In this document: piece after piece, positions 1-64,000 of the stretch | Layout: every line of letters starts with the position of its first letter | Numbering within the stretch: position 1 is the stretch's first letter | Source: Embleya hyalina | Lineage (GTDB): Bacteria > Actinomycetota > Actinomycetes > Streptomycetales > Streptomycetaceae | Assembly (NCBI RefSeq): GCF_003967355.1 | Contig: NZ_BIFH01000020.1 | Coordinates: 124,001 to 188,000 of the forward strand | Direction of reading: 5' to 3' | DNA: 64,000 nucleotides | Position numbers and translations under genes: made by a program | Notes under the pieces: generated by a model | The model's input: the letters and a program-made list of their open reading frames with translations, nothing else | What the model was told of the DNA's origin: nothing | The model's database searches: none

Positions 1-1
1 G

Positions 2-193
2 GGCGCGGTCGTCAAGCGCCCGGTCGTGGTCAACGACCCGACGCTCGGCGAGGTCATCGCGGTCCGCTCGATGGTGTACCTGGCCCTGTCCTACGACCAC
101 CGCCTGGTGGACGGCGCGGACGCGGCCCGCTTCCTGCAGACGGTGAAGACCCGTCTCGAGGAAGGCGCCTTCGAGGGCGACCTCGGCCTGTAG
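2..193 (+). CDS. sucB: Dihydrolipoamide acyltransferase (2-oxoglutarate dehydrogenase E2), C-terminal end
   Basis: Only the last 63 codons are inside the window; the gene starts upstream. The tail holds the E2 catalytic signature [16 protein letters not shown], in which His and Asp of DHR...DG act in acyl transfer to CoA, and ends in a normal E2 C-terminus (FEGDLGL). E2 enzymes form the core of 2-oxoacid dehydrogenase complexes and carry lipoyl groups. The lipoate genes lipB and lipA lie 5 kb downstream on the same strand, a neighbourhood found in streptomycetes, which favours SucB over a pyruvate or branched-chain E2. The exact complex cannot be decided from this fragment. Confidence 0.8.
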
Positions 194-227
194 GCACCCC
201 CTGTAGGCGGCCGGCGACACGCACGTC

Positions 228-265
228 CCGAAGGCGGTTCGGACCCCGGTCCGGGCCGCCTTCGG
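228..265 (+). terminator. Terminator hairpin after sucB
   Basis: Ten-base perfect arms CCGAAGGCGG and CCGCCTTCGG flank an 18-base loop that can itself fold. It starts 35 bases after the sucB stop and ends before the next start. There is no T-run, as is usual for terminators in high-GC actinobacteria. Confidence 0.6.
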
Positions 266-298
266 CATGTTCGGCGCCGGGTGGGCGAGGATGCTCCC

Positions 299-1192
299 AT
301 GCGTATCGCCGTCACCGGCTCGTCCGGCCTCGTGGGTTCCGCTCTCGTCCGCTCGCTCGCCGCCGACGGCCACGAGGTGGTCCGGCTGGTCCGCCGGGCC
401 CCGCGCGGGCCCGACGAGGTGCGCTGGGACCCGCACGGCGGCACGGTGGACACCGCCGCGCTCGGCCCGGTGGACGCGGCGGTGCACCTGGCCGGCGCGG
501 GCATCGGGGATCGGCGCTGGACGGCCGCGTACAAGCGCGAACTCCGGGACAGCCGGGTCCTGGGCACCGCGGCCGTCTCCCGCGCCCTGGCGGCCCTGCG
601 ACCGGCGCCGCGGGTACTGCTGTCCGGTTCCGCGATGGGCTACTACGGCGACACGGGCGAACGCGAGGTGGACGAGTCGTCCCCGCCCGGGACCGGCTTC
701 CTGGCCGACCTGTGCACGGAGTGGGAGGCGGCCACCGCGCCCGCCGTCGAGGCCGGCATCCGGGTCGCCCACCTGCGCACCGGCCTGGTGGTCTCCCGCT
801 CCGGCGGCGCGTGGGGCCGGATGTTCCCGCTGTTCCGGGCCGGTCTCGGCGGTCGGCTCGGCTCGGGCCGGCAGTACTGGAGCTTCATCTCCCTGATCGA
901 CGAGGTGGCCGCGATCCGCCACGTCCTGGACCACCCGACCCTGTCCGGCCCGGTCAACCTGACCACCCCGAACCCGGTCACCAACGCCGAGGCCACCAAG
1001 GCGATGGGCCGGGCCCTGCGCCGACCCACCTTCCTCGCGGTCCCCCCATTCGCCCTGCGCATCGCTCTGGGCGACTTCGCCAAGGAAATCCTCACCGGTC
1101 AGCGCATGATCCCCAGGACCCTCCTCGACTCCGGCTTCACCTTCGAACACCCCACCATCGACACCGCGATCGCCGCCGCCCTCGACGCCTGA
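299..1192 (+). CDS. TIGR01777-type SDR epimerase (SDR39U1/YfcH family)
   Basis: A 297-residue atypical short-chain dehydrogenase. The N-terminus MRIAVTGSSGLVGSALV is the Gly-rich NAD(P)-binding loop. The middle holds SGSAMGYYGDTGEREVDE with the active-site Tyr region typical of this family. The last 50 residues match the family's C-terminal DUF1731 domain (TGQRMIPRTLLDSGF). Length is normal for the family. The substrate is unknown. I chose the ATG at 299 because residue 1 then begins the Rossmann strand directly and a GAGG lies 7-10 bases upstream; an in-frame GTG at 281 would add six residues. It is a single-gene unit between a hairpin and a repeat-filled gap. Confidence 0.85.
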   Translation: MRIAVTGSSGLVGSALVRSLAADGHEVVRLVRRAPRGPDEVRWDPHGGTVDTAALGPVDAAVHLAGAGIGDRRWTAAYKRELRDSRVLGTAAVSRALAALRPAPRVLLSGSAMGYYGDTGEREVDESSPPGTGFLADLCTEWEAATAPAVEAGIRVAHLRTGLVVSRSGGAWGRMFPLFRAGLGGRLGSGRQYWSFISLIDEVAAIRHVLDHPTLSGPVNLTTPNPVTNAEATKAMGRALRRPTFLAVPPFALRIALGDFAKEILTGQRMIPRTLLDSGFTFEHPTIDTAIAAALDA

Positions 1193-1279
1193 GCGCCGCG
1201 TCGGGGGCGGCGGCGCCCGTCGACGGATGGACGCCCTGTGGTTGCCCGCCGGACAACCGGTGTTCTTCGGTGCGCTCCT

Positions 1280-1488
1280 TCGGGCCTTTGGTGGGTATGA
1301 CCCGTAGGCGACGGAACCAGCCGGGCCTTCGAGGGGTATGACCCGTAGGCGATGTACCCGGCCGGGCCTTCGAGGGGTATGACCCGTAGGCGATGTACCC
1401 GGCCGGACGTTCGGGGGGTATGACCCGTAGGCGACGGAACCGGCCGGGCCTTCGGGGGATATGACCTGTAGGCGACGGAACCGACACC
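1280..1488. repeat. Five-unit 41-bp intergenic tandem repeat
   Basis: Five consecutive units begin with TATGACC at 1296, 1337, 1378, 1419 and 1460, an exact 41-base period. Each unit has a fixed first half (TATGACCCGTAGGCGA), a variable 7-base block (CGGAACC in units 1, 4 and 5; TGTACCC in units 2 and 3) and a GCCGGGCCTTCG plus G-run tail. A partial tail precedes unit 1 and unit 5 is cut short. As 41 is not a multiple of 3, the array is not translated as a repeat. It fills the gap between the SDR gene and the oxidoreductase gene and stops about 45 bases before the latter. Units contain a GGGT-nnn-ACCC type dyad on the reverse strand. Function unknown. Confidence 0.9.
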
Positions 1489-1529
1489 GCGGCGTGGGTG
1501 GTCGTGGGCTGGGGGACGGGAGGACGATC

Positions 1530-2783
1530 GTGGTCGACGTGCGCCGTACCGAGGTGATCGTGGTGGGGGCCGGGTTGGCCGGCTTGAGCGCGGCACGGAC
1601 CGTGGCCGCGGCCGGGGTGCCGGTCACCGTGCTGGAAGCGGGCGATCGACCCGGGGGGCGGGTGCGGACGGATCTCGTGGACGGCTTCCGGGTCGACCGC
1701 GGCTTCCAGTCGCTGACCACCTCCTGGCCCCAGGTGCGCAGGCAACTCGACGTCGCCGCACTGGGGTTGCGCGCGTTCCAGCCCGGTGTGCTGCTGTACG
1801 AGGACGGCCGCACGCACCGGATCGGCGACGTGCACCGGGTCCGGGACGCGATCGGCGGGTTGCGCAACGGCAGCGGCACCGATCGCACGCGGTTGGCCGC
1901 GCTGCTCGCCCGGACCGCGTCCGCCCCGGTGGCGCGGGTGTTCGGCGCCGCCGAGACGGCCGCGGCCGATGCGCCGGTGTTGCGCGCGCTGCCGCCCGAG
2001 CTGACCCGGCGGACCCTGCGCCCGCTGCTGGCCGCGCTGTTGCACGATCCCGCGTTGCGCTCGTCCAGCCGGTTCGCCGAGTTGATGCTCCGCTCCTTCC
2101 TGCGCGGCCGGGTGGCGCTGCCCGCCCGGGGCATGGCGGCGGTGCCGACCCAGCTCGCGGCGGCCCTGCCGGCGGGCGTGGTGCGCTACGGCGTACGGGT
2201 GTCGTCCGTCTCGGCCGATCGTGTACTGACCGACCTGGCGGGCGAGATCCGGGCCCGCGCGGTGATCGTGGCCACCGATCCGAGTACGGCGGTGGCGCTG
2301 CTGCCGGGCCTGCGGATGCCCGCGTTCCACCCGGTGACCACGCTGTACCACGTGGCCCGCGGCGCCCCCCGGGCCGACGCGTCGCTGCTCGTGGAGGCCG
2401 ACACCCGCAGCCCGTTCACGCACACGACGGTGCTCAGCCAGGTCGCCCCCACCTACGCGCCGGACCGCCGGGCACTGATCGCGACCACCGTGCTCGGGTA
2501 CGACGGCTCGGAGCCCGCCAAGCTCGAACTACGGGTCCGCGAACGGCTCGCGGTCGTACACGACACGCCCACCGGCACGTGGACACACCTGACCACCTGT
2601 CATATCCCGCGGGCCGTCCCGGTCGTCGAGCCCGGCCACAACTTCCGCCGACCGGTCCGGTTGATCGGCGGCCTGTACGTCTGCGGCGACCATCGCGACT
2701 CCAGCTCCATCCAGGGCGCCCTGGCCTCCGGTCGCAGGGCGGCCCGCTCCGCCCTCGCCGACCTGGGCGCCCTCGCGGCCTGA
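1530..2783 (+). CDS. FAD-dependent oxidoreductase (amine oxidase/phytoene desaturase-like)
   Basis: A 417-residue flavoprotein. The N-terminus EVIVVGAGLAGLSAAR is the FAD dinucleotide-binding motif, followed by the family's EAGDRPGGRVRTD signature, then a substrate domain and a C-terminal second FAD contact (GLYVCGDHRDSSSIQGAL, with a trailing GRRAA helix). This is the architecture of protoporphyrinogen oxidase, amine oxidase and phytoene desaturase relatives; nothing visible fixes the substrate. The GTG at 1530 is chosen because GGGAGGA lies six bases upstream and the FAD motif then begins within ten residues; an upstream ATG at 1461 lies inside the tandem repeat and would add an Arg-rich leader. 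No partner gene is linked closely. Confidence 0.82.
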   Translation: MVDVRRTEVIVVGAGLAGLSAARTVAAAGVPVTVLEAGDRPGGRVRTDLVDGFRVDRGFQSLTTSWPQVRRQLDVAALGLRAFQPGVLLYEDGRTHRIGDVHRVRDAIGGLRNGSGTDRTRLAALLARTASAPVARVFGAAETAAADAPVLRALPPELTRRTLRPLLAALLHDPALRSSSRFAELMLRSFLRGRVALPARGMAAVPTQLAAALPAGVVRYGVRVSSVSADRVLTDLAGEIRARAVIVATDPSTAVALLPGLRMPAFHPVTTLYHVARGAPRADASLLVEADTRSPFTHTTVLSQVAPTYAPDRRALIATTVLGYDGSEPAKLELRVRERLAVVHDTPTGTWTHLTTCHIPRAVPVVEPGHNFRRPVRLIGGLYVCGDHRDSSSIQGALASGRRAARSALADLGALAA

Positions 2784-2796
2784 TCCGCCGCGCCGC

Positions 2797-4167
2797 TCAG
2801 GCCGTGCGGACGAAGCAGCCCGACCGCGCCTCGAACTCGCGTACCGCCGGCACGTCCCGATACGGCGCCAACCGATGGGTGAACTCGCGTACGTAGTCCA
2901 CCGCCCGCGACGACCGCAGCCCCTCGGCCTGTTCGGTCGCCTCCGCCTCCACCCGGCATGCCTGCTCCACCTCGCCCAACTCCAGCAGCGCGGTGGCCAG
3001 GATCGTCTGGCAGAACAACCGGCTGCGCGCGTACTCGCTCCCGCGCAGCCGCAACGAACGCTCGGCGTATTCGCGCGCCTTGTCGTAGTCCTCCAAGTCC
3101 CGGTAGCAGTGCGCGTGGTCGTCGGCCAACTGGGCCTCGTTCATGAACGCGACCCACTCCGGCTCGTCGTCCCCCGCCGCGACGCACTCCAACGCCTGCT
3201 CGGCCCGCAACAGCGCCGCCCCGCACGCCCGCGCGTCGCCGAGCAGCCCGTGCCCGCGCGCCTCGACCGCGTGGAAGAGCGCGCGCACCCGGGGCGTGGC
3301 CACCACCGACGCGCCCTGCTGGGCGACCCGCGCCAGTTGTACCGCCTCACGCCCGTGCCCGAGGTACACCGCCTGGCGACTCATCGTGGACAACACGAAC
3401 CCGCCGAGCGCCCGATCCCCCGACGCCTGGGCCAGCCGCAGCGCCTGGACGAAATAGCGCTGCGCCATCCCGTGCACGCCCACGTCGTACGCCATCCAGC
3501 CGACCAGGCGGGTGAGCGTGGCCGCCGCGCCGAACAGCGCGCTGCCGGTGCGCGAGTCGTAGGTCCCGCGCAGTATCGCGGTCACCTCGGTGTCGAGGTA
3601 GCGCACCAGCGCCTGCCGGCCGTGCCCCCCGCCGAACGAGTTGTCCAGCCGCCGGAACGCCTCGCCGACCGCGCGCACCGCGGCCACGTCGCCCAGGCCC
3701 ACGCGGTCGCCGTCCTGCCGCGCCGGCCGCTCGTCGCCGGCGCCGATCAGCCAGTCCCGACTGGGCACCACCAGCGCCCCGGGCGTGAACGCGGCCTCCA
3801 CCAGGGCGGATCGCTGCGCCGAGTCGGCCTGCCACATGCCGGTGACGATCTCGACCGCCTCGGGCGGACCGGACGCGTACTCCAGCCCGGCATAGTCCGG
3901 CCGGCATCCGGCCATGCCCAGGTCCTCGGCGCCGAGTTTGCGGCCGAGTCGTTGGGTGAAGACCTCCGCGAGCAGTATCGGCACGATCCCGCGCGGATGT
4001 TGGCCGCGCAGCCAGCGTGCCACGGAGGTCTTGTCGTACCGGAGATCGATGCCCTGTTCCGCACCGAGTTGGTCAACGCGTCTGGCCAGACCGGCATGCG
4101 AGAAGCCGGCTTCCTCGACAAGCGCCGCCAGCCGGTGATTGGGGCGCCGCTCGACCCTGGCTGCCAT
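2797..4167 (-). CDS. HTH regulator with TPR-like helical repeats
   Basis: A 456-residue protein. Residues 10-75 form a helix-turn-helix region (SHAGLARRVDQLG ... TSVARWLRGQHPRG) resembling the XRE-like fold used by large streptomycete regulators. The rest is Ala/Leu/Arg-rich helical repeats (LVRYLDTE, AQRYFVQALRLAQASGD, ARAVQLARVAQQ, EYAERSLRLRGSEYA) typical of tetratricopeptide sensor domains. The layout recalls NsdA-type developmental/antibiotic regulators, but I cannot assign an orthologue. The ATG at 4167 follows GGGAGG at 11 bases; upstream codons in frame are not conserved-looking. It ends 14 bases from the convergent oxidoreductase gene. The 410-base upstream gap holds several palindromes, suggesting control of itself or of the divergent gene. 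Confidence 0.75.
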   Translation of the reverse strand: MAARVERRPNHRLAALVEEAGFSHAGLARRVDQLGAEQGIDLRYDKTSVARWLRGQHPRGIVPILLAEVFTQRLGRKLGAEDLGMAGCRPDYAGLEYASGPPEAVEIVTGMWQADSAQRSALVEAAFTPGALVVPSRDWLIGAGDERPARQDGDRVGLGDVAAVRAVGEAFRRLDNSFGGGHGRQALVRYLDTEVTAILRGTYDSRTGSALFGAAATLTRLVGWMAYDVGVHGMAQRYFVQALRLAQASGDRALGGFVLSTMSRQAVYLGHGREAVQLARVAQQGASVVATPRVRALFHAVEARGHGLLGDARACGAALLRAEQALECVAAGDDEPEWVAFMNEAQLADDHAHCYRDLEDYDKAREYAERSLRLRGSEYARSRLFCQTILATALLELGEVEQACRVEAEATEQAEGLRSSRAVDYVREFTHRLAPYRDVPAVREFEARSGCFVRTA

Positions 4168-4225
4168 GGAGATGAACGCCTCCCGCTGGTGCGGTGGTTC
4201 GGGTGTGGGTGGGTGATCGCGCGAG

Positions 4226-4252
4226 AATCTAGCGATTTCTGGAGCGCTACAA
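4226..4252 (-). promoter_or_regulatory. Candidate promoter of the HTH/TPR regulator
   Basis: On the minus strand TTGTAG (4252-4247) and TAGATT (4231-4226) are separated by 15 bases, the best -35/-10 pair in the gap, about 60 bases upstream of the ATG. Confidence 0.35.
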
Positions 4253-4308
4253 CCCGAACGCTCATAACAATGACCCTTTCGAGTTACACCCGAAGGAGCC
4301 GTCGGGAA

Positions 4309-4366
4309 GGGGCGAATTCGCCCCGAGGAAGGCCCGGTTCGGCCAAGTTCGGCAAAACCTGCCGAA
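4309..4366. repeat. Two dyads in the divergent gap
   Basis: A perfect 16-base palindrome GGGGCGAATTCGCCCC (4309-4324) is followed by TTCGGC and GCCGAA arms around a 7-base spacer (4348-4366). They sit between the HTH/TPR regulator and the membrane-anchored protein and could be operators; no regulator has been tied to them. Confidence 0.5.
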
Positions 4367-4450
4367 TCGGCGACACGGATCCGCTGCGCCGTCACCAGCC
4401 TGCCGCCGCTTGCGATGCGCGTAGCGGTGGTGGAACATGCGCGAGGCAGT

Positions 4451-4466
4451 TCACCCGTTGGGGTGA
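4451..4466. repeat. TCACCC-GTTG-GGGTGA inverted repeat
   Basis: Six-base perfect arms with a four-base spacer, 115 bases before the CBM2-like gene. It could be an operator or small hairpin in the leader. Confidence 0.4.
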
Positions 4467-4580
4467 TCGACTTCCGCGCGGCCGACATCCGCGCGGACGC
4501 GCCTCGGGGGCGTCGGGCCACACCGGCCGACGGGTCCGGGAATCGCGAGCCGTCCGTGACCAGGCGAAGGAAACGCACGC

Positions 4581-5285
4581 GTGACCCGGCAATCGGACGA
4601 CACCGCCCGCGGGATCGTGATCCCCCTCGCCGCGGTCGCGATCGTCTGCCTGCTGCTCACCAGCGGGGTCTTCCTGTTCTCCGGCCTCGGCGACTCGGAC
4701 CGGGGCGACCACCCGGTCTCGCTCGACCGGAACCTGCCGTTGCCGGCGCCCGCGTTCCCGCTGCCCGGCACCGCCGCGGCGAGCCCGGGCGCGGGTACGG
4801 CCACCGCCACGGGCCCGCCGACGACCGCGAGCGCGACGCGGTCGGCGACCCGCTCCCCGTCCGCCTCGGCGAGCGCCAACCCCGGGGCGACCGCGACCCG
4901 TTCGAGCACGCCGCCCGTCCCACCCGTCCCGCCGCCGCCCGCCACCACCGGCCCCGCGGACATCTCCGTCGACGCCACCGTGACCGGCTCCGGCTGGGGC
5001 GCCGACGGCACCGTGGTGATCACCAACCGCACCCCGCGCCCGCTGCCCGCCTGGGACCTCACGCTCACCACGTCGGGCCGGCAGAGCGGCTTCACCATGC
5101 TCTACGGCGAGGACATGCGCACCAGCACCGATCGGGGCGTCGCGACCGCCCGCGGCCGGGGGCCGCTGGCGCCCGGGGCGAGCGTGGTGATCGAGTTCGG
5201 CCTGTACGGCCGGGTCGACACGATCGGCTGCACCTTCACCGGCGTGACCTGCCGAGTCCGCGGCCTCGACGCCGGTCGCGGGTGA
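4581..5285 (+). CDS. Membrane-anchored Pro/Ser/Thr-linker protein with CBM2-like domain
   Basis: A 234-residue protein. Residues 11-35 are one transmembrane helix or uncleaved signal ([22 protein letters not shown]). Residues 50-125 are a low-complexity Pro/Ala/Ser/Thr linker. Residues 128-230 look like a type 2 cellulose-binding beta-sandwich ([27 protein letters not shown], later [16 protein letters not shown]), including the Trp residues common in that fold. No catalytic domain is attached, so it probably displays a carbohydrate- or wall-binding module outside the cell. The GTG at 4581 follows AAGGA at 8 bases. Two Cys near the end ([10 protein letters not shown]) may form a disulfide. It is transcribed toward lipB but looks functionally unrelated. 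Confidence 0.65.
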
Positions 5286-5300
5286 CGTTCGACCCCGTCG

Positions 5301-5306
5301 TACGCT
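5301..5306 (+). promoter_or_regulatory. -10 hexamer of a leaderless lipB transcript
   Basis: TACGCT ends 7 bases before the GTG at 5314, so the expected transcription start falls on or next to that start codon. No Shine-Dalgarno sequence is present. Confidence 0.45.
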
Positions 5307-5313
5307 GGTGGAC

Positions 5314-6105
5314 GTGACCAGCTTCTTGCGATTCGTGCACCTGGGCCTCGGCACCGACGCCGTTCCGTACGAGGCCGCCTGGGAGGAACAGCGCCGCGTG
5401 CACGAGCAGGTGGTGAGCGGCGAGGTCGGCGACACGTGTCTGCTTCTGGAACACCCCGCGGTCTACACCGCCGGCCGCCGTACCGACCCCTCCGAGCGCC
5501 CGATGGACGGCACCCCCGTGGTCGACGTCGACCGCGGCGGCAAGATCACCTGGCACGGCCCCGGCCAACTCGTCGGCTACCCGATCGTGCGCCTGCCCGA
5601 GCCGGTCGACGTGGTCGCGCACGTGCGTCGGATGGAGGAGGCGCTGATCCGGGTCTGCGCCGACCTGGGTCTGGAGACCACCCGGATCGAGGGACGCAGC
5701 GGCGTGTGGGTCCTGGGCGACGCGGTGCCGCAACAGGCCCCGACCGGCGGCCTCGACCTGCGCCTGGACAGCCGGCTCACGGCCGCGCCCGACCCGCGCC
5801 TGCACCCCGAGTTCGACCCGCGCCTGGCCGGTCCGGAATACGCGCCCTCCAACGCGGGACAGCGCGGCGACGACCGCAAGCTCGCGGCGATCGGCGTCCG
5901 GGTCTCGCGCAAGGTCACCATGCACGGCTTCGCGATCAACTGCGACGCCGACATGACGTACTACGACCGCATCGTGCCGTGCGGCATCAAGGACGCCGGC
6001 GTCACCTCGCTCAGCCGCGAACTCGGCCGCGAGGTCACCGTCGCCGAGGTCCTGCCGCTGGCCGAGCGGCACCTGGCCGACGTCTTCGCCCGGATCCCGG
6101 CGTGA
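5314..6105 (+). CDS. lipB: Octanoyl-[acyl carrier protein]:protein octanoyltransferase LipB
   Basis: Transfers octanoate from acyl carrier protein to lipoyl domains of E2 subunits and GcvH, the first step of lipoate synthesis. Family motifs are complete: the [18 protein letters not shown] block, the catalytic Lys in [11 protein letters not shown], the HGFAIN block, and the acyl-thioester Cys in [15 protein letters not shown]. Between the GVWVLGD strand and the catalytic Lys there is a roughly 45-residue insert rich in DPRL repeats, as in other streptomycete LipB proteins. The GTG at 5314 suits the -10 position for a leaderless transcript; an in-frame GTG at 5308 is the alternative. lipA follows 209 bases downstream and an E2 gene lies upstream, so enzyme and substrate are co-located. 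Confidence 0.93.
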
Positions 6106-6127
6106 CGCACGCCGCGTGACGCACGCC
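6100..6127 (+). repeat. 14-bp direct repeat at the lipB stop
   Basis: GCGTGACGCACGCC occurs twice in tandem; the first copy contains the lipB TGA. Probably a local duplication with no clear role. Confidence 0.6.
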
Positions 6128-6314
6128 TCGTCCCGAACCCGACCGCCGGGGAATCCACCCGGGTTCGTCCCGGTTGCCACTTGACGGGGCGTCCGGAGCC
6201 CCGATTCGCTCGGCGTACTCTGGACACACCGCCCCACCACGGGCCCGTCCCATCCTGCCGGGCCCACCGCAGTCCGTCCCGCCGGCAGGCTGACCCGAGA
6301 AGAGGGAGTCGCGC

Positions 6315-7286
6315 GTGTCCGCTGTCGCACCCGACGGCCGCAAGCTGCTTCGCCTGGAAGTCCGCAACGCCGAGACTCCCATCGAGCGCAAGCCTTCGTG
6401 GATCAAGACCCGGGCGAAGATGGGCCCCGAATACACCGAGCTCAAGCAACTCGTGAAGCGCGAGGGGCTGCACACGGTGTGCGAGGAGGCGGGCTGTCCC
6501 AACATCTACGAGTGCTGGGAAGACCGCGAGGCGACCTTCCTGATCGGCGGCGACCAGTGCACCCGGCGCTGCGACTTCTGCCAGATCGACACCGGCAAGC
6601 CCGCCGAGCTGGACCGCGACGAGCCGCGTCGGGTGGCCGAGTCGGTCCAGGCGATGGGGCTGAAGTACGCCACGATCACGGGCGTCGCCCGCGACGATCT
6701 GCCCGACGGGGGCGCGTGGTTGTACGCGGAGACGGTCCGCCAGATCAAGGAGCTGAACCCGGGCACCGGCGTCGAGCTGCTGATCCCGGACTTCACCGCG
6801 CAGCCGGAGCAGTTGGCCGAGGTGTTCTCCTCGCGCCCCGAGGTGCTGGCGCACAACATCGAGACCGTGCCGCGCATCTTCAAGCGCATCCGGCCGGGCT
6901 TTCGCTACGAGCGCTCGCTCGACGTGATCACCCAGGCCCGGGCGGCGGGTCTGGTCACCAAGTCCAACCTGATCCTGGGCATGGGCGAGGAGCGCGCCGA
7001 GATCAGCCAGGCGATGCAGGACCTGCACGACGCCGGCTGCGAACTGCTGACCATCACGCAATACCTGCGGCCGAGCGTGCGGCACCACCCCGTCGAGCGC
7101 TGGGTGAAGCCGGAGGAGTTCGTCGAGCTGAACGAGGAGGCCGAGGAGATCGGCTTCGCGGGCGTGCTCTCCGGACCCCTGGTCCGCTCGTCGTACCGCG
7201 CGGGTCGGCTGTACCGCCAGGCCCTGGAGGTGCGCGAGACGCGCGCAGCGTCGGCCGAAGGTGCGCAGAGCTTCACCTCGGTGTGA
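6315..7286 (+). CDS. lipA: Lipoyl synthase LipA (radical SAM)
   Basis: Inserts two sulfurs into the octanoyl chain on lipoyl domains. The 323-residue protein has both iron-sulfur sites: the auxiliary cluster ligands [12 protein letters not shown] near residue 55-66 and the radical-SAM motif CTRRCDFC near residue 80-87, plus the C-terminal RSSYRAG serine segment that ligates the auxiliary cluster. SAM-binding and substrate motifs ([20 protein letters not shown]) are present. The GTG start follows AGAGGGAG by 7 bases. It follows lipB on the same strand and acts on its product. Confidence 0.96.
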
Positions 7287-7304
7287 CCCGGTCGCCATCA
7301 TCGG

Positions 7305-7319
7305 GCAACACAGTGTTGC
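7305..7319. promoter_or_regulatory. GCAACAC-A-GTGTTGC palindrome, possible operator
   Basis: A perfect 15-base dyad 19 bases after the lipA stop and 59 bases before the small gene at 7378. Too short and A/T-rich at its centre for an obvious terminator, so an operator is as likely. Confidence 0.4.
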
Positions 7320-7377
7320 GAGAGTCGGCCGCGATGCGGCGGAACCTCGCATCGAGCACAGCTAGGGGGACGACCTC

Positions 7378-7641
7378 ATGCCAGACACGCGGCAGGACAC
7401 CGCCTCGGTGCTGCGCGGCGCGTTCGATCGCGGCCTCGCCGCACGCCGGGCCACCGTCGGCCGGGTCTTCCGGGCCGTCGAGACCGTCCTGATGTTCGAG
7501 GGCGGTCAGCGCACCGCCCGCCGCAACGCGTGGGCGGCCGTGTGCGCCGACCGCAGCCGCGCCCGGGCCCGCGCCGAGGCCTCCGACATCCTGGCCCGGC
7601 TCGCCCCGGTCAAGCCCGCGCCGGGCGCCGGCTCGCGCTAG
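7378..7641 (+). CDS. Small conserved basic protein, function unknown
   Basis: An 87-residue Ala/Arg-rich protein (RGAFDRGLAARRATVGRVF, RNAWAAVCADRSRARARAEA) predicted largely helical, with no signal peptide, membrane segment or known domain. Streptomycetes carry a similar small gene between lipA and the DUF4191 gene, so it is likely real and conserved in place rather than spurious. Its basic charge could suit nucleic acid binding, but that is a guess. A GGGGGA lies 8 bases before the ATG. It is preceded by the 15-base palindrome, which might control it. Confidence 0.7.
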   Translation: MPDTRQDTASVLRGAFDRGLAARRATVGRVFRAVETVLMFEGGQRTARRNAWAAVCADRSRARARAEASDILARLAPVKPAPGAGSR

Positions 7642-7784
7642 GGCCGCGCGGAAGCCGGCCGGCTCGTGATTCGGCCGTCCTCCGGGGATGGGTTCCCCGC
7701 CGGACGGCCGGATCCGCCGCGCCCTCGGCGGGTGGGTCGCGACAAGCCGGCGCCAGGCATTGTCCCCGGTGGACGGCACGCCAG

Positions 7785-7790
7785 TATCCT
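7785..7790 (+). promoter_or_regulatory. -10 hexamer, leaderless DUF4191 gene
   Basis: TATCCT ends exactly 6 bases before the ATG at 7797; TTGTCC at 7760-7765 is a possible -35 with a long 19-base spacer. No Shine-Dalgarno sequence. Confidence 0.5.
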
Positions 7791-7796
7791 TTTCAC

Positions 7797-8483
7797 ATGG
7801 CGAGCAAGGAACCATCCGAGAAGAGCGGCCGGCTGAAGCAGATCCGGCTCGCCTACCAGCAGACGAAGAAGGCCGATCCGTGGGTCGGCTTGATTGTGGC
7901 GGCCTGGGGCCTGGGCGTATTCGCAGTACTCCTGGCCATCGGCTTCTGGTGGGGACATCCGATCTACCTGGGCATCTTCGGTGCCCTCGTGGGTCTGCTC
8001 GCGGCGGCCTTCATCTTCGGACGCAGGGCCGAGAAGTCGGTGCTCGGCCAGATGGAGGGCCAGCCCGGCGCCGCGTTGGCGGTCATGCAGTCACTCAAGC
8101 GTGGCTGGGTCGTGACCCCCACCGTGGCCATCACCCGCAACCAGGATGTCGTACACCGCGCCGTGGGTCGCCCCGGCATCATCCTGGTGGGCGAGGGTCA
8201 GACGGGTCGCGTGACGCGACTGTTGGCCGATGAGAAGAAGCGCATGTCCCGACTGGCGGCCAACACCACGGTGCACACGATCATCGTCGGCAACGACGAG
8301 GGTCAGGTCCCGCTGCTCAAGCTCCAGCGGCACATCATGAAGCTGACCCCGACCCTGGCCAAGCCCGAGGTCGCGCAGGTCAACGACCGGCTGCGGGCGG
8401 TCGGCGACCTGATGAAGAACATGCCGGTGCCCAAGGGCCCGATGCCGAAGGGCGCGCGCATGCCGCGCGGCCCGCGCGGCTGA
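7797..8483 (+). CDS. DUF4191 integral membrane protein
   Basis: A 228-residue protein of the actinobacterial DUF4191 family. A basic N-terminus (residues 1-30) precedes two adjacent transmembrane helices at about 31-80 (WVGLIVAAWGLGVFAVLLAIGFWWG and IYLGIFGALVGLLAAAFIFG). The remaining 145 residues are predicted cytosolic, with GRPGIILVGEGQTGRVTRLLADEKKR and a basic, Pro/Lys-rich tail (MPVPKGPMPKGARMPRG). The biochemical role is unknown. The ATG at 7797 begins MASKEPSEKSGRLKQI, as expected for the family, and sits just after a -10 hexamer. Faces the RDD gene across a strong shared terminator. Confidence 0.88.
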   Translation: MASKEPSEKSGRLKQIRLAYQQTKKADPWVGLIVAAWGLGVFAVLLAIGFWWGHPIYLGIFGALVGLLAAAFIFGRRAEKSVLGQMEGQPGAALAVMQSLKRGWVVTPTVAITRNQDVVHRAVGRPGIILVGEGQTGRVTRLLADEKKRMSRLAANTTVHTIIVGNDEGQVPLLKLQRHIMKLTPTLAKPEVAQVNDRLRAVGDLMKNMPVPKGPMPKGARMPRGPRG

Positions 8484-8534
8484 CCCACCCCCGGCACCAC
8501 GCGCCCGCGCGACACCAGTCCCCCGTTCGACCAC

Positions 8535-8573
8535 GAGAGCGGCGGCGATCCGAACCGGATCGCCGCCGCTCTC
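8535..8573. terminator. Bidirectional terminator between DUF4191 and RDD genes
   Basis: An 18-base perfect stem (GAGAGCGGCGGCGATCCG and its complement) with a 3-base AAC loop, placed between two convergent stops. Confidence 0.9.
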
Positions 8574-8596
8574 TTCCGTGTCGCGGGAGGAACGAT

Positions 8597-9055
8597 CTAG
8601 GCCCGGACCACCGCCGTGCCGACCGCCTTGTCGTGGAAGCCGCGCCCGTCCCGGTCGTAGATGGCCGGCGGAATCACCAGGCACAACAGGAACGTCCGCA
8701 CCACGACCGCGAGCGGCAGCAGCGAGCCGCGGGTGACCGAGACCACCCGGATGCCCATGATCCGCTTGCCGAGGGTCCAGCCGAGCGTGCTCACCAGGAG
8801 CAGGTTCTCCACGGCGAACACGCCGAGCGTGCCCCAGCTGGTGCCGACGGCGTTGAGCTTGCCGCCGCCCAGGAAGGACAGCGCGATGACGTAGCAGATG
8901 CCCCAGTCGATGACCAGGGCAAGGAGCCGGCGCCCGGTCGGCGCCAGTGAATTGGGTCCGTCCTCGGGCAGCCCGAGACGCTTGCCGCGGTAGGCGAATT
9001 CGTCGTCCGCCGCCCCGGAGGCCTGGGTCCGCGCTGCGCTCGTGTTCTCGTCCAC
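8597..9055 (-). CDS. RDD family membrane protein
   Basis: A 152-residue integral membrane protein. The RDD motif family is seen as [21 protein letters not shown] (Arg and Asp in the first helix) and later [15 protein letters not shown] and [18 protein letters not shown], the three conserved blocks. Three hydrophobic segments lie at about 43-63, 78-95 and 110-130. RDD proteins have varied roles, including some ion transport; none can be assigned here. The GTG at 9055 is supported by a TACTTT hexamer 6 bases upstream (leaderless-type). It is divergent from glnA, whose GlnR boxes lie in the shared gap. Confidence 0.85.
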
Positions 9056-9061
9056 CTCTCC

Positions 9062-9067
9062 AAAGTA
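9062..9067 (-). promoter_or_regulatory. -10 hexamer, leaderless RDD gene
   Basis: TACTTT on the minus strand is separated by 6 bases from the GTG at 9055. Confidence 0.45.
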
Positions 9068-9166
9068 GACGAGCCGGGCCGATTCACCCGCCCCGGGGGT
9101 GGGCGTACGGGCGGCCGATCACGGGCACGCATCCAGGCAAACCGGCTAGACCGTACGGGTGGGTGC

Positions 9167-9204
9167 GTAACATCCCGGAAACACGAGGGACACCGACGGG
9201 AAAC
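9167..9204 (+). promoter_or_regulatory. Double GlnR box in the glnA promoter
   Basis: Two adjacent boxes fit the known actinobacterial GlnR pattern gTnAC-n6-GaAAC: GTAAC-6-GAAAC at 9167-9182 and GACAC-6-GAAAC at 9189-9204. The two boxes are offset by exactly 22 bases, the published geometry for tandem GlnR binding at glnA. They lie 11-48 bases upstream of a TACCTT -10 hexamer (9215-9220), a position suited to activation under nitrogen limitation. Confidence 0.88.
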
Positions 9205-9214
9205 CGCTCGCGCC

Positions 9215-9220
9215 TACCTT
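9215..9220 (+). promoter_or_regulatory. -10 hexamer of glnA
   Basis: TACCTT gives an expected start near 9227 and a leader of about 75 bases before the ATG at 9302. Confidence 0.5.
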
Positions 9221-9301
9221 CATGGCCTAGTGGCCACCGGGGAGGAGGCCGCTCCCCGCGAACGCAACTGCCCGCGCCTGGCGCCGGGTCGAGGAGGATT
9301 G

Positions 9302-10711
9302 ATGTTCAACAACGCCGAAGAGGTGTCGCGATACATCGCCGACAACGACGTCAAGTTCATCGACGTTCGTTTTTGCGACCTGCCTGGCGTGATGCAGCAC
9401 TTCACGGTTCCGGCGAGGACGTTCGACCCGAGTGAGACGCTGGCCTTCGACGGATCCTCGATCCGCGGCTTCCAGGCGATCCACGAGTCGGACATGGCGC
9501 TTCGCCCGGACCTGTCCACGGCGCGGCTCGACCCGTTCCGCAAGGACAAGACGCTCAACATCAACTTCTTCATCCACGACCCGCTGACGGATGAGGAGTA
9601 CAGCCGCGACCCGCGCAACGTCGCGAAGAAGGCCGAGCGCTACCTCGCCGGCACCGGCATCGCCGACACGGCGTACTTCGGCCCCGAGGCCGAGTTCTAC
9701 GTGTTCGACAGCGTGCGCTTCGCGACCGGCGCGAACGAGTCCTTCTACCACATCGACTCCGAGGCGGGCGCCTGGAACACCGGTGCGGAGGAGAACAACC
9801 GCGGCTACAAGGTCCGCTACAAGGGCGGCTACTTCCCGACCCCGCCGGTCGACCACTTCGCCGACCTGCGCGCGGAGATCTCCCTGGAGCTGGAGGCGGC
9901 GGGTCTGGAGATCGAGCGCCAGCACCACGAGGTGGGCACCGCCGGCCAGGCCGAGATCAACTACAAGTTCAACACGCTGCTCGCGGCGGCCGACGACCTG
10001 ATGCTGTTCAAGTACATCGTCAAGAACGTCGCGTGGCGCAACGGCAAGACCGCGACCTTCATGCCGAAGCCGATCTTCGGCGACAACGGCTCGGGCATGC
10101 ACTGTCACATGTCGCTGTGGGCCGACGGCTCGCCGCTGTTCTACGACGAGCAGGGTTACGCGGGGCTGTCCGACACCGCCCGCTACTTCATCGGCGGCCT
10201 GCTCAAGCACGCCCCGTCGCTGCTGGCCTTCACCAACCCGACGGTGAACTCGTACCACCGCCTGGTCCCGGGCTTCGAGGCGCCGGTCAACCTGGTCTAC
10301 TCGCAGCGCAACCGCTCGGCCTGCATCCGCATCCCGATCACGGGCAGCAACCCGAAGGCCAAGCGCGTCGAGTTCCGCGTCCCGGACCCGTCGGCCAACC
10401 CGTACCTGGCCTTCGCCGCCCAGCTGATGGCCGGCCTCGACGGCGTCAAGAACAAGATCGAGCCGCTGGAGCCGGTCGACAAGGACCTGTACGAGCTGGC
10501 CCCCGACGAGCACCAGGCCGTCCCCCAGGTCCCCGGCACCCTCGCCGAGGTCCTCGACGCCCTGGAGGCCGACCACGAGTACCTCCTCGAAGGCGGCGTC
10601 TTCACCCAGGACCTGATCGACACCTGGATCGAATACAAGCGCACCAAGGAAATCGACCCGGTCCGCCTGCGCCCCCACCCCCACGAGTTCGAGCTCTACT
10701 TCGACATCTAA
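9302..10711 (+). CDS. glnA: Glutamine synthetase type I
   Basis: Condenses glutamate, ammonia and ATP to glutamine as a cytosolic dodecamer. The 469-residue protein has the GSI set: the Asp loop (DGSSIRGF), metal and ATP ligands ([25 protein letters not shown]), [11 protein letters not shown], the flap-region NRSACIRIP and the C-terminal adenylylation loop [10 protein letters not shown]. Tyr397 is the site modified by GlnE, encoded 5 kb downstream. The ATG at 9302 follows GAGGAGGA at 5 bases. Regulation is doubly supported: GlnR boxes upstream for transcription and Tyr397 for activity. A 15-base-pair hairpin follows the stop. Confidence 0.97.
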
Positions 10712-10747
10712 ACCCCCCGAAGGCGGCCCCGGCCCCCTCCCGAGGAC

Positions 10748-10787
10748 AAGGCCGTCGACCGCTGCCCACCGCGCGGTCGGCGGCCTT
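10748..10787 (+). terminator. glnA terminator
   Basis: Arms AAGGCCGTCGACCGC and GCGGTCGGCGGCCTT pair over 15 positions (one G-U) around a 10-base loop, 37 bases after the glnA stop. Confidence 0.8.
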
Positions 10788-10837
10788 CCTCGTGTTCGGC
10801 CGGGGGTGTCGCGCTCGGGGCGCGGGACACTTGGGGG

Positions 10838-11752
10838 ATGGTGGCCTTCGGTGGGACTCGGCGCGGGGGTGGGGGCGGGGCGGCGTGCTGGGAGGCCGCC
10901 GTCGGGAGTCCCCGTGCGGGGCTCGGTGGGCTGGTGGTCGGCTACGGGGGGTTCGCCGAGACGGCGGCCGGGGTGGTGGTGCGGCGGGAGGTGCCGGCGC
11001 CGGAACTGGTGTTGTTGATCAGCCTCGGTGAGCCGTTGGCGCTGGTCCGGGACGGGGTCGCCGTGCGGGCCGACGCGGCGCTGGTCGGGATCGGGCGGGG
11101 GCCGGTCGAGGCGGCGCACGGCGGGCGGCAGAGTGTGCTGGAGGTGCGGCTGTCCCCGTTGGCAGCCGGGGCGCTGTTCGGCGTGTCGGCGTCGGAGCCG
11201 GCCGAGCGGATCGTGGATGTGGGCGAGTTGTGGCCGGGTACGCCCGAGTTGGTCGAGCGGCTTCGCGCGGACGCCGGGTGGGCGGAGCGGTTCGCCCGAG
11301 TCGAGGACGTCCTGGTGGCGCGGGCCGAGCGTGGGCGGGCGGCCGACCCCGTGGTGGCGGGGTCGTGGCGGCAGGTGGTGGACTCCCGGGGCGATCTCGC
11401 GATCGGTGCGCTGCACGAGCACAGCGGATGGAGTCGCAAGCGCATGGCGCGGCGGTTCCGGGCCGAGATCGGGCTGACGCCGAAGGCGATGGCCAACCTG
11501 GTGCGGTTCGAGCACGCCGTGGACCTGCTCCGACGGCCCGGACGCCGATCGCTCGCCGAAGTGGCGCTGTGGTGCGGGTACTGCGACCAGGCGCACTTCA
11601 ATCGGGAGTTCAAGGAACACGCCGGATGCACGCCGACCGCGTTCCTGGCCGGTCTCGGCCTGGACGCCCCGGGCAGGGACATGGCCGCCGCCGGCCGACC
11701 GACGCCCCGAATATCCAAGACCGGGACGAGCCACCCGCCTACCGTCGAGTGA
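10838..11752 (+). CDS. AraC family transcriptional regulator
   Basis: A 304-residue protein. The C-terminal 100 residues hold two helix-turn-helix units of the AraC/XylS fold: LHEHSGWSRKRMARRFRAEIG and LAEVALWCGYCDQAHFNREF followed by KEHAGCTPTAF, the family signature. The N-terminal 180 residues form a sensor domain without a recognised ligand motif. The ATG at 10838 follows a GGGGG run and is also 6 bases from GACACT, a weak -10. The VOC-fold protein gene begins 40 bases downstream on the same strand and is the likeliest target or partner. Confidence 0.85.
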   Translation: MVAFGGTRRGGGGGAACWEAAVGSPRAGLGGLVVGYGGFAETAAGVVVRREVPAPELVLLISLGEPLALVRDGVAVRADAALVGIGRGPVEAAHGGRQSVLEVRLSPLAAGALFGVSASEPAERIVDVGELWPGTPELVERLRADAGWAERFARVEDVLVARAERGRAADPVVAGSWRQVVDSRGDLAIGALHEHSGWSRKRMARRFRAEIGLTPKAMANLVRFEHAVDLLRRPGRRSLAEVALWCGYCDQAHFNREFKEHAGCTPTAFLAGLGLDAPGRDMAAAGRPTPRISKTGTSHPPTVE

Positions 11753-11792
11753 TCACCCACCGATGATCATCCACCGACACGCGGGAGTTGCC

Positions 11793-12131
11793 ATGCACGG
11801 CGAGCCGACGTTCTTCGAGATCGGCGTCCCGGACGCCGCCCGGGCGCATACCTTCTTCGGGCAACTGTTCGGCTGGCGGTTCCCGTCGACCGGCGAGGAC
11901 GACCAGGTCTCGATCGAGACGCCCAGCGGCCGGGGCGGACTGCACGGCCGGGACTCGGCCGCGGCGATCACGATGTTCTTCGCCGTCGACGACGTCGAGG
12001 CGGCCGTCCGGCGCGTGCGCGAACTGGGCGGCACGGCGGAGGACGCCCGCCCGGAGGAACCGGGCTTCGGGCGCTTCGCGCTGTGCGCGGACGACCAGGG
12101 CGTGGCGTTCGGTTTGCATCAGGTCGGCTGA
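11793..12131 (+). CDS. VOC superfamily (glyoxalase/bleomycin-resistance fold) protein
   Basis: A 112-residue single-domain protein of the vicinal oxygen chelate fold: EPTFFEIGVPDAARAHTFFGQLFGW at the N-terminus and VDDVEAAVRRVRELGGTA ... PGFGRFALCADDQGVAFGLHQ in the second beta-alpha half. Such proteins bind or modify small molecules, often as dimers; no substrate can be assigned. The ATG at 11793 is preferred over the one at 11763 because GGGAG lies 5 bases upstream and the domain begins at once. Probably co-transcribed with the AraC gene and closed by a T-run terminator. Confidence 0.8.
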   Translation: MHGEPTFFEIGVPDAARAHTFFGQLFGWRFPSTGEDDQVSIETPSGRGGLHGRDSAAAITMFFAVDDVEAAVRRVRELGGTAEDARPEEPGFGRFALCADDQGVAFGLHQVG

Positions 12132-12177
12132 CGGCGGCGCGATCGGCGAAGCACCCCGAACCGCATGCCTCGGCCCC

Positions 12178-12218
12178 ACACCCCTGCCCCGCGGAAGACC
12201 GCGAGGCAGGGGTGTTTT
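12178..12218 (+). terminator. Strong intrinsic terminator after the VOC gene
   Basis: ACACCCCTGCC pairs with GGCAGGGGTGT around a nested GCGG-AAGA-CCGC hairpin, followed by TTTT. A rare classical U-tract terminator for this genome. Confidence 0.88.
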
Positions 12219-12252
12219 GGCATGTGATGACGGTTTGGCACACACCGATCAC

Positions 12253-12342
12253 ATACCCCCCTCAGGTATTTATGGCCGACCTCTGGATTTTGCATACCCC
12301 CCTCGGGTATGTTCCTGGTCGCCGGATACCCCCCGGTCGTAT
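12253..12342. promoter_or_regulatory. Three ATACC-type dyads upstream of the MFS gene
   Basis: Three 17-base elements of the form ATACC-N7-GGTAT occur at 12253-12269, 12294-12310 and 12326-12342 (the third has CGTAT as its right arm). Each has a run of six C after ATA. The first two are 41 bases apart, the last ends 17 bases before the MFS start, next to its ribosome-binding site. TACCC...GGGTA-type dyads are known targets of CsoR/FrmR-family repressors, but no such gene is in the window, so the binding protein is open. Confidence 0.7.
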
Positions 12343-12358
12343 CTATGGAGTGATCGCG

Positions 12359-13804
12359 ATGTCCGAACCACAAGCCAACCCGCGTCGCTGGGCGGCGCTT
12401 GCGCTCATTGCGCTCGCGCAGTTCATGGTCATCATGGACACGTCGATCATCGGCGTGGCCCTGCCCGAGATGCGCACCGATCTCGGGTTCTCGCAGGAGA
12501 ACCTGTCCTGGGTCTTCAACGCCTACGTGGTCGCGTTCGGCGGGCTGCTCCTGCTCGGCGGGCGGTTGTCCGACCTGTTCGGCGCCAAGCGGGTGTTCTC
12601 GGTCGGCTGGGCGATCCTGGGTGTCGGGTCGCTGGCCGCCGGCCTCGCCGGCGAGGTGTGGGTCGAGCTCGCCGGGCGCGCCGTCCAGGGCGTCGGCGCC
12701 GCGCTCATCGCGCCCTCGGCGCTGACCCTGCTGATGATGCTCTTCGGCGGCAACCCCAAGGAGCTGACCAAGGCGTTCGCGCTGTACGGCGCCGCCGCGC
12801 CCGCCGGTGGCACCGCCGGTGTCTTCCTGGGCGGCCTGATCACCGAGTACGCCAGCTGGCCGTGGGTCTTCTACATCAACATCCCCGTCGCCGTGCTCGC
12901 CCTGGTCGCCACCCCGTCGCTGATGCCGGACGCCCCCGCCCGGCGCGGCTCGATCGACGTGCTCGGCGCCATCCTCGCCACCGCCGGACTCGGCGTCGCC
13001 GTCTACGCCGTCGTGCGTGCCCCCGAGACCGGTTGGGGCTCCGCCGAGACCCTGGTGGTCCTCGCCGCGGGAATCGGCCTGATCGCCCTGTTCCTGCTGG
13101 TCCAGTCGAAGCGGTCGGAGCCGCTGATGCCGCTGCGCATCCTGCGTACGCCCAACCTCGCCGGGGCCAACCTGGCCCAGCTGCTGATGGCCGCGGCCTG
13201 GATCCCGATGTGGTTCTTCCTCAACCTCTACCTCCAGCAGGTGCTCGGCCTGGGCGCCTTCGCCTCCGGCTCGGCCCTGCTGCCGATGACCGTGGCCATC
13301 ATGCTCATGATGATCGTGCTCGCACCGCGCCTGATCGCCCGCTTCGGTCCCAACCCGCTGGTGGTCACCGGTCTGATCGCGCTCGCCGGCGGCATGTTGT
13401 GGTTGTCCTTCGTCCGCTCCGACGGCAACTACTGGGTCGACGTCCTGCCCGCCTCCCTGCTCGCCGCCGCCGGCATGGCGCTCGCCTTCATCCCGTCCCT
13501 GGGCACCGCGATCTCCAGCGCCCGGCCCGAGGAGGGCGGCCTCGCCTCCGGCATCGTCAACACCAGCTACCAGATCGGCTCGGCCCTCGGCCTGGCCGCG
13601 ATGACCGCCGTCGCCGCCGCGCACGGCGCCCAGGAGGTCGGCGACCCCGGCGCGCTCACCGACGGCTTCTCCGCCGCGTTCCTCGGTGCCTCCGCCATCG
13701 CCGCCGCCGGCGCGGTGATCGCCGCGATCACCCTGCGCAAGCCCGCCGGCGCCGCCGGCCCGGCCTCCGCCGACCCCGCCCCCGAGTCCGTCCCGACCCC
13801 CTGA
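12359..13804 (+). CDS. MFS drug efflux transporter, DHA2 (EmrB/QacA) type
   Basis: A 481-residue transporter with about 14 membrane helices, the DHA2 count. Helix 1 carries the FMVIMDTSIIGVALPEM motif of this subfamily (motif D1), the loop between helices 2 and 3 has GGRLSDLFGAKRVF (motif A), helix 5 the AAPAGGTAGVFLGG region. It most likely exports a drug or metabolite using proton motive force. The ATG at 12359 follows TGGAG by 8 bases. Upstream lie three operator-like dyads, implying tight inducible control, but no regulator gene is adjacent. A strong hairpin follows. Confidence 0.88.
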   Translation: MSEPQANPRRWAALALIALAQFMVIMDTSIIGVALPEMRTDLGFSQENLSWVFNAYVVAFGGLLLLGGRLSDLFGAKRVFSVGWAILGVGSLAAGLAGEVWVELAGRAVQGVGAALIAPSALTLLMMLFGGNPKELTKAFALYGAAAPAGGTAGVFLGGLITEYASWPWVFYINIPVAVLALVATPSLMPDAPARRGSIDVLGAILATAGLGVAVYAVVRAPETGWGSAETLVVLAAGIGLIALFLLVQSKRSEPLMPLRILRTPNLAGANLAQLLMAAAWIPMWFFLNLYLQQVLGLGAFASGSALLPMTVAIMLMMIVLAPRLIARFGPNPLVVTGLIALAGGMLWLSFVRSDGNYWVDVLPASLLAAAGMALAFIPSLGTAISSARPEEGGLASGIVNTSYQIGSALGLAAMTAVAAAHGAQEVGDPGALTDGFSAAFLGASAIAAAGAVIAAITLRKPAGAAGPASADPAPESVPTP

Positions 13805-13857
13805 TCACACCCCGGCCCACGGGCCCCGACCGATGTCACGGACCCCGTCCGACACTC

Positions 13858-13894
13858 CGAAGGCCGCCCTCCATCCCCCGGAGGGCGGCCTTCG
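13858..13894 (+). terminator. Terminator after the MFS gene
   Basis: A 15-base perfect stem (CGAAGGCCGCCCTCC with its complement) and 7-base loop, 53 bases after the stop. Confidence 0.85.
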
Positions 13895-13988
13895 CGCACC
13901 GTCTCGACCTGCGTTTCCTCCGTCCGGGGAAGGAGAAGATCGCGCTCGGATGGCCCCACGGGGTGATCGGCGCGGGGGCGGGCTCTGG

Positions 13989-13994
13989 CAGACT
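13989..13994 (+). promoter_or_regulatory. -10-like hexamer, leaderless PAP2 gene
   Basis: CAGACT is separated by 6 bases from the ATG at 14001; no Shine-Dalgarno sequence precedes that ATG. Confidence 0.35.
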
Positions 13995-14000
13995 TGAGTC

Positions 14001-14966
14001 ATGGGGGGCAATCCGAGCCGAGAGACCATGCCGCCGTCGGGGCGACGGCTGACCGACGAAGCCGGACGGACAACCATGCAGCCAATCCCCACGATGACCC
14101 GATTGCGTGTGTATCTGCACACGCCGCGTCGTCCGCGATTCGTGGTCGAACTCGCGTTGGTGGCGCTGAGCTACTGGGTGTACTCGCTGATCCGCAACGC
14201 GGTGCCCGAACGTGAACGCGTCGCGGTCCACCGCGCCTGGCAACTCCTCGATCTCGAGAAGGCGCTGCACATCGACATCGAACACAGCGTGAACCACGCC
14301 GTCAACGGCGTCACCTGGTTGATCGTGCCGATGAACTACTACTACGCCACGCTGCACTTCGTGGTCACCATCGGTGTCCTGGTGTGGCTGTTCCACAAAC
14401 ATCCCGGCCGCTACCGGGCCGTGCGCACGGTGTTGTTCCTGACCACGGGGATGGCCCTGTTCGGCTATTTCTTCTACGCCCTCGCGCCGCCGCGACTGCT
14501 GCCCGGCGCGGACTACATCGACACCGTCCTGGTCCACCACACGTGGGGATCGATGGCGTCCGGCGACATGAAGAACGTCTCCAACCAGTACGCGGCGATG
14601 CCGTCGATGCACATCGGCTGGTCGACGTGGTGCGCGCTCGCGATCGTGCTGTTCGCCCGGCCGCTGTGGGCCAAGGTGCTCGGCGTCCTGTACCCGATCG
14701 CCACCCTGTTCGTGATCGTGGCGACCGGCAACCACTTCGTGCTCGACGCGGTGGGCGGCTGGATCACCCTGGCCGCGGCCTTCGGCGTCCAGTGCCTGGT
14801 CAACGGACGCTCCGCGTACCGCTTCCCGCAGTATCCGCCGGACGACCCGCGGGCCGCGCCGCCCCCGCCGGACACGAAAGCCGACGACGGGCACGACGGC
14901 CACGCACCCGACACCCCTCGCGGGAAACCTCAGCGCGAGCCCGTCGAAGTCTCGTCCTCACCGTAG
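14001..14966 (+). CDS. PAP2-superfamily membrane phosphatase/phosphotransferase
   Basis: A 321-residue membrane protein with about six helices. The C-terminal half has the PAP2 active-site blocks: YAAMPSMHIGWSTW (Ser-Met-His) and GNHFVLDAVGG (second His with Asp), as in the inositol-phosphorylceramide-synthase-like branch of the family. It likely acts on phospholipid or polyprenyl phosphates at the membrane. A conserved-looking Pro-rich, charged tail (residues 275-321) extends beyond the domain. The ATG at 14001 is 6 bases after a -10-like hexamer; an ATG at 14076 would still keep the whole domain. Its last 37 bases overlap the end of glnE on the other strand. Confidence 0.8.
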   Translation: MGGNPSRETMPPSGRRLTDEAGRTTMQPIPTMTRLRVYLHTPRRPRFVVELALVALSYWVYSLIRNAVPERERVAVHRAWQLLDLEKALHIDIEHSVNHAVNGVTWLIVPMNYYYATLHFVVTIGVLVWLFHKHPGRYRAVRTVLFLTTGMALFGYFFYALAPPRLLPGADYIDTVLVHHTWGSMASGDMKNVSNQYAAMPSMHIGWSTWCALAIVLFARPLWAKVLGVLYPIATLFVIVATGNHFVLDAVGGWITLAAAFGVQCLVNGRSAYRFPQYPPDDPRAAPPPPDTKADDGHDGHAPDTPRGKPQREPVEVSSSP

Positions 14967-17947
14967 AAGACCCGCTCCACCACGGCCCGCGCCAGCCTGG
15001 TCACCCGCCGATACTCCTCCAGCAGGCTGCCGGTCTCGTCCGACGCGTGCCCGAGCAGCCGGGCCACCCCGCCCAGTTCGCGCACGTCGGACGGGAAGCT
15101 GTCGGAGGACCGGCCGCGCACGATCATCACCGCGTTGCGCACCCGGGTGGCCTCGACCCACGCGTCGTCCAGCACCCGGGCGTCGTGCGCGTCGAGCAGG
15201 CCCGCGTCCCGGGCCGCCGCCAACCCCTGTCGGGTGCCGGTCACCCGCAGCGCGGGCACCTCGTGCGCGTGCCGCAACTGGAGCAGTTGCACCACCCACT
15301 CCACGTCGGCCAGACCGCCCCGGCCGAGCTTGGTGTGCGTGGTCGGGTCGGCCCCGCGCGGCAACCGCTCGGCCTCGATCCGGGCCTTCATCCGGCGGAT
15401 CTCGCGGACCTGGCCGTCGTCGATCCCCCGGCACGGGTAGCGCACCGGCTCGACCAGGTCCAGGAACCGCCGGCCCAGCTCGGCGTCGCCCGAGGTGACG
15501 TCGGCGCGCAGCAGGGCCTGGCTCTCCCACAGCTTGGACCAGCGCTCGTAGTAGGCCCGGTACGACGCGAGCGTGCGCACCAGCGGCCCCTGCCGGCCCT
15601 CGGGGCGCAGGTCGGCGTCGATCAGCAGCGGCGGATCGGTGGACGGGATCTGCAGCAGCCGGCGCACCTCGTTGCACACCCGCTGTGCGGCCTTCGCGGC
15701 CTGCTCCTCCGGCGCGCCCTCGATCGGCTCGTACACGAACATCACGTCGGCGTCGCTGCCGTAACCCTGCTCGTAGCCGCCGAACCGGCCCATGGCGATG
15801 ATCGCGATCCGGGCCGGGATCGGCCCCCGCTCGCGCTCGAACCCGTCGACGGCGGCCCGCAGCGCGCCGGTCAGCGTCGCGGCGTTGACGTCGGTCAGCG
15901 CCCGGCCGATGGCGTCCACGTCCAGCCGGCCCAGCACGTCGGCGGCGACGATCCGGAACAGCTCCCGCCGACGCACGCTGCGCGCCGCCTGTACCGCGCT
16001 CTCCGGCCCCGGCGCCCGCCCGACCGCGGCCAGGATCTCGGTCTCGAGCGCCGCCCGCGAGCGCGGCCGCAGCCCGTCCCCGTCGCCGAGTATCGCCACC
16101 GCCTCGGGCGCGCGCAGCAGCAGATCCGGCGCGAGCCGCCCCGAGGCGAGCACTCGCGCCATGTTCTCCGCCGCCGCCCCGGAGGCACCCGCCCCCGAGT
16201 CGCGCAGCAGCCGCAGGTACCAGTGCGTGTTGCCGAGCGCGTCGGAGACCTGCCGGAAGGCGAGCAGACCGGCGTCGGGGTCGGCCGAGTCGGCGAACCA
16301 GCTCAGCATCACCGGCAACAGCGTGCGCTGGATCGAGGCGCGCCTGCTGACCCCGGACGCCAGCGCCTCCAGGTGGCGCATCGCGGCGGCCGGGTCGGCG
16401 TATCCCAGCGCCTCGAACCGGGCCCGCGCGGCCTCGGCGGTGAGCCGCTGCTCGCCCGCCTTGAGCCGGGCGACCGCGTCCAGGAGCGGCCGGTAGAACA
16501 GTTTCTCGTGCAGCCGCCGCACCTCCAGCGTCTGCTGCTTCCAGGCCTTCTCCAACTCGCCCACCGGGTTCGAGCGCATGCCCATCGAGCGGGCGATCCG
16601 GCGCAGTTCGCCCGCGTCGGTGGGCAACAGGTGGGTGCGCCGCAGCCGGAAGAGCTGGATGCGGTGTTCGAGGGTGCGCAGGAAGCGGTACGCGGCGTCC
16701 AGCCCGGCGGCGTCGTCGCGGCCCACGTAACCGGCGGCGGACAGCGCGGCGAGCGCCTCCAGGGTGGAGCCGCGGCGCAGCGTCGGATCGGACTTGCCGT
16801 GCACCAACTGGAGCAACTGCACGGCGAATTCGATGTCGCGCAGCCCGCCCGGGCCGAGCTTGACCTCGCGGGCCACCTCGCGCGCGGGGATGCTGTCCAC
16901 CACCCGGCGGCGCATCGCCTGCACGTCGGCGACGAAGTTCTCCCGGCCGGCCGCGGTCCACACCATGGGCGAGACGCTGTCCATGTACTTGCGGCCCAGG
17001 GCCGGGTCGCCGGCCACCGGGCGGGCCTTGAGCAGGGCCTGGAACTCCCAGGTCTTGGCCCAGCGTTCGTAGTAGGCGAGGTGGCTGGCCAGGGTGCGGG
17101 TGAGCGGGCCGTTGCGGCCCTCGGGGCGCAGGTTGGCGTCGACCTCCCAGATCGAGCCCTCGACGGTGGTCGCCGAGCAGGCCCGCATCAGGGCGCCGGC
17201 GAGCCGGTTGGCGGCGGCGACCGCGATGCCCTCCGACACGCCGGGCGGGGCCTCGGCGACGAAGACCACGTCCACGTCGCTGATGTAGTTGAGCTCGCGT
17301 CCGCCGCACTTGCCCATGCCGATCACCGCCAGCCGGCACTGTTCGGCCTCGACCGGGTGCTCGCGGCGCACCAGGTCGAGCGCGGCGTCCAGGGTGGCGC
17401 CGGCCAGGTCGGCGAGTTCGGCGGCCACGGTCGGCTCGTCGGCCGAGCCGCACACGTCGCGCGCGGCGATGGAGAGCAGGCAGCGCCGGTAGCCGATGCG
17501 CAGCGCGTCGAGCGCCGGGTCGCCGCGCAGGCCGGTGAGCGCGCCGGTGAGCACGGTGTGGAAGTAGGCCGGGGTGGGCCGGGCGTCCCGGACGTCGTAG
17601 GTGACCAGGGAGCGCCAGTCGTCGGGGTGCCGGGCGAGGTGGTCGCCGAGCGCGGCGCTGACCCCGAGAACGCCCAGTATCCGGTCCCGGAAGGGCTTCG
17701 CGGACGCGAGCGTGGACAACAGGACCGAGCGGTCGGCGGCGGCCTCGGCGAGTCGGACCAGGCCGAGCAGCGCGAGGTCGGGGTCGGCGGTGGCGGCCAG
17801 CGCGTCCGGGAAGAGCGGGTCGTCGCCCGCGCCGAGCAGGGCCGGATCGCGCAGGTTGCGCGCGGCGCTCGCGATGTCGGTGAAGCCCAGTCGCACCAGA
17901 CGCCCGTCGGTGGCCGCCGGTTCGCGAGGCTGATCCACAGAGGTCAC
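14930..17947 (-). CDS. glnE: Bifunctional glutamine synthetase adenylyltransferase/deadenylase GlnE
   Basis: Adds AMP to, and removes it from, Tyr397 of GlnA, setting enzyme activity to nitrogen supply. The 1005-residue protein has the two expected nucleotidyltransferase domains: GMGKCGGRELNYISDVDVVF near residue 215 (adenylyl-removing half) and MGRFGGYEQGYGSDADVMF near 720 (adenylylating half), each with the GGxExxxxSDxD metal-binding core, joined by helical linkers. I chose the GTG at 17947 (protein begins VTSVDQPRE) because a TACGCT hexamer lies 6 bases upstream; an ATG seven codons earlier would overlap that hexamer. Located between glnA and glnA2, as in streptomycetes. Confidence 0.93.
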   Translation of the reverse strand: MTSVDQPREPAATDGRLVRLGFTDIASAARNLRDPALLGAGDDPLFPDALAATADPDLALLGLVRLAEAAADRSVLLSTLASAKPFRDRILGVLGVSAALGDHLARHPDDWRSLVTYDVRDARPTPAYFHTVLTGALTGLRGDPALDALRIGYRRCLLSIAARDVCGSADEPTVAAELADLAGATLDAALDLVRREHPVEAEQCRLAVIGMGKCGGRELNYISDVDVVFVAEAPPGVSEGIAVAAANRLAGALMRACSATTVEGSIWEVDANLRPEGRNGPLTRTLASHLAYYERWAKTWEFQALLKARPVAGDPALGRKYMDSVSPMVWTAAGRENFVADVQAMRRRVVDSIPAREVAREVKLGPGGLRDIEFAVQLLQLVHGKSDPTLRRGSTLEALAALSAAGYVGRDDAAGLDAAYRFLRTLEHRIQLFRLRRTHLLPTDAGELRRIARSMGMRSNPVGELEKAWKQQTLEVRRLHEKLFYRPLLDAVARLKAGEQRLTAEAARARFEALGYADPAAAMRHLEALASGVSRRASIQRTLLPVMLSWFADSADPDAGLLAFRQVSDALGNTHWYLRLLRDSGAGASGAAAENMARVLASGRLAPDLLLRAPEAVAILGDGDGLRPRSRAALETEILAAVGRAPGPESAVQAARSVRRRELFRIVAADVLGRLDVDAIGRALTDVNAATLTGALRAAVDGFERERGPIPARIAIIAMGRFGGYEQGYGSDADVMFVYEPIEGAPEEQAAKAAQRVCNEVRRLLQIPSTDPPLLIDADLRPEGRQGPLVRTLASYRAYYERWSKLWESQALLRADVTSGDAELGRRFLDLVEPVRYPCRGIDDGQVREIRRMKARIEAERLPRGADPTTHTKLGRGGLADVEWVVQLLQLRHAHEVPALRVTGTRQGLAAARDAGLLDAHDARVLDDAWVEATRVRNAVMIVRGRSSDSFPSDVRELGGVARLLGHASDETGSLLEEYRRVTRLARAVVERVFYGEDETSTGSR

Positions 17948-17953
17948 CGGCCG

Positions 17954-17959
17954 AGCGTA
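17954..17959 (-). promoter_or_regulatory. -10 hexamer, leaderless glnE
   Basis: TACGCT on the minus strand ends 6 bases before the GTG at 17947. Confidence 0.45.
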
Positions 17960-18171
17960 TCCGGTCAAACGACTGATCGATCAAGAACGGAACTGGGAAT
18001 GTGGACGCGCCGCACCGGAGGTTCGCCGAGCCCCCCGACCGCGGCGAACACATGTGCGGCGCGCCCTTGTCCGGTGGTGAACGGCGATTCCACTCTGCGA
18101 GCCGTCCGTCCCACGGCCCGAAGAGGCCTCCGTAGCGACGAGCCGCCATACGCCACCGTACGGGACGTCAC

Positions 18172-18187
18172 CCTACGTTAGCGTAGG
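18172..18187. promoter_or_regulatory. CCTACG-TTAG-CGTAGG operator
   Basis: A perfect 6+4+6 palindrome four bases before the TetR ATG at 18192. It contains the only plausible -10 (TACGTT, 18174-18179), so a bound repressor would block initiation. Probable autoregulatory site. Confidence 0.72.
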
Positions 18188-18191
18188 TGCC

Positions 18192-18818
18192 ATGCGCAAC
18201 GGTGTTCCCTCGGAGAGGGTTCAATCAGACGACGAACCGGAACGGTCCGCTCGCCCCGGCCGCCGCACCCTCAGCCGAGAGGACTGGGCTCGAGCGGCCC
18301 TGGAGGCGATGCGGGAAGGCGGCCTGGGCGCGGTCGCGGTGGAACCCCTCGCGGAACGCCTCGGCACCACCAAGGGCAGTTTCTACTGGCACTTCAAGGA
18401 TCGTGACTCGCTCATCCAGGCCGCCCTGGAGCGCTGGGTGGCCGAGTCCGAGGAACTGATGGCCGCGGCCGAGCGGATCGCCGATCCGGTCGAACGCGGG
18501 CGCCGACTCACCGAGTACGCGTTCACCGCGCCCAGCGGCGCGGACATCACCACCACGCTGCTGATCCACGCCCAGCACCCCGTGGTCGGCCCGATCCTGG
18601 AGCAGGTCACCCGTCGACGCCTGGAGTTCGGCGCCCGGTTGACCGAGGAGCTGGGCCTGCCTGCCGACGCCGCCTACCGGCACGCGCTGACCGCGCTGAC
18701 CATGACCGTCGGCATCGCGCTGATCCGCCGGGGCGCGCCGCAACTGCTGCCGCAGGGTGAGGAGAAGGACGCCTACGTCCGCTACATCCTGGAGCTGCTC
18801 GGCCCGCCGATGTCCTGA
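18192..18818 (+). CDS. TetR family transcriptional regulator
   Basis: A 208-residue regulator. Residues 25-75 are the TetR DNA-binding domain with the recognition segment VEPLAERLGTTKGSFYWHFKDRDSLIQAAL. The remaining helices form a ligand pocket of unknown specificity. It is monocistronic, divergent from glnE and convergent with glnA2. A perfect palindrome overlaps its own promoter, so it is very likely self-repressing. Whether it also controls glnE or another distant gene cannot be told from here. Confidence 0.88.
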   Translation: MRNGVPSERVQSDDEPERSARPGRRTLSREDWARAALEAMREGGLGAVAVEPLAERLGTTKGSFYWHFKDRDSLIQAALERWVAESEELMAAAERIADPVERGRRLTEYAFTAPSGADITTTLLIHAQHPVVGPILEQVTRRRLEFGARLTEELGLPADAAYRHALTALTMTVGIALIRRGAPQLLPQGEEKDAYVRYILELLGPPMS

Positions 18819-18903
18819 GCGGGGACGTCCCGAGCGGGCGTGCCGGCCGCCCCCGGCCGCAGGCGGTCCGTACGCCCGACCCTCCCGCGCCGCCCGACGA
18901 TCG

Positions 18904-18934
18904 ACGGCCCGATCCCCCGGCGGGGTCGGGCCGT
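18904..18934. terminator. Hairpin between TetR and glnA2
   Basis: ACGGCCCGA pairs with TCGGGCCGT around a GC-rich inner stem, between convergent stops. A 13-base direct repeat (CGGAACCGGACTC) lies just beyond at 18944 and 18961. Confidence 0.6.
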
Positions 18935-19011
18935 TCGACGTGGCGGAACCGGACTCCGAGCGGAACCGGACTCGGCGCGGTGCCGCACCCGCGGCGGTGC
19001 CGGCGCCCGCC

Positions 19012-20373
19012 TCAGAGCACCGGCAGGTAGCGCTTCAGCTCGAAGGGAGTCACCTGCTGGCGGTACTCCTCCCACTCGTGCCGCTTGTTGCGCAGGAAGA
19101 ACTCGAAGACGTGCTCGCCCAGGATCTCCGGCAGCAACTCGCTGCGCTCCATCAGCGCGATCGCCTCGGCCAGGTTCTGCGGCAGCGGCGCGATGCCGAG
19201 CGCGCGCCGCTCGGCGTCGGTCAGCGCCCACACGTCGTCCTCGGCGCCCGGAGGCAACTCGTAGCCCTCCTCGACGCCCTTGAGCCCGGCGCCGAGCAGC
19301 ACGGCGTAGGCCAGGTAGGGGTTGCACGCCGAGTCGATCTGGCGCACCTCGATCCGGGTCGACTGCCCCTTGGTGGGCTTGTACATCGGCACGCGCACCA
19401 GGGCGGAGCGGTTGTTGTGGCCCCAGCAGATGTACGACGGCGCCTCGCCGCCCATGCCCGCGGTGCGCGCCGACGCGCCCCACAGCCGCTTGTACGAGTT
19501 GACCCACTGGTTCGTGATCGCGGCCATCTCGCCCGCGTGCCGCAGCAGCCCCGCGATGAACGAGCGGCCGACCTTGGAGAGTTGGTACTCGGCGCCGGCC
19601 TCGTAGAACGCGTTGCGGTCGCCCTCGAACAGGGACAGGTGGGTGTGCATCCCCGAACCCGGGTGCTCGGAGAACGGCTTGGGCATGAAGGACGCGTGCA
19701 CGCCCTGCTCCAGCGCGACCTCCTTGACCACCAGACGGAAGGTCATGATGTTGTCCGCCGTGCTCAGCGCGTCGGCGTAGCGCAGGTCGATCTCCTGCTG
19801 GCCCGGTGCGCCCTCGTGGTGGCTGAACTCGACCGAGATGCCCATGTTCTCGAGCATCGTGATCGCCTGGCGGCGGAAGTCCTGGCCGACCGGCTGCGGG
19901 GTGTGGTCGAAGTAGCCGCTGTGGTCGATCGGCGTCGGCGGGGTCCCGTCGACCGGCTTCTCCTTCAGCAGGAAGAACTCGATCTCGGGGTGCGTGTAGA
20001 AGGTGAAGCCCTTCTCCGAGGCCCGCTCCAGGGTGCGCTTGAGCACGTAGCGAGGGTCGGCGAAGGACGGCGAGCCGTCGGGCATCAGGATGTCGCAGAA
20101 CATGCGAGCGGTACCGGGGGCCTCGGCCCGCCACGGCAGTATCTGGAACGTGGCCGGGTCCGGCTTGGCGAGCATGTCCGACTCGTGCACGCGCGCGAAG
20201 CCCTCGATCGCCGAGCCGTCGAAGCCGATGCCCTCGGCGAACGCCTGCTCGAGTTCGGCCGGTGCCACCGCGACGGATTTCAGGAAGCCGAGCACGTCGG
20301 TGAACCAGAGCCGCACGAACCGGATGTCGCGCTCCTCGAGGGTGCGGAGCACGAACTCCTGCTGCTTATCCAT
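19012..20373 (-). CDS. glnA2: Glutamine synthetase-like enzyme GlnA2 (gamma-glutamylpolyamine synthetase type)
   Basis: A 453-residue type I GS fold: DGSAIEGFARVHESDM, metal-site THPEIEFFLL and FSHHEGAPGQQEIDLRYAD, GSGMHTHLSLF and NNRSALVRVPM are intact. The adenylylation loop reads EDDVWALTDAE, with Trp where GlnA has Tyr397, so GlnE cannot control it. In S. coelicolor the gene at this locus (near glnE) has been described as a gamma-glutamylpolyamine synthetase for polyamine use and detoxification; assignment here rests on sequence type and position. The ATG follows AAGGATAGGG by 4-8 bases. A near-consensus GlnR box lies 80-95 bases upstream. Confidence 0.88.
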   Translation of the reverse strand: MDKQQEFVLRTLEERDIRFVRLWFTDVLGFLKSVAVAPAELEQAFAEGIGFDGSAIEGFARVHESDMLAKPDPATFQILPWRAEAPGTARMFCDILMPDGSPSFADPRYVLKRTLERASEKGFTFYTHPEIEFFLLKEKPVDGTPPTPIDHSGYFDHTPQPVGQDFRRQAITMLENMGISVEFSHHEGAPGQQEIDLRYADALSTADNIMTFRLVVKEVALEQGVHASFMPKPFSEHPGSGMHTHLSLFEGDRNAFYEAGAEYQLSKVGRSFIAGLLRHAGEMAAITNQWVNSYKRLWGASARTAGMGGEAPSYICWGHNNRSALVRVPMYKPTKGQSTRIEVRQIDSACNPYLAYAVLLGAGLKGVEEGYELPPGAEDDVWALTDAERRALGIAPLPQNLAEAIALMERSELLPEILGEHVFEFFLRNKRHEWEEYRQQVTPFELKRYLPVL

Positions 20374-20436
20374 AATTCCCTATCCTTGCAGGTCGGACGG
20401 CCTGTGAGCGATCGGCGGGGGCACCGCGGGCACCCG

Positions 20437-20468
20437 AGTATCCCGCTGCGGGGTTTCGGGCACATTAC
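20437..20468 (-). promoter_or_regulatory. Candidate GlnR half-site and -10 of glnA2
   Basis: Reading the minus strand, GTAAT-6-GAAAC (20468-20453) differs from the GlnR pattern gTnAC-n6-GaAAC at one base. GATACT (20442-20437) is a -10 ten bases further on. The box sits inside GGGCAC-ATTAC-GTGCCC (20458-20474), an inverted repeat. No second box at 22 bases is visible. Confidence 0.4.
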
Positions 20469-20842
20469 GTGCCCTTTGCGTTGCGTCCTCGGCCGCGTAC
20501 AGCTACCGCCGTGCTTCGCCACGCCCCGTGCTCCGGTACCCCGAAACCGCTCGGGGACGACCTGCGGGGCGGCTGTTTCGTGCGGCATCACACCCGTCGG
20601 GGAATCCCGTCGGGCGAGTCGTCGGGGCCCGGTGGTCAACCGTGCCAAGGGTATCCTCCGGGCGGTTCGACGCCGAGCCCCGGGCCCGCCCGGGCGAACG
20701 CCTTTCGCCCGCTGTTGGCCTGCGGTTTTCCGTCCGGCCGAGGGGCCGCCACCGCACGCCGCGCCCGGTCCGCGCGAGTGGGTCGCGGGTGGGTCGCGAT
20801 GACCCGCGTCGACTATTCGTCACATTGACGTCAAGGGTTGGG

Positions 20843-20848
20843 TACATT
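20843..20848 (+). promoter_or_regulatory. -10 hexamer, leaderless nadE
   Basis: TACATT ends 7 bases before the GTG at 20856. A 10-base palindrome TTGACGTCAA lies just upstream (20825-20834). Confidence 0.5.
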
Positions 20849-20855
20849 GGAACGC

Positions 20856-22622
20856 GTGACCCGGATTCGCATCGCCCTCAGCCAGATCGACCCCACGGTC
20901 GGCGACCTCGACGGCAACGCCGAACTGGTGCTCGGCCGCACCCGGCGGGCCGCCGAGCGCGGCGCGACGCTCGTCGCCTTCCCGGAGATGGCGCTGACCG
21001 GCTACCCCGTCGAGGACCTGGCACTGCGCTCGTCCTTCGTCGAGGCCTCCCGACTGGCCATGGAGGACCTCGCCGGCCGGCTCGCCGCCGAGGGGCTGGG
21101 CGAGATCGCGGTGGTCGTCGGCTTCCTGGACCGGTGCGAGACGTCCTCCCCGCGCCTGGGCCGCCCGGCCGGCGCCCCGCAGAACGCGGTCGCGGTGCTG
21201 CACCGGGGCCGGATCGCGGCCCGCTCGGCCAAGCACCACCTGCCCAACTACGGCGTGTTCGACGAATACCGCTACTTCGTGCCCGGCGACCGGCTCCTGG
21301 TCGCCCGGATCGGCGGAGTGGACATCGCGATCGCGGTCTGCGAGGACCTGTGGCAGGAGGGCGGCCCGGTGGCCGCCGCGCGCGCCGCGCGGGTCGGACT
21401 GCTGCTGTCGATCAACGCGTCGCCGTACGAGGTGAGCAAGGACGACTCGCGGCTCGACCTGGTCCGCCGCCGGGCCCGCGAGGCCGACTGCACGCTCGCC
21501 TACGTCAACGCCTTCGGCGGGCAGGACGAACTGGTCTTCGACGGCGACTCGCTGATCGTGGACGCCGGGGGCCGGGTGCTCTCGCGCGCCGCACGGTTCG
21601 ACGAGGAACTGCTCGTGGCCGATCTGGACCTGCCGCCGCGCACCGTCGACGCCCGGCTCGCGGGCACGGACGACACGGTGGCCGACGACCTGACCATCCG
21701 GCACGTGGTGCTGACCGAGGAGTCCGCGCCGCCGCCCGCGCCCGCCGCCGGGCACAGCGTCGCGCCGGCCCTGTCCGACGACGCGGAGATCTACCGGGCG
21801 CTGGTCCTGGGTCTGCGCGACTACGTGGCCAAGAACGGCTTCGCGTCGGTCCTGCTGGGCCTGTCCGGCGGGATCGACTCGGCCCTGGTCGCGGCGATCG
21901 CGGCCGACGCGGTGGGCGGCGGCAACGTGTACGGCGTCTCGATGCCCGGCAGCTACTCCTCCGTGCACTCCAGGGACGACGCGGCCGAGACCGCCGAGCG
22001 GATCGGGCTCGACTACCGGCAGGTGCCGATCGCGCCGATGGTCGACGCCTACCTGGCCGCGCTCGGGCTGACCGGCCTGGCCGAGGAGAACCTCCAGGCA
22101 CGGGTGCGCGGCACCACCCTGATGGGCCTGTCCAACCAGGAGGGCCACCTGGTCCTGGCCACCGGCAACAAGAGCGAGCTGGCCTGCGGCTACTCCACCC
22201 TGTACGGCGACGCGGTGGGCGGCTTCGCGCCGATCAAGGACGTGCCCAAGACCGCGGTGTGGCGGCTGGCCCGCTGGCGCAACGCCGAGGCCGAGCGGCG
22301 CGGCGAGGTCGCGCCGATCCCGGTCAACTCGATCACCAAGCCGCCCAGCGCCGAGCTGCGCCCGGGCCAGGTCGACACCGACTCGCTGCCGCCCTACGAA
22401 CTGCTCGACGCCATCCTGGACGACTACGTCGAACGGGACATGGGCCGCGACGCGATCGTGGCCGCGGGCTTCGAGCCGGCGCTGGTGGACCGCGTCCTGA
22501 CCCTCGTGGACACCGCCGAGTACAAGCGGCGCCAATACCCCCCGGGCACCAAGATCTCGCTCAAGGCCTTCGGCCGCGACCGCCGCCTGCCCATCACCAG
22601 CCGGTGGCGCGAAAGCGGCTGA
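20856..22622 (+). CDS. nadE: Glutamine-dependent NAD+ synthetase
   Basis: Final step of NAD synthesis: amidates nicotinic acid adenine dinucleotide, using glutamine and ATP. The 588-residue two-domain form has an N-terminal nitrilase-type glutaminase (Glu in FPEMALTGYP, Lys in KHHLPNYGVFDEYRYF, nucleophilic Cys in AVCEDLW) and a C-terminal NAD synthetase domain with the P-loop LSGGIDSALVAAI and LATGNKSELACGY. Start is the GTG at 20856, giving VTRIRIALSQIDPTVGD; an ATG six codons upstream would fall within the promoter. Located next to glnA2, so glutamine users cluster here. A perfect 18-base-pair terminator follows. Confidence 0.95.
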   Translation: MTRIRIALSQIDPTVGDLDGNAELVLGRTRRAAERGATLVAFPEMALTGYPVEDLALRSSFVEASRLAMEDLAGRLAAEGLGEIAVVVGFLDRCETSSPRLGRPAGAPQNAVAVLHRGRIAARSAKHHLPNYGVFDEYRYFVPGDRLLVARIGGVDIAIAVCEDLWQEGGPVAAARAARVGLLLSINASPYEVSKDDSRLDLVRRRAREADCTLAYVNAFGGQDELVFDGDSLIVDAGGRVLSRAARFDEELLVADLDLPPRTVDARLAGTDDTVADDLTIRHVVLTEESAPPPAPAAGHSVAPALSDDAEIYRALVLGLRDYVAKNGFASVLLGLSGGIDSALVAAIAADAVGGGNVYGVSMPGSYSSVHSRDDAAETAERIGLDYRQVPIAPMVDAYLAALGLTGLAEENLQARVRGTTLMGLSNQEGHLVLATGNKSELACGYSTLYGDAVGGFAPIKDVPKTAVWRLARWRNAEAERRGEVAPIPVNSITKPPSAELRPGQVDTDSLPPYELLDAILDDYVERDMGRDAIVAAGFEPALVDRVLTLVDTAEYKRRQYPPGTKISLKAFGRDRRLPITSRWRESG

Positions 22623-22657
22623 CCGGGAATCGGGCCGGCGGGGGTCCGGGAGCCGAG

Positions 22658-22698
22658 ACGCCGAAGGGCCCGACCGATGCGGTCGGGCCCTTCGGCGT
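22658..22698. terminator. Bidirectional terminator nadE/EEP gene
   Basis: Eighteen-base perfect arms with a GATGC loop, between the nadE stop and the convergent hydrolase stop. Confidence 0.92.
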
Positions 22699-22714
22699 GT
22701 GGGTTCGCGGCGCC

Positions 22715-23770
22715 TCAGCTCAGGCGCAGGTCCGCCTGGACCGGCTTGTGGTCGCTCGGGGTGCTGCCGAGGACCTTCGCGTCGGCCGCGGCCATGCCCC
22801 GGTACATGATGTGGTCGATGGCGGCCATCGGGAACGACTCGGGCCAGGTGAAGCCCATGCCCGTGCCCGCCGTGTCCTGGGCGTCGCGCAGGTAGCGGGT
22901 GACCGGGCGCAGCGCGCGGTCGTCGGTGGTGCCGTTGAGGTCGCCGACCAGGACCACGTGCGGCGCCGACTCGACCGCGAGCGACGTGGCGAGCCGGTCG
23001 ATCGTGTGGTTGCGGTCGCCGACGGTGAAGCCGCTCGGGCCGAAGCGCACCGACGCCAGGTGCGCGACGTAGAAGGCGACGTCGCCCTTGGGGGTGGTGA
23101 TCACGGTGCGCAGCGCCCGGGTGAAGCCCATCCCGACGTCGATCGCCTCGGCCTTGCTCATCGGGAAGCGGACCTTGGTCCACACCGCCACCGTGCCCTC
23201 GTGCTGCACATTCGGGTACAGGTCCTTGAGCACGGCGTTGTACTGCTTCCACGCGCCCTCGGGCAGTTCCTCCAGCGCGATCACGTCCGCGCCCGAGCCG
23301 AGCAGCGAGCGGGCGGTGCCGGCCGGGTCGGGGTTGCCCGCGTTGACGTTGTGGCTGACCACCCGCAGGTCGTGCGGGCCGCCGCCGCGGCCGGGCAGGA
23401 AGAAGCCGCCGAACATGGTCACCCAGACCAGGACCGGCAACATCGTCGCGGCGACCGCGGTCCACGAACGGCGGATCGCCGCGCAGATCAGCAGCAGCGG
23501 GACGACCAGGCCCGCCCAGGGCAGGAAGGTCTCGATGAAGCTGCCCCAGTTGCCCGGGGTGTTGGGCACGAGCCGGTGGAAGGCCATCGGCAGCGCGGCC
23601 AGCACCGCGAACACCGCGATCACCCGGCCGCGCCGCCACGGCGGGGTGCGCCAGACGCGGACCGCGCCGTCCCGGATCGACTCCCACGACCAACGTGACC
23701 CGCGCCGCGGACCGCCGTCGCCGGCCGGCTGCGGCTCGGCTCCGGTATCGGTCGTGGTGGGCCACGTCAT
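22715..23770 (-). CDS. Membrane-anchored endonuclease/exonuclease/phosphatase family protein
   Basis: A 351-residue protein. Three hydrophobic segments at about 45-125 (VIAVFAVLAALPMAF, WAGLVVPLLLICAAI, AATMLPVLVWVTMFGGFFL) anchor an EEP domain, probably outside the cell. The domain shows RVVSHNVNAGN (Asn), DVIALEELPEG (metal-binding Glu), VLVGDLNGT (catalytic Asp and Asn) and SDHKPV (catalytic Asp-His), the full DNase I-like active site. The substrate may be nucleic acid or a phospholipid; I cannot tell. The ATG at 23770 has an AGGAGG ribosome site 5 bases upstream. Confidence 0.87.
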   Translation of the reverse strand: MTWPTTTDTGAEPQPAGDGGPRRGSRWSWESIRDGAVRVWRTPPWRRGRVIAVFAVLAALPMAFHRLVPNTPGNWGSFIETFLPWAGLVVPLLLICAAIRRSWTAVAATMLPVLVWVTMFGGFFLPGRGGGPHDLRVVSHNVNAGNPDPAGTARSLLGSGADVIALEELPEGAWKQYNAVLKDLYPNVQHEGTVAVWTKVRFPMSKAEAIDVGMGFTRALRTVITTPKGDVAFYVAHLASVRFGPSGFTVGDRNHTIDRLATSLAVESAPHVVLVGDLNGTTDDRALRPVTRYLRDAQDTAGTGMGFTWPESFPMAAIDHIMYRGMAAADAKVLGSTPSDHKPVQADLRLS

Positions 23771-23886
23771 GCTGCCTCCTGATGTCCCGGGGGTACGGGT
23801 CCCGACTGTCCGCGTCAACGTACGAACAAAACGTCGCCTACGTCGAAACGGACGCCGGGAAGCGGCCGATAGGTTCCCTTTTGGGC

Positions 23887-24579
23887 TCAGGAGCGAGCGC
23901 GGATTCCGCCGAGCAGCGCGTCCGCGAGTTGGCCCGGCAGCTCCGGATCCAGACTCGCGTTCTCCCGTACGAGCTTGCGTACCAGTATGGGGCCCGCGAC
24001 GAGGTCCATCAGGACTTCCATCGGAAGGTCGGCGCGCAGCTCGCCGGAGTCCACGCCGCGCTGGAGCAGATCCCGCAGGATCGCCCGGCGCTTTTCCACC
24101 ACCACCTCGTGGTAGCGCCGATGCAGCTCCGGATGGTTGCGGATCTCGCCCGCCACGATCCCCATCAGGCCGTCGCCGCGGTTGTCGATGGCCTGCCGGC
24201 GCATGTTGTCCAACACGCTGACCAGGTCTTCGCGCAGCGAGCGGCCCGCGAGTGCCGCCGGGGTCACCTCGGTGGCCTCGATCGCCGCGATGATCAGCGC
24301 CTCCTTGCCGGGCCAGCGGCGGTAGATGGTGGCCTTGCCCACCCCCGCCTCCTGGGCCACCGCCTCGACGGACAGGCCGGTGATGCTGCGGTGTTCGGCG
24401 AGCAGTCGCCACGTCGCGTGCAGGATCGCCCGTTCGGCCTCCTCGCTGCGGGGCCGACCCCGGCGCGGCTTTTCCGCCGCGCCGGGGTCGTCGAGGTCGA
24501 TCCCGACGGTGGGGTCGGAGTCGACGGTGGGGTCGGCCGGCGTCGGCTCGACCGCTGATCGGGATGTCGCAGGCTGCAT
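23887..24579 (-). CDS. TetR family regulator of the adjacent MFS exporter
   Basis: A 230-residue regulator: residues 1-45 are a disordered, acidic/Pro leader, then RGRPRSEEAERAILHATWRLL and the helix-turn-helix VEAVAQEAGVGKATIYRRWPGKEALI, then a TetR C-terminal ligand domain. The ATG at 24579 lies one base after the MFS stop (TGACATG) with AAGG in position, so the pair is one operon and translation is probably coupled. A 22-base imperfect palindrome in the promoter of the operon is the likely operator. This is the usual drug-sensing repressor arrangement. Confidence 0.9.
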   Translation of the reverse strand: MQPATSRSAVEPTPADPTVDSDPTVGIDLDDPGAAEKPRRGRPRSEEAERAILHATWRLLAEHRSITGLSVEAVAQEAGVGKATIYRRWPGKEALIIAAIEATEVTPAALAGRSLREDLVSVLDNMRRQAIDNRGDGLMGIVAGEIRNHPELHRRYHEVVVEKRRAILRDLLQRGVDSGELRADLPMEVLMDLVAGPILVRKLVRENASLDPELPGQLADALLGGIRARS

Positions 24580-24580
24580 G

Positions 24581-26188
24581 TCAGACCTTCGCGGAGCGCT
24601 GTTCCTCGGCGGGCTCCCCGGGTCGGCCCGCTCCCGGGGCAGTCTGCCCGGCATCGCGGCGCGGCATCCACAGGAACACCACGACCGCGCCGACCAGACC
24701 GACCACCGCCGAGCCGATCGAGGCCGCGTGCATCGCGTCGATGAAGCCGTCCTTGGCCGGGTCGACCAGCGCCACGCCCCGGTCGCCGAGCCTGCCGGCG
24801 ACCGCGAGGGTGGCCTCGACCGAGTCGCCGGCCGGGCCGCGCGGCACGTTCGGCGGCAGCTTGTCGAGGTCGCCGGAGATCCGGTCGCGGTAGACCGAGG
24901 ACAACACCGAACCCAGGATCGCCACGCCGAGGGCGCCGCCCACCTGACGCACGGTGTTGCTGACCGCGGATCCGGCGCCGGCCTTCTCGCGCGGCAGCGA
25001 GGACATGATCGAGTTGGTGGCCGGCGGCATCACGTGCGCCATGCCCGCGCCCTGGAAGAAGAAGACCACGCACAGGACCCAGATCGGCGAGGTGCGGTCC
25101 ATCCAGAGGAAGGACAGGAAGCTCAGGCCGACCAGCAGCATGCCGCCGGTGGTCACCGCACGCACCCCGAACCGTTTGACCATCACCGAGCTGCGCGCCG
25201 AGAACAACAGTTGCGCCACCGCCAGCGGGAGCAGCAGCAGACCGGTCTGCAGCGGGGTGTAGCCGCGCACGCTCTGCAGGTAGAAGGCCATGAAGAAGGT
25301 CACGCCCAGGAGCGCGAAGAAGACCAGGCCGATCGCGGCGGCCGCGGCGGAGAACGCCGGGTCGCGGAAGAACCGCACGTCGAGCGAGGGGTGGTCGCTG
25401 CGCTTCTCGAACCAGACGAAGAAGGCGAGCACGGCCAGACCGAGCACGATCGTGCCGATCACCTCGACACTGCCCCAGCCCGCGTCGCCGCCGCGGATGA
25501 TGCCGTAGACCAGCGAGACCAGGCCCGCGATGGACAGCACCACCCCGATCGGGTCGAGCCGGCCCGGCCGGGGGTCACGCGAGTCCGGCACGAGCACCAG
25601 CATCGCGACGATGCCGACGATCACGATCGGGACGTTGATCAGGAACACCGAGCCCCACCAGAAGTGGTCGAGCAGCGCGCCGCCGGTGATCGGGCCGATC
25701 GCGATCGCCAGACCCACCGCGCCGGACCAGATGCCGATCGCCTTGGGTCGTTCCTGCGGCTCGAAGACGTTGCTGATGATGGAGAGCGTGGCCGGCATCA
25801 CGAACGCGCCGCCGAATCCCATCACCGCGCGCGCCGCGACCAGTTGCCCCGGACTCTGCGAGTAGGCGGACAGCAGCGAGGCGAGACCGAAGATCACCAT
25901 GCCGAACAACAGCGTGCGTTTGCGACCGAAGCGGTCGCCCAGGATGCCGGCGGTGAACAGCAGGCCGGCGAAGACCAGCGTGTAGGAGTTGATCGCCCAC
26001 TGGAGTTCGCTCTGGGTGGCGCCCAAACCCTGGTCCGGGTCGGCGATGGTCTTGATCGCGACGTTGAGGATGGAGTTGTCGAGGACGACGACCAGCAGGC
26101 TGATCACCATGACGCCGAGGATGGCCCAGCGCCGGCGGTGTATGTGCTCGTCGACGGTGCGTATGGGGGGAACGTTCGTTGCGGTCAC
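24581..26188 (-). CDS. MFS drug efflux transporter, DHA2 (EmrB) type
   Basis: A 535-residue transporter with 14 predicted helices. Helix 1 has [20 protein letters not shown] (motif D1), the 2-3 loop [12 protein letters not shown] (motif A), and helix 5 contains the GPITGGALL antiporter motif. A soluble segment of about 55 residues lies between the last two helices. The GTG at 26188 fits the first helix at residue 22 but has a weak ribosome site, so the start is less certain than the rest. It is first in an operon with the TetR gene and is divergent from panB. Confidence 0.88.
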
Positions 26189-26250
26189 GGGTGAGGCTCG
26201 ATTCGTACGACGCGGGGACACTGCTCGATGGCCCCAGGCTAACGAGACTT

Positions 26251-26272
26251 TACGAAACGATACGGTCTCGTA
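26251..26272. promoter_or_regulatory. TetR operator of the MFS-TetR operon
   Basis: A 22-base imperfect palindrome beginning TACGAAACG and ending GTCTCGTA; 8 of 11 positions are symmetric, with perfect TACGA/TCGTA ends. A longer ACGAGAC...GTCTCGT repeat (26242-26271) encloses it. It lies 63 bases upstream of the MFS start. Confidence 0.65.
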
Positions 26273-26443
26273 TTGCAAAACCTCGGCAAACGTCGCTGCC
26301 CGCGATCGGCCCCCGACCCACCCCCGACCCGCCTCCGGCCTCCCGGAATCCCCCGCCCGACGCCTCTGTTGTGCTGTTCGGAGGCATGTCACCATGGCCT
26401 TGTCCGGGGACGCCGTCCGAGCGCCTCGAGTCGGGAGAACACC

Positions 26444-27325
26444 ATGTCCAGCAACAAGTCCGCGCAGTCGATATCCGCTTCGGCCGAGGGTCCGGGACTG
26501 ACCCTGTACGGCGGCGACGGAACCGGGCGCCGGGTCACCGTGCGCGACCTGGCCCGGGCCAAGCGGGCCGGCGAGCGGTGGCCGATGCTCACCGCGTACG
26601 ACGCGATGGTCGCCTCGGTCTTCGACGACGCGGGCATCCCCGTACTTCTGGTCGGCGACTCGGCCGGCAACAACCACCTCGGCTACGAGAACACCGTGCC
26701 GGTCACGATGGACCAGCTCGTGATGCTCACCGGCTCGGTCGTGCGCGGCACCAAGCGCGCGCTGATCGTGGCCGACCTGCCGTTCGGCTCGTACCAGGAA
26801 TCCCCCGAGCAGGCGCTGCGCAACGGCGTGCGCTTCCTCAAGGAGGCCGGTGCCGGCGCGGTCAAGCTGGAGGGTGGACGGCGCTCGGTGCCCCAGGTCG
26901 AGGCCCTGGTCGCCGCGGGTGTCCCGGTGATGGCCCACCTCGGGCTCACCCCGCAGTCGGTGCACGCCTTCGGCGGCTACCGGGTGCAGGGGCGGGACGC
27001 GGAGAGCGCCGAGCAGTTGATCGCCGACGCCAAGTCGATGCAGGCCGCGGGCGCGTTCGCGGTGGTCCTGGAGTGTGTGCCGGAGGAACTGGCCACCCGG
27101 GTCACCGACCTGCTCGACATTCCCACCGTCGGCATCGGCGCGGGCGCGGGCACCGACGCGCAGGTGCTGGTGTGGACCGACATGGCCGGCATGACCACCG
27201 GCCACACCCCCAAGTTCGTCAAGCGGTACGTCGACCTCCGCGCCGCGCTCGGCGACGCCGCCAAGGCGTTCGCCGGCGATGTGGTCGGGGGTGCCTACCC
27301 GGCCCCTGAACACGCGTTCCACTGA
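26444..27325 (+). CDS. panB: 3-methyl-2-oxobutanoate hydroxymethyltransferase
   Basis: First committed step of pantothenate and CoA synthesis: transfers a hydroxymethyl group from methylene-tetrahydrofolate to ketoisovalerate. The 293-residue protein has the TIM-barrel family blocks [26 protein letters not shown] (Mg-binding Asp), [38 protein letters not shown] and VGIGAG. A roughly 30-residue N-terminal extension before the barrel is usual for actinobacteria. The ATG at 26444 follows GGGAGA at 8 bases. No panC or panD is linked here. A hairpin follows. Confidence 0.95.
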
Positions 27326-27332
27326 GTGTCCC

Positions 27333-27375
27333 GGAAGGGCCGTACGATGCGAACTCCCGGTCGTACGGCCCTTCC
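27333..27375 (+). terminator. panB terminator
   Basis: Fifteen-base perfect arms beginning GGAAGGGCCGTACGA around a 13-base loop, 8 bases after the panB stop. Confidence 0.85.
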
Positions 27376-27393
27376 GCCTGTCTGGAGCAGTTC

Positions 27394-28200
27394 GTGACGC
27401 ACCCCTACGGAGATTACGGCCGCCGCCCCGCGGCCGGCTCGCTGCGCCATGTGCGGCCGAGCCCGGTCTTCCTCGCCATCGTCGCGGTCTGCGTCGCCTC
27501 GGGCTGGTACGCGTGGCACGACGACGGCACCTCCGAGCCCGCCACCCGCACCAGCGTGTTCCTGCTGGTCATGTCGGGCTGGCTGGTCTCGTTGTGCCTG
27601 CACGAGTTCGCGCACGCCTTCGCCGCGCTGCGCTCGGGCGACCACAGCGTGGTGGGCAAGGGCTATCTCACCCTGGACCCGCTCAAGTACAGCGACCCGC
27701 TGCTGTCCTTCATCCTGCCGACCGTCTTCGTGCTGCTCGGCGGGATCCCGCTCAGCGGCGGCGCGGTCTACCTGGACCGCGGCGCGATCCGCGGCCGGGC
27801 CCGCAACAGCGTGGTGTCGGCGGTCGGACCGCTGACCAACGCCGTGCTGGCCGGCGTGCTCGCCCTGCTCCTGTCGTCCGGCGTGGTGGACGGGGCGAGT
27901 GCCACCTTCGTGGCCGCGTTCTCGTTCCTGATCCAGCTCCAGGTGATCGCGGCGGTGCTCAACCTGCTGCCGGTGCCGGGTCTGGACGGCTACGGCGTAC
28001 TGGAGCCGTGGTTGCCCTTCGAGTTCCGCCGGGCCATCGCGCCGTACGCGCCCTACGCGATCCTGTTCCTGTTCGCGCTGCTGTGGTCGCCGTCGGTCAA
28101 CCACTACTTCTACGACGTGGTCGACCACATCACCGACGCGCTGGACGTGTCGCCGTACCTGGCCAACGACGGCTACCGGCTGTTCCGCTTCTGGTCCTGA
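27394..28200 (+). CDS. M50 family (site-2-protease-like) membrane metalloprotease
   Basis: A 268-residue membrane protein with about six helices. The zinc-binding motif HEFAHAF lies in the second helix near residue 69-75 and the second metal-binding motif [12 protein letters not shown] near residue 190-200; both are complete, so the protein is probably active. Family members cleave substrates inside the membrane or act as housekeeping rhomboid-like proteases; the substrate here is unknown. The GTG follows GGAG at 6 bases. Its last 28 bases overlap the convergent permease gene. Confidence 0.85.
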
Positions 28201-29369
28201 GCGTCCGCGTCCCCCGCCGGGTCCCCGCCCCGCCGCCACGGCCGGCTCGGCCGCCTCGGCGGCCGGGTCTCGTCGGGCGTCAGGTGGTGTTCGGGCACCT
28301 CGTAGCGGTGCAGGTAGCTCCCGATGAACGCCTGCGCGGTGGCCGTCACCGGGATCGCGATCAACGCGCCCACCGCGCCGAGCAGCGCGGCACCCGCGAT
28401 CACCGAGCCGAACGCCACCGCCGGGTGGATCTCCACCGTGCGCGCGGTGATCCTCGGGTGCAGCAGGTAGTTCTCGAACTGCTGGTAGGCGGTCGCGAAC
28501 AGCACCACCCACACGGCGGTCGCCGGGCTCACCGTCAGCGCGATCAGCGCGGGCAGCACGATCGCGATGTAGGTGCCCACGGTCGGCACGAACTGCGAGA
28601 TCAGCCCGACCCACAACGCCAGCGGGATCGCGTACGGCAGGTCCAGCACCAGGAACGCGACGTAGTGCGCGAACGCCGAGATCAGCGCGAGCGCGGCGCG
28701 CGAGTAGAGGTAGCCGCCGGTCTTGTCGATCGCGATCTCCCACCCGCGCAACACCTCGGCCTGCCGGCCCGGCGGCAGCAGCGAGCACACCGCGCGCCGC
28801 ATCCGCGGGCCCTCGGCGGTGAAGTAGAAGGTGAACAGCGCGATGGTGAAGAGCTGGAACAGCGCGCCGACGATCCGGGCGGACCAGCCGAGCGCGTGGT
28901 TCGCCACCTGCTCGGCGTAGCCCTGCACGGTGCCGGCGTCCTTGAAGATCTTCCCCTGGATCTTGTCCACGGTCAGATCGGTGCCGAAGGTGCGGTTCAC
29001 CCACGCGACCAGGTCCTCGAGGTAGCGCGGCAGATGGTTGGCGAACGCGACCACCTGGTCCACCAGGAGCGAGCCGACCACCGCCAGGAATCCCGCGCAG
29101 GCCAGGAGGACCACCACGAACGCGATCCCGGTGGCCACGCCGCGCCGCATCCCGCGGCGGGCGAGCCGATCCACGGCCGGCTCGAACGCGAGCGCGAGGA
29201 AGAAGGCCACCAGCAGGTCGATCAGCAGCGTGCGCAACTGGCCCAGGGTCCAGCCGAGCAGCCGGAAGCCGGCGATCATCACGAGGACCAGGAGCACCGC
29301 CCGCGGCAACCAGGACGGCATGCGGTCGCGCGCCGCGACCCGGGTGGTCCGGGTGTCGGGTGTGGTCAC
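28173..29369 (-). CDS. AI-2E family (PerM-like) permease
   Basis: A 398-residue protein with 7-8 membrane helices in the AI-2 exporter/PerM layout: paired helices at residues 22-62, a helix near 75-100, an extracytosolic helical domain (about 110-200), and a C-terminal bundle with WVGLISQFVPTVGTYIA and the family's ATAYQQFENYLLHPRI and ALIAIPV blocks. Some relatives export quorum signals or exchange ions; function here is not known. The tail (residues 350-398) is charged and Pro/Arg-rich. Start GTG at 29369 follows GGGAGC. Confidence 0.85.
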   Translation of the reverse strand: MTTPDTRTTRVAARDRMPSWLPRAVLLVLVMIAGFRLLGWTLGQLRTLLIDLLVAFFLALAFEPAVDRLARRGMRRGVATGIAFVVVLLACAGFLAVVGSLLVDQVVAFANHLPRYLEDLVAWVNRTFGTDLTVDKIQGKIFKDAGTVQGYAEQVANHALGWSARIVGALFQLFTIALFTFYFTAEGPRMRRAVCSLLPPGRQAEVLRGWEIAIDKTGGYLYSRAALALISAFAHYVAFLVLDLPYAIPLALWVGLISQFVPTVGTYIAIVLPALIALTVSPATAVWVVLFATAYQQFENYLLHPRITARTVEIHPAVAFGSVIAGAALLGAVGALIAIPVTATAQAFIGSYLHRYEVPEHHLTPDETRPPRRPSRPWRRGGDPAGDADAQDQKRNSR

Positions 29370-29521
29370 GTGGGCTCCCTGTCCGGTCGCGCGGCATGTG
29401 TGGTGCCTTGCGTCGTATGACAGAAAGAGACTAGAGCGTCACGCTGGGTCGTTTTGTGCAGATTCGCCCGCACGGACCGGCGCGGACCCGCCGGGTCCCG
29501 GCCCGGTCGCCGTCGCGGGGG

Positions 29522-29719
29522 TCAGGCGCGTTTGGTGGTCGGCAGGTCCATCGACACGCACACGCCCCGCCAGACGTCCTTGGCCTCGATGCCCGCCGCC
29601 AGCGCCTCGTGCACGGTACGCCCGCCCAGTTCGGACATCACGTGGTCGCGGGCGAAGGACTCGAAGTACGAGTCGCCGAAGTGCGCGCGCATGCGTCGCC
29701 AGAAGTCGGTGAGTCCCAT
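29522..29719 (-). CDS. DUF3046 small protein
   Basis: A 65-residue protein matching the actinobacterial DUF3046 family: MGLTDFWRRMRAHFGDSYFESFARDHVMSELGG, then EALAAGIEAKDVWRGVC near the end. Streptomycetes and mycobacteria carry it near recA/recX; here recA is not in view and lhr is the divergent neighbour. Function is unknown. The ATG at 29719 is 6 bases from a GATACT hexamer, so the transcript is probably leaderless. Confidence 0.88.
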   Translation of the reverse strand: MGLTDFWRRMRAHFGDSYFESFARDHVMSELGGRTVHEALAAGIEAKDVWRGVCVSMDLPTTKRA

Positions 29720-29725
29720 GCGACC

Positions 29726-29731
29726 AGTATC
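29726..29731 (-). promoter_or_regulatory. -10 hexamer, leaderless DUF3046 gene
   Basis: GATACT on the minus strand is 6 bases from the ATG at 29719. Confidence 0.45.
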
Positions 29732-29821
29732 CCGGTGTCGGCCGACCGACCCGCCGCCCGCATCCGCCGCCCGCCTGTCGAGCGACGCGAATGTCGGAGC
29801 CACCCGGCACCATGGGGAGTT

Positions 29822-32800
29822 ATGCCACACGACGATTCCGCTTCCGTCCTGGCCGGCTTCTCCCCCGCCACCCGGGCGTGGTTCACCGGCGCCTTCCCCG
29901 CGCCGACCCGGGCCCAGGAGGGCGCCTGGCGGGCGATCGCCGAGGGCAAGGACGCGCTGGTCGTCGCCCCGACCGGTTCCGGCAAGACGCTCGCCGCCTT
30001 CCTGTCCGCGCTCGACCGGCTCGCCGCCGAGCCGGTGCCGGAGGATCCCCGGCGACGTTGTCGGGTGTTGTACATCTCGCCGCTCAAGGCGCTGGCGGTC
30101 GACGTCGAGCGCAACCTGCGCAGCCCGCTCACCGGCATCCGGCAGGCGTCCGTGCGGCTGGGCCTGCCCGAGCCCGAGGTGACCGTGGGCGTGCGCTCCG
30201 GCGACACCCCCGCCGCCGATCGGCGCCGGTTCGCGACCAGGCCGCCCGACATCCTGATCACCACGCCCGAGTCGCTGTTCCTGCTGCTGACCTCGCAGGC
30301 CCGCGAGGCGCTGCGCGGGGTGGACACGGTGATCGTGGACGAGGTGCACGCGGTCGCCGGCACCAAACGCGGCGCGCACCTGGCGCTGAGCCTGGAGCGG
30401 CTGGACGAACTCCTGGAGCGGCCCGCCCGCCGGATCGGCCTGTCGGCGACCGTGCGCCCGGTCGACGAGGTGGCCCGGTGGATGCGCGCCACGGGCGAGG
30501 TGCACGTGGTCCAGCCGCCGTCGGCCAAGACGTTCGAGCTGTCCGTGGTGGTGCCGGTCGAGGACATGGGCGAGTCGGGCGGCGGCACCGGCGACTTCGA
30601 CGAGGCCGGCAACGAGCGCAGGACCTCGGTGTGGCCGCACGTCGAGGAGCGCATCGTCGACCTGATCCAGGCGCACCGCTCGACCATCGTGTTCGCCAAC
30701 TCGCGCCGCCTGGCCGAGCGGCTGTGCGGCCGGCTGAACGAGATCGCCTACGAGCGGGCGACCGGCGAGGAGTTGCCGCAGGACGCGTCGCCGGCCGAGC
30801 TGATGGCCCAGGCCGGCAGCAGCAAGGGGGCGCCGCCGCTGCTCGCCCGGGCCCACCACGGCTCGGTGTCCAAGGAGCAGCGGGCCGCGGTGGAGGAGGA
30901 TCTGAAGGCCGGCCGGCTGCCCGCGGTGGTGGCCACCTCCAGCCTGGAGTTGGGCATCGACATGGGCGCGGTGGACCTGGTCGTCCAGGTCGAGTCGCCG
31001 CCGTCGGTGGCCTCCGGCCTGCAGCGGGTGGGCCGGGCCGGCCACCAGGTGGGCGCGGTCTCCCGGGGTGTGGTCTTCCCGAAGTTCCGCGGCGACCTGG
31101 TGCAGACCGCGGTGGTCACCGAACGGATGCGCGAGGGTGCGATCGAGTCGGTGCGCGCGCCGCGCAATCCGCTGGACGTGCTCGCCCAGCAGATCGTCTC
31201 GATGGTCTCGGTCGAGGACCGCGACGTGGACGCGCTGCTCGCGCTGATCCGCCGGGCCGCGCCGTTCACCGCGCTGCCCGCGTCGGCCTTCGAGGCGACC
31301 CTGGACATGCTCGCGGGCCGCTATCCCTCCGACGCGTTCGCCGAGTTGCGCCCGCGCGTCGTGTGGGATCGGGTGGCCGGCGTGTTGTCCGCCCGCCCGG
31401 GCGCGCAGCGGCTCGCGGTCACCTCCGGCGGCACCATCCCCGACCGCGGCCTGTTCGGGGTGTTCCTGGTCGCGGGCGAGGCGAAGTCGCGCGTGGGCGA
31501 GTTGGACGAGGAGATGGTCTACGAGTCGCGCGTGGGCGACGTGTTCACGCTCGGCACCTCCTCCTGGCGGATCGAGGACATCACCCACGACAAGGTGCTG
31601 GTCTCGCCCGCCCCCGGAGTGCCCGGCAAGCTGCCCTTCTGGCACGGCGACGCGCTCGGCCGGCCGGTGGAACTGGGCCGCGCGCTGGGCGCGTTCGTCC
31701 GCGAGGTGGGCGCGCTGCCGGCGGATCGGGCGCGCGAGCGGGTGGCCGCCGCGGGCCTGGACCCGTGGGCGGTGGACAACCTCCTCGGCTACCTGGGCGA
31801 GCAGCGCGAGGCGTGCGGCCACGTCCCCGACGACCGGACCATCGTGGTCGAGCGCTTTCGCGACGAGTTGGGCGACTGGCGGGTGGTGGTGCACTCGCCG
31901 TTCGGCGCGCAGGTGCACGCGCCGTGGGCGCTGGCCATCGCGGCCCGGCTGCGCGAGCGCACCGGACTGGACGTACAGACGATGCACGGCGACGACGGGA
32001 TCGTGCTGCGGCTGCCCGACACCGGCGACCCGTTCGGCGACGCCCCCGAGGACCTCGCGGCCGGTGCGCTGCCACCGGACTTCGCGGTGTTCGAGGAGGC
32101 CGAGGTGGAGCCGCTGGTGACCGCCGAGGTGGGCGGCTCGGCGCTGTTCGCGTCGCGCTTTCGCGAGTGCGCGGCCCGGGCGCTGCTGCTGCCGCGCCGG
32201 ATGCCGGGTCGGCGCACCCCGCTGTGGCAGCAACGGCAGCGTTCGGCCCAACTGCTCGCGGTGGCGAGCGAGTACGGCTCGTTCCCGATCGTCCTGGAGA
32301 CGATGCGCGAGTGCCTTCAGGACGTGTTCGACGTGCCCGGGCTGACCGGGCTGATGCGCGACATCGCCACGCGCGCGGTGCGCATCGTCGAGGTGACCAC
32401 GACCGAACCGTCGCCGTTCGCCCGCTCGCTGCTGTTCGGCTACGTCGCGCAGTTCATGTACGAGGGCGACTCGCCGCTGGCCGAGCGGCGGGCGGCGGCG
32501 CTGGCGCTGGACTCGCGACTCCTCGCCGAGTTGCTGGGGCAGGCCGAGCTGCGCGAGTTGCTGGATCCGGAGGTGTTGGCGCGCACCGAGAGCGAGTTGC
32601 AGCGGCTGGCCGAGGATCGCCGGGTGCGGGACGCGGAGGGGGTCGCGGATCTGCTGCGGCTGCTCGGACCGCTGACCACCGCCGAGGTGGCGGCGCGGGC
32701 CGAGGCGGGCTTCGAGCAGGAGTGGCTGACCGGTCTGGAGCGGGCCCGCCGGGTGATCCGGGTGCGGATCGCGGGCGAGGAGCGCTGGGCCGGCATCGAG

Positions 32801-34426
32801 GACGCCGGCCGACTGCGCGACGCGCTGGGCACGCCGCTGCCGGTCGGGGTCCCCGAGGCGTTCACCGAGCCGGTCAAGGACCCGCTGGGCGACCTGCTGG
32901 CCCGGCACGCGCGTACACACGGGCCGTTTCGCGCGGGCGAGGCCGCGGCTCGGTTCGGCCTGGGCGTCGCGGTGACCACCGGCACGCTGGAGCGGTTGGC
33001 CGCGAACGGGCAGGTGGTCTCCGGCGAGTTCCGCCCGGGCGGGTCCGGCCTGGAGTGGTGCGGCGCCGAGGTGTTGCGGATGCTCCGCCGTCGCTCGCTG
33101 GCCGCGCTGCGGCACGAGGTGGAGCCGGTGCCGCCGGTCGCCCTCGCCCGCTTCCTCACCACGTGGCAGGGCGTGGGGGCGAGCGGGGTGCGCGGCCTGG
33201 ACGGCCTGGTCCGGGTGATCGAGCAGTTGCAGGGCGCGAGCGTGCCCGCGTCGGCGCTGGAGAAGCTGGTGCTGCCCTCGCGCGTGGTCGGCTACACGCC
33301 CGCGATGCTGGACGAGTTGTGCGCGGCGGGCGAGGTGCTCTGGGCCGGACACGGCGCGCTGCCCGGCAAGGACGGGTGGCTCTCGCTCTACCTCGCCGAC
33401 GCGGCGCCCTACCTGTTGCCGCCTCCGGTGCCGCTGGACACGGGCGATCTGCACCGGGCGATCCTGACCGCGCTCGACGGCGGATACGCGCTGTTCTTTC
33501 GGCAGTTGACCGAGCGGCTGGCCCCGGAGGCCCCGGCGTCGGAGGCCGCGATCGCCGAGGCGCTGTGGGACCTGGTGTGGGCCGGGCGGGTCACCGGGGA
33601 CACGCTCACCCCGCTGCGCGCGCTGCTCGGCTCGGGGCGCACCTCCGGCTCGACCGCGCACCGGGCCCGGCGGGCGACCCCGCGCGGGCGGTACGCGGGC
33701 CTGAGCCGGGGCCGCCCCGTGGCGAGCGCGCGCACCGGGCCGCCGACCGTGGCCGGGCGCTGGTCGCTGGCCCCGGTGCCCGAGCCGGACCCGACCCGGC
33801 GCGCCCACGCACTGGCCGAGACGCTGCTCGACCGGCACGGCGTGGTCACCCGCGGCGCGGTGGTCGCCGAGGGCAGCCCCGGCGGCTTCGCGGCGGCGTA
33901 CAAGGTGCTGAGCGTGTTCGAGGAGGGCGGCCGGGTCCGGCGCGGCTACTTCGTGGAGGGCCTGGGCGCGGCCCAGTTCGCCGCCGACGGCGCGGTGGAC
34001 CGACTGCGGGCGGTGCACAACGCGAGCGAGCGCCGCGAGCCGCACGAGCGGCCCGACGCGGTCGTGCTGGCCGCCGCCGACCCGGCCAACCCGTACGGCG
34101 CCGCGCTGCCCTGGCCGGACCGGCCCGGCGAGGCCGGCGGCGGCCACCGGCCCGGACGCAAGGCCGGCGCGCTGGTGATCCTGCTCGACGGCGAGCCGAT
34201 CCTGTACGTCGAACGCGGCGGTCGCACCCTGCTGTCCTGGACCGACGACCCGGATCGGGTGGGTCCGGCGGCCGAGGCGCTGGCCGACGCGGTGCGCGCG
34301 GGAGCGCTGGGCAAGCTGACCGTGGAGAAGGCCGACGGCGCCGAGGTGCTGACCTCCTCGCTGGGCAAGGCGCTGGAGGCGGCCGGGTTCCATGCCACCC
34401 CGAAGGGGCTCCGCCTCCGAGGGTGA
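29822..34426 (+). CDS. lhr: Lhr-type ATP-dependent DNA helicase
   Basis: A 1534-residue superfamily 2 helicase used in DNA repair. Helicase motifs: Walker A APTGSGKT near residue 49-56, DEVH near 172-175, SAT-type motif in IGLSATVRPVD, and motif VI QRVGRAGHQ near 400. These are followed by the Lhr core winged-helix and beta-barrel domains, then the long C-terminal extension of about 600 residues that defines full-length bacterial Lhr. The last 100 residues (EPILYVERGGRTLLSWTDD) are typical. The ATG at 29822 has GGGGAG at 3-8 bases. The glycosylase gene nei follows, consistent with a repair pair. Confidence 0.93.
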   Translation: MPHDDSASVLAGFSPATRAWFTGAFPAPTRAQEGAWRAIAEGKDALVVAPTGSGKTLAAFLSALDRLAAEPVPEDPRRRCRVLYISPLKALAVDVERNLRSPLTGIRQASVRLGLPEPEVTVGVRSGDTPAADRRRFATRPPDILITTPESLFLLLTSQAREALRGVDTVIVDEVHAVAGTKRGAHLALSLERLDELLERPARRIGLSATVRPVDEVARWMRATGEVHVVQPPSAKTFELSVVVPVEDMGESGGGTGDFDEAGNERRTSVWPHVEERIVDLIQAHRSTIVFANSRRLAERLCGRLNEIAYERATGEELPQDASPAELMAQAGSSKGAPPLLARAHHGSVSKEQRAAVEEDLKAGRLPAVVATSSLELGIDMGAVDLVVQVESPPSVASGLQRVGRAGHQVGAVSRGVVFPKFRGDLVQTAVVTERMREGAIESVRAPRNPLDVLAQQIVSMVSVEDRDVDALLALIRRAAPFTALPASAFEATLDMLAGRYPSDAFAELRPRVVWDRVAGVLSARPGAQRLAVTSGGTIPDRGLFGVFLVAGEAKSRVGELDEEMVYESRVGDVFTLGTSSWRIEDITHDKVLVSPAPGVPGKLPFWHGDALGRPVELGRALGAFVREVGALPADRARERVAAAGLDPWAVDNLLGYLGEQREACGHVPDDRTIVVERFRDELGDWRVVVHSPFGAQVHAPWALAIAARLRERTGLDVQTMHGDDGIVLRLPDTGDPFGDAPEDLAAGALPPDFAVFEEAEVEPLVTAEVGGSALFASRFRECAARALLLPRRMPGRRTPLWQQRQRSAQLLAVASEYGSFPIVLETMRECLQDVFDVPGLTGLMRDIATRAVRIVEVTTTEPSPFARSLLFGYVAQFMYEGDSPLAERRAAALALDSRLLAELLGQAELRELLDPEVLARTESELQRLAEDRRVRDAEGVADLLRLLGPLTTAEVAARAEAGFEQEWLTGLERARRVIRVRIAGEERWAGIEDAGRLRDALGTPLPVGVPEAFTEPVKDPLGDLLARHARTHGPFRAGEAAARFGLGVAVTTGTLERLAANGQVVSGEFRPGGSGLEWCGAEVLRMLRRRSLAALRHEVEPVPPVALARFLTTWQGVGASGVRGLDGLVRVIEQLQGASVPASALEKLVLPSRVVGYTPAMLDELCAAGEVLWAGHGALPGKDGWLSLYLADAAPYLLPPPVPLDTGDLHRAILTALDGGYALFFRQLTERLAPEAPASEAAIAEALWDLVWAGRVTGDTLTPLRALLGSGRTSGSTAHRARRATPRGRYAGLSRGRPVASARTGPPTVAGRWSLAPVPEPDPTRRAHALAETLLDRHGVVTRGAVVAEGSPGGFAAAYKVLSVFEEGGRVRRGYFVEGLGAAQFAADGAVDRLRAVHNASERREPHERPDAVVLAAADPANPYGAALPWPDRPGEAGGGHRPGRKAGALVILLDGEPILYVERGGRTLLSWTDDPDRVGPAAEALADAVRAGALGKLTVEKADGAEVLTSSLGKALEAAGFHATPKGLRLRG

Positions 34427-34770
34427 CATCGTTTCGTTACACGAGCGCCCGGTCCGCGAAACACCCCGGTCATGTACATCCCGCAGGATCGTGGTCACGG
34501 ACGGCGACCCGGGAGCGATCCCGGTGGACCGACCGGCACCATCCCGCCCGTGGCGACCCTGCACGCGTCACGGTCGGGTGCACTCGGATCCGGCGTCGCG
34601 GACGTGTTCCTGGCCGCGCGTTCGCGACGTCGGTCCGGGTACCGCGAAGCAGCGCGCGTCCCGTGGCGTCACCGACCCCCGGGGGCGGCCGCACCGACGG
34701 GTCCGGGGGGACTCGGGGGCCGGCCCCGGGCCGGACGCGCGGGCACCGGCGCGGTCGGGACAATGGCGGC
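34427..34770. other. 344-base gap between lhr and nei
   Basis: No convincing open reading frame, RNA gene or strong terminator. The only supported element is the -10 hexamer of nei at its right end. Confidence 0.5.
34759..34764 (+). promoter_or_regulatory. -10-like hexamer, leaderless nei
   Basis: GACAAT is separated by 6 bases from the ATG at 34771. Confidence 0.4.
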
Positions 34771-35604
34771 ATGCCCGAAGGCGACACCGTGTACCAGGCG
34801 GCGCGGCGACTGCGCGCGGCCCTCGTGGACCGAGAGCTGACCGTGACCGACTTCCGGGTGCCCGCGTTGGCGACGGTGGATCTGACCGGCCGCTCGGTAC
34901 TCGAGGTCGTCCCGCGCGGCAAACACCTGCTGACCCGGATCGAGGGCGGCGTCACGCTGCACACCCACCTGCGGATGGACGGCACCTGGCACGTCCAGGA
35001 CACCGGCGCGCACCCGCTGCCCCGCCCCTGGCACGCGATCCGACTGGTGCTGGCCAATGCCGCGCACACCGTGGTGGGGATGCGGATGCCGGTGGTGGAG
35101 CTGCTGCGCGGCGCCGACGAGTCGACCGTCGTCGGGCATCTGGGCCCGGACCTGCTCGGCCCGGACTGGGACGCGCCGGAGGCGGCCCGTCGGCTGGCCG
35201 CCCGCCCGCGCCGGCCGATCGGCGAGGCGCTGCTCGATCAGCGCAATCTGGCCGGGATCGGCAACGTGTACCGGGTCGAGCTGTGCTTCCTGCGCGGCGT
35301 CGCGCCGTGGACCCCGGTCGCCGAGGCCGGCGACCCGCTCGCCTGGACGGTACTGGCCCAGCGCCTGCTCGCGGCCAATCGGGACCGGGTCGGGCACGTC
35401 ACCACCGGCGACACCCGGCCGGGTCGGCGCCACTGGGTCTACGGGCGCGCCGGTCGCCCGTGCGCGCGCTGCGGTACCGGGATCCGGCGGGCCGACCTGG
35501 GCGATCCGCCGAGGGTGACCTTCTGGTGTCCGCGCTGCCAGCCGTCACCCGATGGAGGTACACCCGGTGACCGACGACCGGGTGGTTCGTCGTACCGGGC
35601 ATGA
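34771..35604 (+). CDS. nei: Endonuclease VIII-type DNA glycosylase (Fpg/Nei family)
   Basis: Removes oxidised bases and nicks the abasic site. The 277-residue protein starts PEGDTVYQAARRL after Met removal, with the catalytic Pro and Glu in the Nei-type PEGDT form. The H2TH region contains LLDQRNLAGIGNVYRVE, and the C-terminal zinc finger is complete with four Cys (CARC ... CPRC). A 25-residue tail follows the finger. The next gene overlaps by the four bases ATGA. Together with lhr upstream this forms a repair locus also seen in other streptomycetes. Confidence 0.92.
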   Translation: MPEGDTVYQAARRLRAALVDRELTVTDFRVPALATVDLTGRSVLEVVPRGKHLLTRIEGGVTLHTHLRMDGTWHVQDTGAHPLPRPWHAIRLVLANAAHTVVGMRMPVVELLRGADESTVVGHLGPDLLGPDWDAPEAARRLAARPRRPIGEALLDQRNLAGIGNVYRVELCFLRGVAPWTPVAEAGDPLAWTVLAQRLLAANRDRVGHVTTGDTRPGRRHWVYGRAGRPCARCGTGIRRADLGDPPRVTFWCPRCQPSPDGGTPGDRRPGGSSYRA

Positions 35605-36074
35605 CCCCTCCCCGGATCCTGCCCGTCCTGGTGCTGCCCGCGCTGTTCCTGGCCTCGGCCGGCTGTACCTCGGTGTCCGCGCCGACCCCCGCACCGCGTC
35701 CGCAGACCCCGCCCGCGGCCGCCGCGCCGCACGGGCCGACCGACACGCCCTCCCCCGTCGACCCGCTCGCCGGCGAACCCGCGCCTGCGATCACCGCCAT
35801 GGCGGGCGGCTCGGCCGAGCCGACCCCGACCGAGCCCCCGACGCCGCCGGCGGGCGAGCCCGCCGAGGACGCCGCGCCGCCGGCCGGCCGCCCGCGCCCC
35901 CGGGCCGGGATCGCACCGGCCCACCCGCCCCGTTCCGCGCACACCGGCGACGGTCGGACCGGACGGCCGGCGCGTGTGCGCACCGACCCCTGCGACGCCC
36001 TCGCGGCGGCCGGCGTGTTCCCCGCCGGCGGCGAGACGCACCGCTGGTGCCGCCGCCAGGAGGGCCTGCGGTGA
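35601..36074 (+). CDS. Small Pro/Ala-rich lipoprotein
   Basis: A 157-residue protein with a lipoprotein signal: VLVLPALFLASAGC, with the lipobox Cys at residue 22. The mature part to residue 125 is a disordered Pro/Ala/Thr linker, and the end has two further Cys (TDPCDALAAAGVF ... HRWCRRQ) that may form a disulfide in a small domain. No recognised family. Translation is coupled to nei through the ATGA overlap, though a functional link to DNA repair is not evident. The GC-rich linker makes the reading frame look convincing only because of the signal and lipobox. Confidence 0.6.
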   Translation: MTPPRILPVLVLPALFLASAGCTSVSAPTPAPRPQTPPAAAAPHGPTDTPSPVDPLAGEPAPAITAMAGGSAEPTPTEPPTPPAGEPAEDAAPPAGRPRPRAGIAPAHPPRSAHTGDGRTGRPARVRTDPCDALAAAGVFPAGGETHRWCRRQEGLR

Positions 36075-36167
36075 CGCCGATCTCCCCGGCCCACACCTTT
36101 ATTGACTGTTCGTCAGATGGCTCGTACGGTCGGCGCGCCATACTCGACCAGCGCCGGGAGGTCACCC

Positions 36168-36965
36168 GTGTTCCGTGAAGCCCTCGATCTGACCGGCCGG
36201 GTCGCCGTCGTCACCGGCGCGGCGTCGGGCATCGGCCGCTCCAGCGCCGAGGTGCTGGCCGAACTGGGCGCGACCGTGGTCTGCGCGGACATCCACGAGG
36301 CCGGGGCGCAGGAGACCGCGAAGGCGATCGTGGCCGCCGGCGGCGCCGCGACCGCCGCCGCCGTGGACACCTCGCGGGCCGCGCGGGTGGACGCGCTGAT
36401 CGACGACACGGTCGCCGCGCACGGCCGGCTCGACGTACTCGCCAACATCGCCGGGGTGATGCACCTGAGCACGGTGATCGAGACCGAGGAGGCCGACCTC
36501 GACCGGGTCCTGGCGATCAACTTCAAGGGCGTCTTCTTCGGCTGCCGCGCCGCCGCGCGGGTGATGTCGGCGCAAGGCTTCGGCAGCATCGTCAACATGG
36601 CCTCCGGCGCCGTGGACACCGCCACCTCCGGGCTGCTGTGCTACGGCGCGGCCAAGGCCGCGGTGGTGCAGTTGACCAAGACGCTGGCCACCGAGGTCGG
36701 CCCGCGCGGCGTCCGGGTCAACGCGGTCGCGCCGGGCTGGATCGTCACCGGGATGACGGGCCGGCACTGGACCGACGCGGACGGCAACGAGGACGAGGAG
36801 CGCAAGGCCGCCGTCGCCGCGCCGATGGCCCGGATGGCCCCGCTGCGCACCGTCGGCGAGCCCACCGACATCTCCTACGCGGTGGCCTACCTCGCCTCGG
36901 ACGCCGCCAAGTTCGTCACCGGTCAGATCCTGCGCCCCAACGGCGGCGTCGCGATGCCCTGGTAG
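36168..36965 (+). CDS. SDR family oxidoreductase (FabG-like)
   Basis: A 265-residue classical short-chain dehydrogenase: cofactor loop VVTGAASGIGRSSAEVL, NIAG, catalytic Ser in NMASGAVD, and the YxxxK pair in CYGAAKAAVVQ. The Asp in VVCADIHE after the second strand favours NAD(H). The ending ITGQILRPNGGVAMPW-like segment is the usual FabG tail. Substrate unknown. GTG at 36168 is chosen because GGGAGGTCACCC precedes it perfectly; an upstream GTG at 36102 lies in a promoter-like region with TGAC-TGTTC-GTCA (36104-36116), a possible operator. Confidence 0.87.
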   Translation: MFREALDLTGRVAVVTGAASGIGRSSAEVLAELGATVVCADIHEAGAQETAKAIVAAGGAATAAAVDTSRAARVDALIDDTVAAHGRLDVLANIAGVMHLSTVIETEEADLDRVLAINFKGVFFGCRAAARVMSAQGFGSIVNMASGAVDTATSGLLCYGAAKAAVVQLTKTLATEVGPRGVRVNAVAPGWIVTGMTGRHWTDADGNEDEERKAAVAAPMARMAPLRTVGEPTDISYAVAYLASDAAKFVTGQILRPNGGVAMPW

Positions 36966-36991
36966 ACCGCCCGCCGTCGGTCCCGCCCGTG

Positions 36992-37030
36992 CCGAGGCCC
37001 CGTCTCCCGATGTCGGGGACGGGGCCTCGG
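36992..37030. terminator. Terminator between SDR and clgR
   Basis: Thirteen-base arms CCGAGGCCCCGTC and GACGGGGCCTCGG with a loop that folds again, between convergent stops. Confidence 0.85.
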
Positions 37031-37103
37031 TGTCGTGTTCGGGTCGATCGGGCCCGGTGTCCGGCGCGCGACACCCGGCGGGTGCCCGGCGTGCGGACGC
37101 GGC

Positions 37104-37493
37104 TCAGGCCGCCACCACCACACTCACCGCGTTGTCGCCGGCGATCGGGGCGGCGCCCGACGTCCGGTCGTTGTTCTGACGCTCTGTGGCGCGCTCGTTC
37201 GGCGTGAAGCCAGCACCCACCGGCTCCAGGACCGGGCGCATCGCCTCGGCCGAGGCCAGCTCGGCGAGGGCCAGCTCGTCGCTGACCTCCCGCATGAGCA
37301 CGGACATGCGCACGTCCAGCGCGTCGCAGATCGCGGCGAGCAGTTCGGACGAGGCTTCCTTCTGGCCGCGCTCGACCTCGGACAGGTAGCCAAGGGATAC
37401 CCGGGCTGAGGACGAAACCTCGCGCAGGGTGCGACCCTGACGCTGGCGCTGGCGCCGCAGCACGTCACCCAGCAGGCGACGGAGCAGGATCAT
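37104..37493 (-). CDS. clgR: ClgR, XRE-type activator of clp protease genes
   Basis: A 129-residue regulator. The first 75 residues are nearly the ClgR/PopR-type XRE domain: LLGDVLRRQRQRQGRTLREVS and SLGYLSEVERGQKEASSELL. In actinobacteria ClgR activates clpP1P2, clpC and lon and is itself degraded by ClpP, which needs its C-terminal alanines. This protein ends ...SVVVAA, so the degradation tag is preserved. The linker between domain and tail is variable. Ribosome site AGGAGGGAG precedes the ATG by about 8 bases. cinA lies upstream on the same strand, the known streptomycete order. Confidence 0.92.
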   Translation of the reverse strand: MILLRRLLGDVLRRQRQRQGRTLREVSSSARVSLGYLSEVERGQKEASSELLAAICDALDVRMSVLMREVSDELALAELASAEAMRPVLEPVGAGFTPNERATERQNNDRTSGAAPIAGDNAVSVVVAA

Positions 37494-37737
37494 CGGTCGC
37501 TCCCTCCTAGGGCGGCTCGGGGGGTCACAGCCCCACCGTACCTGCCCGACCGTGCGGGTGTGCCCGCCTTGCCGTCCTGTTCACTCAGGGCGTGGAACCT
37601 TGACGGCGGGGGTCCCCAGGGTCCATAGGCGTTCCGGTTCACTCCCACCTCGATTCGCAGCACGTCGTCGGCCGGCCTTCCGTGTCTCCCCCGGGCGCCC
37701 GGCCGGCGTGGTCTCGTCGGCCGATCGGCGCGTCGGA

Positions 37738-39015
37738 TCACCCCGTACACGCCGGATCCTGCTCGGCCGGCAGCCCGGCCACCACACACCGGAGCAGGTC
37801 GAGCGCACGGACCGTGGTCATCTCGCGGATCCTGCCCCGACTGCCCGAGAACAGCAGGGACAGCACGATTGTTCCCTCGGGGCCGGCCACCGCGATGTAT
37901 ACGGTGCCCACGGGCTTTCCGTCCTGGGGGTCCGGACCGGCGACCCCCGTCGTGGCCACCCCGTACGTACCCGACATGACGTCGCGCACACCCTCGGCCA
38001 TGCGCGCGGCCACGTCCGGGTGAACCGCGCCCTCCGCCGCGAGCAGATCGGTGTCCACGCCGAGCACCGAGCCCTTGAGGTCGGTGGCGTACGCGGTGAC
38101 CGAGCCGCGCACGCTCGCGGACGCGCCGGGCACCGAGGTCAGTTCGGCGGCGATCAGGCCGCCGGTGAGCGATTCGGCCACCGCGACGGTGGCGTCGCGC
38201 CCGCGCAGCAGGTCGAGCACCACGCCGGCGAGGGTGTCGCCGGCCTCGCCGTAGACACACCCGCCGAGCAGCGCGCGGGCCCGTACGGCGGCGGCGTCCA
38301 CCTCGGCGGCGCCGCCGGGCGTGGCGGAGGTGAGCTTGACCCGGGTCTGCCCGGCGGTGGCCAGGTAGGCGACCTCGACCGCACCGTCCCGGGCGAGTTC
38401 CTTCTCCAGCGGTTCGAGCATCGCGGCGATCACCCCCTCGCCGATCGAGGCGGTGAGCAGTTGGCGCTGCGCGCGGGTCGGCGGCTCGCCCGCGCGGCGC
38501 AGCAGGTCGGGCAGGACCTGCTCCTCGGTCATCGCGATCATCTCGTGCGGCGGGCCGGGGATCGCGTAGACCGCCACCTCGCCGATCACCACCGCGACGC
38601 CGGGCGCGCTGCCGTTCGCGTTGGGCAGGCTGCGCCCGCCCTCGGGGACGTCGGCCTGCTGCAGGCCGAGCGCGGTGAGGGTGCGGTTCATGCCTCGGTA
38701 GCGCCGGCGCAGCCAGTCCTCGATCGCCGGGTCGCGGTGCAACCGCACACCGGCGACGGCGGCGATCGCCTCGCGGGTGCGGTCGTCGGAGGTGGGGCCG
38801 AGGCCGCCGGAGACGATCACCGCGTCGGCGCGCCGGACGGCCTGGGTGAGGACGTCGATCATCGCGTCGAGGCCGTCCCCCACCGTGGACACCCCGCTCA
38901 CCCGCAGACCGGCGGCGGTGAGTCGGCGGCCGAGCGTCCCGGCGTTCGTGTTCTCCACGTCGCCGACCAGCAACTCGTCCCCCACCGCGACGAGTTCGAT
39001 CTTCAGTTCGCGCAT
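37738..39015 (-). CDS. cinA: CinA: competence/damage-inducible protein, NMN amidohydrolase
   Basis: A 425-residue two-domain protein. The N-terminal MoaB/MogA-like domain (AVGDELLVGDVENTN, VIVSGGLGPTSDDRTREAIA) has ADP-ribose pyrophosphatase-type activity in studied relatives. The C-terminal CinA domain (VAVAESLTGGLIAAELTSVPGAS, YGVATTGVAGPDPQDGKPVGTVYIAV) is the pyridine nucleotide deamidase that recycles NMN. Both are complete. It lies 46 bases after pgsA on the same strand and begins with ATG after a purine-rich stretch. Confidence 0.94.
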   Translation of the reverse strand: MRELKIELVAVGDELLVGDVENTNAGTLGRRLTAAGLRVSGVSTVGDGLDAMIDVLTQAVRRADAVIVSGGLGPTSDDRTREAIAAVAGVRLHRDPAIEDWLRRRYRGMNRTLTALGLQQADVPEGGRSLPNANGSAPGVAVVIGEVAVYAIPGPPHEMIAMTEEQVLPDLLRRAGEPPTRAQRQLLTASIGEGVIAAMLEPLEKELARDGAVEVAYLATAGQTRVKLTSATPGGAAEVDAAAVRARALLGGCVYGEAGDTLAGVVLDLLRGRDATVAVAESLTGGLIAAELTSVPGASASVRGSVTAYATDLKGSVLGVDTDLLAAEGAVHPDVAARMAEGVRDVMSGTYGVATTGVAGPDPQDGKPVGTVYIAVAGPEGTIVLSLLFSGSRGRIREMTTVRALDLLRCVVAGLPAEQDPACTG

Positions 39016-39061
39016 GGTCCCGCTTCCCCGCTTCCCCCGTGGTCGGGATTCGTCCCGACGG

Positions 39062-39736
39062 TCAGCCCTGTCCGGCGGGCACCGGGGTGCCGCGTCGCAG
39101 TCGTACGGCCTTGACGATGTAGTCCAGGCCGGTCACCACGGTAACGATGACCGCGGCCGCCATGATCCAGGCCCGGGTGCTGGCCAGCGGGCCGGTCATG
39201 ACCAGGGTGTACATCCCGATCGCGCTGCCCTGGAGCATGGTCTTGGCCTTGCCGCCCCGGCTGGCCGGGATCACGCCGTGGCGGATCACCCAAAAGCGCA
39301 ACAGGGTGATGCCGATCTCCCGGGCGAGCACCACCAGGGTGACCCACCAGGGCAGGTCGCCGAGGGCGGACAGGCTGATCAGCGCGGCGCCCATCAGCGC
39401 CTTGTCGGCGATCGGGTCGACGAGTTTGCCGAAGTCGGTGACCAGGTTGTGCATCCGGGCGAGCTTGCCGTCGAACAGGTCGCTGATGCTGGCCACGGTG
39501 AACGCGGCCCAGGCCCAGGCGCGCCAGGCGGGGTCGTGCCCGCCGTCCTGGAGCAGCAGGGTGACGAAGACCGGCACCAGGGCCACCCGCATCAGGGTGA
39601 GCGCGTTGGCGGCGTTCCAGGCGCTGACCGAGGTGGTGGGGTCGCCGAGGCGGTCGGGCTTCGGCGGGTGGTTGGCGGCGGCGGCCCGAACGGCCTCGGC
39701 CGGGCGCCGGCGCGGCGGTGCCGGTTCGGCCGTCAC
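39062..39736 (-). CDS. pgsA: CDP-diacylglycerol-glycerol-3-phosphate 3-phosphatidyltransferase
   Basis: Makes phosphatidylglycerol phosphate, precursor of phosphatidylglycerol and cardiolipin, in the membrane. The 224-residue protein has the CDP-alcohol phosphotransferase signature [20 protein letters not shown] followed by LVDPIADK, giving the D-(x)2-DG-(x)2-AR-(x)8-G-(x)3-D-(x)3-D pattern. Four to five helices follow. A 40-residue hydrophilic N-terminus precedes helix 1. The GTG start overlaps the rimO TGA (GTGA), so translation is coupled. Adjacent cinA completes a short leftward operon. Confidence 0.93.
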
Positions 39737-41232
39737 CGATCGCCCCCGGGCACGATCACGTCGATCGCCTCGCCGTACAGGTCGGCGCCCTCGCTGTCGG
39801 TGACCCGGACCCGGACGAAGTCGCCCACGCGCAGTCCCTCGCCGACCACCGTGGTCGAGCCGTCGGTCTCGGGGGCCTGGTGGGCCGCGTGGCCCTCGGC
39901 GCCGCCGTCCTCGCCGAGTTCCTCGATCAGCACCACGATCTCGGTGCCGATCCGGTCCTCGGCGCGTTGTGCGACCAGTTCCTCGGCGAGCCGGGAGATC
40001 CGCTGCACGCGGGCCTCGATCACGTCGGCGTCGAGCTTGTCGGGATAGCTCGCCGCCTCGGTGCCGTCCTCGTCGGAGTAGCCGAACACGCCGATCGCGT
40101 CGAGCCGGGCGGCGATCAGGAAGCGCTCCAGGTCGTCCACGTCCTCCTCGGTCTCGCCGGGGAACCCGACGATGAAGTTCGATCGGGCGCCGGCCTCGGG
40201 GGCCTTGGCCCGGATCTGCTCCATGAGGGTGACGAACGCCTGGACCGAGCCGAATCGGCGCATCCGGCGCAGCACCGGTTCGGAGGCGTGCTGGAAGGAC
40301 AGGTCGAAGTAGGGCGCGACGCCGGGGGTGCCGGTGATCACGTCGATCAGCGTCGGGCGCATCTCGGCGGGCTGGAGGTAGTTGACCCGGACCCGCTCGA
40401 TGCCCTCGACGGCGACCAGCTCCGGCAGCAGCGTCTCGAGCAGGCGCAGGTCGCCCAGGTCCTTGCCGTAGGACGTGGAGTTCTCGCTGACCAGGACGAT
40501 CTCGCGGACGCCCTGCTCGGCCAGCCAGCGGGCCTCGGCGAGCACGTCGGAGGGGCGGCGGGACAGGAACGAGCCGCGGAAGGAGGGGATGGCGCAGAAC
40601 GAGCAGCGGCGGTCGCAGCCGGAGGCGAGCTTGAGCGAGGCCACCGGCCCCGAGCCGAGCCTGCGGCGCAGGGCGCGCGGCCCGGAGGCGGGCGCGACGC
40701 CCTCGGGCAGGTCCTCGGGGATGCCGTGGCCGGGCACCGCGACGTCGGCGGCCTGGCGCTCGACGGGGGTGATCGGCAGCAGTGCGCGGCGGTCGCGGGG
40801 CGCGTGCGGGATGTGGCTCTCGCCGGCCAGGATCGAGCGCAGCCGGCCGGAGATGTCGCCGTAGTCGTCGAAGCCGAGCACGGCGTCGGCCTCGGGCAGC
40901 GCGCCCGCGAGCTGGTCGCCGTAGCGCTCGGCCAGGCAGCCGACCGCCACCACGGCCCGCGTGCGGCCGTCGCCCTTGAGGTCGGCGGCCTCCAGGACGG
41001 TGTCGATCGAGTCCTTCTTGGCGGACTCGACGAATCCGCAGGTGTTGACCATGACGACGGAGGCGTCCGCGGCGTCCTCGACGAGGGCCCACCCGTCGGC
41101 CTCTAGCCGGCCGGCGAGTTCCTCGGAGTCCACCTCGTTGCGGGCGCAGCCGAGGGTGACCAGGGCGACGGTGCGCAGGGCGGCGGGGCTCTCGGCCGGG
41201 GCGGCGGGGCGGGTGGTATCGCGGGCGGACAT
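39733..41232 (-). CDS. rimO: Ribosomal protein uS12 Asp methylthiotransferase RimO
   Basis: Radical-SAM enzyme that methylthiolates an Asp of ribosomal protein S12. The 499-residue protein has the three N-terminal UPF0004 Cys ([22 protein letters not shown]) for the auxiliary cluster, the SAM-cluster motif CDRRCSFC near residue 205-212, [11 protein letters not shown], and a C-terminal TRAM domain ending [13 protein letters not shown]. It is longer than the E. coli enzyme by an acidic insert before the TRAM domain ([16 protein letters not shown]). The ATG lies 7 bases after TAGGCT, so the operon transcript is probably leaderless. Confidence 0.94.
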
Positions 41233-41239
41233 GCCGGAA

Positions 41240-41245
41240 AGCCTA
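41240..41245 (-). promoter_or_regulatory. -10 hexamer, leaderless rimO
   Basis: TAGGCT on the minus strand is 7 bases from the ATG at 41232. Confidence 0.45.
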
Positions 41246-41313
41246 CGTCAGGCACGGACGTGGACCGGACGCAGGGAAGCGTCGAATGGTTCCGGGGAGG
41301 TCACGATGCCGGG

Positions 41314-42108
41314 TCACCGGGACGACGGGGTCGCCGACGCGCTCGTCCGCATCTGTGGAACGGGGTCGCCGGGCACGAATGTGTGTTTGACCACCTCGCC
41401 GTCCTCGCCCGCCGGGCCCAGGTCCCGGCCGTTGACGTTCAGTCGCGCGGCGCCCGAATTGCCGACCTGGACCTGCAGCCGTGCGGGGTCCTCGAAGGTC
41501 TTGGCCTCGCCCTTGTCCAGGATCGTCTCCAGGATCTGCCTGTCCTTGGAGTCGAACGCGCGGATCCAGCTGCGCCCGTCGACGGCGGTGACGGTGACCA
41601 CGACGCCCGCCGGGAACTCCGGCGCCTTGCTCACCGGCGCGGCCGGGGACGGCGGCGGGGGCGGCGGAGCCGGCGCCGCCGGGGCGGCGGTGGTCGGGGC
41701 GACCCGGGACGCGGTCTCCTTCTCGTCGTCGTCGGCCCGGCCGCCGGCGAGTTGGACGAAGGCGAAGATCAGCACGATGACCACGGCGACGCCCATGGCC
41801 AGGGTCCAGTTGGGGCGGCGGTATTCGATCGACTTGCGCGGCGAGTCGAAGATCTCGGTGGGTCGTGGGGTGCTCGTGCCGCCGACGGTGTGGTCGTACT
41901 CGGCGATCAGCGGCGCGGGTTCCAGGCCCGTGGCGCGCGCCAGGGTGCGAATGTGGCCGCGGGCGTAGAAGTCGCCCCCGCACGGCTCGAAGTCGTCGTG
42001 TTCGACGCCTTCGATGATGGCCTGTCGGATCCGGGTGACCTCACTGAGCCGTTCCACGGTGAGACCGGCCCGTACGCGCGCCTCGGCGAGACTCCGACCG
42101 ATCGACAC
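41314..42108 (-). CDS. RodZ-like protein (XRE HTH, one membrane helix, DUF4115)
   Basis: A 264-residue protein: residues 1-75 are a RodZ-type helix-turn-helix (SLAEARVRAGLTVERLSEVTRIRQ, then GGDFYARGHIRTLARATGL), residues 108-130 one transmembrane helix (WTLAMGVAVVIVLIFAFVQL), a Pro/Ala linker, and an external DUF4115 beta-domain (VVVTVTAVDGRSWIRAFD). RodZ links MreB to the wall machinery. GTG at 42108 is chosen as AAGGGG lies 7 bases upstream and no ribosome site precedes the ATG at 42129. It follows ftsK on the same strand. Confidence 0.85.
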   Translation of the reverse strand: MSIGRSLAEARVRAGLTVERLSEVTRIRQAIIEGVEHDDFEPCGGDFYARGHIRTLARATGLEPAPLIAEYDHTVGGTSTPRPTEIFDSPRKSIEYRRPNWTLAMGVAVVIVLIFAFVQLAGGRADDDEKETASRVAPTTAAPAAPAPPPPPPSPAAPVSKAPEFPAGVVVTVTAVDGRSWIRAFDSKDRQILETILDKGEAKTFEDPARLQVQVGNSGAARLNVNGRDLGPAGEDGEVVKHTFVPGDPVPQMRTSASATPSSR

Positions 42109-42165
42109 AGTTCGCCCCTTATGCGTCATTCATTACGACTGACAGCAATCATCACTTAAGTCAGA

Positions 42166-44673
42166 TCATTCTCCGCGCAACGTGGCCATAACCTGCTCGA
42201 TTTCATCCGGTTTGATCAATACCTCGCGCGCCTTGGAGCCCTCGCTCGGTCCGACGATGTCCCGGCTCTCCATCAGGTCCATCAGCCTGCCCGCCTTGGC
42301 GAAGCCGACGCGCAGCTTGCGCTGGAGCATCGAGGTCGAGCCGAACTGGGTGGACACCACCAGTTCGACGGCCTGGCAGAGCAGATCGAGGTCGTCGCCG
42401 ACGTCCTCGTCCACCTGCTTCTTGCGATCCGGCCCCGCGGTGACCTCGTCGCGATACTCCGGCCGCAACTGCTCCTTGCAGTGCCGGGCGATCGCGTCGA
42501 TCTCCTCCTCGGTGACGTACGCGCCCTGCATCCGGATCGGCTTGCTCGCGCCCATCGGGAGGAACAGCGCGTCGCCCTTGCCGATCAGCTTCTCCGCGCC
42601 GGGCTGGTCCAGGATGACCCGGCTGTCCGCCAGCGAGGAGGTGGCGAACGCGAGCCGCGAGGGCACATTGGCCTTGATCAGACCGGTGACCACGTCCACG
42701 CTGGGCCGCTGGGTGGCCAGCACGAGGTGGATGCCCGCGGCGCGGGCGAGTTGGGTGATCCGCACGATCGAGTCCTCGACGTCGCGCGGCGCGACCATCA
42801 TCAGGTCGGCCAACTCGTCCACGATCACCAGCAGATACGGGTAGGGCTGGATCTCCCGCTCGCTGCCCGGCGGCACCTTCAGCTTGCCGGCGCGCACCGC
42901 GACGTTGAAGTCGTCGACGTGTCGGAAACCGAAGTTGGCCAGGTCGTCGTAGCGCATGTCCATCTCGCGCACGACCCACTGCAGCGCCTCGGCGGCCTTC
43001 TTCGGGTTGGTGATGATCGGCGTGATCAGGTGCGGAATACCCTCGTAGGTGGTGAGTTCGACCCGTTTGGGGTCGACCAGCACCATCCGCACCTCCTCCG
43101 GCGTGGCGCGCATCATGATCGAGGTGATCAGGCCGTTGATGCAGCTCGACTTGCCCGCGCCGGTGGCGCCCGCCACCAGCAGGTGCGGCATCTTGGCCAG
43201 GTTGGCCACCACGTCGTTGCCCTCGACGTCCTTGCCCAGCGCGGCGATCATCGGATGCGTGTCGCCGGCGGCGGTGTCGGAGGCCAGGATGTCGCCGAGG
43301 CTGACCATCTCGCGGTCGGTGTTGGGGATCTCGATGCCCACCGCGGACTTGCCGGGGATCGGGCTGATGATCCGTACGTCCGGACTGGCCACGGCGTAGG
43401 CGATGTTCTTGGCCAGCGCGGTGATCCGCTCCACCTTGACCGCCGGGCCCAGCTCGATCACGTAGCGGGTCACCGTCGGGCCCCGGGAGAAGCCGGTGAC
43501 CTGCGCGTCGACGTTGAACTGCTCGAACACCTTGGACAGCGCCGCGACCACGTCGTCGTTGGCCTTGCTGCGCGCCTTCGCGGGCGGGCCCTTCCGCAGC
43601 AGCGCGGGGCCGGGCAGGTGGTAGGTGATGTCGCCGGACAGCCTGAGTTGCTCGCTGCGCGGCGGCGCGGGGGTGTGCGCCGGGGCGGCGTCGCGGGCCC
43701 GCAGATCGGTCACCACCCGAGCGGCGGCCTTGCGCGTGCGGGCGGGCGGGACGACCAGGCCGGCGTCGCCCGCGTCCAGCGCCGCGGCGGCGGCCGCGGC
43801 CACGTCGACCGCGTCCGGATGGCCGGTTCCGGCGGCCGGGCTCGGGCGGCGGCGCGGTCGGGGCTTGCGGACCGGCGCCGGCGCGGGCTCGTCGTCCTCG
43901 TCGAACCCGGCGAACCCGCTCGGGCGGTCGTCGTCCTCGTCGTACGGCTCCGGCTCGGGCCCCTCGATGAAGCCCAGGAAGATCCCAAGGCGTTCCGGCA
44001 CCGCGTTGATCGGCGTCGCGGTGACCACGAGCATCCCGAACACGATCAGCAGCACCAGCAGCGGCACCGCGACCCACCGGGTGACCAGGTGCACCGGCGG
44101 GGTCGCGAACGCCCAGCCCACCAGCCCGCCCGCGTCGCGCATCGCCGCCGCGCCGTCACCGGTCTGCGGGGTCCCACACCCGACGTGGATCAGCCCGAGC
44201 ACCGCGCACACCAGCGCCGTGCAGCCGATCACGATCCGCCCGGTGGCGTCCTTGCGGTCGGGATGGCGCATCACCCGCACGCCCAACGCGCCGACCAGGA
44301 ACGGAACCAGCACGTCCAGCCGGCCGACCAGGCCCGCGACGACCGCGTTGACCCCCTCGCCGACCGCGCCGTCGATGGTGCCCCACGCGCCCGCGGCGAT
44401 CACTATCGCCAGGCCGAGCAGGGCGAGCCCGAGCCCGTCCCGACGATGCGCGGGGTCGAGTCCGCGCGCACCGGAGCCGACGCCCCGCGCGAGCGAACCG
44501 AACGCGTGCGCCAGCCCCAGCCACAGCCCCTTGAGCCCCTTCCCGAGCAACGCGGGCACCCCACCGAGCAGTTTCGGCGGGGGAGGCGGAGGCGGGGCCG
44601 CCTTCTTGGCGGGAGCCTTCTTCTTCGCGGCCGTGCGCGGTTGCGCTCCGCCGCCGGACGCACGTGTGGCCAT
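42166..44673 (-). CDS. ftsK: DNA translocase FtsK/SpoIIIE
   Basis: Pumps chromosomal DNA through closing septa. The 835-residue protein has a basic Ala/Lys/Pro N-terminus, about four membrane helices (residues 75-225), an acidic then Arg-rich linker, the alpha/beta motor with Walker A GATGAGKS near residue 502-509 and Walker B VIVDELADL near 615, and the C-terminal gamma winged helix (DDLDLLCQAVELVVSTQFGSTSMLQRKL) that reads polar DNA motifs. In streptomycetes it acts at sporulation septa. The ATG at 44673 is 6 bases after TAACCT, so the transcript is probably leaderless. Confidence 0.95.
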   Translation of the reverse strand: MATRASGGGAQPRTAAKKKAPAKKAAPPPPPPPKLLGGVPALLGKGLKGLWLGLAHAFGSLARGVGSGARGLDPAHRRDGLGLALLGLAIVIAAGAWGTIDGAVGEGVNAVVAGLVGRLDVLVPFLVGALGVRVMRHPDRKDATGRIVIGCTALVCAVLGLIHVGCGTPQTGDGAAAMRDAGGLVGWAFATPPVHLVTRWVAVPLLVLLIVFGMLVVTATPINAVPERLGIFLGFIEGPEPEPYDEDDDRPSGFAGFDEDDEPAPAPVRKPRPRRRPSPAAGTGHPDAVDVAAAAAAALDAGDAGLVVPPARTRKAAARVVTDLRARDAAPAHTPAPPRSEQLRLSGDITYHLPGPALLRKGPPAKARSKANDDVVAALSKVFEQFNVDAQVTGFSRGPTVTRYVIELGPAVKVERITALAKNIAYAVASPDVRIISPIPGKSAVGIEIPNTDREMVSLGDILASDTAAGDTHPMIAALGKDVEGNDVVANLAKMPHLLVAGATGAGKSSCINGLITSIMMRATPEEVRMVLVDPKRVELTTYEGIPHLITPIITNPKKAAEALQWVVREMDMRYDDLANFGFRHVDDFNVAVRAGKLKVPPGSEREIQPYPYLLVIVDELADLMMVAPRDVEDSIVRITQLARAAGIHLVLATQRPSVDVVTGLIKANVPSRLAFATSSLADSRVILDQPGAEKLIGKGDALFLPMGASKPIRMQGAYVTEEEIDAIARHCKEQLRPEYRDEVTAGPDRKKQVDEDVGDDLDLLCQAVELVVSTQFGSTSMLQRKLRVGFAKAGRLMDLMESRDIVGPSEGSKAREVLIKPDEIEQVMATLRGE

Positions 44674-44679
44674 GTCCCG

Positions 44680-44685
44680 AGGTTA
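44680..44685 (-). promoter_or_regulatory. -10 hexamer, leaderless ftsK
   Basis: TAACCT on the minus strand is 6 bases from the ATG at 44673. Confidence 0.45.
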
Positions 44686-44783
44686 CCGGTGGACCCTCCC
44701 CACCTCATGCGTCCCGGCCCGGAGCGCGCGCCGTGTCGGACCGGGCCGTCGACGACGGTCCGGTCCGCGCGGGTGCTCCGGGG

Positions 44784-45476
44784 TCAGCCGGCCGCCTCGC
44801 CCTTGTCCGGGGCCGGGACCAGCGGAGGTCCGCCGTGGCCGGCCGTGGCCGGCGCGAGGGCGTCGAGCGCGGCGCGCATCCGGGCCACCCGGCGGCGCAG
44901 TTGCACCGCGGAGGCGGCCAGGACCGGATCGTCGGTCGACTCGACCTGCTTGGCCATGCCGTCGGCCTGCTCCTCGACCGCGGCCAACCGGGTGGACAAC
45001 TCCGCGATCACGTCCGCCCCGGCCCGGTCGCCGCCGGCGGGCCCCTCCAGGCGCCCGCGCAGCAGCGTGGCCTGCTCGCGCAACTGGCAGTTCTTCTTGT
45101 ACAGATCCACGAAGACCGAGACCTTGGCGCGCAACACCCACGGGTCGAAGGGTTTGGAGATGTAGTCGACCGCACCGGCCGCGTAGCCGCGGAAGGTGTG
45201 GTGCGGACCGTGGTTGATCGCGGTCAGGAAGATGATCGGAATATCGCGGGTCTTCTCTCGCCGCTTGATGTGCGCGGCGGTCTCGAACCCGTCCATTCCG
45301 GGCATCTGCACATCGAGCAGAATCACCGCGAACTCGTCCGTGAGCAGCGCCTTGAGGGCTTCCTCGCCCGAGTGCGCCCGAACCAGGGTCTGGTCCAGCG
45401 CGGACAGGATCGCCTCCAGGGCGAGCAGATTCTCCTGACGGTCATCGACCAGGAGGATCTTGGCCTTCTCCGTCAT
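44784..45476 (-). CDS. osaB: Stand-alone response regulator (OsaB-like)
   Basis: A 230-residue protein: a receiver domain (residues 5-125) with the acidic pair Asp11-Asp12, phosphorylatable Asp55 in LLDVQMPGMDG, Thr in FLTAINHG, and Lys in YISKPFDP, followed by a coiled-coil (DLYKKNCQLREQATLLRGRLEG) and a helical tail without a DNA-binding domain. In S. coelicolor the matching gene next to ftsK, osaB, is needed for osmoadaptation and partners the hybrid kinase OsaA. The symbol rests on this architecture and position. Ribosome site GAGGGTGGG precedes the ATG at 45476. Confidence 0.82.
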   Translation of the reverse strand: MTEKAKILLVDDRQENLLALEAILSALDQTLVRAHSGEEALKALLTDEFAVILLDVQMPGMDGFETAAHIKRREKTRDIPIIFLTAINHGPHHTFRGYAAGAVDYISKPFDPWVLRAKVSVFVDLYKKNCQLREQATLLRGRLEGPAGGDRAGADVIAELSTRLAAVEEQADGMAKQVESTDDPVLAASAVQLRRRVARMRAALDALAPATAGHGGPPLVPAPDKGEAAG

Positions 45477-45872
45477 GGCCCACCCTCTTCGATCCGACAC
45501 GGTGGGTGACCCCGCGTATCGGTCGGCTCCACTCGTCCTTGTGCATGTTTTCGGTTTGCCTGGTTGACGCTGACGCTGCTGACGCTGCCCAGAATGACAC
45601 GGCCTCGCTCGACACGGTTCGACCCGGCGCACCGTCGGCCGAGCTCGCCCCGACGCACTCCACGCCGGTCGAGCACACGCTCCGGATGGCGCTCGTCCCG
45701 GTCATGGTAGTGGCCAGGCGATCGGCTCGGCAGGTATTCCGAAACAGACGACCGCATGGTGTCACCACAGCCGGACCTACGGTTGCGACAACACCGCATC
45801 GACCCTCCATCCTTCAACGCCGCTTCGACCATACGGGTTCCATCATGTGGTGCTTGCCACCCGGGAAGCGAA
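45477..45872. other. 396-base gap between the kinase and response-regulator genes
   Basis: No plausible gene. Contains a short TGACGCTG direct repeat, three overlapping copies at about 45565-45588. It must hold the osaB promoter, because of its length, but I see no clear consensus for the osmotic-stress sigma factor on the minus strand. Confidence 0.5.
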
Positions 45873-51566
<5,694 letters not shown>

Positions 51567-51866
51567 CTCGCATTTCCTCCGCCGGACCGATTCGCCGCGA
51601 CCGCCCGTGCCTCCGGCCGCTTGCCGTCCACAGTCTTTCACTCACGGGGTTGAGAGCAGAGGCGGTCCGGGAGGATGGTGCTTGTCATCCGGAAAGTGCG
51701 GGCTCGAAAGGCACGCTCGGACGGGACATCTGTCGAAATCGTGATCGATGCGTCACTGTTTGGAAGGGGTCCGCCCGATCGTCCGAAACCGATAGGGTGC
51801 GAATCTGCCGGACTGTGGAGCCGGATTCGTCACCGCAGCCGCCGTTCGTCGCAGATGCGGGAGTGT

Positions 51867-54407
51867 ATGGATCAGGGAACGAGCATGCTCATCACTGCCC
51901 GGATGAGCGCTGCCTTCGCACCCGAGGGCAGGTCCGTGGCGGCCGCACGCTCGTTCGTCCGCAAAACGCTCACCGACTGGGACGCCGGCGACGTGGTCGA
52001 CGACGCCGTACTGCTGACCAGCGAGTTGGTCACCAACGCGATCGTGCACGCGGGCACCTCGGCCGAGGTCTCGTGCGTGCGCTACGACGGCGGCGTCCAG
52101 ATCGAGGTCACCGACCACTACCCCAGCCGCGAACTGCCGGAGCCGGCGACCGGCTTCGACGACGGCGACGAGAGCGGCCGGGGGCTGTTCCTGTCCGCGT
52201 CGCTGGCCTCGGCGTGGGGCGTCGAATACGCCAAGAACGTCAAACGGGTGTGGTTCCGGCTCGAACTGCCCGATCCGGTCTCGGCGACCAGTTCGGCCGG
52301 GCCGCTGCTGCCCGCCAACGCGCTGCCCGACGCCGCGGTGCCGGTCCACGTGGCGGTGGTGCACGCCGACGCCTCGCGCAAGGTGACCCACTGGAGCCCC
52401 GAGGCGGCCCGGTTGTTCGGTCTCGGTGACTCCGAGGCGATCGGCATGGCGCTAGGCGACCTGGTCGCCTGGCCGCAGACGCCGGGCACCGAGCTGACCC
52501 TGGACGAGATGCTGGAGTTGTCCCGCTGGCAGGGCGGGTACGACGTGCGCGCCGCCGACGGGGTGGCCACGCGCGTCTTCGCCTCGCACGTGCGGCTGCG
52601 CGACGCCGACGGCGACCCCGCGCTGGTCGCGCTCCTGGTGCCCGCGCAGGCCCGCGCGCTGCTGGAGAACCGGGACGCCTCGCGCGGTCGCACCGGGGCG
52701 GCGATCCCGGTGGACAGCGAATGGGACGGGATCGACGGGCTGAGCCGACTGGGCCTGGAGGACCTGCTCCAGCGCGCGGTCGAACGTGCCCGCGACCTGC
52801 TCGACGCCGACGCCGCGTTCGTGCTGCTGGCCACCGACGACGAGAGCGAGATGGAGGTACGCGCGACCACCGGCCTGGCGGGCGCGGTGCACCGGCTGTC
52901 GCGGGTGCCGGTGGAGACCTCGGTGGGCCGCTACGGCTCGGCCCGGATGCCCGCCGTGCACGAGGACCTGGTGGCCGGGCCCGACGCGGTGCCGATCCTC
53001 CACGAGACCCGGATGCGCTCGGCGGTGACCGTGCCGCTCAAGGTCGAGGGCCGGCTCACCGGCACACTCGGCGTCGCCTCGGAGTCGGCGGCCCGCTTCG
53101 ACAACGACGACGCGGCCCGGCTCCAGCGCGCCGCCGACCGGGTCTCGCTGACCGTGGAGAGCGCGCGCCTGTCCGAGTTGGAGCGGGTCCGGCGCGGCTC
53201 GCTGTCCTTCCTCGCCGAGGCGTCCGACCTGCTGGCCGGCACCCTCGACCCGGAGATGACGCTGGCCATGATCGCCCAGATCGTGGTGCCGCGGCTGGGC
53301 ACCTGGTGCGCGGTGCACACCGGCGAGTCGCACGCGCCGGTGCTGAGCGTGGTGTGGCACGCCGACGAGATGCGGATCGACGACCTGCGCGCGCTGCTGG
53401 ACCGCGCCGAGGCGCCGCGCGCGCAGCCCACGCCCGGTGCCCGGCGCTGGCTGGGCCTGCGGTCCCTGGACCCGGAGGTGGTCCGCGAGCACACCGACCT
53501 GGTCACCGGCGAGGCGGTCACGCTGCCGCTGGTCGCCCGGGGGCGCGGCATCGGCATGCTGACCTTCGGCATCCTGGCCGGCGACCGGTTCCGCCGGGAC
53601 ACGCTGGAACTCGCCGAGGACCTCTCCCGCCGCGCCGCGCTGGCGATGGACAACGCCCGGCTGTACTCCGAGCGCAACGCGACCAGCCAGGCCCTCCAGC
53701 GCAGCCTGCTGCCGCCGGAGCTGCCCAAGGTGCCGGGGGTGGACGTCGAGGTCGTCTACCAGGCCTCCGGCGAGGGCAACGAGGTCGGCGGCGACTTCTA
53801 CGACCTGTTCACCATCGGCGAGGACAAGTGGGGCTTCGCCATCGGCGACGTGTGCGGCACCGGCCCCGAGGCCGCCGCGGTCACCGGACTGGCCCGCCAG
53901 GCGCTGCGGTTGCTGACCCGCGAGGGCATGTCGGTGCCCGCCGTCCTGCAACGGCTGAACACCGCGATCCTGGACGAGGGCCCGCGCAGCCGGTTCCTGA
54001 CCCTCCTGCACGGCCACATGACCCACCGCGACGGCGGCGGCGTACGCCTGAGCCTGGTCTCCGCGGGCCATCCGCTCCCGCTGCGCCTGCGCCCCGACGG
54101 CACGGTCGACGCGGTGGCCACCCCGCAACCGCTGCTCGGCGTACTGGACGAGGTCGACCTGGTCCTGGAGACGGTGGACCTGGACCCGGGCGACGTCCTG
54201 GTCTGCGTCACCGACGGCGTCACCGAACGCCGCGAGGGCACCCGCATGCTCGGCGACGACGGCCTGGCCGAGGTCCTGTCCGGCTGCACGGGCCTGACCG
54301 CCGGCGCGGTGGCGGCCCGAATCCACCGCGCGGTCGAACAATTCGCCGAGGAACAGGCCCGAGACGACATGGCCATCCTGGTCCTACGAGTCTCCGGCGA
54401 CGACTGA
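51867..54407 (+). CDS. osaC: HATPase-PAS-GAF-GAF-PP2C regulator (OsaC-like)
   Basis: An 846-residue signalling protein: an RsbW-like anti-sigma kinase domain (residues 10-130; LLTSELVTNAIVHAG and GRGLFL), a PAS-like domain (about 155-260), two GAF domains (about 295-440 and 450-610) and a SpoIIE-type PP2C phosphatase (about 630-846; GGDFYDLF, VTDGVTE, RDDMAILVLR). In S. coelicolor OsaC, divergent from osaA, restores SigB to low level after osmotic stress. The symbol rests on the same architecture and position. Start ATG at 51867 follows GGGAG; ATG 51885 is a possible alternative. Confidence 0.8.
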   Translation: MDQGTSMLITARMSAAFAPEGRSVAAARSFVRKTLTDWDAGDVVDDAVLLTSELVTNAIVHAGTSAEVSCVRYDGGVQIEVTDHYPSRELPEPATGFDDGDESGRGLFLSASLASAWGVEYAKNVKRVWFRLELPDPVSATSSAGPLLPANALPDAAVPVHVAVVHADASRKVTHWSPEAARLFGLGDSEAIGMALGDLVAWPQTPGTELTLDEMLELSRWQGGYDVRAADGVATRVFASHVRLRDADGDPALVALLVPAQARALLENRDASRGRTGAAIPVDSEWDGIDGLSRLGLEDLLQRAVERARDLLDADAAFVLLATDDESEMEVRATTGLAGAVHRLSRVPVETSVGRYGSARMPAVHEDLVAGPDAVPILHETRMRSAVTVPLKVEGRLTGTLGVASESAARFDNDDAARLQRAADRVSLTVESARLSELERVRRGSLSFLAEASDLLAGTLDPEMTLAMIAQIVVPRLGTWCAVHTGESHAPVLSVVWHADEMRIDDLRALLDRAEAPRAQPTPGARRWLGLRSLDPEVVREHTDLVTGEAVTLPLVARGRGIGMLTFGILAGDRFRRDTLELAEDLSRRAALAMDNARLYSERNATSQALQRSLLPPELPKVPGVDVEVVYQASGEGNEVGGDFYDLFTIGEDKWGFAIGDVCGTGPEAAAVTGLARQALRLLTREGMSVPAVLQRLNTAILDEGPRSRFLTLLHGHMTHRDGGGVRLSLVSAGHPLPLRLRPDGTVDAVATPQPLLGVLDEVDLVLETVDLDPGDVLVCVTDGVTERREGTRMLGDDGLAEVLSGCTGLTAGAVAARIHRAVEQFAEEQARDDMAILVLRVSGDD

Positions 54408-54759
54408 CCCCCGCCCACCACCGACAAAACCCGCAGCCACGAAGCACCGTTCGCCGTCGCCCCGCCCCGGCACGGCACGGCACGGCACGGCACGGCAGCC
54501 GACCACAGGCGGGACGGGCCCGAGCCACAACCCACCTCGAACGCCGGTCGCCCGGCCCGCTCCGCCCCGCACACCGGTCCAGGCCGGCACGGGACGCGCC
54601 GCACCGCGGACCGGCCCCGCGCGCAAGCCGCGGTGAGGGCGTGAGCCGGCGCCGAGCCGAGGCCGCTGTCGGGTCGGGCACGAGCCGGCCCCCGGGCGGA
54701 CGGCACGGCGGGGCGGGTCGTGGAACGGCCCCCGGGCCGCTGCGTCGGGCTCGCCGGGC
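54408..54759. other. 352-base gap with a GGCAC microsatellite
   Basis: Between the osaC stop and the convergent GNAT stop. It contains five and a half copies of GGCAC in tandem (54469-54497) and otherwise GC-rich, non-coding-looking sequence. No clear stem-loop terminator was found. Confidence 0.6.
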
Positions 54760-55281
54760 TTACGTGGGGGTCGGGGTGGGGCGGGTTGTGGACCAGCGCC
54801 GTTCGCCTTCCTGCCAGGTTTCGGTGGGGGTCAGGGCCGCCGCTTCGGCGACCGCGGCGGAAGCCGTGTTGGCCGGGTGGATGTGGGCGCGGATTTCGTC
54901 GATGCCCCGGGCCCGGAGCCAGGTCACCCAGGCGACCGCCGCCTCCTTGGCGATGCCCCGGCCCTGCCAGGGACTGCCCACCACCCAGGCCACGTCCGCG
55001 ATCGGACCGGGACCCACCGTGGCCTGGACCGTGCCCACCAGGCACCCCCGGGACCGCAGCCGGATCACCCGGTTCAACCAGACCACGTCGGGATCCGGCG
55101 ACCCCTTCGCCCACCGCGTATAGCGCGCCCGCAGCGCGTCCACATCCTCCGGCTCGCCACCGATGAAGGTATGCAGAGCCGGATCGCCCAGCACCCGCGC
55201 CATCTCCTCGGCGTGACCGACCTCGACCGGGATCAACTCCAGCCGATCGGTGACCACCGGCCCCGCCTCGTCCACGTTCAT
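54760..55281 (-). CDS. GNAT family N-acetyltransferase (RimJ/RimL-like)
   Basis: A 173-residue acetyltransferase. VTDRLELIPVEVGHAEEMARVLGD at the N-terminus and the acetyl-CoA segment DVAWVVGSPWQGRGIAKEAAVAWVTWL (the Q-x-x-G-x-G/A loop) match the RimJ-type branch, which acts on protein N-termini or small amines. The substrate is unknown. The ATG at 55281 lies 19 bases past the neighbouring gene's stop, in the same direction, so they may share a transcript. Confidence 0.85.
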   Translation of the reverse strand: MNVDEAGPVVTDRLELIPVEVGHAEEMARVLGDPALHTFIGGEPEDVDALRARYTRWAKGSPDPDVVWLNRVIRLRSRGCLVGTVQATVGPGPIADVAWVVGSPWQGRGIAKEAAVAWVTWLRARGIDEIRAHIHPANTASAAVAEAAALTPTETWQEGERRWSTTRPTPTPT

Positions 55282-55300
55282 CGCCGCAGCATGCCGGCGT

Positions 55301-56221
55301 TCACGCGGCGATGTCGCCGCGATTTCGCCGCTCCCGCAACCGCAACTCCGATCCGATGCGGGCGACCGTGGCCGCCGGCCGCTCCCGTGCCTGGAGCGTC
55401 GGGCAGTGCAGCACGAGCCAGCTCTGCCCGGCGATGCTCCGAGGCCGCGCCCTGACCCACTGCCGGTCGTCGGTCAGCTCCACCCCCACCCGCTCCCCCG
55501 GCCAGGCGAGCGCGAAGCGCCGCAGGACCCGACCGAACGCCGACCGGATCTCCCAGCCGACCTCGGCCGCGGGCAACCCGGCGTCACGCAGCGCCAGCCG
55601 CAGCCGGGTCTCGTCCTCGCCCGCGCTGCGCCCGTCGGCCAGCCGCACCACCTCGGCGAGCCGATGCCGCCCCGGATGACCGGCGTAGCGCTCGACCAGC
55701 GCCGCCAACGCGTCGGGCGCGATCAGCCCGGCCCGCAGGAACCCGTCGAGCACCACCACGCCGGTCTCCCGATCCGAGGTCCGGACCAGGTCCGCCGCGG
55801 TCCGGGCGGGCGAGGTGACCGGAATCCCGGCCCGCCACACCGTCTCCCCCGGTCCGAGCGCCATGATCCGCGCCCGGCAGCCGTGCCGGCGGGGCAGAGC
55901 CGCCCCCACCGGCACGACCACCTCGATCGGCGCCGCGCGCCGGGTCTGCGTCCGGGGCCGCGCCGGAACCCGCACGCCGTGCAACCTCGCCGCAGTGCGC
56001 CCACAGACCACGGCCCCGCGGGGCAGAACCATGACCGCGGCCCGCGCTCGCACCTCCGGCGTGTCGTCGACGTGCGCGCCGACGTAGACCCCGTGTATGA
56101 CCCGACGCACGTCGCCGTCGCGCACCAGGCGTCGGACGACCGACCGGCCGACCCCGTGGTGGGCCGCGACGGCGAGGGTGAAGGGCCGGGACAGCAGTGC
56201 GGAAAGATCGGTCGGCGTCAT
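55301..56221 (-). CDS. AbiEi-like/DUF559-type protein, nuclease site apparently lost
   Basis: A 306-residue protein of a class common in actinobacteria: an N-terminal winged-helix region (FTLAVAAHHGVGRSVVRRLVRDGDVRRVIHGVYV) like AbiEi antitoxins, a middle segment (SPARTAADLVRT), and a C-terminal DUF559/Vsr-like region (EDETRLRLALRDAGLPAAEV). In active members the last part has DLAWP and VEYDG; here these read FALAWP and VELTDD, so the catalytic Asp residues seem lost. It may be a DNA-binding remnant. No toxin gene is adjacent. The start codon is the ATG at 56221. Confidence 0.7.
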   Translation of the reverse strand: MTPTDLSALLSRPFTLAVAAHHGVGRSVVRRLVRDGDVRRVIHGVYVGAHVDDTPEVRARAAVMVLPRGAVVCGRTAARLHGVRVPARPRTQTRRAAPIEVVVPVGAALPRRHGCRARIMALGPGETVWRAGIPVTSPARTAADLVRTSDRETGVVVLDGFLRAGLIAPDALAALVERYAGHPGRHRLAEVVRLADGRSAGEDETRLRLALRDAGLPAAEVGWEIRSAFGRVLRRFALAWPGERVGVELTDDRQWVRARPRSIAGQSWLVLHCPTLQARERPAATVARIGSELRLRERRNRGDIAA

Positions 56222-56393
56222 GCGGGCCAGTGTGCGCGCGCCCCCTCCACGCGCGCCGTCCGTCGTCCACAGCCCCCGGGATGGGTGTGACCATCACACC
56301 CGACCTGTGTACGACTTCGGCCCGGCCGCCCCCACGACCCGACCCCGGCCGACCCGCCGACGCCCCTTCCGCCTCCCGCCCGGCCCGCACCCG

Positions 56394-56897
56394 CTACTCG
56401 GTGCCGGTGTGCTCCGCCTGCCGCCCGCATCCCTTCTTCGCGCGATAGAGCGCCTTCCAGGTGGCCTCGTTCGTGACCCCCGACGGATCGAGGCCGTTGC
56501 ACTTCTGCACCCACCGGACCCCGTCCGCGGTGGCCGCGTCGAACACCCCGGTCTCCGGCAACTCGCCGGGGGCTCCGGACCGCGTGTCGATCAGGCACTG
56601 CACCTGGGCGACCGCGTCGTCCCGATCCCCCTCACGCAGCTCCGGCCGGTTGTCCTTCGCCACGTGGTCGCAGCGCGGGGCGGCCGCCGCCGGCGAGACG
56701 GGGCCCGTCATCCCCGCGCCCAGACCCAGCGCCGCACACGAGCTCAGCGCGAGCGCCGCGACCCGCCCGCGCCGCGTCCGCCCGAACCCGGCGACCACCC
56801 GCCGCCCGGGCACCGAAATCGACACGCCCGACGGCGCCGGCGGCGGAGCGCCCCGTCGTGGGCCGCCGCAACGCCGGTTCCGCTGTACCGCATACAT
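56394..56897 (-). CDS. Secreted peptidoglycan-binding-domain protein
   Basis: A 167-residue protein: a long signal peptide (basic to residue 45, then RVAALALSSCAALGLGAGMTG and an AAAAP cleavage region near 80) and a mature part of about 85 residues that resembles the PG_binding_1 fold (AVAQVQCLIDTRS, TGVFDAATADGVRWVQKCNGLDPSGVTNEATWKAL). Four Cys in the mature part suggest two disulfides. It likely binds wall glycan. The ATG at 56897 follows AGGAGC at 6 bases. Confidence 0.75.
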   Translation of the reverse strand: MYAVQRNRRCGGPRRGAPPPAPSGVSISVPGRRVVAGFGRTRRGRVAALALSSCAALGLGAGMTGPVSPAAAAPRCDHVAKDNRPELREGDRDDAVAQVQCLIDTRSGAPGELPETGVFDAATADGVRWVQKCNGLDPSGVTNEATWKALYRAKKGCGRQAEHTGTE

Positions 56898-57267
56898 GTG
56901 TGCTCCTGACTGCCGATCCTGTCGACCGTGTCGACCTGTCCAGCGCCCGGAGAGCGGGTGCCCTCCGAACACGACCGACGTTAGGAGCCGGCAGCCGAGC
57001 CACCCATAAGTACGAGAACCCGACCTTCACACCACGAAAATGCCACAAATCACCCATATCACCTCCGTTTCACGCCACTGTCACCCTCCCCCGCGCCCCG
57101 ACCGCCCCGACCGGCCTGACCGGCCCGCCGGCCCGACAACGCCGACCACGCCCAGCCCCCACCACCACCCCGCACATCCGGTCGACAACCCGCCACCCCC
57201 ACCGACCACAAACGCCGACTCCCCACCCCGAACCACGCCCGGCCGCCCCCACCCCCTCCCCGAACCA
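56898..57267. other. 370-base gap upstream of the PG-binding gene
   Basis: A/T-richer start (56998-57080), which is likely the promoter of the PG-binding gene, followed by a Pro-codon-like CCC-rich stretch with no supported gene. It ends at the rnj terminator. Confidence 0.5.
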
Positions 57268-57306
57268 CGTGGGGCCCGCTACGAAGATTTCGTAGCGGGC
57301 CCCACG
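57268..57306. terminator. rnj terminator
   Basis: Eighteen-base perfect arms starting CGTGGGGCCCGCTACGAA around a GAT loop, 20 bases after the rnj stop on the minus strand. Confidence 0.93.
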
Positions 57307-57325
57307 CAAAACGGTCGACGAGGTC

Positions 57326-59014
57326 TCAGACCTCCACCACAACCGGCAGGATCATCGGCCGGCGCCGATAGGTGTCCGACACCCACTTGCCCACGATCCG
57401 CCGCACCTGCTGCTGCAACTGATACGGCTCCGCCACCCCGTCGGCGGCCGCCTTCTGCAGCATCTCCTCGATCTTCGGGATCACCGCGTCGAACCGGGCG
57501 TCGTCGATCCCCGATCCGCGCGCCGTGATGGTCGGCCCGCCGACCACCTTGCCCGAGCTGGAGTCCACGGCGAGGAACACGGACACGAAGCCCTCCTCGC
57601 CCAGGATCCGACGGTCCTTGAGCGAGGACTCGGTCACGTCGCCCACGGACAAACCGTCCACGTAGACGTACCCGGCCTGCACCTTCCCGGTGATCTTGGC
57701 GACACCGTCGACCAGGTCGACGGTCAGCCCGTCCTCGGCGAGGACCACCCGGTCCTTGCGCACCCCGGTCTTGACGCCCAGATCGGCGGCGGCGCGCAGA
57801 TGACGCCATTCGCCGTGCACGGGCATCAGGTTGCGCGGGCGCGTGAGGTTGAAGAAGTACAGCAGCTCACCGGCCGAGGCGTGGCCGGAGACGTGCACCT
57901 TGGCGTTGCCCTTGTGCACGACCTTGGCGCCCCATCGGGTCAGCCCGTTGATCACCCGGTAGACCGAGGTCTCGTTGCCCGGGATCAGCGAGGACGCGAG
58001 CACCACGGTGTCGCCCTCGACGATCCGGATCTGCTGGTGCGAACGGTTGGCCATCCGCGACAGCGCCGCCATCGGCTCGCCCTGCGAGCCGGTACAGACG
58101 AGGACCACCTCGTCCGGCGGCAGGTCGTCGAGCGTCTTGACGTCCACGACCAGACCGGCGGGGATCTTCAGATAGCCGAGCTCCCCGGCGATCTTCATGT
58201 TGCGCACCATCGAGCGGCCGACGAAGGCGACCTTGCGCTCGTAGGCGTACGCGGTGTCGAGCACCTGCTGGATGCGGTGCACGTGGCTCGCGAAGCTGGC
58301 CACGATGATCCGCTGGTCGGCGTCGGCGAAGACCCGGTCCAGCACGCCCGCGATGTCCCGCTCGGCCGGGATGAAGCCCGGGACCTCGGCATTCGTGGAG
58401 TCCACGAGCAGCAGATCGATGCCCTCGGTGCCCAGCCGGGCGAACGCCGGCAGGTCGGTCAGCCGGTTGTCCAGCGGCAACTGGTCCATCTTGAAGTCGC
58501 CGGTGTGCACGACGGTGCCGGCCTCGGTGCGGATCGCCAGCGCGAGCGCGTCCGGGATCGAGTGGTTCACCGAGATGAACTCGCACTCGAACGGCCCCAG
58601 CCGCTCGATGTCGCCTTCCTTGACCTCGAGGGTGTACGGCCGGATGCGGTGCTCGGTGAGCTTCGCCTCGATGAACGCGAGGGTCAGCTTCGACCCGATC
58701 AGCGGGATGTCGGCCTTCTCCCGCAGCAGGTACGGGACCGCGCCGATGTGGTCCTCGTGCCCGTGGGTCAGGATGACCGCCTCGATGTCGTCGAGGCGAT
58801 CCCGGATCGAGCTGAAGTCCGGCAGGATGAGGTCGACTCCGGGCTGCTCCTCCTCGGGGAACAGCACCCCGCAGTCGACGATCAGCAGCCGGCCGTCGAA
58901 CTCGAAGACGGTCATGTTTCGGCCGATCTCGCCGAGGCCACCCAACGGGGTGACCCGAAGGCCGCCCTTGGGCAGCACCGGCGGCGGGCCGAATTCGGGG
59001 TGGGGATGGCTCAA
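57326..59014 (-). CDS. rnj: Ribonuclease J
   Basis: 5'-3' exo- and endoribonuclease central to RNA decay and rRNA processing. The 562-residue metallo-beta-lactamase/beta-CASP protein shows LTHGHEDHIGAVPYLL near residue 80, VVHTGDFKMDQ, the beta-CASP VASFASHVHRIQQ block and VSGHASAGELLYFFNLTRP near residue 395. The start is taken as TTG at 59014, giving LSHPHPEFGPPP as in other streptomycete RNase J, with GGAGAG 3-8 bases upstream; longer forms lack a ribosome site. dapA lies upstream on the same strand. Confidence 0.94.
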   Translation of the reverse strand: MSHPHPEFGPPPVLPKGGLRVTPLGGLGEIGRNMTVFEFDGRLLIVDCGVLFPEEEQPGVDLILPDFSSIRDRLDDIEAVILTHGHEDHIGAVPYLLREKADIPLIGSKLTLAFIEAKLTEHRIRPYTLEVKEGDIERLGPFECEFISVNHSIPDALALAIRTEAGTVVHTGDFKMDQLPLDNRLTDLPAFARLGTEGIDLLLVDSTNAEVPGFIPAERDIAGVLDRVFADADQRIIVASFASHVHRIQQVLDTAYAYERKVAFVGRSMVRNMKIAGELGYLKIPAGLVVDVKTLDDLPPDEVVLVCTGSQGEPMAALSRMANRSHQQIRIVEGDTVVLASSLIPGNETSVYRVINGLTRWGAKVVHKGNAKVHVSGHASAGELLYFFNLTRPRNLMPVHGEWRHLRAAADLGVKTGVRKDRVVLAEDGLTVDLVDGVAKITGKVQAGYVYVDGLSVGDVTESSLKDRRILGEEGFVSVFLAVDSSSGKVVGGPTITARGSGIDDARFDAVIPKIEEMLQKAAADGVAEPYQLQQQVRRIVGKWVSDTYRRRPMILPVVVEV

Positions 59015-59141
59015 GTTCTCTCCTCGCCACGTGCCGCCGTCCGGCCGATCGATACTCGGCCGGACGGGAACGCGCAAAAGCTCGTGTTCGGCCCGAGCGG
59101 GTGTGGTACCCGCCCGGGGCACTACTTACAGATATTCCTGT

Positions 59142-60041
59142 TTACAGCTCTACCCCACCCGCCGAAAGATCCTGCCTCAGCTGCGCGATCTGTGCCTCGT
59201 CGGCCTCGATCAGCGGCAACCGCAGCGGCCCGGCGGGCAGGCCCTGCAATCCCAGTGCGGCCTTGGTGAGGATCACGCCCTGGGTACGAAAAATGCCGGT
59301 GTACACCGGAAGAAGACGCTGGTGGATCTCGCGCGCCTTGGCGACGTCGCCCGCCGTGAAGGCGTCGATCATCGCGCGGAGCTCCGCCGAAACGAGGTGT
59401 CCGACCACGCTCACCACACCGACCGCGCCGATGGACAGGAGCGGCAGGTTCAGCACGTCCTCACCGCTGTAGTACACCATGTCGGTGCGCGCCATCACCC
59501 AACTCGCCGAGGCGAGGTCGCCCTTCGCGTCCTTGTTCGCCACGATCCGGGGGTGCTCCGCGAGCCGGACCAGGGTCTCGGTCTCGACCGGCACGGCGCT
59601 GCGACCTGGGATGTCGTACAGCATCACCGGCAGCCCGGTCGCGTCGGCGACCGTGGTGAAGTGCCGGTACAGGCCCTCCTGCGGGGGCTTGTTGTAGTAC
59701 GGGGTGACCACGAGCAGACCGTGCGCACCGGCGGCCTCGGCCTGCCGGGCCAGCTCGACCGAGTGCCGAGTGTCGTTGGTGCCCACGCCCGCGACCACGA
59801 ACGCGCGATCGCCCACGGCCTCCAGGACCGCCCGGACCAGCTGCTCTTTCTCCGCGTCGCTCGTGGTGGGCGACTCGCCGGTGGTGCCGTTGACGACGAG
59901 TCCGTCGTTGCCGGCGTCGACCAGGTGGGCGGCCAGGCGCCGGGCGCCGGGGAGGTCGAGCGTACCGTCGGCCGTGAAGGGGGTCACCATCGCGGTGAGG
60001 ACCCGGCCGAAGGGGGTCTGGGGGGTAGACGTCGGAGCCAT
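59142..60041 (-). CDS. dapA: 4-hydroxy-tetrahydrodipicolinate synthase
   Basis: First committed step of diaminopimelate and lysine synthesis, condensing pyruvate and aspartate semialdehyde. The 299-residue TIM barrel has VNGTTGESPTTS, the Tyr in TPYYNKP, YDIPGRSAVP and the Schiff-base Lys170 in IVANKDAKGD. Feeds peptidoglycan precursors; dapB, the next enzyme, lies 3.2 kb away on the same strand. The ATG at 60041 has a TACGGT hexamer 7 bases upstream and no ribosome site, so it is probably leaderless. Confidence 0.95.
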   Translation of the reverse strand: MAPTSTPQTPFGRVLTAMVTPFTADGTLDLPGARRLAAHLVDAGNDGLVVNGTTGESPTTSDAEKEQLVRAVLEAVGDRAFVVAGVGTNDTRHSVELARQAEAAGAHGLLVVTPYYNKPPQEGLYRHFTTVADATGLPVMLYDIPGRSAVPVETETLVRLAEHPRIVANKDAKGDLASASWVMARTDMVYYSGEDVLNLPLLSIGAVGVVSVVGHLVSAELRAMIDAFTAGDVAKAREIHQRLLPVYTGIFRTQGVILTKAALGLQGLPAGPLRLPLIEADEAQIAQLRQDLSAGGVEL

Positions 60042-60048
60042 GGCCCAA

Positions 60049-60054
60049 ACCGTA
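60049..60054 (-). promoter_or_regulatory. -10 hexamer, leaderless dapA
   Basis: TACGGT on the minus strand is 7 bases from the ATG at 60041. Confidence 0.45.
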
Positions 60055-60179
60055 CCGGGCCCGTACCTGACCTGCGGGTAGCACCCGCCCTATGAGACCT
60101 CCACCGCCCAGGAGCCCGCCCCGCCGGCCCGAACGGCACCCGGACGAAACCGGGGACCGGGCCGAACGCGACAAGGGAC

Positions 60180-60215
60180 CAGGCGCTGCCCGCTCGGGGG
60201 TTCGAGCAGCGCCTG
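60180..60215 (-). terminator. Hairpin after the lipoprotein gene
   Basis: Arms CAGGCGCTGC and GCAGCGCCTG with an inner CTCG/CGAG pair. It lies between the minus-strand lipoprotein stop (60410) and dapA. The A/T-rich stretch 60245-60300 between them has no gene. Confidence 0.65.
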
Positions 60216-60409
60216 ATCTCTTTCAGTATCGACCACCACGGGCGAAACCTTAGGGATTCTGGCGAAAAATTTCCTATGTCACCCTATGTGCCGATTTGAC
60301 CACTCGGACGGCTCAACCGGCCTCCGCCCCGCGCCCGACCGCCTCCATCCGCTCCGCGACCATCTCGATCCGGCGTGCGGCGGTGAAGGGGGTGCGGCGG
60401 CCGACAGGG

Positions 60410-61132
60410 CTAACCGCCGCTCGGAGCCGCGCTCGTCCCCGCGCCCGTCGGCGAGGAGCGCGGCACCACCACCGTGCTCGGCTGGGTCGACGGCCCCTCG
60501 GCGGGCCGCGTCGGGGCACCCGCCGGCAGCGCCGCGGATGTCGTGAAGGTCACCCTGTCCAGCCGGGACATGTACGGCTGCACCTGGACCTCCAGCCTCC
60601 CGACCAGTTCCCTCGGCACCGCGAAGTTGTAGGTGATCACCGTGTCGACGTTCAGCGCGGCCTGATCCGGGCCGCTGCGCGCCGGGCCGACCTTGGCGAG
60701 GGCGCACGGCAGCGCGTCCGGCCCCGCGTACAGGGTCACCTGGAACAGGTCGGCGACCAGGTTCGATCCGGTCCGGTTGCCGTAGCGGATCGGGATCGCC
60801 ACGTCGACCGTCTCGCGCCGCTCGCCGGGCACGGCCGCCGTCCGGGTCACCGCCGGCGCCAAGGCGGTGACGGTCAGCCCGTTCGAGTAGGTGTGCGTCT
60901 GCTGCTTCTGTCCGGTCCGGCCGGACGGCGGCGGCGCGCCCGAGGGCGGCGGGGCGGCCGGTACGGAGCCGTCGGTCGGATTCTTGTCGGGCAGGTCCGG
61001 CGGATTGCCGGTGGGGCCCCCCGCGGCCGGCTTCGGCTTCTCGTCGTCGATCGTCGGACCCACCATGCAGCCGGTCGCGAGCACCGCGACCACCGCGCAC
61101 ACCGGGGCGATTCGTCGGACCCGGACCCCCAT
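60410..61132 (-). CDS. Lipoprotein of unknown function
   Basis: A 240-residue protein with a lipoprotein signal (VRRIAPVCAVVAVLATGC, lipobox Cys near residue 20), a Pro/Gly-rich linker to about residue 65, a beta-rich domain of about 125 residues (NGLTVTALAPAVTRT, IPIRYGNRTGSNLVADLFQVTLYAG, YNFAVPRELVGRLEVQVQPYMSR) resembling DUF4352-type immunoglobulin-like folds, and a disordered Ser/Pro tail. The ATG at 61132 is preferred because GGAGG lies 6 bases upstream. No linked operon. Confidence 0.7.
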   Translation of the reverse strand: MGVRVRRIAPVCAVVAVLATGCMVGPTIDDEKPKPAAGGPTGNPPDLPDKNPTDGSVPAAPPPSGAPPPSGRTGQKQQTHTYSNGLTVTALAPAVTRTAAVPGERRETVDVAIPIRYGNRTGSNLVADLFQVTLYAGPDALPCALAKVGPARSGPDQAALNVDTVITYNFAVPRELVGRLEVQVQPYMSRLDRVTFTTSAALPAGAPTRPAEGPSTQPSTVVVPRSSPTGAGTSAAPSGG

Positions 61133-61306
61133 GACCATCCTCCGCTGCCGCGCCCACCAATCCTTGGCCGACAGCGTCGCACGCCGCGCACGGGGGCGAG
61201 AGCGCCGGTGGCGCGTGTCGCCCACCGGTGTGTGCGTTCGGCGAGCGGCGGACAGGAAACCGCCGAGCGCGCGAGAATCGGCCGAACTCGACGATGGGGG
61301 CACCAC

Positions 61307-61852
61307 ATGAGCGATTCCTACGTACGGCCGGCCCACGCCGGAGACGGCCCCGCCCTGGGCTCCGCACACGCCCGGGCCTGGCACGACGCCTACACCGGGG
61401 TGCTGCCCGCCGCGGCCCTGGCGGCGGCCACACCCGAGGCGTTGGCCGCCGAATGGGAGGACGCCGCGGTCGCGCCACCCTCACCGCGCCACCGCGTCCT
61501 CGTGGCCTGCGCGGGCTCCACCGCGGCCGGCTTCGCGGCCCTCGTCCCCGGCTCGGACGAGGATCTCGACCCGGCCCGGGCGGGCGAGTTGGCGATTCTC
61601 GTGATCGACCCGGCCCGACAGCGCGAGGGGCACGCCTCCCGGCTGCTCACCGCGGTCGTCGCGGACGCGGTGTCCGACGGCGTGGACACGCTGGTGACCT
61701 GGGTCCTGGAGAACGACAAGCCGCTCTACGACTTCCTGACCGGCGCGGGCTGGGCCGCGGACGGCGCCACCCGCGAACTGTGGGTGGACGAACCCGGCGG
61801 CGCGGTGATCCGCCAGGTGCGACTGCACACGGCGGTCTCCCCGACGCCCTGA
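61307..61852 (+). CDS. GNAT family N-acetyltransferase
   Basis: A 181-residue acetyltransferase: YVRPAHAGDGPALGSAHARAWHDAYTGVLP at the start and the CoA-binding stretch ELAILVIDPARQREGHASRLLTAVV, followed by VTWVLENDKPLYDFLTGAGW, the usual last strand-helix. Substrate unknown. The ATG follows a GGGGG run. Divergent from the lipoprotein gene. Confidence 0.87.
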   Translation: MSDSYVRPAHAGDGPALGSAHARAWHDAYTGVLPAAALAAATPEALAAEWEDAAVAPPSPRHRVLVACAGSTAAGFAALVPGSDEDLDPARAGELAILVIDPARQREGHASRLLTAVVADAVSDGVDTLVTWVLENDKPLYDFLTGAGWAADGATRELWVDEPGGAVIRQVRLHTAVSPTP

Positions 61853-61995
61853 GCGGAATCCGACCACGTTCGTCGCCCCACCCGGGGTCGATCCGTTTCC
61901 GCCCGACGGCAATCCCCGTGACACCGGCGGGAAATCGGCGGGCGAAACGGCCGACGAACACGGTGAAGACCACACCGACGTGCCATTGAAGTGGG

Positions 61996-62011
61996 TAAGT
62001 CAGCCGACTTA
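61996..62011. promoter_or_regulatory. TAAGTC-AGCC-GACTTA operator
   Basis: A perfect 6+4+6 palindrome ending 11 bases before the GTG of the TetR gene at 62023. Very likely its autoregulatory site. Same geometry as the palindrome at 18172, different sequence. Confidence 0.75.
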
Positions 62012-62022
62012 ACGTGGGCGCC

Positions 62023-62751
62023 GTGAGCCGAACTCCGACCCGCGAGCGCCTTCTGCTCACCGCCGAGCGGCTGTTCGCCGTACACGGAATCGACGCGGTC
62101 TCGCTGCGCCGGATCAGTGTCGCGGCGAGTCAGCGCAACAATTCCGCCGCGCAGTACCACTTCGGCAGCAAAGAGGAATTGATCCGGGCGATCTTCGGCT
62201 TCCGGCTCGCGGCGGTCAACGGGCGCCGCGAGGACCTGGTCCGCGCACTGGTCCGGGCCGGCCTCGACCGGGACCCCCGGGCCCTGGCCGAGGCCATGGT
62301 GCGCCCGCTGGCCGAGCAGATCGACGTCGGGGGCAGCTTCTACCTGCGCTTTCTGGCCCGGGTGCACCAGCACCCGGGCGCCTCCGCCCACGCGCTGCCG
62401 GCGATGGGCCTGGAGGGCAGCTCACCGGAGTTCGCCCACCTGATCGACCTGGCGCTGGGACACCTGCCGACCGCCGTACGGCGCAACCGGTTGCGCCTGG
62501 GCGGCAGCCTGGCCGTGCACGCGACGGCCGATCGCGAGCAGCGCGTACACGAGGGGCAGGCGCACGACGTGTTGCCGCCCGCGGCGTTCGTGGAGGACCT
62601 GGTGGACGCGGTGGCGGGCATCCTGGCCGCGCCGGTATCGGCCCGGCTGCTCACCGCCCTGGACCCGACCGCCCTGAATCCGACCACCCCGCCACCGGCC
62701 GCGCCCCGCACGGCCGGGCCCGCGACACTCGACCGTCCGGCGGGGGTTTGA
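62023..62751 (+). CDS. TetR family transcriptional regulator
   Basis: A 242-residue regulator with the helix-turn-helix VSLRRISVAASQRNNSAAQYHFGSKEELIRAIF, whose QRNNSAAQYHFGSK segment resembles TetR regulators of lipid or drug genes. The C-terminal part is followed by a Thr/Pro-rich tail of about 30 residues. GTG at 62023 (VSRTPTRERLL) is preferred to GTG 62014. The upstream palindrome indicates self-repression. No obvious target gene adjoins it. Confidence 0.87.
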   Translation: MSRTPTRERLLLTAERLFAVHGIDAVSLRRISVAASQRNNSAAQYHFGSKEELIRAIFGFRLAAVNGRREDLVRALVRAGLDRDPRALAEAMVRPLAEQIDVGGSFYLRFLARVHQHPGASAHALPAMGLEGSSPEFAHLIDLALGHLPTAVRRNRLRLGGSLAVHATADREQRVHEGQAHDVLPPAAFVEDLVDAVAGILAAPVSARLLTALDPTALNPTTPPPAAPRTAGPATLDRPAGV

Positions 62752-62760
62752 GGACACACC

Positions 62761-63219
62761 CTAGGCCGACGCGGCCGGCGCCCGGCCAGCGTGCAGGCGG
62801 ATCGCGGTCAGCATGGCACGGCGCCCGCGCGCGTTGTCGCGCGCGTCGCCGTAGGCCACGGCCAGCCGGTACCAGCCCCGCCAGTCGTCGGGCGCGGCCT
62901 CCACCTCGGCCTTGCGCCGCTCGAACACCTCGTCGGCGCTGTCCCGATCGACCCGCCCGCCGGGGGTGCGGGCCAACTCGTCGGCCGGCAGCCCGCCCTC
63001 GGCCTCCAACTCGCGGGCCAGCCGCTGCATCGCGAAGCCGAAGCGCACCTCGCGCCAGATGTACCAGGCGCCCACCACCGGCACGAGCAGGATCGCCAGC
63101 CCGAGCACGATGGTGACCGGCTCCCCGTCGCGAATCGCGATCATCCCGCGACTGCCGACGAGGAACACGTAGAAGACCAGAACCGCGATCAGCACGAGCG
63201 CGGTGACACGTTGCCTCAC
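62761..63219 (-). CDS. Small membrane protein downstream of dapB
   Basis: A 152-residue protein with two membrane helices at about 6-23 (VTALVLIAVLVFYVFLVG) and 36-55 (IVLGLAILLVPVVGAWYIW), then a cytosolic helical region with a TPR-like unit (DDWRGWYRLAVAYGDARDNARGRRAMLTAIRL). A similar small membrane-protein gene sits beside dapB in streptomycetes. Function unknown. The GTG at 63219 is 5 bases after the dapB stop, so the two are probably one operon. Confidence 0.72.
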   Translation of the reverse strand: MRQRVTALVLIAVLVFYVFLVGSRGMIAIRDGEPVTIVLGLAILLVPVVGAWYIWREVRFGFAMQRLARELEAEGGLPADELARTPGGRVDRDSADEVFERRKAEVEAAPDDWRGWYRLAVAYGDARDNARGRRAMLTAIRLHAGRAPAASA

Positions 63220-63224
63220 GATGC

Positions 63225-63998
<774 letters not shown>

Positions 63999-64000
63999 AG

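Follow-up and report, generated by a model that had tools for sequence, protein, structure and literature searches.

In the genome studied here, the gap upstream of a flavoprotein gene harbors a tandem array in which a 41-bp unit is found five times, the last copy being partial. With a probability of roughly 0.6, as judged from comparison of related sequences, this array would be a tandem amplification of the core of the flavoprotein gene's conserved SigB-type promoter, i.e., the spacer, the GGGTAT -10 box and the first transcribed bases. Slippage or unequal crossing-over may have produced the amplification, in a lineage that comprises this genome (G000, here called the window genome) and another genome of the same genus (G002), after the split from a third (G001). 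The term "window" is used for the whole 64,000-nucleotide stretch of DNA that was analyzed, to which all coordinates refer.

Anatomy and setting of the array

Tandem Repeats Finder places the array on the plus strand at 1281-1483, with a period of 41, 5.0 copies, 89% matches and 0% indels. The 41-bp units start at 1296, 1337, 1378, 1419 and 1460, and 7-base blocks follow the order A-B-B-A-A across the five units; both the starts and the order of the blocks had been given in a preliminary description of this DNA and were reproduced in a register check. The same description referred to an exact 41-bp array of five units, which holds for the spacing, but the units are not identical in sequence and the fifth is incomplete, its likeness to the other units stopping near 1483-1485. 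In the promoter register, which begins three bases earlier, unit 1 spans 1293-1333, unit 2 1334-1374, unit 3 1375-1415, unit 4 1416-1456 and the partial unit 5 1457-1485, all on the plus strand. Units 1 to 4 each begin with a candidate SigB-type -10 box, GGGTAT (1293-1298, 1334-1339, 1375-1380 and 1416-1421, respectively), and unit 5 with GGATAT (1457-1462), which is found at -73 from the start codon of the flavoprotein gene. The units contain GGGTATGACC, instead of which unit 5 has GGATATGACC. A 17-base core, GTATGACCCGTAGGCGA, is found in four exact occurrences and in one with two mismatches, where shuffled sequences lead to an expectation of 0.20 at ≤3 mismatches.

A candidate -35 box of unit 1, GCTCCT, is located at 1274-1279 on the plus strand, separated from the -10 box by a 13-bp spacer; it is a weak match that lacks a T at position 4. 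Because the repeat starts at 1281, i.e., with this candidate -35 box outside, the duplication would have copied the -10 box and the start region without the -35 box. The array itself is real and unlikely to be an assembly artefact, because a diverged copy is present in a separate assembly, that of G002.

The gap that holds the array is bordered upstream by a gene for a TIGR01777-family oxidoreductase/epimerase (299-1192, plus strand), which serves as a synteny anchor, and downstream by the flavoprotein gene (1530-2783, plus strand), the presumed target. Domain profiles assign the latter to PF01593, the flavin-containing amine oxidoreductases; the protein is HpnE-like, yet it scores under the cut-off of that family, and its relatives in the PDB are distant flavin oxidases. 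Its start codon is likely the GTG at 1530, and the likely ribosome-binding site, GGGAGG (1518-1523, plus strand), identified from the sequence, is conserved in an alignment of the genus's four genomes. Relatives of the flavoprotein at E ≤ 1e-60 are found in 287 of the 297 genomes of the bacterial family. A gene for an NsdA-family regulator (NF053720, 484 bits over 2800-4230) resides on the minus strand at 2797-4578, convergent with the flavoprotein gene. Elsewhere in the window, at 45873-51641 on the minus strand, a 1922-aa open frame encodes an apparent hybrid histidine kinase, in which ten HAMP stretches are combined with GAF, HisKA, HATPase and receiver domains, and the DNA of this frame scores as a 276-bp tandem repeat of 9.8 copies at 48393-51094.

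The same gap in related genomes

The orthologous gap was compared in four genomes of the genus, one genome per species, i.e., the window genome, G001, G002 and G003. The number of units differs between these genomes, being five in the window genome, four in G002 (at spacings of 40, 40 and 41) and one in each of G001 and G003; the copy number, for which a check between strains had been proposed, thus varies among related genomes. The repeat unit, a putative promoter, resembles the single conserved element of G001, G003 and genus g2. This single element is found at -73 from the start codon in G001, as is unit 5 of the window, and at -79 in G003. The last unit of G002, which is the counterpart of window unit 5, has GGGCAT instead of the GGATAT found in unit 5, which occupies the ancestral position, and GCGCTCCTTC stands upstream of the array in G002 too.

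The flavoprotein is 97% identical to that of the window genome in G002, 89% in G001 and 84% in G003, and third codon positions of its gene differ from those of the window genome by 6.2% in G002 and 25% in G001. Because G001 and G003 have a single unit and G002, with its 97% identity, has several, the amplification most likely postdates the split from G001 and belongs to the lineage of the window genome and G002. The difference of only 6.2% in third positions between the latter two would therefore mean that the number and length of the arrays changed within a short time.

A wider comparison comprised the upstream regions of 70 loci, 30 from the flavoprotein search and 40 picked for genus spread, from 11 of the 16 genera that have a match. 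Because these loci are related, i.e., not independent, the counts that follow describe conservation rather than probabilities. The TIGR01777-family gene is located upstream of the flavoprotein gene in 67 of the loci. The motif GGGYATnAC was first noticed in the initial 30 loci; among the 40 fetched later, 37 show GGGYAT at a distance of ≤300 bases from the gene, on its upstream side, including two (L075 and L079) that have GGGCAT in the place of the -35 box and GGGCAA as the -10 box. In the interval from -200 to -41, GGGYAT is present in 65 of the 70 loci, the window genome included (35 of the 40 later-fetched loci), whereas shuffled sequences average 4.4 and never exceed 10. The five loci without it are L065 and L066, where GGGCAT is found farther upstream, and L089-L091, which have GGGGAA. 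A strict combination of GNNT and GGGYAT at a spacing of 12-14 bases in the same interval is found in 59 loci (shuffle mean 0.6). With a G..T box 12-14 bases upstream of GGGYAT or of a close variant, in the region from -260 to -21, the count is 66/70 on the forward strand, 4/70 on the reverse strand and 0/30 in coding controls, where the variants GGGCAA, GGGTAA and GGGGAA were admitted after the loci without GGGYAT had been seen. The forward misses are the window genome, G002, G003 and L065, the last of which has its box too far upstream for the region, and when the G..T pairing is counted from the position of the box it is found in 67 loci. Five of the 15 loci of genus g9 have GGGCAA or GGGGAA as the -10 box, i.e., GGG and the A at position 5 are retained. 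The distance from the box to the start codon ranges from ~46 to 245 bases in the 70 loci (L029-L098), even though the SigB-type layout is kept across 11 genera. Tandem copies are found in two of the loci, and the other 68 are without a tandem array.

The search across the window genome itself (12.05 Mb) that had been suggested yielded no further occurrence, i.e., no second match at E ≤ 0.001, and near-matches to the 17-base core elsewhere in this genome are two, both isolated and each with two mismatches. Paired GGGTAT boxes at a distance of 30-40 bases are found three times in the genome besides the array, as compared to once for a reversed control. In a genome contig collection, from which the window genome itself is perhaps excluded, an exact 16-base core is found in nine stretches with one match each, all in distant taxa (one is an Actinomycetota MAG), and these matches are read as chance; plasmid and phage collections gave no match. 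A search for tandem GGGYATGAC over the 297 genomes showed no excess, with matches in 36 genomes as compared to 48 for the reversed control, and 14 of the matches listed represent one similar sequence, which is apparently coding. In other genomes of the family, tandem repeats with GGGCATGAC or GGGTATGAC at distances of ~42, 39 and 45 bp are found at L116, L114 and L117, respectively; they may be due to chance because the reversed-pattern control gives comparable matches.

Promoter-like layout, proposed mechanism and alternatives

In the S. coelicolor promoter rows of PMC8346170 considered here, promoters of SigB homologues have a -35 box GNNT or GTTT and a -10 box of the type GGGTAT, GGGCAT or GGGCAA, in which GGG and the A at position 5 are almost invariant; the spacers that we counted in these rows are 12-15 bases long. 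The conserved single element of the relatives has the same characteristics, i.e., a -10 box that starts with GGG and has A as its fifth base, and a GNNT -35 box at 12-14 bases. The exceptions with respect to the latter are the window genome, G002 and G003, where a GNNT box at this distance is absent from every unit of the two arrays and from the single element of G003. Because the layout is that of the published Streptomyces SigB-type promoters, the most likely reading of the unit is that it comprises the -10 box and the start region of the promoter belonging to the flavoprotein gene itself, and we infer that the element is read by a SigB-like sigma factor. Of 11 matches to the SigBFG family that the genome shows at E ≤ 1e-20, five are sigma factors that score over the cut-off. 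A search for housekeeping promoter and terminator consensus sequences in 1-4000 gave none, where about none are expected.

In units 1-4 the -10 boxes are perfect while the -35 boxes are not. The best -35 candidates are GCTCCT in unit 1, GAACCA in unit 2, GTACCC in units 3 and 4 and GAACCG in unit 5, and the units, taken as whole promoters, have near-background scores. With a matrix built from 24 of the published SigB-type promoters (PMC8346170 rows), units 1 to 5 score 8.4, 7.6, 7.9, 7.9 and 4.7, respectively, as against 15.1 for the lone element in G001. For the 70 regions, the best scores on the reverse strand have a median of 7.4, i.e., units 1-4 are found at about this level and unit 5 below it. 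The matrix discriminates poorly, giving scores of at least 8 in 68/70 regions on the forward strand, 29/70 on the reverse strand and 25% of shuffled regions.

The variation among the units is unevenly distributed. In units 1-4, a 19-base core, GGGTATGACCCGTAGGCGA, has 0/19 variable columns as compared to 7/22 in the rest (Fisher p 0.0098). The difference is weaker if the core is taken as 21 bases (p 0.045), and when the three inner units of G002 are added the values are 0.038 and 0.085 for the 19- and 21-base cores, respectively; the last unit of each array is omitted from all of these comparisons. The low variation hints at selection on the core, although the same pattern could arise through gene conversion or recent duplication.

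On the basis of these data, the following scenario may be outlined. Slippage or unequal crossing-over would have multiplied the promoter core in the lineage of the window genome and G002, and a SigB-type polymerase would start transcription at the conserved element. More tentatively, unit 1, the only one still preceded by the upstream sequence of the original element, may be the main start, in which case the leader would be extended from ~60 to ~225 bases. Equally tentatively, the inner units may act as extra -10 boxes, i.e., as weak starts or as sites of polymerase binding, such that the copy number could tune expression. The footprint of a polymerase is ~60 bases, which is more than the 41-base period, so adjacent units could not be occupied simultaneously. 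A further possibility, which we regard as rather doubtful, is that the units form a series of expandable -10 boxes without -35 boxes. Here, unit 1 would be the only near-complete promoter and the inner units would recruit or hold the SigB-type polymerase, with the start region of the previous unit as a makeshift -35 box; the copy number would set the level, the leader length or the stress response, and would flip readily between strains.

The amplified promoter core has to be weighed against explanations in which the repeat has another role or none. The array could be a multi-site operator, in which GGGYATnAC is the site of a transcription factor for the flavoprotein gene, multiplied for cooperativity. 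The conservation of the element in the 70 loci would fit this explanation too, and the arrays mostly keep the box but not the -35 box, as expected if the box matters alone. However, the G..T box 12-14 bases upstream is co-conserved in nearly all loci without an array, which fits a sigma factor, and we consider an operator unlikely. A dimeric operator on the palindrome GGGTATGACCC is disfavored because this inverted repeat is poorly conserved, being retained, as such or in the form GGGCATGnCCC, in just 11 of the 70 loci. Spacings of 40-41 bases correspond to 3.8-3.9 helical turns, a figure that gives no clear indication in either direction as to an operator. From the preliminary description of a regulatory repeat upstream of the flavoprotein gene, a probable cis-regulatory role is supported, but the unit resembles the core of a deeply conserved promoter-like element, present without a tandem array in the other 68 of the 70 loci, more than a free-standing operator or small RNA. 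A serious rival, even if of similarly low probability, is that the array is a neutral product of slippage, the extra copies in the leader or spacer being inert and one unit, or a start elsewhere, being sufficient. Tandem copies in only two of the 70 loci, inner units without a -35 box, the altered box of unit 5 and the differences in number and length of the arrays between species that differ by 6.2% in third codon positions are all consistent with neutrality. The core columns, on the other hand, vary less than the linkers and the cores are mostly intact in both genomes, a pattern that, as noted above, is also compatible with gene conversion or a recent duplication.

The remaining explanations are much less probable. 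That the repeats encode small RNAs, as the preliminary description had considered, or a structured leader is very unlikely: the minus strand of 1190-1540 does fold slightly better than shuffled sequences (z -1.72; 2/100 as good), but the plus strand does not (90/100 fold as well), the only Rfam match in 1-6000 is far under the cut-off (22.3 as compared to 60 bits), and what is conserved across the family are promoter-like boxes. The probability that the array is a coding repeat on the minus strand is close to negligible. No minus frame is interrupted within the array of the window, and two of three are open in G002, but open frames are common in DNA so rich in G+C, the 41-bp period is not divisible by three, the periods in G002 are 40, 40 and 41 with a stop in one minus frame, and G001 and G003 hold one copy. 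The initial assessment that the array is not coding is thus probably right, and the units are arranged head-to-tail without spacers, in agreement with the statement that it is not a CRISPR.

Relation to known systems

If the array is the amplified core of a promoter, an anonymous repeat becomes a testable regulatory change, for which the single-copy relatives are natural controls for the four- and five-unit arrays. The comparison also exposes a conserved element upstream of an uncharacterized flavoprotein gene present in nearly the entire family (287/297 genomes), and the layout of this element points to stress-type sigma factors. Promoter tandem repeats would, in addition, extend to a large-genome actinobacterium. 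In the titles and abstract openings of the papers listed for tandemly repeated Streptomyces promoters, nothing was found on this locus, and the promoter rows of PMC8346170 that were examined contain no ortholog of the flavoprotein gene.

In its layout the element is similar to these S. coelicolor promoters of SigB homologues, i.e., with a -35 box GNNT or GTTT, a spacer of 12-15 bases and a -10 box of the GGGTAT, GGGCAT or GGGCAA type, but the rows considered from PMC8346170 are single promoters, unlike the array. With respect to the repetition, the sections of PMC12817950 considered here describe promoter tandem repeats in M. tuberculosis, with units of 58 bp at lpdA and 54-56 bp at cysG and another repeat at dop, the copy number of which varies between strains and has been interpreted as phase variation. 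The array described here differs from these repeats in having a 41-bp unit that is SigB-type by layout, with inner copies that lack a -35 box, and the variation in copy number is confined here to comparisons between species, each represented by one genome, such that the likeness is one of anatomy (cf. PMC12817950). In both cases, however, a unit of tens of bases is found directly upstream of a gene in an actinobacterium and its copy number varies among close relatives (PMC12817950). By this analogy, the array appears to be one more instance of a known phenomenon, i.e., an expandable promoter repeat, of which the M. tuberculosis promoter tandem repeat would be the closest kind.
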